Virus record (IMG/VR): IMGVR_UViG_3300021963_004546
Coordinates: 1 to 35,766 of that record
Direction: 5' to 3' (one strand)
Length of the DNA: 35,766 bases
Source of the DNA: a virus
Every line of letters starts with the position of its first letter. Position 1 is the first letter of the stretch. Under the pieces are notes generated by a model. The model was not told where the DNA came from, ran no database searches, and was given only the letters and a program-made list of their open reading frames with translations. The translations under genes were made by a program, and so were the position numbers. Shown piece after piece: positions 1 to 35,766 of this stretch.

Positions 1-186
1 TCTCTCACCAAAATCCTTGTCTGGTGAAACTTTTTCAATTCCTTCATAACAATCCAGAAGTATCATACAACCCATTGCTGCAATGCTGTAATCTTTTACT
101 ACTGGATGTGATGCTTTAATTGATTCTGCTGTAACTGGAGCGACTAAAGTTAATGACAAACCAATTGCCGTGAGGAGTTTTTTCAT
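1..186 (-). CDS. Secreted protein of unknown function, cut by the window edge
   Basis: This is the first 62 codons of a gene that runs off the left edge. Reading from ATG at 184-186 gives an N-terminus MKKLLTAIGLSLTLVAPVTA, a clear signal peptide with a basic start, a hydrophobic core and an A-x-A-like cleavage site, followed by ESIKASHPVVKDYSIAAMGC. Two Cys residues near residues 40 and 47 could form a disulfide in the periplasm. The start overlaps the stop of the upstream 66-aa gene as ATGA, so the two are probably translationally coupled. I do not recognise the family. The gene is the last member seen of the unit that begins with the holin-like protein at 832. Confidence 0.75.
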   Translation of the reverse strand, partial: MKKLLTAIGLSLTLVAPVTAESIKASHPVVKDYSIAAMGCMILLDCYEGIEKVSPDKDFGER

Positions 187-383
187 TCATTCCACCAACC
201 TTCTTCTTTATGTATCCACACTTTCAAATCTTTGACATAATTTCGCAATATTTGTGCTTGAGAGAGGTGCCATTCATCACCTGTCTTAAGATGCTGTCGA
301 GTATGTTCATCGACAGCATCTAGACACTTTTTAATCACAGGGTTCCAGGGTTCCCTTACAGGAGTGTTCCACTCTCGTGGCAT
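183..383 (-). CDS. Small hypothetical protein, 66 aa
   Basis: A 66-residue soluble protein with no signal peptide or membrane segment. It is rich in Trp (WNTP, WNPV, EWHL, VWIH, WWNE) and charged residues and is probably helical in its middle part. Its stop codon overlaps the ATG of the downstream secreted protein (ATGA at 183-186), and it starts 6 nt after the stop of the 38-aa basic protein. Tight packing in a series of coupled genes supports that it is real. No family recognised. Confidence 0.65.
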   Translation of the reverse strand: MPREWNTPVREPWNPVIKKCLDAVDEHTRQHLKTGDEWHLSQAQILRNYVKDLKVWIHKEEGWWNE

Positions 384-389
384 AATGCC

Positions 390-506
390 TCACTTTTTCT
401 TTCCGCCGTTCTTTGCTTTGTTTGCATTAGCATTCCCAGAATTCTGCTTTTTGTTATTTGCAGAACCTGCTCCACCTTTTTTGCCCTTGTTTGCAGACTT
501 TGCCAT
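390..506 (-). CDS. Very small, highly basic low-complexity protein, 38 aa
   Basis: The ORF begins MAKSANKGKKGG and continues as a Lys/Asn/Gly/Ala-rich chain ending in GGKKK. About a third of the residues are Lys and there are no acidic residues, so it would be a strongly cationic, probably unstructured peptide that could bind nucleic acid or membrane. Its ATG overlaps the stop codon of the upstream holin-like gene by one base (TGATG at 504-508), a typical coupled junction. That junction and the fit of the gene between its neighbours are the reasons to call it. Function unknown. Confidence 0.55.
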   Translation of the reverse strand: MAKSANKGKKGGAGSANNKKQNSGNANANKAKNGGKKK

Positions 507-832
507 CAAACTCCACCAGTGCGAGGTTGAACTTGACCTTCAAGAACTTCAACTCTTTCTTCAAGAGATACTGGTGCTTCAGCAGCAGGTGGTTCTGGAG
601 GTGCTTCTACAACAGTCTCCTCTCTCTTGGGCTCTTCCTTATGCTCATCATCACCTTTCTTCATGGTATTAATACCAAAAGTAGCAGCAGAGGCGGTGAA
701 AACTGTAGCGATGAATGTTGGGTCCATCTTTGACAGCATACCCGCATAACTAGCAGTCAGGAGAGCAGCAGACCAACTCAAAATCGCAATACGAATAACT
801 TGTCCCATGGCTTTTTCTTTCTTGTTATCCAT
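506..832 (-). CDS. Small two-helix membrane protein, holin-like
   Basis: 108 aa. A short basic N-terminus (MDNKKEKAMG) is followed by two hydrophobic segments, roughly residues 11-32 and 38-56, then by a charged Pro/Glu-rich tail and a short coiled-coil-like stretch (SLEERVEVLEGQV). Two close membrane segments with a charged tail resemble small phage holins. A GH24 lysozyme and a cell-wall peptidase lie upstream on the same strand, which fits a lysis role, but no sequence motif proves it; a virion or membrane-anchored accessory protein is equally possible. A CTAAATA late-promoter-like box lies 27 bases before the ATG. Confidence 0.6.
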   Translation of the reverse strand: MDNKKEKAMGQVIRIAILSWSAALLTASYAGMLSKMDPTFIATVFTASAATFGINTMKKGDDEHKEEPKREETVVEAPPEPPAAEAPVSLEERVEVLEGQVQPRTGGV

Positions 833-858
833 CAGTCTTCAGGATTGATGTTCTTTGT

Positions 859-865
859 TATTTAG
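859..865 (-). promoter_or_regulatory. Late-promoter-like box CTAAATA
   Basis: The minus strand reads CTAAATA here, one base from the core of the T4-type late box (TATAAATA). It lies 27 bases before the ATG of the holin-like gene, in the 37-base gap after the outer-membrane protein gene. The match is short, so this is a candidate only. Confidence 0.4.
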
Positions 866-869
866 GATT

Positions 870-2483
870 TTAGAACCTAAACTTAACATTTGCAGATACT
901 GCAGTGTTGCTTACTCCATTATTAATCTGATGGACTCCTTGAATGCTGACAATCTCTTTGTAGTCAAGAGTTGCTGATGCTTCAATCGCATTATCAGTCG
1001 CATAAGAACCTTCTACACTTACACCAAATAGATTCTTTTTCTTACCACCAAAACGAGTCTCAAGTCTTAGACCTGCTTCACCAACATTATAAGTTTCATT
1101 GACTGCAGCAACACTTCTTGCTGATTCTGATGAACCAGTTTCGGTGAATGCGTTTCTTGTATAGTTGCGAACAGTGTGTCCAACGAAAGGAGTGATGTTC
1201 TTGTGAGCGTGGAAGAAAAGTCTATTGCTGACCCACCATTCTTGTCCAGCAGTCTGACTATCATTACTGAAAACTCCAGCAACATTTCTGGAAACACTAT
1301 AGTTGTTCTGAGCAAGACCAGCGTTTGTCAAAAGTGATAAAGTATTGCCTCTGAACATATTGAAGACACCATAGTGATTCTTCAGCAGTTTAGAAGTGCT
1401 ATCAGTTCCATTCAGATTTAGAGTTACATTATTATACTGACCACCGATAGTCCAAGTTGGTTTGATATCAATTTCTAAACCACCACCATAGATGAATGAG
1501 GTTCCAGAGTATCCTTCTTCACCTTGAGACCAAGCATAGTAATTCTTACTGAACACTCTAACCTTTTCTTTTGATTGAGATGGTTCGTGATTGAGAAGTC
1601 CTTGTAGTCCTTCACCAATCTTATCCATAACTTCATGCTGGTCTACACGACCATAAAAATCAGCGTAATCGTGAGAGGTTGCAACAACACTTGATTGCGA
1701 TGTAGTTACAACAGCAGTTCCATTTGTGACTACCGTTGAATTGTCACTATAAGTATCAGTTGTGACTGGTGTGGTTGTGGTGGTTGTGACTGAAGTGGTT
1801 GTTACATCAGTTTGAGTGTGACGGTTTACTCTCTGTCTGCCACCATCTTCTGATGCTGTATGAGTAACAGTTGTTGCGGATACAGGAGCAAGAACAGCAA
1901 CTGTAGAAACTACATTATTAACAGTGCTAGAACTTACAAGAGTTGGTGGGGGAGGGGTTCCACCAGTTTCGTAAATATCAAGAATACCATTTTGGTTAGC
2001 ATCACCAGAAAGAGCTGCTGCTGAAAGACTTACAGTGCTGGAGAGAATAATACTATCCATTGGCATCCAGTTGACTGTTGGAGACCCTGCGGCATTGTAA
2101 GTGAACTGATAGTCACCAGCTGCAAGTCCAGTAAAGGTTACACCCTGCCAAGTGGATGATACTTGACTATTGCTTCCATAAGCAACAAGTTGTGATCCAT
2201 TAGAAGTAAAATAGTTTGTTCCATCAATCAGCCCGTCTGGTCTTGTTGATGAAAGTAAAGTCCAGTTGACGGTTGTTGGTGAAAAACTAGTTCCGTTGAT
2301 GCCTTGTAATGTTAAGGTTCCTTCATTAAAGGTGGTTCCTGGATGCCAGTTTCCATACCAGAATGTAACTGACCCGTTGCCCCCACCAACATATCCGATA
2401 GAATTGGTGTGAGATAATGCTGCTGTTGGCACTCCAAGAAGAAGCGCAGACGCTGCAGCAAGCGCCTTTTGCGTATGAGACAT
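870..2483 (-). CDS. Secreted protein with C-terminal outer-membrane beta-barrel
   Basis: 537 aa. Residues 1-24 form a signal peptide (hydrophobic run ending PTAALS). A first domain of about 25-175 is Gly/Asn/Thr/Ser-rich and beta-like. It is followed by GDANQNGILDIYETG, a D-x-N-x-N-G-x-x-D calcium-binding loop like those of dockerin or thrombospondin type-3 repeats. A Thr/Val-rich linker with repeated TTTTTTP-like stretches follows, and the last 220 residues show the alternating pattern of a beta-barrel. The chain ends in KFRF, with the terminal aromatic typical of outer-membrane proteins. I infer export to the host outer membrane with a surface-exposed head, an autotransporter-like layout. 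A tail or virion protein cannot be excluded. A GATAAATA box upstream points to late expression. Confidence 0.6.
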   Translation of the reverse strand: MSHTQKALAAASALLLGVPTAALSHTNSIGYVGGGNGSVTFWYGNWHPGTTFNEGTLTLQGINGTSFSPTTVNWTLLSSTRPDGLIDGTNYFTSNGSQLVAYGSNSQVSSTWQGVTFTGLAAGDYQFTYNAAGSPTVNWMPMDSIILSSTVSLSAAALSGDANQNGILDIYETGGTPPPPTLVSSSTVNNVVSTVAVLAPVSATTVTHTASEDGGRQRVNRHTQTDVTTTSVTTTTTTPVTTDTYSDNSTVVTNGTAVVTTSQSSVVATSHDYADFYGRVDQHEVMDKIGEGLQGLLNHEPSQSKEKVRVFSKNYYAWSQGEEGYSGTSFIYGGGLEIDIKPTWTIGGQYNNVTLNLNGTDSTSKLLKNHYGVFNMFRGNTLSLLTNAGLAQNNYSVSRNVAGVFSNDSQTAGQEWWVSNRLFFHAHKNITPFVGHTVRNYTRNAFTETGSSESARSVAAVNETYNVGEAGLRLETRFGGKKKNLFGVSVEGSYATDNAIEASATLDYKEIVSIQGVHQINNGVSNTAVSANVKFRF

Positions 2484-2622
2484 GTAAAAGTCCTCTATGA
2501 CTCAGTGTGTACTAAACGAAACAGACCGAAGTGTGTTTAAAAGTAAAGTATTCACCGAATCACAGAAGACTCGGGCTATGTAGATTCAGATCAAAAGATC
2601 AAGAATCAGTTATGATTGCTAC

Positions 2623-2630
2623 TATTTATC
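2623..2630 (-). promoter_or_regulatory. Late promoter GATAAATA before the outer-membrane protein
   Basis: The minus strand reads GATAAATA, 7 of 8 bases of the T4 late consensus TATAAATA. It overlaps the stop codon of the lysozyme gene and opens a leader of about 140 bases before the ATG at 2483. The leader contains no ORF of note. A GAGGAC stretch 7 bases before the ATG can serve as ribosome binding site. Confidence 0.55.
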
Positions 2631-3294
2631 CTTTTTTCCAGGATTCACCTTCTGCTTTTCTTCTACGAGCAAGACCTGCTTCAACATTAGAACCAGGGTT
2701 ACGATAAAGGAATAAAGCATCAGGAACTAAATCCCATTCTTTATTCTTTAGGCGTTTAGTAATAGTATTAAAGTTATCGCCACCGTAGAAACCAGCACCA
2801 AGATTATAAGCAAAGCTGAGCAGAGCTCCTCTTTTCCCATCTGACATTTCGCTCCAATAAGGAATTTTTCTTAAAGCAGGTAAAAACTCTTTTTTACACT
2901 GCTCAATGAGAAGTGCATCTGCTTCTGCCTGTGTTAATGTATCACCAAGTTTGAATGCTGAACCATCTTTCTTACGAGTAGAACCCCAACCAATTGTGAT
3001 TGGAAGTCCACCTGTGAGAGGATCAGGGTATGCCTTGAGATGACATCCCTCAAACTCTTTGATTAACTTGATGCCCATCATTGGCACATCATCACCACCT
3101 GTTACAGGAGCTGCAGCAGCAGGGGTTGCTGGTGCAGCACTAGTCTTTTTTCCGCGAAAGAGCTCCGCCCACTCTACATTATCTTCAAGAAATTTAACTG
3201 GAAGATTGTCTTCTAACCATTGAACTGCTTTAACATGATTAGGATTTCTTTCATCATAAAACTGAAAGAAATTGTGTAAATCTACTTTTGCCAT
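2626..3294 (-). CDS. Endolysin, GH24 lysozyme with N-terminal shared module
   Basis: 222 aa. Residues 1-47 (LHNFFQFYDERNPNHVKAVQ...) form a module also found in the upstream peptidase. Residues 48-70 are an Ala/Pro linker. From about residue 72 the protein is a GH24 lysozyme. The T4-lysozyme catalytic triad is visible as Glu82 in EFEG, Asp91 in YPDP and Thr100 in TIGWG, followed by the conserved NLGAGFYGG and ARRRKAEGE parts. It should cleave the glycan chain of peptidoglycan between MurNAc and GlcNAc. There is no signal peptide, so release needs a holin, or the protein rides in the virion. It lies 14 nt after the peptidase gene and is probably read from the same late promoter. Confidence 0.85.
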   Translation of the reverse strand: MAKVDLHNFFQFYDERNPNHVKAVQWLEDNLPVKFLEDNVEWAELFRGKKTSAAPATPAAAAPVTGGDDVPMMGIKLIKEFEGCHLKAYPDPLTGGLPITIGWGSTRKKDGSAFKLGDTLTQAEADALLIEQCKKEFLPALRKIPYWSEMSDGKRGALLSFAYNLGAGFYGGDNFNTITKRLKNKEWDLVPDALFLYRNPGSNVEAGLARRRKAEGESWKKG

Positions 3295-3308
3295 TGTTGT
3301 GTCTCCTA

Positions 3309-3980
3309 TCAGTCGAAAATTCTACCCCAACCATCGTTGCCACCGGGGCACCAACGATGCTTAAGCATTGCTTTAGTGTAAGTGGTCTTCTTACCGTTTG
3401 TCACTGGACCAGTGTAATTGTCATTGCATGAACCATAAGGATCATTAACAAAATAACCTTTACCATCTGGTGTCTTGCCAATTACAACACACATGTGCCC
3501 ACCAGTAGGTGCAGAAAGAGGACCCCTGTGCAGAATACCAATAACGACAGGTTTCCCAGCATCAAGACTTTTATCAATATCAGCGAAAGAAAGATTGTAA
3601 CTAAAGTGTGACTTAACTCCATAACCTTCCAGAACTTTTGTCTGAACGGCATGATCCGTTGTATCACCAATTGCAAATACTTTCTTGACATACTCATCAT
3701 CACCTTTAATGCTTCCTGGCTTGAGGAAAGCAAGACACATAGCACATGACGAACTGTTGCAAGTTCTGTGTGCATCTCTGTAGTTGTCTACTTGATTGAA
3801 ATAAGGAACTGCAAGAACTTCTGGAGTGGGTGGTTTGGTTCTAAACAGTCCAACCCAATCAGTTTCTGCATCATCAAGAAATTCAGCGGGAAGATTATCT
3901 TCTAACCATTGAACTGCTGCAACATGATTTGAATTTTTCTCATCATAAAATTTAAAAAAATTGTGGAGATCTAATGCCAT
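3309..3980 (-). CDS. C39-like cysteine peptidase with the same N-terminal module as the lysozyme
   Basis: 223 aa. Residues 1-46 (LHNFFKFYDEKNSNHVAAVQ...) are a close copy of the start of the downstream lysozyme. A Pro linker leads to a papain-like domain of the C39 type, beginning PYFNQVDN. The nucleophile is probably Cys74 in RTCNSSSCAM, the His is in GGHMCVVIG, and the third catalytic residue is in VNDPYG. Proteins of this kind are annotated in phages as peptidases and may cut peptide bridges of the cell wall or process proteins; the substrate here is not known. A perfect TATAAATA box lies 24 bases before the ATG. Confidence 0.7.
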   Translation of the reverse strand: MALDLHNFFKFYDEKNSNHVAAVQWLEDNLPAEFLDDAETDWVGLFRTKPPTPEVLAVPYFNQVDNYRDAHRTCNSSSCAMCLAFLKPGSIKGDDEYVKKVFAIGDTTDHAVQTKVLEGYGVKSHFSYNLSFADIDKSLDAGKPVVIGILHRGPLSAPTGGHMCVVIGKTPDGKGYFVNDPYGSCNDNYTGPVTNGKKTTYTKAMLKHRWCPGGNDGWGRIFD

Positions 3981-4003
3981 TGAATATTCCCAGACACTGA
4001 AGA

Positions 4004-4011
4004 TATTTATA
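4004..4011 (-). promoter_or_regulatory. Late promoter, perfect TATAAATA
   Basis: The minus strand reads TATAAATA, identical to the T4 late promoter consensus. It starts directly after the T-tract of the peroxiredoxin terminator and lies 24 bases before the ATG of the peptidase gene. It should drive the peptidase-lysozyme pair late in infection. Confidence 0.7.
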
Positions 4012-4036
4012 AAAAAAGCGCCTATTTGGGCGCTTT
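4011..4036 (-). terminator. Rho-independent terminator of the redox cassette
   Basis: Arms AAAGCGCC and GGCGCTTT (4029-4036 and 4015-4022) enclose a 6-base loop and are followed on the minus strand by a run of seven T. It lies just after the peroxiredoxin stop and ends the hli-ferredoxin-peroxiredoxin unit. The T-run merges into the next late promoter. Confidence 0.85.
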
Positions 4037-4044
4037 GTTAATCT

Positions 4045-4572
4045 TTAAACTAATTCAAGTTCCAATACTGAAGAACGAATATAGTTTAGTATATTTTCAG
4101 GTGTCGATACTTCATATGGGTCGGTGTCCGCATTGTCACGGAAACCGTCCTCCACGAATATCTTTTCGATGATTCCATTATCCACGACTGCAGCATAACG
4201 CCAAGAGCGACTGCCGAAACCAAGGTTAGACTTACTGACGAGATATCCCATTGAGCGAGTGAAGTATGCATTGCCATCAGGAATAAGTTTGACTTTTTGA
4301 ATGTTTTGATCTTGTGCCCAAGCATTCATCACAAAGCCATCATTAACAGATACACAGTAAATAGCATCGATACCAAGAGCAGCAAACTCTTCGTACTTCT
4401 CTTCAAATCCAGGCAACTGATAAGCAGAGCAAGTAGGAGTAAATGCACCAGGTAAACTGAAAATAACCACACGCTTAGCATCAAATAGTTCAGCAGATGT
4501 TTTAGTTACAAACTCACCAGATTCACGGAATACAAATTCAACTTGAGGAACTTGATATCCTTCTTTACGCAT
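4045..4572 (-). CDS. Peroxiredoxin, Prx5 type
   Basis: 175 aa when started at ATG 4570-4572, which has a GGAGG site 5 bases upstream; reading further upstream only translates the hli gene in another frame. The Prx5 signature PGAFTPTCS is complete, with peroxidatic Cys48, and the length is normal for the family. The enzyme reduces hydrogen peroxide and alkyl peroxides with thiol donors in the cytoplasm. No glutaredoxin domain is fused to it. It is the last gene of a unit with two hli genes and ferredoxin, and probably protects the infected photosynthetic cell from peroxide made under light stress. Confidence 0.85.
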   Translation of the reverse strand: MRKEGYQVPQVEFVFRESGEFVTKTSAELFDAKRVVIFSLPGAFTPTCSAYQLPGFEEKYEEFAALGIDAIYCVSVNDGFVMNAWAQDQNIQKVKLIPDGNAYFTRSMGYLVSKSNLGFGSRSWRYAAVVDNGIIEKIFVEDGFRDNADTDPYEVSTPENILNYIRSSVLELELV

Positions 4573-4583
4573 CTTAACCTCCA

Positions 4584-4691
4584 TCACCAGATGCCAGGAA
4601 TGACTTGACCTGTCAGGGCATAGGAACCCATAGCGGCAACAATACCAATCATTGCTGCCCAACCGTTAATGCGTTCTGCGCGTTCGTTCAT
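4584..4691 (-). CDS. hli: High-light-inducible protein, 35 aa
   Basis: The 35-residue product contains the Hli core ERINGWAAMIGIVAAMGSYA followed by LTGQVIPGIW. The E-x-x-N-G/A-x-x-A-M-I pattern of the chlorophyll-a/b-binding helix is present, and TGQ-x-I-P-GIW is the usual cyanophage Hli ending. Hli proteins are single-helix thylakoid proteins that bind pigment and protect photosystem II. The ATG overlaps the stop of the 91-aa gene (ATGA at 4688-4691). The stop at 4584-4586 is followed at once by the peroxiredoxin ribosome binding site. Confidence 0.88.
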   Translation of the reverse strand: MNERAERINGWAAMIGIVAAMGSYALTGQVIPGIW

Positions 4692-4963
4692 TGTTTTTCT
4701 CCTTGATAGGGGTGTTGTTGTTTGAGTTCAGGATTGGGTTGGGAGAAGACCATAGGACTTCTGGTTTTATTTTTGATAACAATAAAAGCGTCGTTCTGAT
4801 ACGATACGGTTCCAAATGGCTTCGCCCACTTTGCATTTGCGTCTGGGTGAGTAGCAGTTCCTGTGACTGCTACACCGCCAATCTCAACAGAGAGTTCATC
4901 GTTGGCGTCCCATCCAAGTTCTTGTAGGGCAAGAGCGAACTGCCCAAGCATTGCAGCGGTCAC
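4688..4963 (-). CDS. Hypothetical protein, 91 aa
   Basis: A soluble protein without signal peptide or membrane helix. The N-terminal part ([20 protein letters not shown]) looks like a short helix followed by beta strands, and the C-terminus is Pro/Gln-rich. It overlaps ferredoxin upstream (ATGA at 4960-4963) and hli downstream (ATGA at 4688-4691). This places it inside the redox cassette and suggests a role with ferredoxin or the photosystems, but no family was recognised. Confidence 0.7.
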
Positions 4964-5253
4964 AGATTTTCCTCTTGCTCGGTCAGAATCACACAGTCAC
5001 TGGTGGGGTATGCCACGCAGGTGAGAACCCAACCATCTGCTTGTTGCTCATCATCCAGGAAAGACTGCTCCTCATTGTCCACAGTGCCGCTAATCAGTTT
5101 GCCAGCACACGCAGAGCAAGCGCCTGCCTTACACGAAGAAGGAAGGTCCACACCTGCTTCTTCTGCTGCTTCAAGAATATACTGATCGCCTTCACACTGA
5201 ATGGTGGTTTCGGTGCCGTCAGGAGAGCGGAGAGTAACATTGTAGGTGGTCAT
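4960..5253 (-). CDS. petF: Plant-type 2Fe-2S ferredoxin
   Basis: 97 aa, the usual length of cyanobacterial PetF. The cluster ligands are Cys41, Cys46, Cys49 and Cys79, in CKAGACSAC and VLTC. Ferredoxin takes electrons from photosystem I and passes them to reductases; in phage-infected cells possible acceptors include phage-encoded or host bilin and nucleotide reductases. The product is acidic, as expected. The start codon overlaps the stop of the 28-aa membrane peptide as TAATG (5251-5255). Confidence 0.92.
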
Positions 5254-5339
5254 TAGTAAGTTTCAGAGAGTTGATCTACAGCATAACCCAGGATTACAAA
5301 AAATGCAACCGTGGTGATGGTCCAGAGTGCTTCAGTCAT
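5253..5339 (-). CDS. 28-aa single-helix membrane peptide
   Basis: The ORF starts ATG 5337-5339 and encodes [20 protein letters not shown] plus eight more residues (VDQLSETY). Residues 4-21 form one membrane helix. The stop TAA overlaps the ferredoxin ATG (TAATG), and the start lies one base after the stop of the upstream hli gene (TGAAATG), so the junctions argue for a translated gene. The size and shape recall the small one-helix subunits of photosystem II and cytochrome b6f, but I cannot match it to a named one. Confidence 0.55.
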
Positions 5340-5340
5340 T

Positions 5341-5550
5341 TCAAATTACACCAAAGAACAGGTGACCAGTCATTGCGTAAGAGATAAAACCAGCCACGAT
5401 GCCAAGCATAGCCCAGCGACCATTAGTAGATTCGGCTCGTTCGGCATAAGTCTTCATCCCATACTTGATTGCGTCTTCATCAGAAATATAAACGGGTGGT
5501 TCAATGGCCCACATATTCTGTTGTCCACGCTCATTTGTTGTTACAGTCAT
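5341..5550 (-). CDS. hli: High-light-inducible protein, 69 aa
   Basis: Started at ATG 5548-5550; an earlier in-frame ATG would add 13 hydrophobic residues not expected for this family. A soluble N-terminal part of about 35 residues (AIEPPVYISDEDAIKYGM) precedes the Hli helix, AESTNGRWAMLGIVAGFISY, followed by AMTGHLFFGVI. The E-x-x-N-G-R-x-A-M motif binds chlorophyll. It is the first gene of the redox cassette and follows a TATAAT box. The photoprotective role is known for the family; the pairing with ferredoxin and peroxiredoxin is seen here. Confidence 0.88.
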   Translation of the reverse strand: MTVTTNERGQQNMWAIEPPVYISDEDAIKYGMKTYAERAESTNGRWAMLGIVAGFISYAMTGHLFFGVI

Positions 5551-5577
5551 TTGAGTTTTGTAAAGAACTATTACATA

Positions 5578-5583
5578 ATTATA
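5578..5583 (-). promoter_or_regulatory. Host-type -10 box TATAAT of the redox cassette
   Basis: The minus strand reads TATAAT 28 bases before the hli start and just after the pstS terminator. The -35 region (TTGTTT at 17-base spacing) is weak. It is the most likely start for the hli, ferredoxin and peroxiredoxin transcript. Confidence 0.45.
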
Positions 5584-5596
5584 TAGCAAATCTTAA

Positions 5597-5627
5597 GAAA
5601 AAACAAGGGTGGAAACCCACCCTTGTT
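5597..5627 (-). terminator. Rho-independent terminator after pstS
   Basis: An 11-bp perfect stem (AACAAGGGTGG at 5617-5627 and 5602-5612 on the minus strand, with a 4-base loop) is followed on the minus strand by a T-rich tract TTTTTTC. It lies 40 bases after the pstS stop and separates the phosphate genes from the redox cassette. Confidence 0.85.
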
Positions 5628-5666
5628 AGGAAATACTGACTTTAATAAGTATTAATACTTACAAAA

Positions 5667-6647
5667 TCATTTTTCGCCTAGACCAACTTGTTGGACTTTC
5701 AGACGGGCACGGTGCAGAACCGAACCAGCAAGAGGAACATAACCCAGATCATCAGCAAGACCTTGTGCCTTGGTGCTGAGAGCATAGTTCAGAGCATCAC
5801 GGACTGCCTCTGCCTTACCAGGAGCATAACCACTCTTATAGGCAAGAATCCAAGTCAGAGTGGAGATAGGATAGGCACGGGGGTTGCTGGGGTTGGGGTC
5901 TTCACCAGCAAGGGTCACAGGGTCCAGTTTGATGCTGTTGAGAGCAGCAGCACCAGTGACCGCAGAAGGACCAACAAAGTTGCCTGCCTTGTTCTGGAGG
6001 ACAGCAGCTTGGAGTTTGTTCACACGGACAAAACCAGTGTTCACATAACCAATACCACCAGGAGTATTCTTGATGGTTCCAGCAACGCCTTCATTACCCT
6101 TGGCACCAATTCCAGTAGGCCAATTGATGGATTTACCAACACCAGCAGTCCAACCACCAAAGGCATCCAGAGAGTTGGTGAAAGCAAAGGTGGTTCCAGA
6201 ACCATCAGAACGATGGACAACAACCATCTTACCAGCAGCACAACCGACTTGCTTATAGTCGTTGATACGTCCAGCAAAAATATCAACAACTTGCTTCTGG
6301 GTGAGTTTCAGTTTACAACCAGGCTTGTTATAAGCAACAGCGATGGTTCCACCAATCATAGGAATTTGAACAACACCACGCTTGACCTTCGCTGCTTCTT
6401 TTGCCTTGATGGGTTCATCAGAAGCACCAAAGTCAACAGTTCCAGCAACAAACTGACGAATACCAGCACCAGAACCAACGGACTGATAGTTTACACGGTC
6501 GCCAGTAGCACCAGCATAGTCCTGGAACCAGCGTTGGTAGATGGGGGCAGGAAAAGTAGCCCCTGCACCATTGATGGCAGGGGCAGCAAGTGCAGCTCCA
6601 GGAGCAGCAGCAAGCAGACTAATTGCAGCAATGTGTTTGAGTTTCAT
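5667..6647 (-). CDS. pstS: Phosphate-binding protein PstS
   Basis: 326 aa. Signal peptide at residues 1-21 (MKLKHIAAISLLAAAPGAAL). The mature part shows the PstS hallmarks GAGATFPAPIYQRW, QSVGSGAGIRQF, FGASDEP and VVHRSDGSGTTFAF, whose Ser, Asp, Arg and Thr residues hold the phosphate. It is the periplasmic partner of the host PstCAB transporter and would raise phosphate uptake during infection. Cyanophage pstS genes are known to be induced in phosphate-starved hosts. It follows the porin gene by 7 bases and should share its promoter, which has Pho-box-like repeats. Confidence 0.95.
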   Translation of the reverse strand: MKLKHIAAISLLAAAPGAALAAPAINGAGATFPAPIYQRWFQDYAGATGDRVNYQSVGSGAGIRQFVAGTVDFGASDEPIKAKEAAKVKRGVVQIPMIGGTIAVAYNKPGCKLKLTQKQVVDIFAGRINDYKQVGCAAGKMVVVHRSDGSGTTFAFTNSLDAFGGWTAGVGKSINWPTGIGAKGNEGVAGTIKNTPGGIGYVNTGFVRVNKLQAAVLQNKAGNFVGPSAVTGAAALNSIKLDPVTLAGEDPNPSNPRAYPISTLTWILAYKSGYAPGKAEAVRDALNYALSTKAQGLADDLGYVPLAGSVLHRARLKVQQVGLGEK

Positions 6648-6654
6648 TGTCCTA

Positions 6655-8163
6655 TCAGAAACGGAAGGTTGTTTGAATCACACCACCATAGTACTCTGAA
6701 ACATTGTTTTTGAGACCTTGGTTGTTAGACACATAGAACAGAGAAGGGGTCACACTGACATTATCACTGAGTTTGTGACGATAGAACACTTCAGCAAGAA
6801 CTGCCTTCTTATCATCGGCAAGAGAAGCAGCATTTCCAGGTTGTCCAACAGCAATGCCAGCAGCATTACCCTTAGCAAGAACATCACTCCACTGAAGAGC
6901 AGCCATCCAAGTTTGAGTGTCGGTGGCAGCATTAGGAGTAGTCTTACCATTGGAAAGACTTACTTCATTCCAACCGTAAGCACCACTTACAGAAGGAATA
7001 ATACCAGACTTCTTGGGTTGCCAGTATGCGTTGATGGCATAGTTGTTAGAGGTCTGATTAGCAGCAAGAGCAGCAGATCCACCATTAATGGCATTCACAT
7101 TACGAACACGGGTTCCTTCGGTGCCGTAGCGGTAACCGAAAGCAATACCATACTGAGGAGCACGGTAACCAACTTGAGCAAGAGTGTTCAGGGAACCATC
7201 TTCATCAAACTGACCCTTGGTAGAATCGTTACCATTCTGAGCAACATAGTTCAGGTTAGCAACAAAACCACCAGCACCTTTCTTCTTGGTGGGTTGAACC
7301 CACTCTACACCGAAACCAGAACCAGTTGCCTTGTTATAGACACCAGGAGCACCAGCAACAGAGAAGAAGTCAAGAATATCAGAACGATATGCAGTGGGAA
7401 CCCAAGCCATCTCAGTGTTACGAACCTGAGCACCAGCAGTCAGATACACGCCCTTAGCAAGTGCAGGGAAGCGATAGTACAGACGGTCCAGAGTCATCGT
7501 GTTCGCATAGGTTTCTGCCTTGTCAAGTTTGAGCAAAGAAGAGGAAGAACCAAAAGGAGTGCTGGAGAAATTACCAGAACGCAGACGGGTCTTGAGCAGA
7601 TCCTTACCAGTGAAGGAAGTATCAAAACTCAGGCGGAGGTCATAGTTGAAGGCAGTGTTGCCGACATTGCTGCTATTAGCAAGACGAGCACCATCTACAC
7701 CACCCAGAACGAAGGTTGCTTCACCTTTGAGTTTGGTGGTGGTGGAGAACTGTTGTGCTTCAACAGAACCAACTTTCTTTTCCAGTTTTGCAACTTGACC
7801 ACGGATGACAGTCAGTTCCTTAGCGAAATCAGTAGCAAGACGCTGAAGTTCATCGGTGTTTTCAGTTACACGCTCAAGACAGGAGTTCAGCAGTGCTGCT
7901 GCCTCAAAACGAGTCAGAGTCTTACCGCCAGCAAAAGTGCTGTCGGTGAGTCCAGCGATGCATCCATACTTCTCGATGAGATTGCCCAGGGCTTGATATG
8001 CCCAATCACCAGGCTTGACATCTGTAAATTGTGTGACGCTTGTAGCTTGTTCTGCGGAAACATATTGGTTGACTGCTGCCATATTAAGGTCTGCCGCATT
8101 CGCAGCAACAGGAGCAACCATTCCCAGAGCAACAGGTGCAAGCATCAGTTGTTTGAGTTTCAT
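6655..8163 (-). CDS. Cyanobacterial-type outer-membrane porin with SLH domain
   Basis: 502 aa when started at ATG 8161-8163, which opens a proper signal peptide (MKLKQLMLAPVALGMVAPVA, then ANA); an earlier ATG adds 15 polar residues. An SLH domain (about 45-95: FTDVKPGDWAYQALGNLIEK) would bind peptidoglycan. A short coiled coil (ELQRLATDFAKELTVIRGQV) follows, then a long OprB-like beta-barrel ending in TTFRF. This is the layout of cyanobacterial Som-type porins. The SLH domain contains two Cys (YGCIAG, NSCLERV). As the first gene with pstS it probably helps phosphate or another anion cross the outer membrane; host origin is likely. Specificity is not visible in the sequence. Confidence 0.88.
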   Translation of the reverse strand: MKLKQLMLAPVALGMVAPVAANAADLNMAAVNQYVSAEQATSVTQFTDVKPGDWAYQALGNLIEKYGCIAGLTDSTFAGGKTLTRFEAAALLNSCLERVTENTDELQRLATDFAKELTVIRGQVAKLEKKVGSVEAQQFSTTTKLKGEATFVLGGVDGARLANSSNVGNTAFNYDLRLSFDTSFTGKDLLKTRLRSGNFSSTPFGSSSSLLKLDKAETYANTMTLDRLYYRFPALAKGVYLTAGAQVRNTEMAWVPTAYRSDILDFFSVAGAPGVYNKATGSGFGVEWVQPTKKKGAGGFVANLNYVAQNGNDSTKGQFDEDGSLNTLAQVGYRAPQYGIAFGYRYGTEGTRVRNVNAINGGSAALAANQTSNNYAINAYWQPKKSGIIPSVSGAYGWNEVSLSNGKTTPNAATDTQTWMAALQWSDVLAKGNAAGIAVGQPGNAASLADDKKAVLAEVFYRHKLSDNVSVTPSLFYVSNNQGLKNNVSEYYGGVIQTTFRF

Positions 8164-8223
8164 AAAAGTTTGTTTTTTAGTACTAAACGACAATTGAGAT
8201 TCTATCAAAAGATAAAACCTCAG

Positions 8224-8263
8224 TATTTAGAGGTGCTTAATTAGTTCTTAAAAAATAATTAAG
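8224..8263 (-). repeat. Leader inverted repeat and CTAAATA box before the porin
   Basis: CTTAATTA (8256-8263) and TAATTAAG (8236-8243) on the minus strand form a perfect 8-bp inverted repeat with a 12-base spacer. A CTAAATA box follows at 8224-8230. Both lie in the untranslated leader between the promoter and the porin start. The repeat could be an operator or an mRNA hairpin; the box could be a second, late start. Neither is proven. Confidence 0.4.
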
Positions 8264-8271
8264 TTATTGGT

Positions 8272-8317
8272 ATAATAGCATAACTGTATCAAGTGTGTCA
8301 ATTAAGAACAGGTTAAT
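8272..8317 (-). promoter_or_regulatory. Promoter with Pho-box-like 11-bp repeats for porin-pstS
   Basis: On the minus strand ATTAACCT (8310-8317), CTTAATTG (8299-8306) and a weak third unit CACTTGAT (8288-8295) stand at an exact 11-base period. Ten bases later comes the extended -10 TGCTATTAT (8272-8280). Cyanobacterial Pho boxes are direct repeats of PyTTAAPyPyT/A with 3-base gaps, and the third repeat of PhoB sites usually ends about 10 bases before the -10, as here. A TTGACA (8296-8301) at 18-base spacing overlaps the second repeat, so basal host-polymerase activity is possible too. The first repeat overlaps the stop codon of the upstream methyltransferase. Confidence 0.6.
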
Positions 8318-9467
8318 AATTTTCACCTAAGTCAATCTGTACGCCAGGCAACATAGTAATAATCTTTCCTTTGTAATCGGGTCTCAAAGATTGGATAATA
8401 TAGTCTTTGAAGTTATGAGCCAGCACAATCAAATTCTCTGGTTGTTCTTTGTAAAGTCTCTCTCTTGTCACTACTTCAAATCCAGTTCCAGGCACAAACA
8501 TACCCTGTTTATTTTTGGTGTCATCAACCACATAAGCATCAGGAAAATTTTTGGTGCTGATGCCAAGTGCATTCAGATAGACACATCCCTTTGCTGCTGC
8601 ACCAAAGAATGCTGTGCGACCAGGAAGATTTTCAATCCAGTTTTTATCTTTTAGAATCTTCAAATGCATACGACTTGCAGCATCAAAGAAATTAAACTTC
8701 TTCTCTGCTTTCAAGTATTCATCAGCAGCACCAGTGGGATTGGAATGTTTCTTATGAGAAATCCAGAGGCGCAATGTGCCGCCATGAATAGTCTGTTCTT
8801 CTGTATTAACGATTCTCAAACCATAATTATCAAACAATTTAACCAGTGGTGTCACCAACCAATAGTAATAATGTTCATGATAGAATTGGTCAAACTGCAA
8901 TGTTTCAAATGTTCTCAGTGTGTATGGAAACTCAAGAATCCATACACCAGTATCGGCAAGGTGTTTCCTCACTGCAGCAAGGAACTTCTCTGCACCAGGA
9001 GTATGTTGAAATACATTAGTTGAAGTAATAATATCTGCTTTGGGAAGTTCGAGTTCCTCATTAAAGTAGTCATTGATATACTCAATACCTGCTTCAAGAT
9101 TTTCTTCACGGAAAGAAGCAGATGCGTCCACATTAATCAGTCGCAGTGGGTCAGTAGATTGAGACCGAAATGCTTTCAGTAACGTACCATCATTACCACC
9201 CACATCAATAATAGTATTGTGCTTCAGATGTTTAATACTGTGCCACATTTTCTGGCAATGATAAACATAAGGTTTATTCACCGCAGAATGATATAGGTAT
9301 TTCATATACAATTCCTCTGAGGGAATTGCTAAATCTAATTGTATTTTTAAGTCCTTATCAATCACAGAACTCATTGGATATTGAGTTGCATTCAATGCTT
9401 CCTGCTTGGTTGCAAACAAGTTATTTACCAGGGGTTGAGTTCCAAGGTCAAGTAAAGTTTTATCCAT
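8313..9467 (-). CDS. Sugar C-methyltransferase, NovU/TylC3-like
   Basis: 384 aa. The order of motifs is that of nucleotide-sugar C-methyltransferases: an N-terminal LGTQPLVNNLF element, the SAM loop DVGGNDGTLL near residue 91, QHTPGAEKFL, then the family hallmark FDQFYHEHYYYW with its His-Glu-His, and a C-terminal Rossmann-like part with GAAAKGCVYLNALGI. Compared with the family, the first zinc-binding Cys pair is missing because the protein starts at the LG-x-QPL element. Such enzymes add methyl to carbon 3 or 5 of dTDP-4-keto-6-deoxyhexoses, and RmlB and RmlC from the same cluster could make such a substrate. It is the last gene of the glycan cluster. Confidence 0.8.
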   Translation of the reverse strand: MDKTLLDLGTQPLVNNLFATKQEALNATQYPMSSVIDKDLKIQLDLAIPSEELYMKYLYHSAVNKPYVYHCQKMWHSIKHLKHNTIIDVGGNDGTLLKAFRSQSTDPLRLINVDASASFREENLEAGIEYINDYFNEELELPKADIITSTNVFQHTPGAEKFLAAVRKHLADTGVWILEFPYTLRTFETLQFDQFYHEHYYYWLVTPLVKLFDNYGLRIVNTEEQTIHGGTLRLWISHKKHSNPTGAADEYLKAEKKFNFFDAASRMHLKILKDKNWIENLPGRTAFFGAAAKGCVYLNALGISTKNFPDAYVVDDTKNKQGMFVPGTGFEVVTRERLYKEQPENLIVLAHNFKDYIIQSLRPDYKGKIITMLPGVQIDLGENY

Positions 9468-10266
9468 TCGGTTGTCCGCTCGGTTCAGTAATTCTTCCTA
9501 GAAAAGGATCGTAGTTCATATAATCAGCAATGTCAATCGTTGCTCCATTCTGAGCCCAAAAGTTTGAGAGAGCATTAAAGTTTCCTTGATGAAATGCATT
9601 GATGTGCTCTGGGTGAATTGAAGAACCTAATTCCGTTTTATAAAGCAACAAAGGAATTGCATAGGTATTACCTGAATTGTAAATCAAATCATCAGCAACC
9701 GCACGGGGTTTGCATCCATTATCCAGTTTATATTTTTCTCCACGAGTATGAAACCTCAACAATTTCTCTGCATGATGGCGAGTAATCAAATAACAAGCCG
9801 TAGAAAAGTCATTCACAAATCGCTTGTGTAATTTGACATGAATGTCTCCAGTGCAAATAATTGCCAACTGAACTACATCCCAATCATAAGGAAGATGTGC
9901 ATAGAAATCTACCCAAGAAAAATTCCAATACTTAACCAAATCAAGACTGCAATCATCTTCCATCATAATTGCATATGGACTATCGGAAGTTTCTAACCAG
10001 TGCTTCATTGCTTTGAGATGACTGGTGACGCAACCAACTTCTCCAGATGACATATTATCTGGATACTTACCAGTAATAATATCACTCAAGTCATCATCCC
10101 GACCATCATATGCAGAGATGCGTGTGTAGTTTTCAATCTCCCAATATTTAAATTGGTTTTCCATGTATTCCCATCTCTCTGGTTGTCCGTCCAGATTGAG
10201 GCAATAGATTGGACCGATGTTCTTGAGTTTATGTGCTGACTTATTCTTATCTAGAAGTTCATTCAT
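9460..10266 (-). CDS. Glycosyltransferase family 25
   Basis: 268 aa. The start IYCLNLDGQPERWEYM and the motif GEVGCVTSHLKAMKHW are typical of GT25 (LPS galactosyl- or glucosyltransferases of the LgtB/Lex2B type). MMEDDCSLDL holds the acidic metal-binding residues. It would transfer a sugar to a lipopolysaccharide-like or protein acceptor in the cytoplasm; the sugar is unknown. The start overlaps the upstream dehydrogenase stop as ATGA, and the end overlaps the C-methyltransferase start by 8 bases. Confidence 0.82.
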   Translation of the reverse strand: MNELLDKNKSAHKLKNIGPIYCLNLDGQPERWEYMENQFKYWEIENYTRISAYDGRDDDLSDIITGKYPDNMSSGEVGCVTSHLKAMKHWLETSDSPYAIMMEDDCSLDLVKYWNFSWVDFYAHLPYDWDVVQLAIICTGDIHVKLHKRFVNDFSTACYLITRHHAEKLLRFHTRGEKYKLDNGCKPRAVADDLIYNSGNTYAIPLLLYKTELGSSIHPEHINAFHQGNFNALSNFWAQNGATIDIADYMNYDPFLGRITEPSGQPNG

Positions 10267-11375
10267 AAATCAATCCAAAATACTTCTTCATCTGGAGCAC
10301 CCCAGGTAATTCTTTCATCACATTGAGATTTAACTAAATCATCCACAACATAAACTTTGTATCCGAGATTCAGTAAATCATAACACAGGCGATACTGTTG
10401 GCTTTCTTCTACAATATCAGTGCCCTCTTTGTAGGAGATATACTTAAAAGCAAAGGGCAGTCGCTCTGTATTGCGATTAACAAACCAATCTACCAGGAAT
10501 CTAGCGTGTTCGTCATTAAAACTATCAGTTGTCAATCCAAGATTATATTCCAACCCCAGTTTTTTTGCATATGCAGCAAAAGAACGATTGTCTCTTGGTA
10601 AGCACGGACCACCATATCCATAACCAAACCTCAAATACTTGGAACCAACGCGAGTATCATCACCAATTGCTTTTAGAACTTTAGAAATCTCACACTCACG
10701 ACCACTCAAAGCCATCACTTCACCCACCATATTCGCATAGGTAATCTTGGTTGTCAAGAAACAATTCACTGCCAACTTCACAAGTTCAGCAGCAGTTGTA
10801 CTCATTGTATGAACTTTGGGTTCAGTGACTTGTATTTTGTTATAGATTTCTTTGATGACTTCCAGGTGCTGACCCTCACCACCAATTAGAACCATATCGG
10901 CATACTGAAGGTCTTTGATAATCGAACCCTGCGCGATGAACTCTGGATTGTAATAAACATCTACACCATAAGGATTCAGTTGTGTCTGGAACAACTCACA
11001 GTCTCCAGGATTAGTGGTGCATCCAACCACCAGTGTTTTCCCATTCGTTGAAAAAGGACAATCTTGAAAGTCATTTACAACTTGCCAGACTGCACTGACA
11101 TCATAACTTCCGTCAGGCAGTGATGGTGTTGCCACAAGCGTGTAGATAATATCACATTGCTTAATGACTTCTACATTATCAAGAACTGCATTAAAGTTCT
11201 TAGCATCATCAAGCATCTCTGCAACTTGTGGTTCGTTTGTATTGATGATACGGTTATTCAGTCCAATCACATAATCATCTCTACAGTCAGAGACAATCAC
11301 TTCATATCCTGCTTTTTCCAATAGAAGAGCAAAGCAAATGCCAAGTCTTCCTGCTCCGATAAGTCCAATCTTCAT
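10263..11375 (-). CDS. UDP-glucose/GDP-mannose dehydrogenase family protein
   Basis: 370 aa when started at ATG 11373-11375, which overlaps the upstream stop as ATGA and begins directly with the NAD-binding loop GLIGAGRLG. The catalytic Cys lies in FGYGYGGPCLPRDN, matching the G-F-G-G-x-C-F/L-P-K/R-D signature. Members oxidise C6 of a nucleotide sugar to the uronic acid using two NAD+. UDP-glucose to UDP-glucuronate is the most likely reaction, but GDP-mannose or N-acetyl sugars cannot be excluded. The length is a little shorter than the usual 390-440. Confidence 0.82.
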   Translation of the reverse strand: MKIGLIGAGRLGICFALLLEKAGYEVIVSDCRDDYVIGLNNRIINTNEPQVAEMLDDAKNFNAVLDNVEVIKQCDIIYTLVATPSLPDGSYDVSAVWQVVNDFQDCPFSTNGKTLVVGCTTNPGDCELFQTQLNPYGVDVYYNPEFIAQGSIIKDLQYADMVLIGGEGQHLEVIKEIYNKIQVTEPKVHTMSTTAAELVKLAVNCFLTTKITYANMVGEVMALSGRECEISKVLKAIGDDTRVGSKYLRFGYGYGGPCLPRDNRSFAAYAKKLGLEYNLGLTTDSFNDEHARFLVDWFVNRNTERLPFAFKYISYKEGTDIVEESQQYRLCYDLLNLGYKVYVVDDLVKSQCDERITWGAPDEEVFWIDL

Positions 11376-12145
11376 TTTAACTTTGCTGTAATCAGTAAGT
11401 GCCAACCAAGGTTTTTCTCAAGAGTCCTAAACATTTCAGAAGGCATTGCATCAAACCAAGGTTGTTTGATATACTCTCCACGCTTGTAAGGTTCTACTTG
11501 ATAAGGAAAGATATGGTCCTGTTCGATAGAAAGAACTTCATACCCATCTAACAATTCTACCACATCTTCTTTCGTATAGGTATTGGCAATCGGACAACCA
11601 TACTGTGCTTCTGGTTGGTCCAGACCCGCCTCAATCATATAGTTCTTCCAGGAATCTTTTGCATAAAGCATAATCTTAAGAACACTGTTCTCATTCATAT
11701 ACTTTTTCGCTTCAGAAACAATCTTTTCTGGATGTGGACTATGATGAATCACACCAAAAGAGTAAATCAAATCATAAGTTTCCACAGGAACAAACGACGA
11801 AAGTTCCTCTGCATTGCCAAGATAGAACTGTCCTGGTTGATTATAAAGACTAAATCGTTGTTTAGCAATCTCAAGACTCTCTTCAGACAGTTCGACTCCA
11901 GTATAGTCTGCACCATTAAACGGAAAGTTAATTCCAACAGTACCAAGACCACAACCAATCTCTAGGACTTTCTTACCCTCCCATTGAGGAAATCGGGTAA
12001 ACATTAGAATATGATTCTCAACAAAAAACTTCTTCTTTGTGACTTCATTAAAGTATTCTAATGTGCCAACTTCTTTAGAGGAATGACGAATATTACAGGG
12101 GCGGTCATTCCAGAACTTTTTTACTTCATCAATTGTTGCTGTCAT
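11372..12145 (-). CDS. Class I SAM-dependent methyltransferase
   Basis: 257 aa. Motif I is VLEIGCGLGTVGINF, the acidic end of strand 2 is YTGVELSEES, and YDLIYSFGVIHHSPHPEK is the usual post-motif of the Methyltransf_11/25 group. The acceptor is not visible; its place between sugar genes suggests O-methylation of a sugar. Both ends overlap neighbours by ATGA (12142-12145 and 11372-11375). Confidence 0.8.
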   Translation of the reverse strand: MTATIDEVKKFWNDRPCNIRHSSKEVGTLEYFNEVTKKKFFVENHILMFTRFPQWEGKKVLEIGCGLGTVGINFPFNGADYTGVELSEESLEIAKQRFSLYNQPGQFYLGNAEELSSFVPVETYDLIYSFGVIHHSPHPEKIVSEAKKYMNENSVLKIMLYAKDSWKNYMIEAGLDQPEAQYGCPIANTYTKEDVVELLDGYEVLSIEQDHIFPYQVEPYKRGEYIKQPWFDAMPSEMFRTLEKNLGWHLLITAKLK

Positions 12146-12969
12146 AGTTGGAATGTAGGAATAGAATTCATTTTATGTTTGTTCTGTGTATTAAATTTTT
12201 GATATTGTTTAATTGCGGTTCTTTGTTTATCCGTAATTGGAATTCCTCTCCATTGTGTGAGTGAGTCTGGTGTGGCAAGAGGAGAATTGCATACTCCAGA
12301 TTCCATCACCCACTCAAGGTCTTCATAGGAAACACCAAGTTGGTCTTCGTCAGACCGACCATCTTCCCAGAGACCGTCCGTGGGTGTTGCCTCAATAATG
12401 CGTTGGTCTACACCAAGATGTTTTCCAAGTTCCCATACTTCAGTTTTGTAAAGGTCTGCAATGGGGGCAATATCAACCCCACCGTCACCATATTTAGTAT
12501 AGAATCCTACACCATAATCTTCAACTTTATTGCCAGTACCAACCACAAGTCCACCCACAGTTCCTGCAATCTGATACAGAGTCACCATCCGAAGACGCGA
12601 TTTGGTATTTGCATTTGCCAGAGCATTTGTTGTATATTCATTACTATCAGTCCACCAATTGAGACTATGAACGAACTTATCATACACACTAGAAAGTTCG
12701 ACACGAATTCTCTTCACATTTGAATACTTTGCTTCCAGTGCTTTGGTGTAATCATCTGAAAGTCTGTCATTATCAACACCAGAAAGCAGCGGCATTGAGA
12801 GCACATAAGTTGGCAATCCAGTCTCCGCACACAGCGTAGAAACTACACCAGAATCAATACCTCCAGATACTCCAACAACAAGTGCTTTAATGTTATTGTC
12901 AGAAACATAATTCTGAATCCACGATACAATCCGCGTCTTCAGTTCTTCATAATTAGAAACTCGGTTCAT
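12142..12969 (-). CDS. nadE: NAD+ synthetase, ammonia type
   Basis: 275 aa from ATG 12967-12969, which overlaps the stop of the upstream GT11 gene as ATGA. The PP-loop SGGIDS is at residues 35-40. The family-specific stretches VGTGNKVEDYGVGFYTKYGD, GVDIAPIADLYKTEVWEL and PTDGLWEDGRSDEDQLG are all present, which separates NadE from sugar amidotransferases with the same fold. There is no glutaminase domain, so it uses ammonia to turn nicotinate adenine dinucleotide into NAD+. An NAD maker inside a sugar cluster is unusual. It may feed the NAD-using dehydrogenases and SDR enzymes or keep up NAD during infection. Confidence 0.88.
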   Translation of the reverse strand: MNRVSNYEELKTRIVSWIQNYVSDNNIKALVVGVSGGIDSGVVSTLCAETGLPTYVLSMPLLSGVDNDRLSDDYTKALEAKYSNVKRIRVELSSVYDKFVHSLNWWTDSNEYTTNALANANTKSRLRMVTLYQIAGTVGGLVVGTGNKVEDYGVGFYTKYGDGGVDIAPIADLYKTEVWELGKHLGVDQRIIEATPTDGLWEDGRSDEDQLGVSYEDLEWVMESGVCNSPLATPDSLTQWRGIPITDKQRTAIKQYQKFNTQNKHKMNSIPTFQL

Positions 12970-13814
12970 AATACAATCCAATCAGGACAATAAAGGTCTT
13001 TTGTATCTTTGTCCGCATACGCTGGTCCAAACCACATACGAGGAGCAATCACTTTTTTGTTGGGATTGGCAATGAGCCATGCACCCCACCAACTCATAGA
13101 ACTATTAGCAATAATAGCATGAGAGCACAAAGACATCAAGCACAAATCCGCATAGGGTGTAAAAGAACCATCACCATATTTTTCTTGTGGTTCTGAGATT
13201 AAGAATCTATCGCCAGAAAAGAATTCTTGCTCTTTAACCCAATCTACAGAATCAGAAAACACAATTACAGGTTGGTTGTCATCAAACTCTGCAAGTGCTT
13301 TTTCGTAATACTCAATCGGTTGTACGGGGTGTTGGTCTCCACATTGGGTGTAAGACCACTTAAATCCACGGGGGTCTGTGAGATTTGGGTCTCCACGACG
13401 AACATGAAGCATAATGGGTTCTCCTTCAACAGAGTCCATCATCTCTTTACATGGACCTAAATGTTCGTCATGAAAGGTGAAATCTTTACGAATCTCATCA
13501 GAGATATGTTGGAAGTATTTTTCTGACTGAAAGAATCCATAGAGACTTACATCGTCGGGACAATTTTCAAATAGGTCTTCAGAGAAATGAAAATGAGGTT
13601 CCTGGATGTATTGAAACTCTTCAACTACACCTTCATTTCTTTCCGATGCAAGTTTAAAACATTCATGAAGACTATAGTTTTCAATTCCTTTTCTTTCTGA
13701 TGGGGGAATGCACCAGTCATATCCATGTTTAGCAGCAATGCCACGAAGGGCTGCATACTCAAACATCTGATTACCAAGTCTTCCCAGACTTCCCAAATGA
13801 TTAAATGCCAGCAT
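12966..13814 (-). CDS. GT11 glycosyltransferase (alpha-1,2-fucosyltransferase family), copy 1
   Basis: 282 aa. The GT11 motifs are clear: GRLGNQMFEYAALRG near residue 11, the donor-binding LHVRRGD near the middle, and the late motif NSSMSWWGAWL. Known members move L-fucose from GDP-fucose to O2 of galactose; GDP-L-galactose can also be used by some fucosyltransferases. It is clearly related to the gene at 15360-16163. The end overlaps nadE by ATGA, and the start overlaps the glycosyltransferase upstream by 14 bases. Confidence 0.85.
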   Translation of the reverse strand: MLAFNHLGSLGRLGNQMFEYAALRGIAAKHGYDWCIPPSERKGIENYSLHECFKLASERNEGVVEEFQYIQEPHFHFSEDLFENCPDDVSLYGFFQSEKYFQHISDEIRKDFTFHDEHLGPCKEMMDSVEGEPIMLHVRRGDPNLTDPRGFKWSYTQCGDQHPVQPIEYYEKALAEFDDNQPVIVFSDSVDWVKEQEFFSGDRFLISEPQEKYGDGSFTPYADLCLMSLCSHAIIANSSMSWWGAWLIANPNKKVIAPRMWFGPAYADKDTKDLYCPDWIVL

Positions 13815-14616
13815 ATTTCTTAAGATAGTCTTGTTGTGAATAATATTCCCTAAGTTGTTCTTTGTTCATCAATTGAATCTTTTCCCACTCTTGCATATTA
13901 GATGTCATGTGAGGATTGCTGAACCAAGAGTTTTCACCTCTTGCGTGTTCTAAATGATAAACATAATCATTAATTCGTCCTACATTATAATCCAAAGTTG
14001 TGAATCTGTAAAACCTTTCTTTATCTTCTGGTGCATATGCTTTGAAGTTTTCATTCTCCATACCACCATCAATATAAACTTGACGATTAAAGAATTGAAC
14101 CCAACCAAAGTCGGATGTATGAAGATTAGAATGTCTGTTCAGTATCTCGTAATTTCCTGTCTGTAAGAAATCAGAAACAATCTCATCAGTTGCTCTGACT
14201 TGATACTGATACATTCCCTGACCGTATGGGTAGATTACATCGTGAGTATGATGAAGAATAGATTGATACGCTTCGTGATATGAGTCTAGTGGCAACAGAA
14301 CATCGCAGTCATAATTCACAACGATTTCTGTCTTTGCCTCTGCAATCATTTCATTCAGAACTTTCTGACGATGGAAGAGTGGTTCATTACTCTTCTCAAA
14401 GATATGCTGAATATTTACATCTACATCCAAAATATTATTCAGGACTGGTAGTGCATCTCTCTGGAAAACAGATTCAGAATCTACCTCTTTGATAAGAATG
14501 TTTGTATCAAAGTTCTCTAACAGAAATGCAGTGGTTGTAATAACATTACGCAACCTATCTTGAGATTCAATACGAATTGGAATGATAAATGTTGCTTCTG
14601 ATAAATCAATCTTCAT
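13801..14616 (-). CDS. Glycosyltransferase with GT-A fold
   Basis: 271 aa from ATG 14614-14616, chosen because AGAGG stands 7 bases upstream. The N-terminus ATFIIPIRIESQDRLRNVIT is the first strand and helix of a GT-A fold, and VNYDCDVLLPLDSY carries the D-x-D metal-binding motif. It resembles GT2-like or galactosyltransferase-like enzymes of phage and bacterial glycan clusters. Donor and acceptor are unknown. Confidence 0.72.
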   Translation of the reverse strand: MKIDLSEATFIIPIRIESQDRLRNVITTTAFLLENFDTNILIKEVDSESVFQRDALPVLNNILDVDVNIQHIFEKSNEPLFHRQKVLNEMIAEAKTEIVVNYDCDVLLPLDSYHEAYQSILHHTHDVIYPYGQGMYQYQVRATDEIVSDFLQTGNYEILNRHSNLHTSDFGWVQFFNRQVYIDGGMENENFKAYAPEDKERFYRFTTLDYNVGRINDYVYHLEHARGENSWFSNPHMTSNMQEWEKIQLMNKEQLREYYSQQDYLKKYAGI

Positions 14617-15367
14617 CGGAATACCTCTTATCATTAATGAAGAAGTCTCTGTGCTTCACCATCAAATAATCAATCTCTTTACTATCAACCATCCAAGAGC
14701 CCTCTGGATGTTCAATAATTGCATCATACTGCATAGTGCTGCTAGTGCGGTCTTCGTGCTCTCGGTTTGCAATCAAAATATCTGGAATAATATGAGGCAT
14801 TCCGTGTGCGAATCTCATACGATGATAAAACTCAACATCCACCAGGAGTTTAAGTTGCGTATCCAGATACATCTTTGCATCATTTAAAAGTGCAACGCAA
14901 GATGGACTACCCAGAAGATTACGACCTTCTAGAATCATATCGCACCACCGTGGCACACAATCACGGTGAGTTTCAATACCATCTGTTGTATGAGTGAATC
15001 CATGAAATAACCACTTACAATTCGTTTCATCAAACCCTTGCTTGATTTTTTCAAGTGCTTCATCATGAACGAACAGGTCATCTTGCATAATCAACTTCAG
15101 AATTCTACCCTCTGCATTCTCCATCACGCAATTGATGTTAGATGCTTGGAATCCACGGTCATTTGGATTCTTCATATAGGTAATAGTAAATTCTTCGCTG
15201 CTCTCTTCGCAAAAATTCTGAATGACATTATCTTTACTATGGTCGGATACAACAATCTCAAAGTCTTGGAATGTTTGTTTCCGCAGACCATCAAAAATAG
15301 CAGTGAGATATTTTACACCCTGCCCCCTAAATTCGTAAGTAGGAATACAAACTGAAATCTCAGGCAT
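14606..15367 (-). CDS. Glycosyltransferase family 2
   Basis: 253 aa from ATG 15365-15367, preceded by GGGAGAG; an upstream extension would only overlap the GT11 gene. MPEISVCIPTYEFRGQGVKY is the GT2 start, TFQDFEIVVSDHSKD is the nucleotide-binding strand, and LIMQDDLFVHDEAL carries the D-D metal motif. It is an inverting transferase acting in the cytoplasm. It overlaps the GT11 copy 2 by 8 bases and the next transferase by 11. Confidence 0.85.
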   Translation of the reverse strand: MPEISVCIPTYEFRGQGVKYLTAIFDGLRKQTFQDFEIVVSDHSKDNVIQNFCEESSEEFTITYMKNPNDRGFQASNINCVMENAEGRILKLIMQDDLFVHDEALEKIKQGFDETNCKWLFHGFTHTTDGIETHRDCVPRWCDMILEGRNLLGSPSCVALLNDAKMYLDTQLKLLVDVEFYHRMRFAHGMPHIIPDILIANREHEDRTSSTMQYDAIIEHPEGSWMVDSKEIDYLMVKHRDFFINDKRYSDED

Positions 15368-16163
15368 CAATTCTCTCCCAACGCTCAGGCACCAAGTCTT
15401 TATCATCAAGTCCTGCCTGCGGACCAAACCAATTCGTTGGTGCAATGACATGCTCTGAACCAGACAACCATGCACCCCACCAACTAAATGAACTATTCAC
15501 CATAATCTGATGAGAACACATTGACATCAAGCACATATCGTGGATATTGTCACTAGAATCAGAAACCATAAATCTATCGTCCGAAAAGAACTCTTCACTC
15601 TTTACCCAGTCAGGTTCATCAGAAAAAACAATGACGGGAAGTTCTGGAAACTTTGCCAGTGCTTTTTCATAATAACTATTGGGTTGAACTGGATGATACT
15701 TTGACTTTACAACTTGGTCTGTGCGACGAACATGTAATGAGATTGCTTTTCCATCAGGAACAATCTGGTCGAAGATTTCTTTACAAGTATTCCAAACATC
15801 ATCTCTCCACACAAAGTCTTCACGAATCTCTTGTGCGATATGAGCGAAGTATTTTTCTGACTGGAAGTATCCATAAAGATTGCGATTGTCTTCGCAGTTA
15901 TTGAATAGTTCCTCATCAAAAGTAAAACTTGCTTCCTGAACGTATGGTGCAGGAAACAGATTCACTTCTTTAACAAATGGCAACTTAAATGCCATAAAGA
16001 GTTTATGTTGATTCTCTTCATCATTAAACTCATCATCATTCTCTGGTCCAGGAGGAATACAGAAATCAAATCCACGATTTGCTGCAATACCTCTAGTGGC
16101 AGCATACTGGAACATTTGATTGCCGAAACGACCGTTTTTACCTAGGTGATTATGTCCTATCAT
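15360..16163 (-). CDS. GT11 glycosyltransferase, copy 2
   Basis: 267 aa. It shares with copy 1 (12966-13814) the start NHLG-x-x-GR-x-GNQMF, RGIAA, CIPP, the FQSEKYF segment, LHVRRTD (the last motif residue still acidic), FSDEPDWVK and NSSFSWWGAWL. The two are paralogues separated by two other transferases, so the cluster probably grew by duplication or by repeated capture. The first product residues differ enough to suggest distinct acceptors. The start overlaps the upstream gene as ATGA. Confidence 0.85.
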   Translation of the reverse strand: MIGHNHLGKNGRFGNQMFQYAATRGIAANRGFDFCIPPGPENDDEFNDEENQHKLFMAFKLPFVKEVNLFPAPYVQEASFTFDEELFNNCEDNRNLYGYFQSEKYFAHIAQEIREDFVWRDDVWNTCKEIFDQIVPDGKAISLHVRRTDQVVKSKYHPVQPNSYYEKALAKFPELPVIVFSDEPDWVKSEEFFSDDRFMVSDSSDNIHDMCLMSMCSHQIMVNSSFSWWGAWLSGSEHVIAPTNWFGPQAGLDDKDLVPERWERIDA

Positions 16164-16834
16164 AGTTGTGTTCCCTCTGGAAGAAAGAAATGAAATCCAA
16201 ATGGTTTAATGCCTTGAGTTTCTGGGAGTGGGCGTTCGTGTGAGAATCTTGCTGCAACCTCAATTGGTGCAATCTTACATCCAAGTGCTTCATAGATATG
16301 GCGATTATGAACGCAGATATTACCATCCTCTGAAGTAAAACCTACATCCATATGCTTATAGAAGTCTCCCCAATTCACATCAAAATGAATGTATGCGTGT
16401 TTAGGAACATCTAACAGTTTCTTGCTGCGGAAAGAAAATCCACCGTTTCCAACACGATGGGGTTTTCCCCAAGGGTCCAGGTAAGCGTCTTTTGCAAGAG
16501 CCCAAGGTGCTCCAATGTAATCATAGTTAAACCAATCATTGTCCCATTTCTCCGGGTTAATCACAAAACCATCGGGTTGGACTAACAAACAATAGTCTGT
16601 ATCAATATGATTCGTCAGATTATAAAGACAATAATAGTTGTAATCGTGTATGGATTTAATCTCATAACACTTCGAAAACTCAATACCCTCTGGAAGATTA
16701 CCAGGGTCTTCGTGAGTGATGAGTTTAACTGCACCATACTTAATGCTCTTCATACTGTGCTTCAGAGCAAAAAGAGCACCTTCTACATTGTTTGATGAGA
16801 TGCAGAATAATGTTACATTCGGTAGTTCAATCAT
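16160..16834 (-). CDS. DUF5672-like protein, probable glycosyltransferase
   Basis: 224 aa. VTLFCISSNNVEGALFALKH at the start, CLLVQPDGFVINPEKW, then YDYIGAPW and GNGGFSFRSKKLLD are the pattern of DUF5672 proteins, found in LPS and capsule clusters and related in fold to GT-A enzymes. The Q-P-D-G element may replace the D-x-D motif. The substrate is unknown. Both ends overlap neighbours by ATGA. Confidence 0.7.
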   Translation of the reverse strand: MIELPNVTLFCISSNNVEGALFALKHSMKSIKYGAVKLITHEDPGNLPEGIEFSKCYEIKSIHDYNYYCLYNLTNHIDTDYCLLVQPDGFVINPEKWDNDWFNYDYIGAPWALAKDAYLDPWGKPHRVGNGGFSFRSKKLLDVPKHAYIHFDVNWGDFYKHMDVGFTSEDGNICVHNRHIYEALGCKIAPIEVAARFSHERPLPETQGIKPFGFHFFLPEGTQL

Positions 16835-17766
16835 AAATCACCTTCATAGATATTGGATGTTACTTTATATTCTTCCCATTCTACCCTACATTCATTGGGT
16901 GTGAAAAGTTTTCCCTGCCTATCCATATAGTGCGTGGGATAATTATATATGCTGCAACCAAGAGACCACCAACCCTGTGAGCGGTTAAAGTCAAACCAAT
17001 ACTTGGGAGCAATACAATACTCTAAAGTCTCACTCAACCACAGAGGCCAACAAGCAAATGTTGATGCGCCACAGATGACATGCTTTGCATTCTTGAGTGC
17101 TACGAAATCCCAAGCAACGCTGTCGTGATAGGCAGGATACTCTGGAAGAACTTGATTAGCAGTTTTAACATCTTCAGTCACAATCGCAAATTCCATCTTG
17201 GGATTGTGTGCCACCATTGCTTTGATTGCATTGTCATAATAAGACCGTGGCAACCAACATCCAGCATTTCCAATCATATCACTGCCACGGAAATTGATGA
17301 TGCAAACATTATCTCCGTAAGTATCTGTATGTTCGTAATCTGGTTTAACTCTCAACCAATCTTTAACTAAATCAAGTTTGTCATAGAAATAATCTTCAGA
17401 CTGAAAGAGTCCATCAATTTTGGTGTTGTCAGGAACCAAAAGAAGATTCTTATCCGTCAAACGAATATCAGTCCCCAACCTAGGGTCAGTGTGCTTGCCG
17501 TGGCGATACTCCACATAATAGTTCTCAATACCCTTTGGAAGTTCTGTAGGAGGGCCGCCAGGAGGACTAGAACCACCAACAACCTCACATCCAAGGTCCA
17601 GGTCCATAAAATAGACACCCTCACTGTTAAAGCGTGGGTCTCCAAGATTCTCTCTACCAGAGATGCCAAACTCATAACCAAGATTATGAGCCAACATTCT
17701 GGTTGTTACATAAGCAAAGAGTTGATTACCAAATCCTTGCCCGTGATAAAGTTCGGTAATAATCAT
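16831..17766 (-). CDS. GT11-like glycosyltransferase, divergent
   Basis: 311 aa. GQGFGNQLFAYVTTRMLAHN is the GT11 first motif and INFRGSDMIGNAGCW replaces H-x-R-R-G-D. GASTFACWPLWLSET stands where other members have NSS-x-SWWGAWL, so it is a distant relative of the two other GT11 copies. A Pro/Gly-rich loop (GGSSPPGGPPTE) near residue 64 is an insertion. It probably uses a GDP-sugar donor. ATGA overlaps on both sides. Confidence 0.7.
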   Translation of the reverse strand: MIITELYHGQGFGNQLFAYVTTRMLAHNLGYEFGISGRENLGDPRFNSEGVYFMDLDLGCEVVGGSSPPGGPPTELPKGIENYYVEYRHGKHTDPRLGTDIRLTDKNLLLVPDNTKIDGLFQSEDYFYDKLDLVKDWLRVKPDYEHTDTYGDNVCIINFRGSDMIGNAGCWLPRSYYDNAIKAMVAHNPKMEFAIVTEDVKTANQVLPEYPAYHDSVAWDFVALKNAKHVICGASTFACWPLWLSETLEYCIAPKYWFDFNRSQGWWSLGCSIYNYPTHYMDRQGKLFTPNECRVEWEEYKVTSNIYEGDL

Positions 17767-18488
17767 GCTACTAACACCTTCATTGTATCTGCCACTTCAT
17801 AATTACACATCCAAATTGTATATAATGCTCGTTCAATCATATGACTTTCTCCAGATAGTTGTGCGTGTGCTACAAATGTTCTTAAGTTTTGATAGAAGAC
17901 TTTATCATACTTAAGAATATAATCTCTGGGTACGATATAGTTTGTTCCTGGTGCAAATCTTACATATCTTGGAAGAACGGGATTCTTAAAACAAAACAAC
18001 ATAAACTCATTATAAGATTTGAAATACTGACTTGGATGGTCTGGAGTATTCAAATACCAACTGTTATTTGTTTCCATCCAACCACCATCAGGAGAAAGCA
18101 TCGCATATCCATTTTGCAATGCTGGTTGTTCTAAATCATGGAAAGTCCATTCCTCTACAGGACAAAAACATTTGCTATTAATAATCTTGTCAAAGAACTC
18201 TTGTGTGACATGACGACCAACCGTATTTCCTTTAATGAAAGCAGTCACTGGAGGTAATACATTGTAATTGTCAATAATAAAAGTCATATAGTCATAAATG
18301 TTATAACCATTTGATGATGTATTGACGATATTATAGTTTGGATATTTTTGTTTTAATCCTGATGGTTTGACGATTACATCCTTATAAGAACCACCATTCC
18401 AGGTTTTATCATAGATGATATGTGGATTGCGATAATTCTTAACCCACTCCAAGTCATTGTCATAACTTGAGATGCAAAGAAAATTCAT
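17763..18488 (-). CDS. DUF3431-like protein
   Basis: 241 aa. Elements DNDLEWVKNYRNPHIIYDKT, SNGYNIYDYMTFIIDNYN, VTAFIKGNTVGRHV and RYVRFAPGTNYIVPRDYI match the layout of DUF3431 proteins (aspartate-rich start, Y-x-x-x-I-I-D-x-Y, F-x-x-G, APG-x-x-x-V-x-R). Such proteins occur in glycan clusters and are thought to be glycosyltransferases, but no activity is established. ATGA overlaps on both sides. Confidence 0.6.
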   Translation of the reverse strand: MNFLCISSYDNDLEWVKNYRNPHIIYDKTWNGGSYKDVIVKPSGLKQKYPNYNIVNTSSNGYNIYDYMTFIIDNYNVLPPVTAFIKGNTVGRHVTQEFFDKIINSKCFCPVEEWTFHDLEQPALQNGYAMLSPDGGWMETNNSWYLNTPDHPSQYFKSYNEFMLFCFKNPVLPRYVRFAPGTNYIVPRDYILKYDKVFYQNLRTFVAHAQLSGESHMIERALYTIWMCNYEVADTMKVLVA

Positions 18489-19420
18489 TGAGACAGACTA
18501 TCTTCTACAATTTTATCAAAGAAATATGGAAGAGTCAATGAACTCAAATCCATCGTTTGTGCTTGTTGATAAAGATTATCATTTTCAATTAGAAGTTCTT
18601 CCGTGACTTCTGAATAATGATTTACAAACAACACGGGCAAATCTTTATACAGTTCCTCAAGATATGGATGCCTCTTCATCACAGGAACACGCCTCATATA
18701 AAGAACTTCCCAATTGCGATGACAATCAATTGCATTACCTCTGGGACAAATCATAAACTTGGATTGTGATAGGTTGTATAGAAAGACTGAAAAAGAAACT
18801 CTTTGTTCGTGAACTTCCGCCCAGGATTGATTGCGGAACAAATCTTTTACACCAACTCTTTCCGAATGAGAACCTTCATTATGACTGACATACAAAAGTC
18901 CAGGAGGATTAGACGGAAGACTTTTCATTGCAGATGTAATATCTTCTATTCTTCTGTCATCAGGAGACATTCTTCTCTGCAATCCATATGGAGCAGGAAT
19001 GACTTTACCTCCGTGAGACACAGCATTGACAGCAGAAACACACAAAACATTATCAGGCATAGCCTCAAAGATATATTCATCAATTGGAGTATCTTCCAGA
19101 TTAGTGAAGATGATAAACTTCATATCTGGAAAATTTCCACACAGTCTTAATAAGTCGCTTTTGGAGTGTAAAGAGTCAATATAAGGTCTATCTGCCTCAC
19201 TAACTTCTTTAATATACCTTTTGTATAAACGAATATTATCAATAAACAAAGTCATATAATTACGACTTTTCTTTACCTCAAATAATTTACTCACAAACTC
19301 AACATTAGTAAGATTTGCATCTTTCATAAATGAGGTGTAGATATTACCCCATTGACCTGACTGGTCTCCAAAAGAATAATCACAAAGTTTAGAAAGTGCT
19401 ACACCCTCAATCAATTCCAT
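18485..19420 (-). CDS. Exostosin-like glycosyltransferase
   Basis: 311 aa. The C-terminal half has FMICPRGNAIDCHRNWEVLY followed by MRRVPVMKRHPYLEELYKDLPVL. This is the P-x-G-x(5)-R-x-x-E-x-L-x-x-x-x-x-P-V pattern of exostosin (GT47) and related GT-B enzymes. The N-terminal half has no clear motif. Donor unknown. Its start overlaps the GT17 gene by 10 bases. Confidence 0.65.
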   Translation of the reverse strand: MELIEGVALSKLCDYSFGDQSGQWGNIYTSFMKDANLTNVEFVSKLFEVKKSRNYMTLFIDNIRLYKRYIKEVSEADRPYIDSLHSKSDLLRLCGNFPDMKFIIFTNLEDTPIDEYIFEAMPDNVLCVSAVNAVSHGGKVIPAPYGLQRRMSPDDRRIEDITSAMKSLPSNPPGLLYVSHNEGSHSERVGVKDLFRNQSWAEVHEQRVSFSVFLYNLSQSKFMICPRGNAIDCHRNWEVLYMRRVPVMKRHPYLEELYKDLPVLFVNHYSEVTEELLIENDNLYQQAQTMDLSSLTLPYFFDKIVEDSLSQ

Positions 19421-20268
19421 GGTTTAATTAAATCAATATACTTCTCTTGATTTTGTTGAATATATTCTGGGAATGTATCATCAATCGGAACAACTTCTAA
19501 ACGATTTGCGCGTCCCAGTGGGTCAAGTCCCATATCAATTCTCTCTTCCATATTATCGGTATTGGATGAGATATTATTTTCTGTGTGTTCGTAAGAAGCA
19601 AGTTTGAGACGCACATTATCTGCATCGCCCAAGAAACTAAAGTGCCATCCAGCATTTTCAACTTGATAAGCCTGTCTCCAGTCTGTGCGAAGTCTATCTA
19701 CAGTCGTGGTCTTCAGGTGCTTAAAGGTGCAGAGACGAGTGCCTTTCCAATTCTCTTGATACAGATAGTTCAGTTTAAAGTAAAATGCACGACACAGAGC
19801 AACATAATTGTGTGATGGGTCAAACCAATCCAGGTCTTCAATCACATAGGGATTGATAATCTCATCAGCATCACTTGTCATCACAATGTCATCATCAGAT
19901 GCACCTGCTTTGACAAGACCATAAGCACTACACTCACGATTATAAACAGCACGTTGGAAACGAATAGGTAAATCAATATAGCGTGTTCCACTTTCGTCTG
20001 TACTGCTATAGTCAGTATGGAAAGGTTTCTTTACCATATAATCACTGAAGTCATCGGGAATTGTTTCAGTAATATTGTGGATGATTTTATCATTGAACTT
20101 TCCAAAACGGTCTTTATTCTCTTGATAATACAATGGTTTCTCATTTCCACTCACAGTGAAAGGAGATTCAGTCAGAACAAAATAATCCACAACATCATTC
20201 AAAATATTGAGACGAAGTTCTAACAAATCTAATTCGTTAAAGAAAATAAATGAATCAAATACTTTCAT
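19411..20268 (-). CDS. Glycosyltransferase family 17
   Basis: 285 aa. The start FDSFIFFNELDLLELRLNIL followed by NDVVDYFVLTESPFTVSGNEKP is the signature of GT17 (beta-1,4-N-acetylglucosaminyltransferase family). VMTSDADEIINP holds the D-x-D motif, and HFSFLGD is also conserved. By family it should transfer N-acetylglucosamine, though the donor of bacterial and phage members is mostly unproven. It begins 3 bases after the FkbM-like gene. Confidence 0.83.
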   Translation of the reverse strand: MKVFDSFIFFNELDLLELRLNILNDVVDYFVLTESPFTVSGNEKPLYYQENKDRFGKFNDKIIHNITETIPDDFSDYMVKKPFHTDYSSTDESGTRYIDLPIRFQRAVYNRECSAYGLVKAGASDDDIVMTSDADEIINPYVIEDLDWFDPSHNYVALCRAFYFKLNYLYQENWKGTRLCTFKHLKTTTVDRLRTDWRQAYQVENAGWHFSFLGDADNVRLKLASYEHTENNISSNTDNMEERIDMGLDPLGRANRLEVVPIDDTFPEYIQQNQEKYIDLIKPWN

Positions 20269-20271
20269 CGG

Positions 20272-20961
20272 TCAGTCCTTTAATACGCAGGTGATTGCTT
20301 CTTTTGCCAGTCTTCCAACTTGCTTAAATTTAGATACGATTTCAGCATCCACAACTTGGGGGTCTACATACCAATCCTCATACGGATTACCTTCATTAGC
20401 AACATTTCTAACAACCAGTTCATAACCACGAGACTGTAAGAATCTCATTGCTTCTTCTTGGCAATCTGGACCTTCACGGTAAATATCAGTTTCATAGGTA
20501 ATTACAGAAAAACGATAATCATCATGTGGAAGTTGCAACAGTGCATTCAGTGTTTGTTGTGCTGGTTCAATATCAACTTGCAAGTAATCAATTTGCTTGG
20601 GAAAATTATTATCTTCAAAAATTTTCTTGTAGTCTGCGGTCGTTGCATCTTCGCATAAACAAGAATTTTTACGAAGACTATTATAAAAATCCACAGCAGT
20701 TTGAATGATTTCAAAAGAAACTCCTCTCCACCCAAATTGAGTCTCAAGCAAATAACTATTGTTGATGACTACAGGATGGTCGCCACCAATTTCCACATAG
20801 GTTCCATTCTTCTTACCATTCAACATACTCAACACAAACATATCTTGGAATGCTTGTGAATAGTTGTTCTCAATATCTTCAGACCCAACAAACTGATGAC
20901 GCAGTTTGTCAAAGTCACTCTTAAAATATCTACCGCAGTTTGGGAATGTAAAATCGCTCAT
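20272..20961 (-). CDS. FkbM-like SAM methyltransferase
   Basis: 229 aa. SQAFQDMFVLSMLNGKKNGT leads into YVEIGGDHPVVINNSYLLE, the FkbM motif I with the typical N-N-S/T-x-x-L-E, then RGVSFEI as the end of strand 2 and IDYLQVDIEPAQQTLNAL. FkbM members O-methylate sugars and polyketides. The start overlaps the epimerase stop as TAATG (20959-20963). Confidence 0.8.
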   Translation of the reverse strand: MSDFTFPNCGRYFKSDFDKLRHQFVGSEDIENNYSQAFQDMFVLSMLNGKKNGTYVEIGGDHPVVINNSYLLETQFGWRGVSFEIIQTAVDFYNSLRKNSCLCEDATTADYKKIFEDNNFPKQIDYLQVDIEPAQQTLNALLQLPHDDYRFSVITYETDIYREGPDCQEEAMRFLQSRGYELVVRNVANEGNPYEDWYVDPQVVDAEIVSKFKQVGRLAKEAITCVLKD

Positions 20962-21953
20962 TAGTTTTTCCAGTAGTCGTAAATGTCCTTGGTTACTTCA
21001 TATTCCATACTCTTCACTTTTCTATTAGGTTGTTTCATTGCCCAAACAAACATACTCTCAATCAATTCATCAAGTTGAGTTTCATCTCTAAAGTCTAACA
21101 TGGTTTTTGCTTTTGTATGGTCGCAATAAGCATGTTTGACTTCATGGCGTGGTTCTCCATGTTCGATAGGAACTTCATAACCATACCGTTTAGCAATTAC
21201 CTGAACTGATTGTGCGACTTGATTTAGAGTAAAGTGTTTATCTGCACCAATATTAAAGATTTCATTATCATAATCCGTCAGCAGTTTATCAAACGGTTCC
21301 ATATAATAACGAATGTCAGAAAAAGCACGAGTCTGCTCTCCATCACCATACACCAAAATAGGTTGTCCGTTGATTGCTTTACGGATAAAAATACCAATCA
21401 CATTTCTGTATCGGTCCCAAATGTTTTGATAAATGCCAAGAACATTATGAGGACGGACAATATTATACCGAAGACCAAACTGTTCGTGTGCCAGTTTTAA
21501 ATCACACTCTACAGCATACTTGGCAATCCCATAAGGGTCAATTGGTTGAGGTCTCTTATCTTCTGTAAATGGAGGTTCTTGCTCTCCATACACAGCCATA
21601 CTAGATGTGAAGATAAATTTGGTGTTATGAGTAATACATTCGTTAATCAGGTTTGCAGAGCAGACAAGATTATTGCGATAATTAAAATTACGAATGAATG
21701 GAGATAATCCCTCTGCAGCATAAGCAGCAAAATGAAGCAGCACATCTGGATTGTGCTCTTCAAACAATTCAACAACTTTCTTTCTCTTCTCCAAATTAAA
21801 CTTTGCAAAAGTGAAGTTTTCTGCTGATGGGACAAATGCTTTATATCCTCCAGAAAGGTCATCAATACCAACAACATGATGACCGTTTTCTAGAAGATGT
21901 CGTGTATAATTTGCGCCTAGAAGACCAGCGCATCCAGTTACAAATATTTTCAT
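20961..21953 (-). CDS. NAD-dependent sugar epimerase, GalE-like SDR
   Basis: 330 aa. Extended SDR: NAD loop VTGCAGLLGANYTRHLLENG, DDLSGG, FHAA-type LLHFAAYAAEG, the active-site FTSSMAVYGEQ and DPYGIAKYAVE with Tyr-x-x-x-Lys, and RPHNVLGIYQN. The order and the NLINECI region are those of UDP-glucose 4-epimerases and close relatives. It probably inverts C4 of a UDP- or dTDP-sugar. The loop has Cys-Ala in place of Gly-Ala-Gly, a small deviation. Confidence 0.82.
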   Translation of the reverse strand: MKIFVTGCAGLLGANYTRHLLENGHHVVGIDDLSGGYKAFVPSAENFTFAKFNLEKRKKVVELFEEHNPDVLLHFAAYAAEGLSPFIRNFNYRNNLVCSANLINECITHNTKFIFTSSMAVYGEQEPPFTEDKRPQPIDPYGIAKYAVECDLKLAHEQFGLRYNIVRPHNVLGIYQNIWDRYRNVIGIFIRKAINGQPILVYGDGEQTRAFSDIRYYMEPFDKLLTDYDNEIFNIGADKHFTLNQVAQSVQVIAKRYGYEVPIEHGEPRHEVKHAYCDHTKAKTMLDFRDETQLDELIESMFVWAMKQPNRKVKSMEYEVTKDIYDYWKN

Positions 21954-22777
21954 TCTGGTAATTGATAGTCTAACATTAACTTTCTTTGTGTTGCATCATT
22001 TTTCCAACTGCATGGATAGACTGGAATATAATCTTTCAGTTCTACCTCATAGACAGTCACATCTGTATCGTATAGCATAGAACAATTCAGGTGCTCCGTC
22101 AAGTAAGCATTGGATGTAAAAAGATTTTGAATATTGTGAGAGCATAGTGCTGCAGAAACTGCAAATGTTCCGACACCTGATGTTGCAAGATTTTTTGCAG
22201 CAAGCAATGTTGCATAATCTTCAACAACAGACAGTGATTGGAACTTCAATCTCTCAATCTTTTGTAGTTCTGGAACCACGGGATTGTTGCTGTTTGGTTC
22301 TACAACGACAATCACATTTTTAAAGTCGTCAATTAATGCAAGATAATATGAGAGTGGATTCTGAACATAGTTGTGTGGTTTTTCATATTCTCTTTCAATA
22401 ATGTCACCACCACGAATATGAATCACTAAAGTATCCTCATCAAAGGGTTCCATTGTTGGAACTTTGAGATGTGGTTGAATGTAGTTCTTACATACTCTAC
22501 GCATATTTGCATAGACTTGCTCTTTGCTAATGCCAATTTCATTGCCACCTTCTAGAGTTCCATTATCACAGTGAACTGTGGGTTCCCAGTTATAAAATTT
22601 ACCCTCAACATGCTGACCGTCTTCACCAAAGTTATAACCAAACTTACCAATGATGTCGTGGTCTAGTCTCTGTTCGAAAGTATGCTTACGACTTTCTGCA
22701 AGCATTAAACAATTTGCAGTCTGTTGAATATTATTTCCAACTCTTCCAGCCCAATGAGAAACAGAATATCGCATCAC
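21950..22777 (-). CDS. Fucosyltransferase-like glycosyltransferase
   Basis: 275 aa. SHWAGRVGNNIQQTANCL resembles the G-R-x-G-N-x-x-Q start of GT11 and related GT-B fucosyltransferases, and LVIHIRGGDIIERE is the donor-binding H-x-R-G-G-D motif. SGVGTFAVSAALCSHN stands near the end, where GT11 has its Ser-rich motif. This is the fourth gene of the broader family in the cluster. Specificity is unknown. ATGA overlaps on both sides. Confidence 0.65.
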   Translation of the reverse strand: MMRYSVSHWAGRVGNNIQQTANCLMLAESRKHTFEQRLDHDIIGKFGYNFGEDGQHVEGKFYNWEPTVHCDNGTLEGGNEIGISKEQVYANMRRVCKNYIQPHLKVPTMEPFDEDTLVIHIRGGDIIEREYEKPHNYVQNPLSYYLALIDDFKNVIVVVEPNSNNPVVPELQKIERLKFQSLSVVEDYATLLAAKNLATSGVGTFAVSAALCSHNIQNLFTSNAYLTEHLNCSMLYDTDVTVYEVELKDYIPVYPCSWKNDATQRKLMLDYQLPE

Positions 22778-23625
22778 TCATACTCCTTTCTCATCTCTTC
22801 AAAGACTTTAGCAATACCTTGGTCCAAAGAAGTCTTTGGCATCCACCATCCAGTAATATACAGGTCTGCTTCGTTTCTCTTGTCCATCTGAACACTGTCT
22901 TTTGCAACTCCTGGTTTGATTTTGACATCATCCCTACCAATCCGATTGAACTGTCCTTGAATCATTTCAGCAACAGACTTGATTGAATCATTACGGAAAG
23001 AGGTGATGTGAAGTGGGTCAGTAGGTTTGAAATCTGAATAGCAGTTCATCACTGTCTCCAGACCTTCGCAGCAATCTTCTGCATAAAGAAACTGACGCTC
23101 TTCTGTGCCATCAGTCATCATCTCAAACTCACCTTCCTCAAATCCTTTACGGATGAAGTCAGTAATAACATGAGACTTTTCTTGGTCCTTCTCTACACCA
23201 TAAACATTCCAGAACTTAACAGTTAATCCACCAAGAGTTTGAGTATAAAGTTCTCCAACACGCTTTAGAACACCATAAGGAGAGTAACTCATATTACTCA
23301 TTTGCGATGAAGCAAACACAAATGGCTTACGATACTCTGCAAGATACTGAAAGACATTCACCATTAGTCTTGCATTGTTATTGATGAAATCATAGGTATG
23401 TTGATACTTCTTCAAGTATCGAGAACCACCAACATCAAATGCAAGGAAAAATACAAAATCACATACCCGAATGTCGTGCATCAATTTGATGTTCGGAATC
23501 TTGGTGAGGTCTTGTTCCTCACCATTCACAACATCAAACTCTGTAACATCGTGCCCCTTGTCACGAAGATACTCTGTCAGATATGCACCAATCTGACCAC
23601 CAGAACCAAGAATGACTACTTTCAT
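22774..23625 (-). CDS. NAD-dependent epimerase/dehydratase (SDR)
   Basis: 283 aa. NAD loop VVILGSGGQIGAYLTEYLRD, active-site FVFASSQMSNMSYSPYGVLKRVGE with Ser and Tyr-x-x-x-Lys, and FWNVYGVEKDQEKSHV. The mid-part FFLAFDVGGSRYLKKYQ recalls GDP-mannose epimerase-like SDRs. The exact substrate cannot be read. It overlaps the GDP-mannose-3,5-epimerase-like gene by ATGA, so the two may act in sequence. Confidence 0.78.
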   Translation of the reverse strand: MKVVILGSGGQIGAYLTEYLRDKGHDVTEFDVVNGEEQDLTKIPNIKLMHDIRVCDFVFFLAFDVGGSRYLKKYQHTYDFINNNARLMVNVFQYLAEYRKPFVFASSQMSNMSYSPYGVLKRVGELYTQTLGGLTVKFWNVYGVEKDQEKSHVITDFIRKGFEEGEFEMMTDGTEERQFLYAEDCCEGLETVMNCYSDFKPTDPLHITSFRNDSIKSVAEMIQGQFNRIGRDDVKIKPGVAKDSVQMDKRNEADLYITGWWMPKTSLDQGIAKVFEEMRKEYE

Positions 23626-24701
23626 ACTCTTTGTAATAGTTTATCTGTCGTTTCCTGAATCAACATCTGCGATTCAATCCAGTAATATGTTTTACGAATA
23701 CCTTCTTCAAGAGTTTGTGAATAGTCCCAACCAAGTTTTTCACGAATCAAATCGTTGTTAGAGTTGCGACCACGCACACCTAGAGGAGCATCAAGTTTGT
23801 GTTGCTTCTCTATAGTTTTACCTGCAACTTTAGCAGCAGTATCTACCAGTTGATTAATTGTCACCATCTCTTCAGAACCAATATTCACTGGTCCAATAAA
23901 GTCGGAGTCCATCAGTCTCCGCGTTGCTTCGACGCATTCATCAACGAACAAGAAGGAACGAGTCTGTAACCCGTCTCCCCACACTTCGATGGTTCCACCT
24001 TCCTCTGGAAGTTCGGCAACTTTACGGCAGATTGCTGCAGGGGCTTTTTCACGACCACCTTGCCAGGTTCCTTCGGGACCGAAAATATTGTGGTAGCGAG
24101 CAACCCTAACTGGAATGCCATAATTGCGATGATAGGCAAAATACAGTCTCTCTGAAAAAAGTTTTTCCCATCCGTATTCGGAGTCTGGGTTTGCTGGATA
24201 CGCGGACTCTTCACGACAGTCGGGATTATCAGGGTCAAGTTGATTGTGCTCTGGATACATACACGCTGAACCAGAATAGAAGATTTTTGTCTTATTAACT
24301 TCTTTCAAATCATTCAGTTGTTTCTGTGCTTCAAGAACATTCAGGTTAATCTGAACGGAGTTATGCATAATGTCTGCGTCATTCTCTCCAGTGAAAACAA
24401 AACCTGCACCACCCATATCAGCAGCGAACTGATAGATTTCATCAAAAGGTTCAATGAACTTATCAAGAATTGAATGATAGTAATTACCTCTATATCCAGC
24501 AAAACGGATACAACGACGAACTGTATTCAGGTCTCGCAAATCTCCCTGAACAAATTCGTGTGCTTCCGTTTCAGAAAACTCTGGGCGCTTTAAATCAACA
24601 CCACGAACCCAATAACCTTCGGAACGCAGTTTTTTTACCATATGACTTCCAATAAAGCCACCAGCACCAAGCACAAGTGCTGTCTTCTTATATTCACTCA
24701 T
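23622..24701 (-). CDS. gme: GDP-mannose 3,5-epimerase-like SDR
   Basis: 359 aa. The protein follows plant GDP-mannose 3,5-epimerase closely: GAGGFIGSHMVKKL, FAADMGGAGFV, SGSACMYPEHNQLD with the catalytic Cys, YGWEKLFSE with Tyr-x-x-x-Lys, YHNIFGPEGTWQGGREKAPA with the second catalytic Lys, WGDGLQTRSFLFVDECVE, NIGSEEMVTINQL and GVRGRNSNN. The plant enzyme converts GDP-D-mannose to GDP-L-galactose and some GDP-L-gulose. All catalytic residues I know are kept, so the same reaction is likely. A TTGCAA/TATAAT promoter lies just upstream. Confidence 0.85.
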   Translation of the reverse strand: MSEYKKTALVLGAGGFIGSHMVKKLRSEGYWVRGVDLKRPEFSETEAHEFVQGDLRDLNTVRRCIRFAGYRGNYYHSILDKFIEPFDEIYQFAADMGGAGFVFTGENDADIMHNSVQINLNVLEAQKQLNDLKEVNKTKIFYSGSACMYPEHNQLDPDNPDCREESAYPANPDSEYGWEKLFSERLYFAYHRNYGIPVRVARYHNIFGPEGTWQGGREKAPAAICRKVAELPEEGGTIEVWGDGLQTRSFLFVDECVEATRRLMDSDFIGPVNIGSEEMVTINQLVDTAAKVAGKTIEKQHKLDAPLGVRGRNSNNDLIREKLGWDYSQTLEEGIRKTYYWIESQMLIQETTDKLLQRV

Positions 24702-24726
24702 AGAAAAGTATTCACTCCTAGTATAT

Positions 24727-24755
24727 ATTATAGATTATTTGCAGACAGATTGCAA
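24727..24755 (-). promoter_or_regulatory. Internal host-type promoter TTGCAA-N17-TATAAT
   Basis: On the minus strand TTGCAA (24750-24755) and TATAAT (24727-24732) are 17 bases apart. The -35 box lies in the end of the upstream SDR gene and the -10 box in the 33-base gap before the GDP-mannose-epimerase gene, one of few real gaps in the cluster. It could start a second transcript for the left part of the cluster. An AGGAG stands after it. Confidence 0.5.
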
Positions 24756-25553
24756 CCCAGAATACAAGTCAATCTCCTGCACAAATCCCAAATCTTTCAG
24801 TTTGTCTGCATTTAGAGCAAAGTTTTTTGCTTGAACTAATTGATTAAATCGTGGTGTCTCCATTGACAGAAGTTCGCTTTCACTTCCCAAAATTTTCTTA
24901 CAAAGTTCAATGATACTCCTAAAGGTTAGTGCGTTTCCGCTTGCAATATTATAGATAGAGTTCAGTTCTCCTTTATCCATCACTAGTTTGAGAGCCCTGC
25001 AAATATCTTTAACATGCATATAATCTCTCAAATCCTCTCCATTGTTATAAAGAGTAATGGGTTCATTGTTCTTCATCAACTCAATTAAGAACCCAAGCAC
25101 ATTCTTCTTTGCAGAGACTGTCTTATCTTGTCCGTAAACATTTGCAATTCTCATAATGCGATACTTCACATCATAAACTTGGCAGAACGAAATAATCAAT
25201 TGCTCTGCTGCTCGTTTAGTAATCGAATAGAAACCTCTGGGGTCGCAGAGTGCATCTTCTTTTGCATATAGAATATCAGGTCCATAGACAAATCCTGTGC
25301 TGACATAATTGAATACAATGTCCTTGGACTTACAATACTCTAAAGTTTCCATTAGAACATTCAAGTTTGTTCTGACATCTAATGTGACATCTTCCAGAAC
25401 ATTGTAATTAGACGTGGTGCTAATCAAATACAGAATATTATTGGACTCTGGTTTCCGCTCTTCTCTTGGAATAGCAATCACTTCATCAGGGAACAACTCA
25501 CAAAAGGTTCCACCAATGAATCCTGTGGCACCATAAACAGATGTTTTACTCAT
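24735..25553 (-). CDS. NAD-dependent SDR, possible 4-ketoreductase of deoxysugar synthesis
   Basis: 272 aa from ATG 25551-25553; the longer reading needs a GTG three codons earlier. NAD loop SVYGATGFIGGTFCELFPDE, LYLISTTSNYN, active-site YVSTGFVYG and FYSITKRAAEQ (Tyr-x-x-x-Lys), RIANVYGQD. It follows rfbB and rfbC, where a 4-keto reductase would be expected, but it does not look like a typical RmlD. It may reduce the 4-keto group to another stereochemistry. Assignment of the reaction is inference from position. Confidence 0.72.
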   Translation of the reverse strand: MSKTSVYGATGFIGGTFCELFPDEVIAIPREERKPESNNILYLISTTSNYNVLEDVTLDVRTNLNVLMETLEYCKSKDIVFNYVSTGFVYGPDILYAKEDALCDPRGFYSITKRAAEQLIISFCQVYDVKYRIMRIANVYGQDKTVSAKKNVLGFLIELMKNNEPITLYNNGEDLRDYMHVKDICRALKLVMDKGELNSIYNIASGNALTFRSIIELCKKILGSESELLSMETPRFNQLVQAKNFALNADKLKDLGFVQEIDLYSGLQSVCK

Positions 25554-26082
25554 ACTTATCACACTCTTTTAACGATTCTCCTTTAAGGTCTTTGTCAGAC
25601 AGAATTGGTGCTGCTACATTCCAATAGATATTCAAGTCTTTATCATTCCACATTAAGGTTCGTTCATATTCTGAATAACGATAGTCAGTGACTTTATACA
25701 GCACCTCTGCTTGATGAGAAATAACACAGAATCCGTGAGCGAACCCAGGGGGAACCCACAGTTGTCTTGGTCCTGGAGTCAAGCGAACACCCATCCATTG
25801 ACCGTATGTGCTTGAACTTTGACGCAAATCTACAATTACATCATAGATTTCACCAGCAATACATCGCACCAGTTTTCCCTGTGGATGTTGAATCTGATAA
25901 TGCAGACCTCTTACCACATTCTTTGTAGAGATTGAGTGGCAGTCCTGCACGAACTCATAGTTCCCAATAATTTTTTGAATATCACGAAGATTGAAAGACT
26001 CTGTGAAAGAACCTCTCTTATCCTCAAAAACTTCTGTTGTGATAATATATGCGTCTTTTAGACTAGTTCCGATTGCGTTCAT
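25546..26082 (-). CDS. rfbC: dTDP-4-dehydrorhamnose 3,5-epimerase family (RmlC)
   Basis: 178 aa from ATG 26080-26082; a start 27 bases earlier is possible but would overlap rfbB by 47 bases. Cupin fold with VFEDKRGSFTESFN, NVVRGLHYQIQHPQGKLVRC (catalytic His), GEIYDVIVDLR and WVPPGFAHGFCVIS. The length is normal for RmlC. It epimerises C3 and/or C5 of the 4-keto-6-deoxy sugar made by RmlB. It overlaps the downstream SDR by 8 bases. Confidence 0.9.
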   Translation of the reverse strand: MNAIGTSLKDAYIITTEVFEDKRGSFTESFNLRDIQKIIGNYEFVQDCHSISTKNVVRGLHYQIQHPQGKLVRCIAGEIYDVIVDLRQSSSTYGQWMGVRLTPGPRQLWVPPGFAHGFCVISHQAEVLYKVTDYRYSEYERTLMWNDKDLNIYWNVAAPILSDKDLKGESLKECDKYE

Positions 26083-26989
26083 ACCATTCAATTGTTTTGT
26101 CAAGTCCATCCTCTAGAGAAAAGCGTGGAGACCACTTCAATTCGTGTCGGATTTTTGTAATGTCCGTGGAATAACGACGGTCGTGTCCTGGACGGTCTTT
26201 GACATATTCTATCATATCTTCCGTCATATTCATACGGTCCAGAATCATTCTTACAAGGTCAATGTTTCTGAACTCGCATTCTCCACCAATATTATACTTC
26301 TGACCGAACTTACCTTTCAACCATACCTCAATTAATGCTTCACAATGGTCCTGAACGTATAACCAATCACGAATTTGTTTGCCATCGCCATAGATAGGAA
26401 CTTTCTTACCCGATAAAAGATTGGTAATGGTCTTGGGAATCATCTTTTCGTGATACTGCCTGGGTCCATAATTGTTGGAACAGTTTGTAATCACTGCAGG
26501 CAATCCATAGGTATTGTGATATGCCATTACAAAGTGGTCGCTTGCTGCTTTGGATGCGGAGTATGGATTTCTAGGAGCATAGTTTGATTTCTCCGTGAAG
26601 TATCCATCCTCAATTGAACCATAAACTTCATCTGTTGAGATATGAATGAACTTCTGAACTTCATACTTCAAAGACAAGTTTAGAAGATTCACAGTCCCAT
26701 TGATATTCGTCAGGATAAATGGAGAGCAATCCTGAATAGAATTATCAACATGACTTTCTGCAGCAAAGTGAAAGACCGTGGAAGGTTTGTGTTCTTTAAA
26801 AACACGCTCACACCCACTCTCATCAGCAATGTCAATCGTATAGAGAAAGACTCTATCTGGAATATTGTGCCAGTCTGCAGCATAAGTCAAACTGTCAATA
26901 CACACAATGTCTTCTGTGGTGCAGGTGACCAAATGATGAAGAAAATTACTTCCAATAAATCCAGCACCACCCGTAACTAAAACTGTCAT
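26063..26989 (-). CDS. rfbB: dTDP-glucose 4,6-dehydratase (RmlB)
   Basis: 308 aa. NAD loop VTGGAGFIGSNFLHH, FHFAAESHVDNSI, active-site HISTDEVYGS with the dehydratase Asp-Glu pair, NPYSASKAASDHFV with Tyr-x-x-x-Lys, NCSNNYGPRQ and GDGKQIRDWLYVQDHCEAL. These are hallmark RmlB stretches. It makes dTDP-4-keto-6-deoxy-glucose, the entry point for rhamnose and other deoxysugars. No thymidylyltransferase (RmlA) is present in this window, so the substrate must come from the host or from outside the window. Confidence 0.92.
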   Translation of the reverse strand: MTVLVTGGAGFIGSNFLHHLVTCTTEDIVCIDSLTYAADWHNIPDRVFLYTIDIADESGCERVFKEHKPSTVFHFAAESHVDNSIQDCSPFILTNINGTVNLLNLSLKYEVQKFIHISTDEVYGSIEDGYFTEKSNYAPRNPYSASKAASDHFVMAYHNTYGLPAVITNCSNNYGPRQYHEKMIPKTITNLLSGKKVPIYGDGKQIRDWLYVQDHCEALIEVWLKGKFGQKYNIGGECEFRNIDLVRMILDRMNMTEDMIEYVKDRPGHDRRYSTDITKIRHELKWSPRFSLEDGLDKTIEWYERNRN

Positions 26990-27011
26990 CTGTAAATGTT
27001 TTAACTCAATA

Positions 27012-27569
27012 TTACTTCTTTATTCCCCAAAAGTAAAGATCGCAAGATGTTCTATTAACACCAAACTCATGAGATGAAAATAATTCCTCAAAGTTAAATT
27101 TCTCTTTGAAGTGTTCTTCATTGAGATTCATATAATAGTTGTGCCACTCTTCTTTGTTTTCTCGACCAAGTTGCACCGTTAATGGAGAACATTCTGGATG
27201 AGACCCCGATGTGCCATGAGTATGTCTGCCATCAGTAGCACAAGTGAAACAAACAAGTCCATTTGGTTTTGTCATTCTTATCATATTCGCAAATGTTTCT
27301 ACCCAATAGGGATTATGCTCAAAACACTCTGTCGAAATTGAGACATCATAAGTATCATCGGGATGGTCTAAGTCCTGACCCTGACATACCAAATCAACAC
27401 CCTGTCCCTCACCAACATCAATACCAAGATAGTCACACTTCTCAAAGAGTGACCGAATCGAACCATTGATATCTAGACTTCCTACCTCAAGAACTTTTTT
27501 TCCTGTAAAGAACTCAGGTCTATCATTCTTTAATGATTCTACAAATTCTTGTTGTTCTGGGTGGGCCAT
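27012..27569 (-). CDS. Class I SAM-dependent methyltransferase, first gene of the glycan cluster
   Basis: 185 aa. Motif I VLEVGSLDINGSIRSLF, strand-2 end YLGIDVGEGQGVDLV, and YDVSISTECFEHNPYWVET as post-motif. A His-rich stretch GRHTHGTSGSHPE follows. The acceptor is unknown. It begins 31 bases after a terminator, so it should be the first gene of the long sugar transcript. I see no strong promoter in the gap. Confidence 0.75.
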   Translation of the reverse strand: MAHPEQQEFVESLKNDRPEFFTGKKVLEVGSLDINGSIRSLFEKCDYLGIDVGEGQGVDLVCQGQDLDHPDDTYDVSISTECFEHNPYWVETFANMIRMTKPNGLVCFTCATDGRHTHGTSGSHPECSPLTVQLGRENKEEWHNYYMNLNEEHFKEKFNFEELFSSHEFGVNRTSCDLYFWGIKK

Positions 27570-27600
27570 AATAGTGTAATATCTTTACTATCTAGGCAAT

Positions 27601-27624
27601 AAAAAAGAGGTTGTTTCCAACCTC
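27601..27624 (-). terminator. Rho-independent terminator before the glycan cluster
   Basis: GAGGTTG (27618-27624) and CAACCTC (27607-27613) on the minus strand close a GAAA loop and are followed by six T. It ends the transcript carrying the folded RNA region and the two small genes at 27804-28264. Confidence 0.85.
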
Positions 27625-27790
27625 CAAAAGTATTCAGGCTCGCCACCAATTCTTTTGCTGGAAATTGGAAACCAGGCGGGGTTGCCCCATCCGCACCAAC
27701 GGCATTTGGGAGATGCCGTAAACTCATTAAGGGGTCATATTGACTCCACCAGTTCTGTTTAAGTCCATCCGTGACTAAGGGGGTTTACTC
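27625..27790 (-). ncRNA. Candidate folded RNA upstream of the terminator
   Basis: This 160-base stretch holds no convincing gene and is visibly richer in G and C than its neighbours. On the minus strand it contains ACGGCAT/ATGCCGT (27713-27719 with 27699-27705), GGGG/CCCC around a 3-base loop (27785-27788 equivalent arms at 27678-27688) and CCAATT/AATTGG (27663-27668 with 27646-27651), then the terminator at 27601. One frame stays open for 62 codons, but it runs through the terminator stem and lacks a ribosome binding site. A small RNA or long structured 3' end is the better reading. Confidence 0.35.
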
Positions 27791-27803
27791 CCGACCAGGG
27801 TTT

Positions 27804-28052
27804 TTAGAGACTCTCCATGTCTTCATCATCTTTTATGTAGCAAGGAACTCGATCTGGGTCTAACCATTTTGCATACTCAATGTCCTCCATTGCTGTAGAA
27901 CATTGCATAACATTATCGAATAGATAGATGTCATTCCAGCGTTTTGTGTATTCGTTTTGTTTTTGTAGGCGATAGTCAGGTTGCCCATTAAGTTCAATGA
28001 TGCCTGCTTCAACAAAACGATAGCCTTCTCGTTCCAGAAGAACTTTAGTCAT
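27804..28052 (-). CDS. Hypothetical protein, 82 aa
   Basis: A charged soluble protein (MTKVLLEREGYRFVEAGIIE) with Tyr/Asp-rich C-terminal half ending in KDDEDMESL. It overlaps the upstream 71-aa gene as ATGA (28049-28052). No family recognised, no signal or membrane segment. Early transcription is likely, from the promoter beside tRNA-Met. Confidence 0.7.
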   Translation of the reverse strand: MTKVLLEREGYRFVEAGIIELNGQPDYRLQKQNEYTKRWNDIYLFDNVMQCSTAMEDIEYAKWLDPDRVPCYIKDDEDMESL

Positions 28053-28264
28053 ACCACCTCAACGGATTCAAGATCATTAGCGACATACTCCATGAGGATT
28101 TCATAATCATCAAGAGGGTCACCAGAAAAAACGACACCTTCGTTTTCATAATAGCGACGAACCTTTTTGAAAAGTTTCGGATTCTTTACATCAAGGTAGA
28201 ATTCGCCATTTGCTGCACCACGGAGAGTGGGAATGTCTTTCTTGAATTTTGCTGTGAGAGTCAT
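28049..28264 (-). CDS. Hypothetical protein, 71 aa
   Basis: A small basic-then-acidic protein beginning MTLTAKFKKDIPTLRGAANG, with predicted beta strands and an acidic tail (ANDLESVEVV). It is the first gene after a TTGACA/TATAAT promoter and is coupled to the 82-aa gene by ATGA. Function unknown; small early proteins of this kind in phages often act on host factors, which is only a general inference here. Confidence 0.7.
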   Translation of the reverse strand: MTLTAKFKKDIPTLRGAANGEFYLDVKNPKLFKKVRRYYENEGVVFSGDPLDDYEILMEYVANDLESVEVV

Positions 28265-28286
28265 TGTTTTGAATGTTGACCTGACT

Positions 28287-28316
28287 ATTATAAAGGTTTG
28301 ACAGGGTTTCTGTCAA
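28287..28316 (-). promoter_or_regulatory. Host-type promoter TTGACA-N18-TATAAT with overlapping dyad
   Basis: Consensus boxes TTGACA (28311-28316) and TATAAT (28287-28292) are 18 bases apart on the minus strand. The -35 box is half of a perfect inverted repeat TTGACAG-N5-CTGTCAA (28298-28316), so a dimeric regulator could cover the promoter. It begins 2 bases after tRNA-Met and drives the genes at 28264 and 28052. Confidence 0.7.
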
Positions 28317-28317
28317 G

Positions 28318-28390
28318 TGCTCCTTGAGGGGATCGAACCCACCTTAGCCGAATTATGAGTTCGGTGCATTCACCAGATTGCTAAAGGAGC
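28318..28390 (-). tRNA. tRNA-Met (CAT)
   Basis: Cloverleaf: acceptor GCTCCTT/AAGGAGC with discriminator A, anticodon stem CCGAA/TTCGG around CTCATAA, T-arm GTGGG-TTCGATC-CCCTC type. Anticodon CAT. Elongator Met is most likely; a lysidine-modified Ile2 identity cannot be excluded from sequence alone. CCA is not encoded. Confidence 0.88.
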
Positions 28391-28394
28391 AGGT

Positions 28395-28444
28395 GGGGGA
28401 TTTACCCAGCCTCAGAGTTTCCTCTTCACAGGCACGGAACCCCC
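28395..28444 (-). ncRNA. Folded 50-base element between tRNA-Ile and tRNA-Met
   Basis: On the minus strand GGGGGTT pairs with AATCCCCC (one bulge), inside which GCCT/AGGC and AGAG/CTCT stack under a GAAA loop. It begins 1 base after tRNA-Ile and ends 4 bases before tRNA-Met. It could guide tRNA processing or be a separate small RNA. No known family matched by eye. Confidence 0.5.
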
Positions 28445-28445
28445 A

Positions 28446-28517
28446 TAGGGATGCCTGGACTTGAACCAGGATGACTCCGTTATAAGCAGAGCGCATTGAC
28501 CTTTATGCGACACCCCC
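28446..28517 (-). tRNA. tRNA-Ile (TAT)
   Basis: Anticodon stem CTCTG/CGGAG around CTTATAA gives anticodon TAT for the rare AUA codon. D-stem GCAT/ATGC and T-arm CCTGG-TTCAAGT-CCAGG are intact. The acceptor GGGGGTG/CATCCCT has two G-U pairs, one at the first position, which is unusual. CCA is not encoded. Confidence 0.82.
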
Positions 28518-28519
28518 AG

Positions 28520-28750
28520 TCATGAACCCTCTTCGTGGTCAGTGTGGAGACGTATTACTTCATCATCCACACTAGACTCTTCGAATACATGCACGACTTC
28601 ATTGTAAGGAACAATGACTGCCCTTTTGTTTCCATCTGTTATGATAAATGTTTCGCCATTCTCAACTCTTTCTATCAGAGTATCAAAGTTTGTTTGAAAC
28701 TCTTCGACTGTAAATTCTTGAAGTTCTGGAAGTTCTGAATTCATTTTCAT
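28520..28750 (-). CDS. Phd/YefM-like antitoxin without a partner toxin
   Basis: 76 aa. EFTVEEFQTNFDTLIERVEN followed by GETFIITDGNKRAVIVPYNE is the Phd/YefM DNA-binding fold: helix, G-E-x-x-x-I-x-x-x-G-x-x-x-A-V-x-V-P. The acidic C-terminus (VDDEVIRLHTDHEEG) is where antitoxins bind their toxin. No toxin gene lies beside it, since tRNA genes flank both sides. It may neutralise a host toxin or regulate transcription. The start could also be the second ATG, two codons later. Confidence 0.72.
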   Translation of the reverse strand: MKMNSELPELQEFTVEEFQTNFDTLIERVENGETFIITDGNKRAVIVPYNEVVHVFEESSVDDEVIRLHTDHEEGS

Positions 28751-28766
28751 AAGTGAGTTTTATGAG

Positions 28767-28838
28767 TCGGGGCGACAGGGATTGAACCTGTGACCTCTGG
28801 TTCCCAAAACCAGCATTCTACCGCTGAACTACGCCCCG
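28767..28838 (-). tRNA. tRNA-Pro (TGG)
   Basis: Acceptor CGGGGCG/CGCCCCG, discriminator A, anticodon stem CTGGT/ACCAG around TTTGGGA, T-arm ACAGG-TTCAATC-CCTGT. Anticodon TGG reads CCA and other Pro codons. CCA is not encoded. Confidence 0.92.
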
Positions 28839-28951
28839 TTGTTCTTTGAATGTATGTACATTATACCCATGATTGGAGCAACTGTCAATCCTGCTCCACA
28901 AAGACCTAACCAAATTGGACTTGATGCTAAAACTTCGACTAGATGAAACAT
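28829..28951 (-). CDS. 40-aa membrane protein overlapping tRNA-Pro
   Basis: The ORF starts MFHLVEVLASSPIWLGLCGA and continues GLTVAPIMGIMYIHSKNNGA. Residues 12-33 form a membrane helix. Its ATG overlaps the stop of the 72-aa gene as TAATG (28949-28953), a coupled junction. The last codons and the stop run 10 bases into the 5' end of tRNA-Pro, so tRNA cleavage would cut the mRNA there. Small size makes it uncertain. Confidence 0.5.
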   Translation of the reverse strand: MFHLVEVLASSPIWLGLCGAGLTVAPIMGIMYIHSKNNGA

Positions 28952-29169
28952 TAGTATCCCCTCCAAGTTTTGAATTCGTAATAGAAATATTGATCCACTG
29001 TATTATCCAATGGAGCATTCTCTTCTCGATGAGCCCATTCCACACAGAAATCTACGATACGGTGGTCGTGTAGTGAACTGTGCCCCCACATTCTCACAAA
29101 TGCTGATGCGGCAAAGTGATATCTCTGTTTAATGTGCGGTTCCATTCCCCTTGTAATCTTTGGAGTCAT
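28951..29169 (-). CDS. Hypothetical protein, 72 aa
   Basis: A soluble His/Trp/aromatic-rich protein (RYHFAASAFVRMWGHSSLHD). The ATG at 29167-29169 has a strong GAGGAGG 5 bases upstream, which decides the start. The ribosome site lies inside the coding part of the 42-aa membrane gene. No family recognised. Confidence 0.72.
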   Translation of the reverse strand: MTPKITRGMEPHIKQRYHFAASAFVRMWGHSSLHDHRIVDFCVEWAHREENAPLDNTVDQYFYYEFKTWRGY

Positions 29170-29257
29170 AATATCCTCCTCGTGTTCCGAAATAAAGTGT
29201 TGCTAAAACAAACGGGACTGCAACAAATAATAATAGTCTTCCAAGTAAATGCTCCAT
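29129..29257 (-). CDS. 42-aa membrane protein
   Basis: Reads MEHLLGRLLLFVAVPFVLAT, then LYFGTRGGYYDSKDYKGNGT and AH. Residues 5-23 form a membrane helix followed by a polar tail. It starts 4 bases after the 104-aa gene and overlaps the 72-aa gene by 41 bases. It belongs to a group of tiny membrane genes in this early region. Function unknown. Confidence 0.5.
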   Translation of the reverse strand: MEHLLGRLLLFVAVPFVLATLYFGTRGGYYDSKDYKGNGTAH

Positions 29258-29261
29258 TAAA

Positions 29262-29576
29262 CTATTTTCCTAAAGAAACAAAGTCATCATCATCACCATC
29301 ATCTTCATAACTAGATGGTTCTTCAAATAATTCATCTATCTTTTGTTGTAAGACTTTGCGTTGAAGTTGTTCGATGTCTTCGTCTGTAAATCTAACCACG
29401 AGTAATGGGTCTCCTGCTTTAACGTCGTTCATTTCTGGATGCTTCACTTTTGGACTTTTTGAATATCCAGCATGAGCATTCATAATCATCCAACCCTGTG
29501 CGATCATTGAAAGTGCAATACCCACAAGCACAATCCAAGGAACTAAAAATATTAATGGAGCGTAATTTTGAGCCAT
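29262..29576 (-). CDS. Membrane-anchored acidic protein, 104 aa
   Basis: One N-terminal membrane helix (about 8-31: LIFLVPWIVLVGIALSMIAQ) is followed by a cytoplasmic part with VKAGDPLLVVRFTDEDIEQL, a short coiled coil, and an Asp/Glu-rich tail (SSYEDDGDDDDFVSLGK). It looks like a protein conserved in cyanophages near tRNA genes, but I know no function. It overlaps the upstream gene by 25 bases. Confidence 0.75.
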   Translation of the reverse strand: MAQNYAPLIFLVPWIVLVGIALSMIAQGWMIMNAHAGYSKSPKVKHPEMNDVKAGDPLLVVRFTDEDIEQLQRKVLQQKIDELFEEPSSYEDDGDDDDFVSLGK

Positions 29577-29755
29577 GGTAGTAACGGTGGAATAGCACCG
29601 ACAAGTCTTAAGAGTCCTTCAGCAAATAAAGCAAGCACCACCCAACCGACGCACATACTAATGATAGAAGCATTGCGATTGTGTCTTCTGATTGCAGCAT
29701 CGATCATCTCCTGAACTTCAGAACGACTGATAAATTCGTCTTGTGGTTCTATCAC
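29552..29755 (-). CDS. 67-aa membrane protein with GTG start
   Basis: The start codon is GTG at 29753-29755, overlapping the stop of the 49-aa gene as GTGA. The N-terminal half is a polar helix (ISRSEVQEMIDAAIRRHNRN) and the C-terminal half one or two membrane segments (SIISMCVGWVVLALFAEGLL). Function unknown. It is coupled to both neighbours by overlap. Confidence 0.65.
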   Translation of the reverse strand: MIEPQDEFISRSEVQEMIDAAIRRHNRNASIISMCVGWVVLALFAEGLLRLVGAIPPLLPWLKITLH

Positions 29756-29901
29756 AATTCATCTCCAAGAAACTTTGCTAAAGGATCTTTACGTGTTTTG
29801 ACAATCTCACAAGCTCTATAATAAAACATATTGTTCGTATTTCCAGACTGCTCAAACGTCTCCTTAATCTTCACCCAATTATCATAGGTTCGTTGGTCCA
29901 T
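29752..29901 (-). CDS. Hypothetical protein, 49 aa
   Basis: The ORF starts MDQRTYDNWVKIKETFEQSG and ends ACEIVKTRKDPLAKFLGDEL. It is a small helical soluble protein. It is the first gene after a consensus host-type promoter, 28 bases downstream of the -10 box, and its stop overlaps the next start (GTGA). This placement marks it as an early gene. Function unknown. Confidence 0.65.
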   Translation of the reverse strand: MDQRTYDNWVKIKETFEQSGNTNNMFYYRACEIVKTRKDPLAKFLGDEL

Positions 29902-29928
29902 ATGAGGTTGAGTATGATACTATTAGTT

Positions 29929-29956
29929 ATAATAGTGTTTATGGTTAATTTGTCAA
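29929..29956 (-). promoter_or_regulatory. Host-type promoter TTGACA-N16-TATTAT
   Basis: TTGACA (29951-29956) and TATTAT (29929-29934) are 16 bases apart on the minus strand, in an 80-base gap. It starts the unit of small membrane genes, tRNA-Pro, the antitoxin-like gene, tRNA-Ile and tRNA-Met. Confidence 0.75.
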
Positions 29957-29981
29957 GTATGTGTTGATTTAAACACAGAGA

Positions 29982-30539
29982 TTACGCAAGAATTGATTGG
30001 TTTAAGATGTTATTTTGAGACAACATCATTAAAATTTTAGAGTCTTTTGCACTTCCTTTCACAGAATCATAATAGTCATAATATCCATTATGAAGAATAA
30101 TAGCATCTTTCAGAGACCCAGTTTCGTTTTGAAGTCTGCGAAGTTTGCTTGCGAGTAACCAGACTGATACTTCATCATCATCAAGTAGTTCTCGCTTGGG
30201 AGGAAGTCCTTGTGTAATAAGTTCTTTTAGACCCAGTTGTGCGACACCAAAGGTCTTGACATCAACTGGTTTGCGGTGAAGAATTTCCTCATAGAGAACT
30301 GCTGCGATGACATTCTCTGGAATATTGAACTGCTTGCTTGCTTTCTTAATATAAGGAACCAGAGTTTCTAATTTCTCATAACTCATCGCACGAGTCATCG
30401 GAACATTCGATACAACGGTGCTAATGACTGTGGGTGTGACAGTTCTATCTTTCACGCCATAGTTACTCAAAGTCTTATTCTGACTATTAAGTGGAATGAA
30501 AGATAGAAGTAGAAGTGTAGCAAATAGTGTGCGTTTCAT
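29982..30539 (-). CDS. Secreted lytic-transglycosylase-like protein
   Basis: 185 aa. Signal peptide at residues 1-19 (MKRTLFATLLLLSFIPLNSQ). From about residue 58: VPYIKKASKQFNIPENVIAA, then VLYEEILHR with the likely catalytic Glu, TFGVAQLGLKEL (the G-V/I-A/M-Q motif), LLASKLRRLQNETGSLKDAI and HNGYYDY. This is the order of the SLT/goose-lysozyme fold. It would cut peptidoglycan from the periplasm. It begins 8 bases after tRNA-Ser. Confidence 0.72.
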   Translation of the reverse strand: MKRTLFATLLLLSFIPLNSQNKTLSNYGVKDRTVTPTVISTVVSNVPMTRAMSYEKLETLVPYIKKASKQFNIPENVIAAVLYEEILHRKPVDVKTFGVAQLGLKELITQGLPPKRELLDDDEVSVWLLASKLRRLQNETGSLKDAIILHNGYYDYYDSVKGSAKDSKILMMLSQNNILNQSILA

Positions 30540-30547
30540 TTTTTAAA

Positions 30548-30632
30548 CGGAGAGGGTGGGATTCGAACCCACGGATGCTTTCACATCGCTAGTTTTCAAG
30601 ACTAGAGCCTTCAACCACTCGACCACCTCTCC
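30548..30632 (-). tRNA. tRNA-Ser (TGA)
   Basis: 85 bases with the long variable arm of class II tRNAs (GATG-TGAAAG-CATC). Acceptor GGAGAGG/CCTCTCC, discriminator G, anticodon stem CTAGT/ACTAG around CTTGAAA. Anticodon TGA reads UCA. CCA is not encoded. Confidence 0.93.
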
Positions 30633-30637
30633 AGACA

Positions 30638-30889
30638 TCAACGAATCTCAAAGTCTAATTTACGAACTTTGCGTTGTCTTCTTGCTTCCTGAAAAGCAAG
30701 ATCTTGAGAAGAAAGCACATTTGTTTTTTGTGTTTCCTTCAGAGAGTTTAGCATTACAACATGCGATAAGTCAAGTGCTGAAATTTTATCACCACGAATT
30801 GTTGCCATATTTGGACAACCACAAGTTACAGTTTTTGATGGGTGTCCGACTATTTCTCTATTGCAATCTTTGCATCTTATTGAAATCAT
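30638..30889 (-). CDS. Small zinc-finger-like protein, 83 aa
   Basis: The N-terminus SIRCKDCNREIVGHPSKTVT is followed by CGCPNMATI, giving a C-x2-C ... C-x-C set (Cys6, 9, 23, 25) that suggests a zinc ribbon. The rest is helical and basic. It may bind nucleic acid or another protein. It is placed between dps and tRNA-Ser. The family name is not certain to me. Confidence 0.68.
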   Translation of the reverse strand: MISIRCKDCNREIVGHPSKTVTCGCPNMATIRGDKISALDLSHVVMLNSLKETQKTNVLSSQDLAFQEARRQRKVRKLDFEIR

Positions 30890-30904
30890 TGTTCTTCATC
30901 CTAA

Positions 30905-31339
30905 TCATTGTAAATGCGCTTTGAGTTGCCAAATAAATTTACCATGAGATTCCATTAAATCTTGAACCAGATTTGCTGTAGCATATTGCTTTTGAGTATC
31001 TGCTTCTTCAGAAATCTCCACCATCATCTCACAAAACTTTTCATTGTTCTCAAGAAGTTCTGAGAGCATATTATTTGCTGTCGTTGAACTTGCTGCTTCT
31101 TTAATCTGGGTGACCTCAAGCATTCTGGAAAGAGAGCTGAGAGGTTTAATATTCAGATATCTCATATGTTCTGAAAGACGGTCAATCTCTTCAAACATAG
31201 TTTCATACTGCCCACCAAACAATTGATGCAGTTGTGTAAAATCAGCACCAACTACATTCCAATGAAATGCCCAAGTTTTATGAAACAAAACAAAAAGTGA
31301 TGACTGAGCATCACTTAAGAGTTTAAATAGTTTTTCCAT
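30905..31339 (-). CDS. dps: Dps-family ferritin-like protein
   Basis: 144 aa. The Dps ferroxidase residues are all present with exact family spacing: His26 and His38 in HWNVVGADFTQLHQL, Asp53 and Glu57 in EIDRLSEHMR (steps 12, 15, 4 as in E. coli Dps). It should form a dodecamer that stores iron and removes hydrogen peroxide, protecting DNA. The N-terminal Lys-rich DNA-binding tail of E. coli Dps is missing, so DNA binding is doubtful. A GATAAATA box lies 18 bases before the ATG, hinting at late expression. Confidence 0.88.
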   Translation of the reverse strand: MEKLFKLLSDAQSSLFVLFHKTWAFHWNVVGADFTQLHQLFGGQYETMFEEIDRLSEHMRYLNIKPLSSLSRMLEVTQIKEAASSTTANNMLSELLENNEKFCEMMVEISEEADTQKQYATANLVQDLMESHGKFIWQLKAHLQ

Positions 31340-31356
31340 TATACTCTTTTTTTAAA

Positions 31357-31364
31357 TATTTATC
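31357..31364 (-). promoter_or_regulatory. Late-promoter-like GATAAATA before dps
   Basis: Seven of eight bases match TATAAATA on the minus strand. It lies in the 28-base gap between tRNA-Val and dps, 18 bases before the ATG, which leaves a leader of about 11 bases. Confidence 0.5.
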
Positions 31365-31367
31365 AAG

Positions 31368-31439
31368 TGGGCGATGAGGGATTCGAACCCCCGACCCTCT
31401 CCGTGTAAAGGAGGTGCGCTACCACTGCGCTAATCGCCC
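31368..31439 (-). tRNA. tRNA-Val (TAC)
   Basis: Acceptor GGGCGAT/ATCGCCC, discriminator A, anticodon loop TTTACAC, T-arm CGGGG-type with TTCGAAT. Anticodon TAC. The first pair of the anticodon stem is C-A mismatched. The 5' end overlaps the last 10 bases of the HNH gene. Confidence 0.9.
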
Positions 31440-31741
31440 GTATTGTGTATTTCTCTATGGCAATTTGCACAAACAAGAATACACTTTTTTGCTTCTGCTC
31501 TTTGTTTTTCTAGAGAAGCAGTAGATCCAATTATACCACCTTCCTTAACAGAAGGATCTAAATGGTGAAACTCTAGTGCTGCCATACACTTATCATAACC
31601 ACATTTGGAGCAACAGTTTCCTGCTTCTTCTTTAAGAATTGCCATATTCTTTCTGCGGGTTGCTGAAACACGGTCTCCCATTTTCTTTGCCCACATTGGA
31701 TTTTTTGCTTTTCTTTCTGCGTATGTTCTAGTTTCTGGCAT
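31430..31741 (-). CDS. HNH endonuclease, probably free-standing homing type
   Basis: 103 aa. A basic N-terminal region (AKNPMWAKKMGDRVSATRRK) precedes the HNH core: CSKCGYDKC zinc pair, LEFHHLDPSVKEGG with the catalytic His, and CILVCANCHREIHN with the Asn and second His plus two more zinc Cys. It nicks or cuts DNA. Small HNH genes next to phage tRNAs usually are mobile. Its start lies 2 bases after a perfect inverted repeat that holds a late promoter. Its 3' end overlaps tRNA-Val by 10 bases. Confidence 0.87.
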   Translation of the reverse strand: MPETRTYAERKAKNPMWAKKMGDRVSATRRKNMAILKEEAGNCCSKCGYDKCMAALEFHHLDPSVKEGGIIGSTASLEKQRAEAKKCILVCANCHREIHNTGD

Positions 31742-31742
31742 T

Positions 31743-31776
31743 TTACTGGTATAACTTTATTTATTTATACCAGTAA
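31743..31776 (-). promoter_or_regulatory. Late promoter TATAAATA inside a 12-bp inverted repeat before the HNH gene
   Basis: Arms 31765-31776 and 31743-31754 are perfect complements (core TACTGGTATAA / TTATACCAGTA) around a 10-base loop. TATAAATA (31762-31769, minus strand) spans the end of the first arm and the loop. Transcripts from upstream would fold and hide the ATG two bases later. A transcript begun at this promoter should start near 31755, lack the first arm and stay open. Confidence 0.7.
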
Positions 31777-31848
31777 CTCCCCCGACAAGATTCGAACTTG
31801 TGACCTGGAAATTAACAGTTTCTCGCGCTACCGCTGCGCCACAGGGGA
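31777..31848 (-). tRNA. tRNA-Asn (GTT)
   Basis: Acceptor TCCCCTG/CGGGGGA, discriminator G, anticodon loop CTGTTAA, T-arm ACAAG-TTCGAAT-CTTGT. Anticodon GTT. The outermost pair of the anticodon stem is A-C mismatched. The 3' end touches the inverted repeat of the HNH gene. Confidence 0.9.
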
Positions 31849-31852
31849 ATGA

Positions 31853-31896
31853 GGAGAAGGAGAGCTCTTGGGCGAACCCGCAGGAATCACTTCTCC
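31853..31896 (-). ncRNA. Folded element between tRNA-Gly and tRNA-Asn
   Basis: GGAGAAG (31890-31896) pairs with CTTCTCC (31853-31859) on the minus strand, and inside a GGG-TTCG-CCC hairpin (31870-31879) forms. It fills the 50-base gap between two tRNAs, 2 bases from the first and 4 from the second. It may direct processing of the tRNA precursor. Confidence 0.45.
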
Positions 31897-31898
31897 AG

Positions 31899-31969
31899 AG
31901 CGAATGACGGGGATCGAACCCGTGACACCAACTTGGAAGGATGGGATGTTACCGCTACACCACATTCGC
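31899..31969 (-). tRNA. tRNA-Gly (TCC)
   Basis: Acceptor GCGAATG/CATTCGC, discriminator T, anticodon loop CTTCCAA, T-arm ACGGG-TTCGATC-CCCGT. Anticodon TCC reads GGA. CCA is not encoded. A consensus-like promoter ends 10 bases upstream. Confidence 0.92.
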
Positions 31970-31978
31970 AATAAACTT

Positions 31979-32007
31979 ATTGTACTTTATTTCTCTCCGT
32001 ATGTCAA
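31979..32007 (-). promoter_or_regulatory. Host-type promoter TTGACA-N17-TACAAT for the tRNA-Gly unit
   Basis: TTGACA (32002-32007) and TACAAT (31979-31984) on the minus strand with optimal 17-base spacing. The -35 box lies inside the 3' end of the cytidylyltransferase gene. Transcription should start within a few bases of the tRNA-Gly 5' end. Confidence 0.75.
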
Positions 32008-32490
32008 TCCATATTTGGTAAGAATTTCGGGAGAATATTGTTCTGGAGCAACAACATCAGATTCAGACCTCTTCTGTTGTTCTAAAAGATAAACACGATT
32101 ACGAAGTTCAGTAGATGAATACTGATGACGCCTCAAATGAAAGAACAATTCAATTCCATTGTCAATACAATACTGCTTACCAGTAAAGTCTCTGTCCTTG
32201 TATTCCTCACTTAAGAAACGAATATTAATTGTTTGAGTTTGAATCAGATTCAGTAAGTCTGCTTCAGTCTCATATACAAGGATTTCATCAACATATTTAC
32301 ATGCTTGAAGTTGCACGTAACGTTCATAGACAGACTGAACTGGTTTATTCTTCACACCAGGACGATCAATGGTTGGGTCAACTTGAAGTGCGACTTTAAG
32401 ATAGTCGCACATTTCCTTCTCCATCTTAAGCATCGTGACATGCCCAGCATGAAATAAATCAAATGAACTGCAGTTAAATCCTATCTTCAT
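31987..32490 (-). CDS. Cytidylyltransferase-like nucleotidyltransferase (TagD-like)
   Basis: 167 aa. GFNCSSFDLFHAGHVTMLKM contains the H-x-G-H nucleotide-binding motif (residues 14-17), and QYSSTELRNRV is the I-S-S-T-x-L/I-R motif near the end. This is the pattern of glycerol-3-phosphate and related cytidylyltransferases. It should couple CTP to a phospho-alcohol or sugar phosphate, making a CDP-activated building block. The substrate is unknown, but it could serve a surface polymer or lipid. Confidence 0.78.
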   Translation of the reverse strand: MKIGFNCSSFDLFHAGHVTMLKMEKEMCDYLKVALQVDPTIDRPGVKNKPVQSVYERYVQLQACKYVDEILVYETEADLLNLIQTQTINIRFLSEEYKDRDFTGKQYCIDNGIELFFHLRRHQYSSTELRNRVYLLEQQKRSESDVVAPEQYSPEILTKYGLTYGEK

Positions 32491-32509
32491 ACATCTAGAA
32501 TAAATGAGG

Positions 32510-32583
32510 CGTTCCGAGAGGGACTTGAACCCCCGACCAACTGCTTAGAAGGCAGATGCTCTATCCATCTGAGCTATCGGAAC
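32510..32583 (-). tRNA. tRNA-Arg (TCT)
   Basis: 74 bases. Acceptor GTTCCGA/TCGGAAC, discriminator G, anticodon stem TCTGC/GCAGT with loop CTTCTAA, T-arm GGGGG-TTCAAGT-CCCTC. Anticodon TCT reads AGA, a codon common in AT-rich phages. Confidence 0.92.
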
Positions 32584-32591
32584 ATGAGAGT

Positions 32592-32620
32592 ATTCTATCA
32601 GTCCTTGGGACAGTCGTCAA
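32592..32620 (-). promoter_or_regulatory. Host-type promoter TTGACG-N17-TAGAAT for tRNA-Arg
   Basis: TTGACG (32615-32620) and TAGAAT (32592-32597) on the minus strand, 17 bases apart. The -35 box is inside the 3' end of the 132-aa gene. The start would fall at the first bases of tRNA-Arg. Confidence 0.65.
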
Positions 32621-32996
32621 CCCAGACCGCACAGATTCTCATTTCTCCACCAAGCAGTCTCTGTGCCTCACTGCCGTCTGGTGCTTTTTCCACATACTTT
32701 GGTTTATATTTTTTGTTGGACTCTGTAATAATGCGATCATACTCTGGTGTGACTTCATCAATCGCACGATCAACATCACGTTTAATTCTACGTTCTAACT
32801 TTGCAGGGTCTTTAATTACAAACTCATTGAGTATTGTTCCTGGAAAATATTTTCTTTGGATTTCATCTAGCAAGTCCCAAAGTCCATCTTCGGATACTCC
32901 AGTGCATTGTGAGAGTGCTGCAATAATAGATGATAGTACAAGTCCTATTATAGCATATTGTTTTATATCTGGTTTCTTTTTTCCAAAGTTAATCAT
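32598..32996 (-). CDS. Hypothetical protein with N-terminal membrane anchor, 132 aa
   Basis: Started at ATG 32994-32996; a GTG six codons earlier lies inside a hairpin. A short basic N-terminus (MINFGKKKPDIK) precedes a hydrophobic stretch YAIIGLVLSSIIAALSQ, then a charged helical region (KDPAKLERRIKRDVDRAIDE) and a Cys-containing end. The layout recalls inner-membrane spanins and anchored virion proteins. The tail-lysozyme-like gene just upstream fits a lysis or cell-wall role, but this is only position-based. Confidence 0.62.
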   Translation of the reverse strand: MINFGKKKPDIKQYAIIGLVLSSIIAALSQCTGVSEDGLWDLLDEIQRKYFPGTILNEFVIKDPAKLERRIKRDVDRAIDEVTPEYDRIITESNKKYKPKYVEKAPDGSEAQRLLGGEMRICAVWVDDCPKD

Positions 32997-32997
32997 A

Positions 32998-33028
32998 AAG
33001 GGGAGTTGCAGCACTCCCCTTATTTATT
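32998..33028 (-). terminator. Hairpin after the tail lysozyme, with AATAAATA late-like box
   Basis: A perfect 9-bp stem (AAGGGGAGT at 33013-33021, ACTCCCCTT at 32998-33006) with a 6-base loop lies between the lysozyme stop and the next ATG. It can act as a terminator, though only three T follow. An AATAAATA box (33021-33028) stands on its upstream edge. The only purine-rich ribosome site is in the first arm, so the stem would also control the next gene. Confidence 0.5.
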
Positions 33029-33036
33029 CTATTGTA

Positions 33037-33672
33037 TCAAACTTCTACCGTGATCAGCTTGGAAGCATACTCATATGCATAAGATGTACGAGCACCATGA
33101 TGCCCCCATCCGATCCAACTATACGCATAGTCCATATAGCGATTGATTGATTTGCCAGGAGTTTTCATCTTCTCCTCAATCTTTTGCCATTGAACTTCAG
33201 TCGTTAGATAACGAAGTTGCGTTTCAAGTGATGATGGCGAACCACCATACTTTCTAGCAAAATCACCCAATCCATAATAACGATTGGCAGATGTCCATTG
33301 AATCAGTCCGTAACCGCCGTAGCAATTACGCCAACTGGTTCTGCTACCACCCTCACAAATGTTAGGAACAAAAGTTGATTCCTGACGAATATTGCCCATG
33401 ATGGTAGCAAGGGCGTTTCTGTCTTTAATACCACGATCCTGGAAGTATGCCAGGGTAGCATTCTCATGTTCATTACACCCTTTACAAATTAGCCTTTTCT
33501 CTTTTGGCTTTTCAGCGGGAGCAACCTCTTTGGTCGCTGTCGGTGTTTCAAACTCCTTAATGATTGAGAATGGCACTGGAGGTGCCGTCAGAGGAGGAAA
33601 TATCGGCAGTGTTGCCACGTTGGTTGTAACCGTTGCCAGGAGAGGCAGGGCTACAGTAAAGAATTGTTGCAC
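33037..33672 (-). CDS. Phage tail-lysozyme-like protein, secreted
   Basis: 211 aa with GTG start at 33670-33672. The N-terminus (QQFFTVALPLLATVTTNVAT) is hydrophobic and may be a signal or anchor, followed by a Pro/Lys/Glu linker. From about residue 65: LAYFQDRGIKDRNALATIMG, NIRQESTFVPNICEGG with the catalytic Glu, and GYGLIQWTSANRYYGL. This is the phage tail lysozyme pattern (lysozyme-like fold). A Cys pair before the domain (ICKGCNE) may bind metal or form a disulfide. It probably digests peptidoglycan at entry or at lysis. Confidence 0.78.
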   Translation of the reverse strand: MQQFFTVALPLLATVTTNVATLPIFPPLTAPPVPFSIIKEFETPTATKEVAPAEKPKEKRLICKGCNEHENATLAYFQDRGIKDRNALATIMGNIRQESTFVPNICEGGSRTSWRNCYGGYGLIQWTSANRYYGLGDFARKYGGSPSSLETQLRYLTTEVQWQKIEEKMKTPGKSINRYMDYAYSWIGWGHHGARTSYAYEYASKLITVEV

Positions 33673-33715
33673 TAGGTTAAATTGAACTCTACATCCGTAT
33701 AGGAAAAGCGCACTT

Positions 33716-33731
33716 CCCCCTTCTCAGGGGG
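33716..33731 (-). repeat. GC-rich hairpin in the tail-lysozyme leader
   Basis: CCCCCT-GAGA-AGGGGG on the minus strand is a perfect 6-bp stem with a GNRA loop, 44 bases before the GTG start. It lies in a 157-base non-coding leader that also has a TCTCAT-N-ATGAGA dyad (33762-33774). It may stabilise the mRNA or control translation. Confidence 0.55.
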
Positions 33732-33770
33732 CAGATCCCACGGCTCTAAATCAAATCAAAATCTCATTAT

Positions 33771-33799
33771 GAGAAAACCCACTCTTTTGAAGTGGGTTT
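33771..33799 (-). terminator. Hairpin with T-tract at the start of the leader
   Basis: AAACCCACT (33791-33799) and AGTGGGTTT (33775-33783) on the minus strand form a 9-bp stem with a 7-base loop, followed by TTTTC. It looks like the terminator of the upstream unit ending at 33830, but a consensus promoter lies directly before it, so new transcripts would begin with this stem. Confidence 0.65.
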
Positions 33800-33804
33800 A
33801 AAGC

Positions 33805-33833
33805 ATTATAAGTGATTATTTAGGATTTGTCAA
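33805..33833 (-). promoter_or_regulatory. Perfect host-type promoter TTGACA-N17-TATAAT
   Basis: TTGACA (33828-33833) and TATAAT (33805-33810) on the minus strand match the sigma-70 consensus exactly with 17-base spacing. The -35 box overlaps the stop of the 57-aa gene. The start would fall near 33798, at the first base of the hairpin. Confidence 0.75.
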
Positions 33834-34003
33834 GATTCTGGTTCTAGGGAAACAATTTCCAATTCATCATCCTCTGGCTCAATCCACTCATAGAACTCTG
33901 CCAAAATAGCGCGGGCATCATCTTTTGGTACATCCATATTTGCAGCGCGGTCAAGAGACCATGCTCTCACATGTGCAACAATGTCTTCAGTCGTTGCGTT
34001 CAT
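33830..34003 (-). CDS. Hypothetical acidic protein, 57 aa
   Basis: Started at ATG 34001-34003 because the longer frame overlaps the endonuclease gene almost fully. MNATTEDIVAHVRAWSLDRA leads a helical protein with an acidic end (EWIEPEDDELEIVSLEPES). It overlaps the endonuclease by 17 bases. No family recognised. Confidence 0.62.
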   Translation of the reverse strand: MNATTEDIVAHVRAWSLDRAANMDVPKDDARAILAEFYEWIEPEDDELEIVSLEPES

Positions 34004-34427
34004 AATAATCTTTTCGGAAGTACCGATTGAGGATGTTGCTATTGTAGTACCTGGGTATTCCGTTGTCAAGAGATTCAGTGAGGACATTATGCGCGAAGAG
34101 TTGTCTTGTCTCTTCGAAGTTAGTTTTGCCCTTTGTTTTATGTAATGATAAAATAGTGCGCGTAAAATTCTCCCTACCATACTTATCTACATCTTCCTTA
34201 AGTTCTGGACATGATCCGTAGTATTTTTTCCAATCAGACTCCGACTTAACTTTTCTAGATTTTCCTCTTGGTGTGCGGAAACTCCAGAAATACTTTCGAC
34301 CAATATAGTCACGACCAGTCTTATTGCAATGTATATGATATACAAAGCCAAAATAATCTTGAATATCATCTGAACCAAATACTTCTCCATTATAGGTCCA
34401 AGGATTTTCATAGTCAATATCTGTACT
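33987..34427 (-). CDS. SegE-like GIY-YIG endonuclease
   Basis: 146 aa from ATG 34425-34427; the longer reading overlaps the 53-aa gene. FGFVYHIHCNKTGRDYIGRK is the GIY-YIG core (here F-V-Y and Y-I-G with the following Arg), then SESDWKKYYGSCPELKED and KYGRENFTRTILSLHKTKGK, LFAHNVL. These match Seg-type phage endonucleases. It should cut DNA at a chosen site and spread its own gene or flanking DNA between phages. A CATAAATA box inside the upstream gene may give late expression. Confidence 0.8.
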   Translation of the reverse strand, partial: STDIDYENPWTYNGEVFGSDDIQDYFGFVYHIHCNKTGRDYIGRKYFWSFRTPRGKSRKVKSESDWKKYYGSCPELKEDVDKYGRENFTRTILSLHKTKGKTNFEETRQLFAHNVLTESLDNGIPRYYNSNILNRYFRKDYYERND

Positions 34428-34575
34428 CATCAACAATATGCAAGACTTCATCCAGATATTTATGAGCAAGTCCCTTCATATCCATATCATGACGAATGTG
34501 CTCTGTATGAAGTTGATGCTTAAGTTTTAAGATACGAATCTTAAATTCATCTTTCGTTATTTTATTTTTAGCCAT
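34414..34575 (-). CDS. Hypothetical protein, 53 aa
   Basis: The ORF starts MAKNKITKDEFKIRILKLKH and ends KYLDEVLHIVDEYRY. It is a small, charged, helical protein. It starts directly after the terminator hairpin of the nrdB unit and overlaps the endonuclease start by 14 bases. Its position between two called genes supports it. Function unknown. Confidence 0.6.
   Translation of the reverse strand: MAKNKITKDEFKIRILKLKHQLHTEHIRHDMDMKGLAHKYLDEVLHIVDEYRY
34457..34464 (-). promoter_or_regulatory. Late-promoter-like CATAAATA before the GIY-YIG gene
   Basis: Seven of eight bases match TATAAATA on the minus strand, inside the 53-aa gene and 30 bases before the endonuclease ATG. T4 endonuclease genes often have late promoters in such positions. 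Confidence 0.4.
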
Positions 34576-34601
34576 GAAAAAGAGGAGACTATTGCTCCTC
34601 T
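34576..34601 (-). terminator. Terminator of the nrdB unit, overlapping a stop codon
   Basis: AGAGGAG (34595-34601) and CTCCTCT (34581-34587) form a 7-bp stem on the minus strand followed by TTTTTC. The stop codon of the 51-aa gene lies in the loop, and the ATG of the 53-aa gene follows the T-tract at once. The ribosome site of that gene can only be the first arm, so the stem also controls its translation. Confidence 0.65.
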
Positions 34602-34744
34602 ATGTAGTCATTATTGCTCATCCAATCTTTACAATAGTCATAATCTCCAAACAAATACTCATCGCAAGCAGCTGCTTCACGGTAAGCATCTAGAATTGAT
34701 TCATCATCAAAGTTGGAATCCTGCGAAAGTATCTTTTTTGACAT
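34589..34744 (-). CDS. Small acidic protein overlapping the end of nrdB, 51 aa
   Basis: The ORF from ATG 34742-34744 reads MSKKILSQDSNFDDESILDA and ends MSNNDYIEEQ. It overlaps the last 38 bases of nrdB in another frame. It is rich in Asp, Glu and Tyr with two Cys (AACDEY, DYCKDW). It lies where T4-like phages often carry a small gene after nrdB (for example glutaredoxin-like), but it has no such motif. Function unknown. Confidence 0.5.
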   Translation of the reverse strand: MSKKILSQDSNFDDESILDAYREAAACDEYLFGDYDYCKDWMSNNDYIEEQ

Positions 34745-35766
34745 CTTGTTTAATTCCACCAACGACATAAGATTCTACTTCCGTTTCTTGTGGTGCCACT
34801 TGGAGTCCTTTGGAAGAAATCCAGTGTTGCGTCCATGGAAGAGGATTGTTATTTGCTGAAATATCATACTGTGGTTTGAGACCAATCGCTTTCAGTCTAC
34901 GATTTGCAATCCATTCAACATACTGCTGTAACAGTTTGTCATTCAGACCAATCATCGAACCATTCTTAAACAGATAGTCAGCCCACTTTTTCTCTTCATT
35001 GACTGCACGGTCAAACATCTTATAGGTCCACTCTTCTTCTTCTTTCATAATCTGCTTCATCTCTGGGTCGTCACCATCACGCCATTTGTTCAGAATATTT
35101 TGAGTGATGGCAAGATGCTGGTTCTCATCACGAGCAATCAGTGAGATGATTTTTGCAGAACCCTCCATCAGTTTCAGTTCGCCAAAAGCAAATGAACAGG
35201 CAAATGAAACATAGAAACGAATACCCTCCAGAATGTTCACATTGGCAACAGCACGATAGAGTTTGCGCTTTACATCATTCAGAGTTTGTTGTGCGGATGG
35301 AACACCTTCCAATTGATGCTGCCACTGATGACCAGACCCATATTCCTGAGCGGACTGAATGAAGTCATCATAGGACTCTGTAACGCTCCTAGCACGCTCT
35401 AGAATGCGCTCATCGCCAATAATAGTGTCAAACACCTCACTGGGGTCTGAATAAACATTCTTAATGATGTAAGTATATGAGCGACTATGAATCATCTCCA
35501 TGAATCCCCATACCTCCATACATGCCTCCAGTTCAGGTAGTGAGCAATAGGGAATAAATGCCATACCAGGACCACGACCCTGAACGGAATCAAGCATAAT
35601 CTGATACTTCAGATTGGAAGTATAGATGTGTTTTTGTTCTGGACGAAGAGTGTGATAATCACCTCTATCTTTTTGAAGAGATACTTCCTCTGGTCTCCAA
35701 AAATATCCCAGTTGTTGAGTGGTTAGTTTGTCAAAAACTGGATATTTGTAAGAGTCATATCTCTGA
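34707..35766 (-). CDS. nrdB: Ribonucleotide reductase class Ia small subunit, 5' end outside the window
   Basis: The frame is open to the right edge, so about 352 residues are seen and the start is missing. WRPEEVSLQKDRGDY carries the W-x-P-E-E element. FMEMIHSRSYTYIIKN has the Glu and His iron ligands and the radical Tyr (as E115, H118, Y122 in E. coli). EGIRFYVSFACSFAFGE and ARDENQHL hold the remaining Glu and His ligands. With NrdA it makes deoxyribonucleotides for phage DNA synthesis. The C-terminus KDTFAGFQL is the tail that docks on NrdA. Confidence 0.95.
   Translation of the reverse strand, partial: QRYDSYKYPVFDKLTTQQLGYFWRPEEVSLQKDRGDYHTLRPEQKHIYTSNLKYQIMLDSVQGRGPGMAFIPYCSLPELEACMEVWGFMEMIHSRSYTYIIKNVYSDPSEVFDTIIGDERILERARSVTESYDDFIQSAQEYGSGHQWQHQLEGVPSAQQTLNDVKRKLYRAVANVNILEGIRFYVSFACSFAFGELKLMEGSAKIISLIARDENQHLAITQNILNKWRDGDDPEMKQIMKEEEEWTYKMFDRAVNEEKKWADYLFKNGSMIGLNDKLLQQYVEWIANRRLKAIGLKPQYDISANNNPLPWTQHWISSKGLQVAPQETEVESYVVGGIKQDVKKDTFAGFQL

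Follow-up and report, generated by a model that had tools for sequence, protein, structure and literature searches.

An inverted repeat carrying a late-promoter box at the start of an HNH gene in cyanophage-like tRNA arrays, a likely late-only expression switch

The window, meaning the whole 35,766-nucleotide stretch of viral DNA analyzed here (IMG/VR record IMGVR_UViG_3300021963_004546), carries on its minus strand a sigma-70-like promoter, tRNA-Gly, tRNA-Asn, a hairpin, an HNH gene, and tRNA-Val, in that order. The first-pass annotation had described a free-standing HNH gene between tRNAs and this arrangement is borne out; a start hairpin with a late promoter inside a tRNA cluster has a precedent in T4 segB (PMC2988022). 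The tRNA genes, called by ARAGORN and Rfam, are tRNA-Gly (TCC; 31898-31969), tRNA-Asn (GTT; 31777-31848), which abuts the hairpin, and tRNA-Val (TAC; 31367-31439). The promoter (TTGACA-17-TACAAT; 31979-32007; 11 of 12 matches in a consensus scan) lies directly upstream of tRNA-Gly. Because promoter-like sites are no more numerous in this region than in shuffles, position is the main argument for this promoter, which is a candidate source of early read-through RNA. No terminator-like site was found on the minus strand between it and the HNH gene.

The HNH open reading frame (ORF; minus strand, 31430-31741; 103 aa) matches PHROG HNH families (best 2.7e-23) and overlaps the 5' end of tRNA-Val, such that its TAG stop codon (31430-31432) consists of T8, A9, and G10 of the tRNA. 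The motifs C-x2-C, HH, and C-x2-C-H-R-E-x-H are present in the profile match. Against Pfam HNH, the window protein scores below the cut-off and that of relative L021 above it; in PHROG and Pfam together the window protein matches HNH families only, with no GIY-YIG nuclease domain. Searching the PDB by sequence with the HNH protein and by fold with its model was uninformative, and matches of the AlphaFold model to solved structures are weak. The protein is a putative homing endonuclease. Elsewhere in the window, a SegE-like GIY-YIG nuclease gene (33987-34469; Pfam 3.4e-53) overlaps its preceding ORF, and neither a late box nor a hairpin was seen in the sequence upstream of it. A wcaG RNA motif is located at 27632-27727 (96.6 bits).

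Immediately 3' of tRNA-Asn, the minus strand reads TTACTGGTATAA-ATAAATAAAG-TTATACCAGTAA-A-ATG. An inverted-repeat search identified a first (5') arm at 31765-31776 and a second (3') arm at 31743-31754, which form a perfect stem of 12 bp (31776-31765 with 31754-31743) around a 10-nt loop (31755-31764). The 5' end of the first arm directly follows the discriminator base of tRNA-Asn (Infernal, 31848-31777). The late-promoter box TATAAATA, a sequence match to the gp55-type late motif NATAAATA, extends across the first arm and loop (31762-31769), just where it had first been placed. The perfect 12-bp repeat in front of the HNH ATG likewise stands, but the gap of two bases originally given is by coordinates a single base (31742), between the end of the second arm at 31743 and the start codon at 31741. 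The leader has a predicted fold of -12.8 kcal/mol (z = -4.96), and Rfam has no known element at the position of the hairpin.

Dinucleotide shuffles predict 0.03 perfect stems of 12 bp or more with a 3-20 nt loop in the window; two exist, and only the hairpin at 31743-31776 overlaps a TATAAATA. The other perfect 12-bp inverted repeat (AGATGCTGTCGA, 9-nt loop, 289-321) is without a late box. By itself, TATAAATA is not enriched in the window (two found vs. 1.25 expected), and the weight given to the copy at the HNH gene therefore comes from its position and its conservation in relatives. The sole other copy (minus strand, 4004-4011) is 23 nt before an endolysin-family ORF (3309-3980), a location that would fit a late promoter and offers an internal comparison. 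At 3980-4040, a terminator-like hairpin (GCGCC...GGCGC, TTTTTTTATAAATA) has a T-run that overlaps this second box; such a hairpin may be another way of shutting off read-through. The adjacent ORFs 2626-3294 and 3309-3980 match two halves of the endolysin-like phrog_3617 (245-404 and 1-232, respectively) and appear to be one split or frameshifted gene.

Protein searches yielded 17 close viral contigs as well as Synechococcus phages S-H38 and S-WAM2, and later two further subfamilies. Within subfamily A, the loop is 10 nt in every leader and the core GGTATAAATA-N7-TTATACC is constant, whereas the outer arm varies with compensation (TTACT/AGTAA in the window, TTATC/GATAA in L004, and ATCTTT/AAAGAT in S-H38). 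Covariation, seen in the outer pairs of the first arm and in their partners in the second, was counted on 10 distinct subfamily A leaders, with 500 shuffles and with partners slid by 1-3 columns as a control. Across these leaders, 95% of stem cells are paired versus 32-45% with slid partners, and two-sided changes are present in four pairs and 11 cells. None of the 500 shuffles equaled the number of cells paired, the number of two-sided cells, or the covariation score; the count of pairs with a two-sided change is alone not unusual, as 103 of 500 shuffles were as high. RNAalifold recovers the identical helix. Because the sequences are related and cells are not independent events, it is the slide control and the unrelated stems found elsewhere that carry the argument. 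Exceptions are a C-A mismatch in the L009 group, a stem of only 8 bp in L017, and a mismatch in L016. Comparing relatives for compensating changes in the arms, which the first-pass annotation had named as a way to refute its own reading, thus gave a mostly favorable outcome.

The design is also reused with different sequences. The stem is TGGTAGAA/TTCTACCA in subfamily B and GATTAAC/GTTAATC in subfamily C, in both cases beside TATAAATA and the ATG. Across the three subfamilies, stem sequences are unrelated and are placed alike relative to the box and start codon. A more distant HNH gene in DSL-LC02 (L003) has the stem GTTCTAATTT/AAATTAGAAC, with TATAAATA in the loop and second arm. This HNH gene (3755-4144) ends deep inside tRNA-Ser, where the TGA of its stop codon is also the TGA of the anticodon. 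An exact late box is absent from the Vibrio relatives. When viral contigs were scanned with GGTATAAATA-N2-14-TTATACC, the matches listed were mostly chance occurrences with short arms. The HNH gene is unannotated in S-H38 (L001, 2998-3309), and in S-WAM2 (L002, 2998-3309) it is annotated from a later start, which hides its leader.

We tallied these features over 46 distinct cassettes, scoring stems of at least seven Watson-Crick pairs that end no more than 8 nt from the start codon and occurrences of TATAAATA within 50 nt. A start-adjacent stem is present in 43 of 46 cassettes, versus 3.9% of random ATGs in S-H38, and the box is present in 39 of 46. In 34 of 46, the first base of the HNH stop codon is position 8 or 9 (ARAGORN numbering) of a downstream sense tRNA, which is tRNA-Asn, -Val, or -Thr. 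The stop/tRNA overlap is also found in Vibrio phages F86 and VH1_2019, the latter a KVP40-like straboviral phage. More distant HNH genes in phages Sl26 and KoPa-4 (L247 and L250) overlap the following tRNA-Ile and tRNA-Gly, respectively. A tRNA-Asn gene adjoins 43 of the 46 cassettes, upstream or downstream and sense or antisense, and DSL-LC02 has a cassette-free tRNA-Asn/tRNA-Val junction. The constant adjacency suggests, as a proposal, that tRNA-Asn may be the homing target or its neighbor.

Some cassettes (L175-L182 and L232) are in antisense orientation relative to the tRNA array, and most genes that flank them are encoded on the opposite strand. These copies keep the hairpin and a late-type box, either TATAAATA or, in L175-L177 and L182, AATAAATA. 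Antisense copies of the A type differ in their outer arms and maintain pairing (GTTGGTAT/ATACCAAC and AATGGTAT/ATACCATT). Since antisense copies retain the hairpin, read-through from the tRNA operon is not the sole reason for it, and we interpret the hairpin as a portable insulator carried along with the HNH gene rather than as a guard against tRNA-operon read-through only. In L175 and L182, a tRNA-like sequence that ARAGORN does not call and that looks degenerate is upstream of the HNH gene.

Evidence that the box is a late signal comes from relatives. For cyanomyoviruses, a gp55-type late motif, NATAAATA, has been reported together with genes encoding gp55, gp33, and gp45 (PMC2984593). Homologues of all three are annotated in relatives, and the 26 copies of TATAAATA in S-H38 exceed the expected 5.9, with many situated 19-46 nt ahead of structural genes. 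These counts, placements, and annotated homologues mark the box as a real late signal in relatives. A start-adjacent stem is nevertheless not a general feature of late genes, a possibility that we rejected because, of the 36 pairs of late box and ORF examined across S-H38 and S-WAM2, only three have one and all three are HNH genes. The third case is a second HNH gene of S-H38, located after the major capsid gene (HNH profile 8.9e-14), which fits less well because its predicted late start leaves ∼5 bp of the stem. HNH genes do not stand out among late leaders by total fold difference alone; by this measure the HNH leader is second of 18 in S-H38, behind that of the portal gene, and second of eight in S-WAM2.

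In T4, late promoters follow a spacing rule from box to transcript start. Applied to the window, this spacing predicts a late transcript that starts at 31756 or 31755. As had been proposed for a start 6-7 bases after the box, the geometry of the sequence is such that the first arm would be removed, and 0 of 12 bp of the stem would remain in the window, with 3-4 bp remaining in subfamilies B and C. Folding leaders with and without the first arm, as suggested by the first-pass annotation, bears out the predicted opening of the start region, with mean unpaired probability for bases -14 to +6 rising from 0.23-0.27 with the first arm to 0.74 without it. None of the leaders examined has AGGA, GGAG, or GAGG within 25 nt before the start codon, and since there is no Shine-Dalgarno sequence to sequester, any block must be steric occlusion of the start region.

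We consider it likely that the hairpin leader is a late-only expression switch of a mobile HNH gene, similar to those of T4 I-TevI, SegB, and Aeh1 MobE. RNA initiated further upstream, as at the tRNA-Gly promoter, would carry both arms, and the 12-bp stem one base before the AUG would keep 30S subunits off the initiation region. After gp55-type late transcription begins, RNA polymerase would start at ∼31756, within the loop, and the resulting RNA, lacking the first arm, would have a short single-stranded leader from which HNH could be translated. The likeness to I-TevI drawn at the outset gains support from the covariation, from the unrelated stems in three subfamilies, and from a promoter-like site upstream with no terminator-like site in between; experimental precedents are reviewed in PMC2988022 and PMC3014915.

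Other explanations for the inverted repeat were weighed against this switch. It could be a DNA operator, or site for the HNH protein, over the gene's own promoter that mediates autorepression and has no role in RNA. I-TevI does bind an operator over its own late promoter (PMC2988022), the core GGTATAA/TTATACC does not vary within subfamily A, and the arms of subfamilies B and C are nearly invariant within each. But a binding site is expected to keep its letters rather than complementarity, and the outer letters in subfamily A vary freely, with pairing kept, among relatives whose proteins are 77-87% identical to that of the window. Moreover, the core that does not vary corresponds to the promoter box plus its complement and the end of the stem is always at the start codon, leaving a DNA site unlikely. 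An element that mainly governs mRNA stability or RNase cleavage, with no effect on translation, would be compatible with the AU-rich loop and with the processing of T4 segB, segG, and Aeh1 mobE transcripts at RNase E-like sites (PMC2988022). We regard this as quite unlikely because in most copies the stem is ∼1 base from the AUG, a distance at which occlusion would be difficult to prevent, and because the predicted late start removes it.

The hairpin abuts the 3' end of tRNA-Asn in the window and most of subfamily A, as would be the case if it belonged to the tRNA array as a terminator or as a 3'-processing or stability element of tRNA-Asn. However, it has no T-run and was not called in a terminator search. 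The hairpin is still at the HNH start where a different tRNA is upstream or the tRNA is some 50 nt away, as in S-H38, S-WAM2, and subfamilies B and C. It is absent from the cassette-free tRNA-Asn/tRNA-Val junction of DSL-LC02 and retained in antisense copies. A function in the array is thus very improbable, and we rejected a terminator or tRNA-processing hairpin as candidates. Lastly, an AT-rich leader could happen to pair with a late box, as the lack of enrichment of TATAAATA in the window and the merely second-place fold difference of the S-H38 HNH leader might hint. Coincidence is strongly disfavored by covariation, and with recurrence of the design on unrelated stem sequences, rarity of such repeats, and other late genes being without start-adjacent stems, it is extremely improbable.

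The hairpin could also protect the tRNA array. Because the 3' end of the HNH ORF is inside the downstream tRNA, ribosomes on the tRNA precursor would unfold that tRNA, and cleavage by RNase P would strip the stop codon from the mRNA. We propose that, as a result of this overlap, HNH translation and tRNA maturation would be mutually exclusive on any one molecule. Keeping the early tRNA precursor free of ribosomes may, tentatively, be a selected function, which we think possible but less probable than not. The 3' end of the I-TevI ORF similarly extends into structured RNA, the intron core there and a tRNA here. Hairpin control of I-TevI protects splicing of the td intron, a parallel to protection of a tRNA (PMC2988022).

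Comparisons with segB and mobE draw on two reviews (PMC2988022 and PMC3014915) and the T4 sequence. T4 segB, listed among hairpin-regulated endonucleases (PMC2988022), is likewise a free-standing nuclease gene between tRNAs, and its leader in the T4 sequence has a late box, CATAAATA, in the first arm of a start hairpin. Unlike the window gene, it encodes a GIY-YIG rather than an HNH nuclease, its hairpin closes over GGAG as well as ATG whereas the window leader has no Shine-Dalgarno sequence, and its ORF stops 5 bases short of the next tRNA rather than within it. In T4 I-TevI, of the td intron, a hairpin in early and middle RNA blocks the start and late RNA lacks its first part (PMC2988022), but the nuclease is an intron-encoded GIY-YIG enzyme with a sequestered Shine-Dalgarno sequence and operator autorepression. 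Aeromonas phage Aeh1 mobE is also an HNH gene that stands alone, has a late promoter, and has its start sequestered by a hairpin (PMC2988022; PMC3014915); it differs in being in a ribonucleotide reductase gene region with no tRNA array and in sequestering a Shine-Dalgarno sequence. Start hairpins also block early RNA of T4 genes e, soc, and 49, and in gene e the start is freed by late promoters located within the hairpin's 5' strand (PMC3014915), but these are ordinary phage genes and not mobile nucleases.

The principle of the switch, including its use in a tRNA cluster, is therefore already known from segB. What is new is the HNH/cyanophage family, the form without a Shine-Dalgarno sequence, the repeatedly re-invented stem, and the stop codon derived from a tRNA, of which we found no description in a literature search that covered few subscription papers. 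The HNH gene of this cyanophage-like virus can probably be read only from late transcripts. The findings carry a control principle studied in T4 and in Aeromonas phages over to the tRNA arrays of cyanophages and a large family of HNH elements there, for which compensating changes and a stem repeatedly re-invented around one late box give comparative support. That the HNH ORF overlaps the next tRNA is a testable reason why early silencing would be tight.
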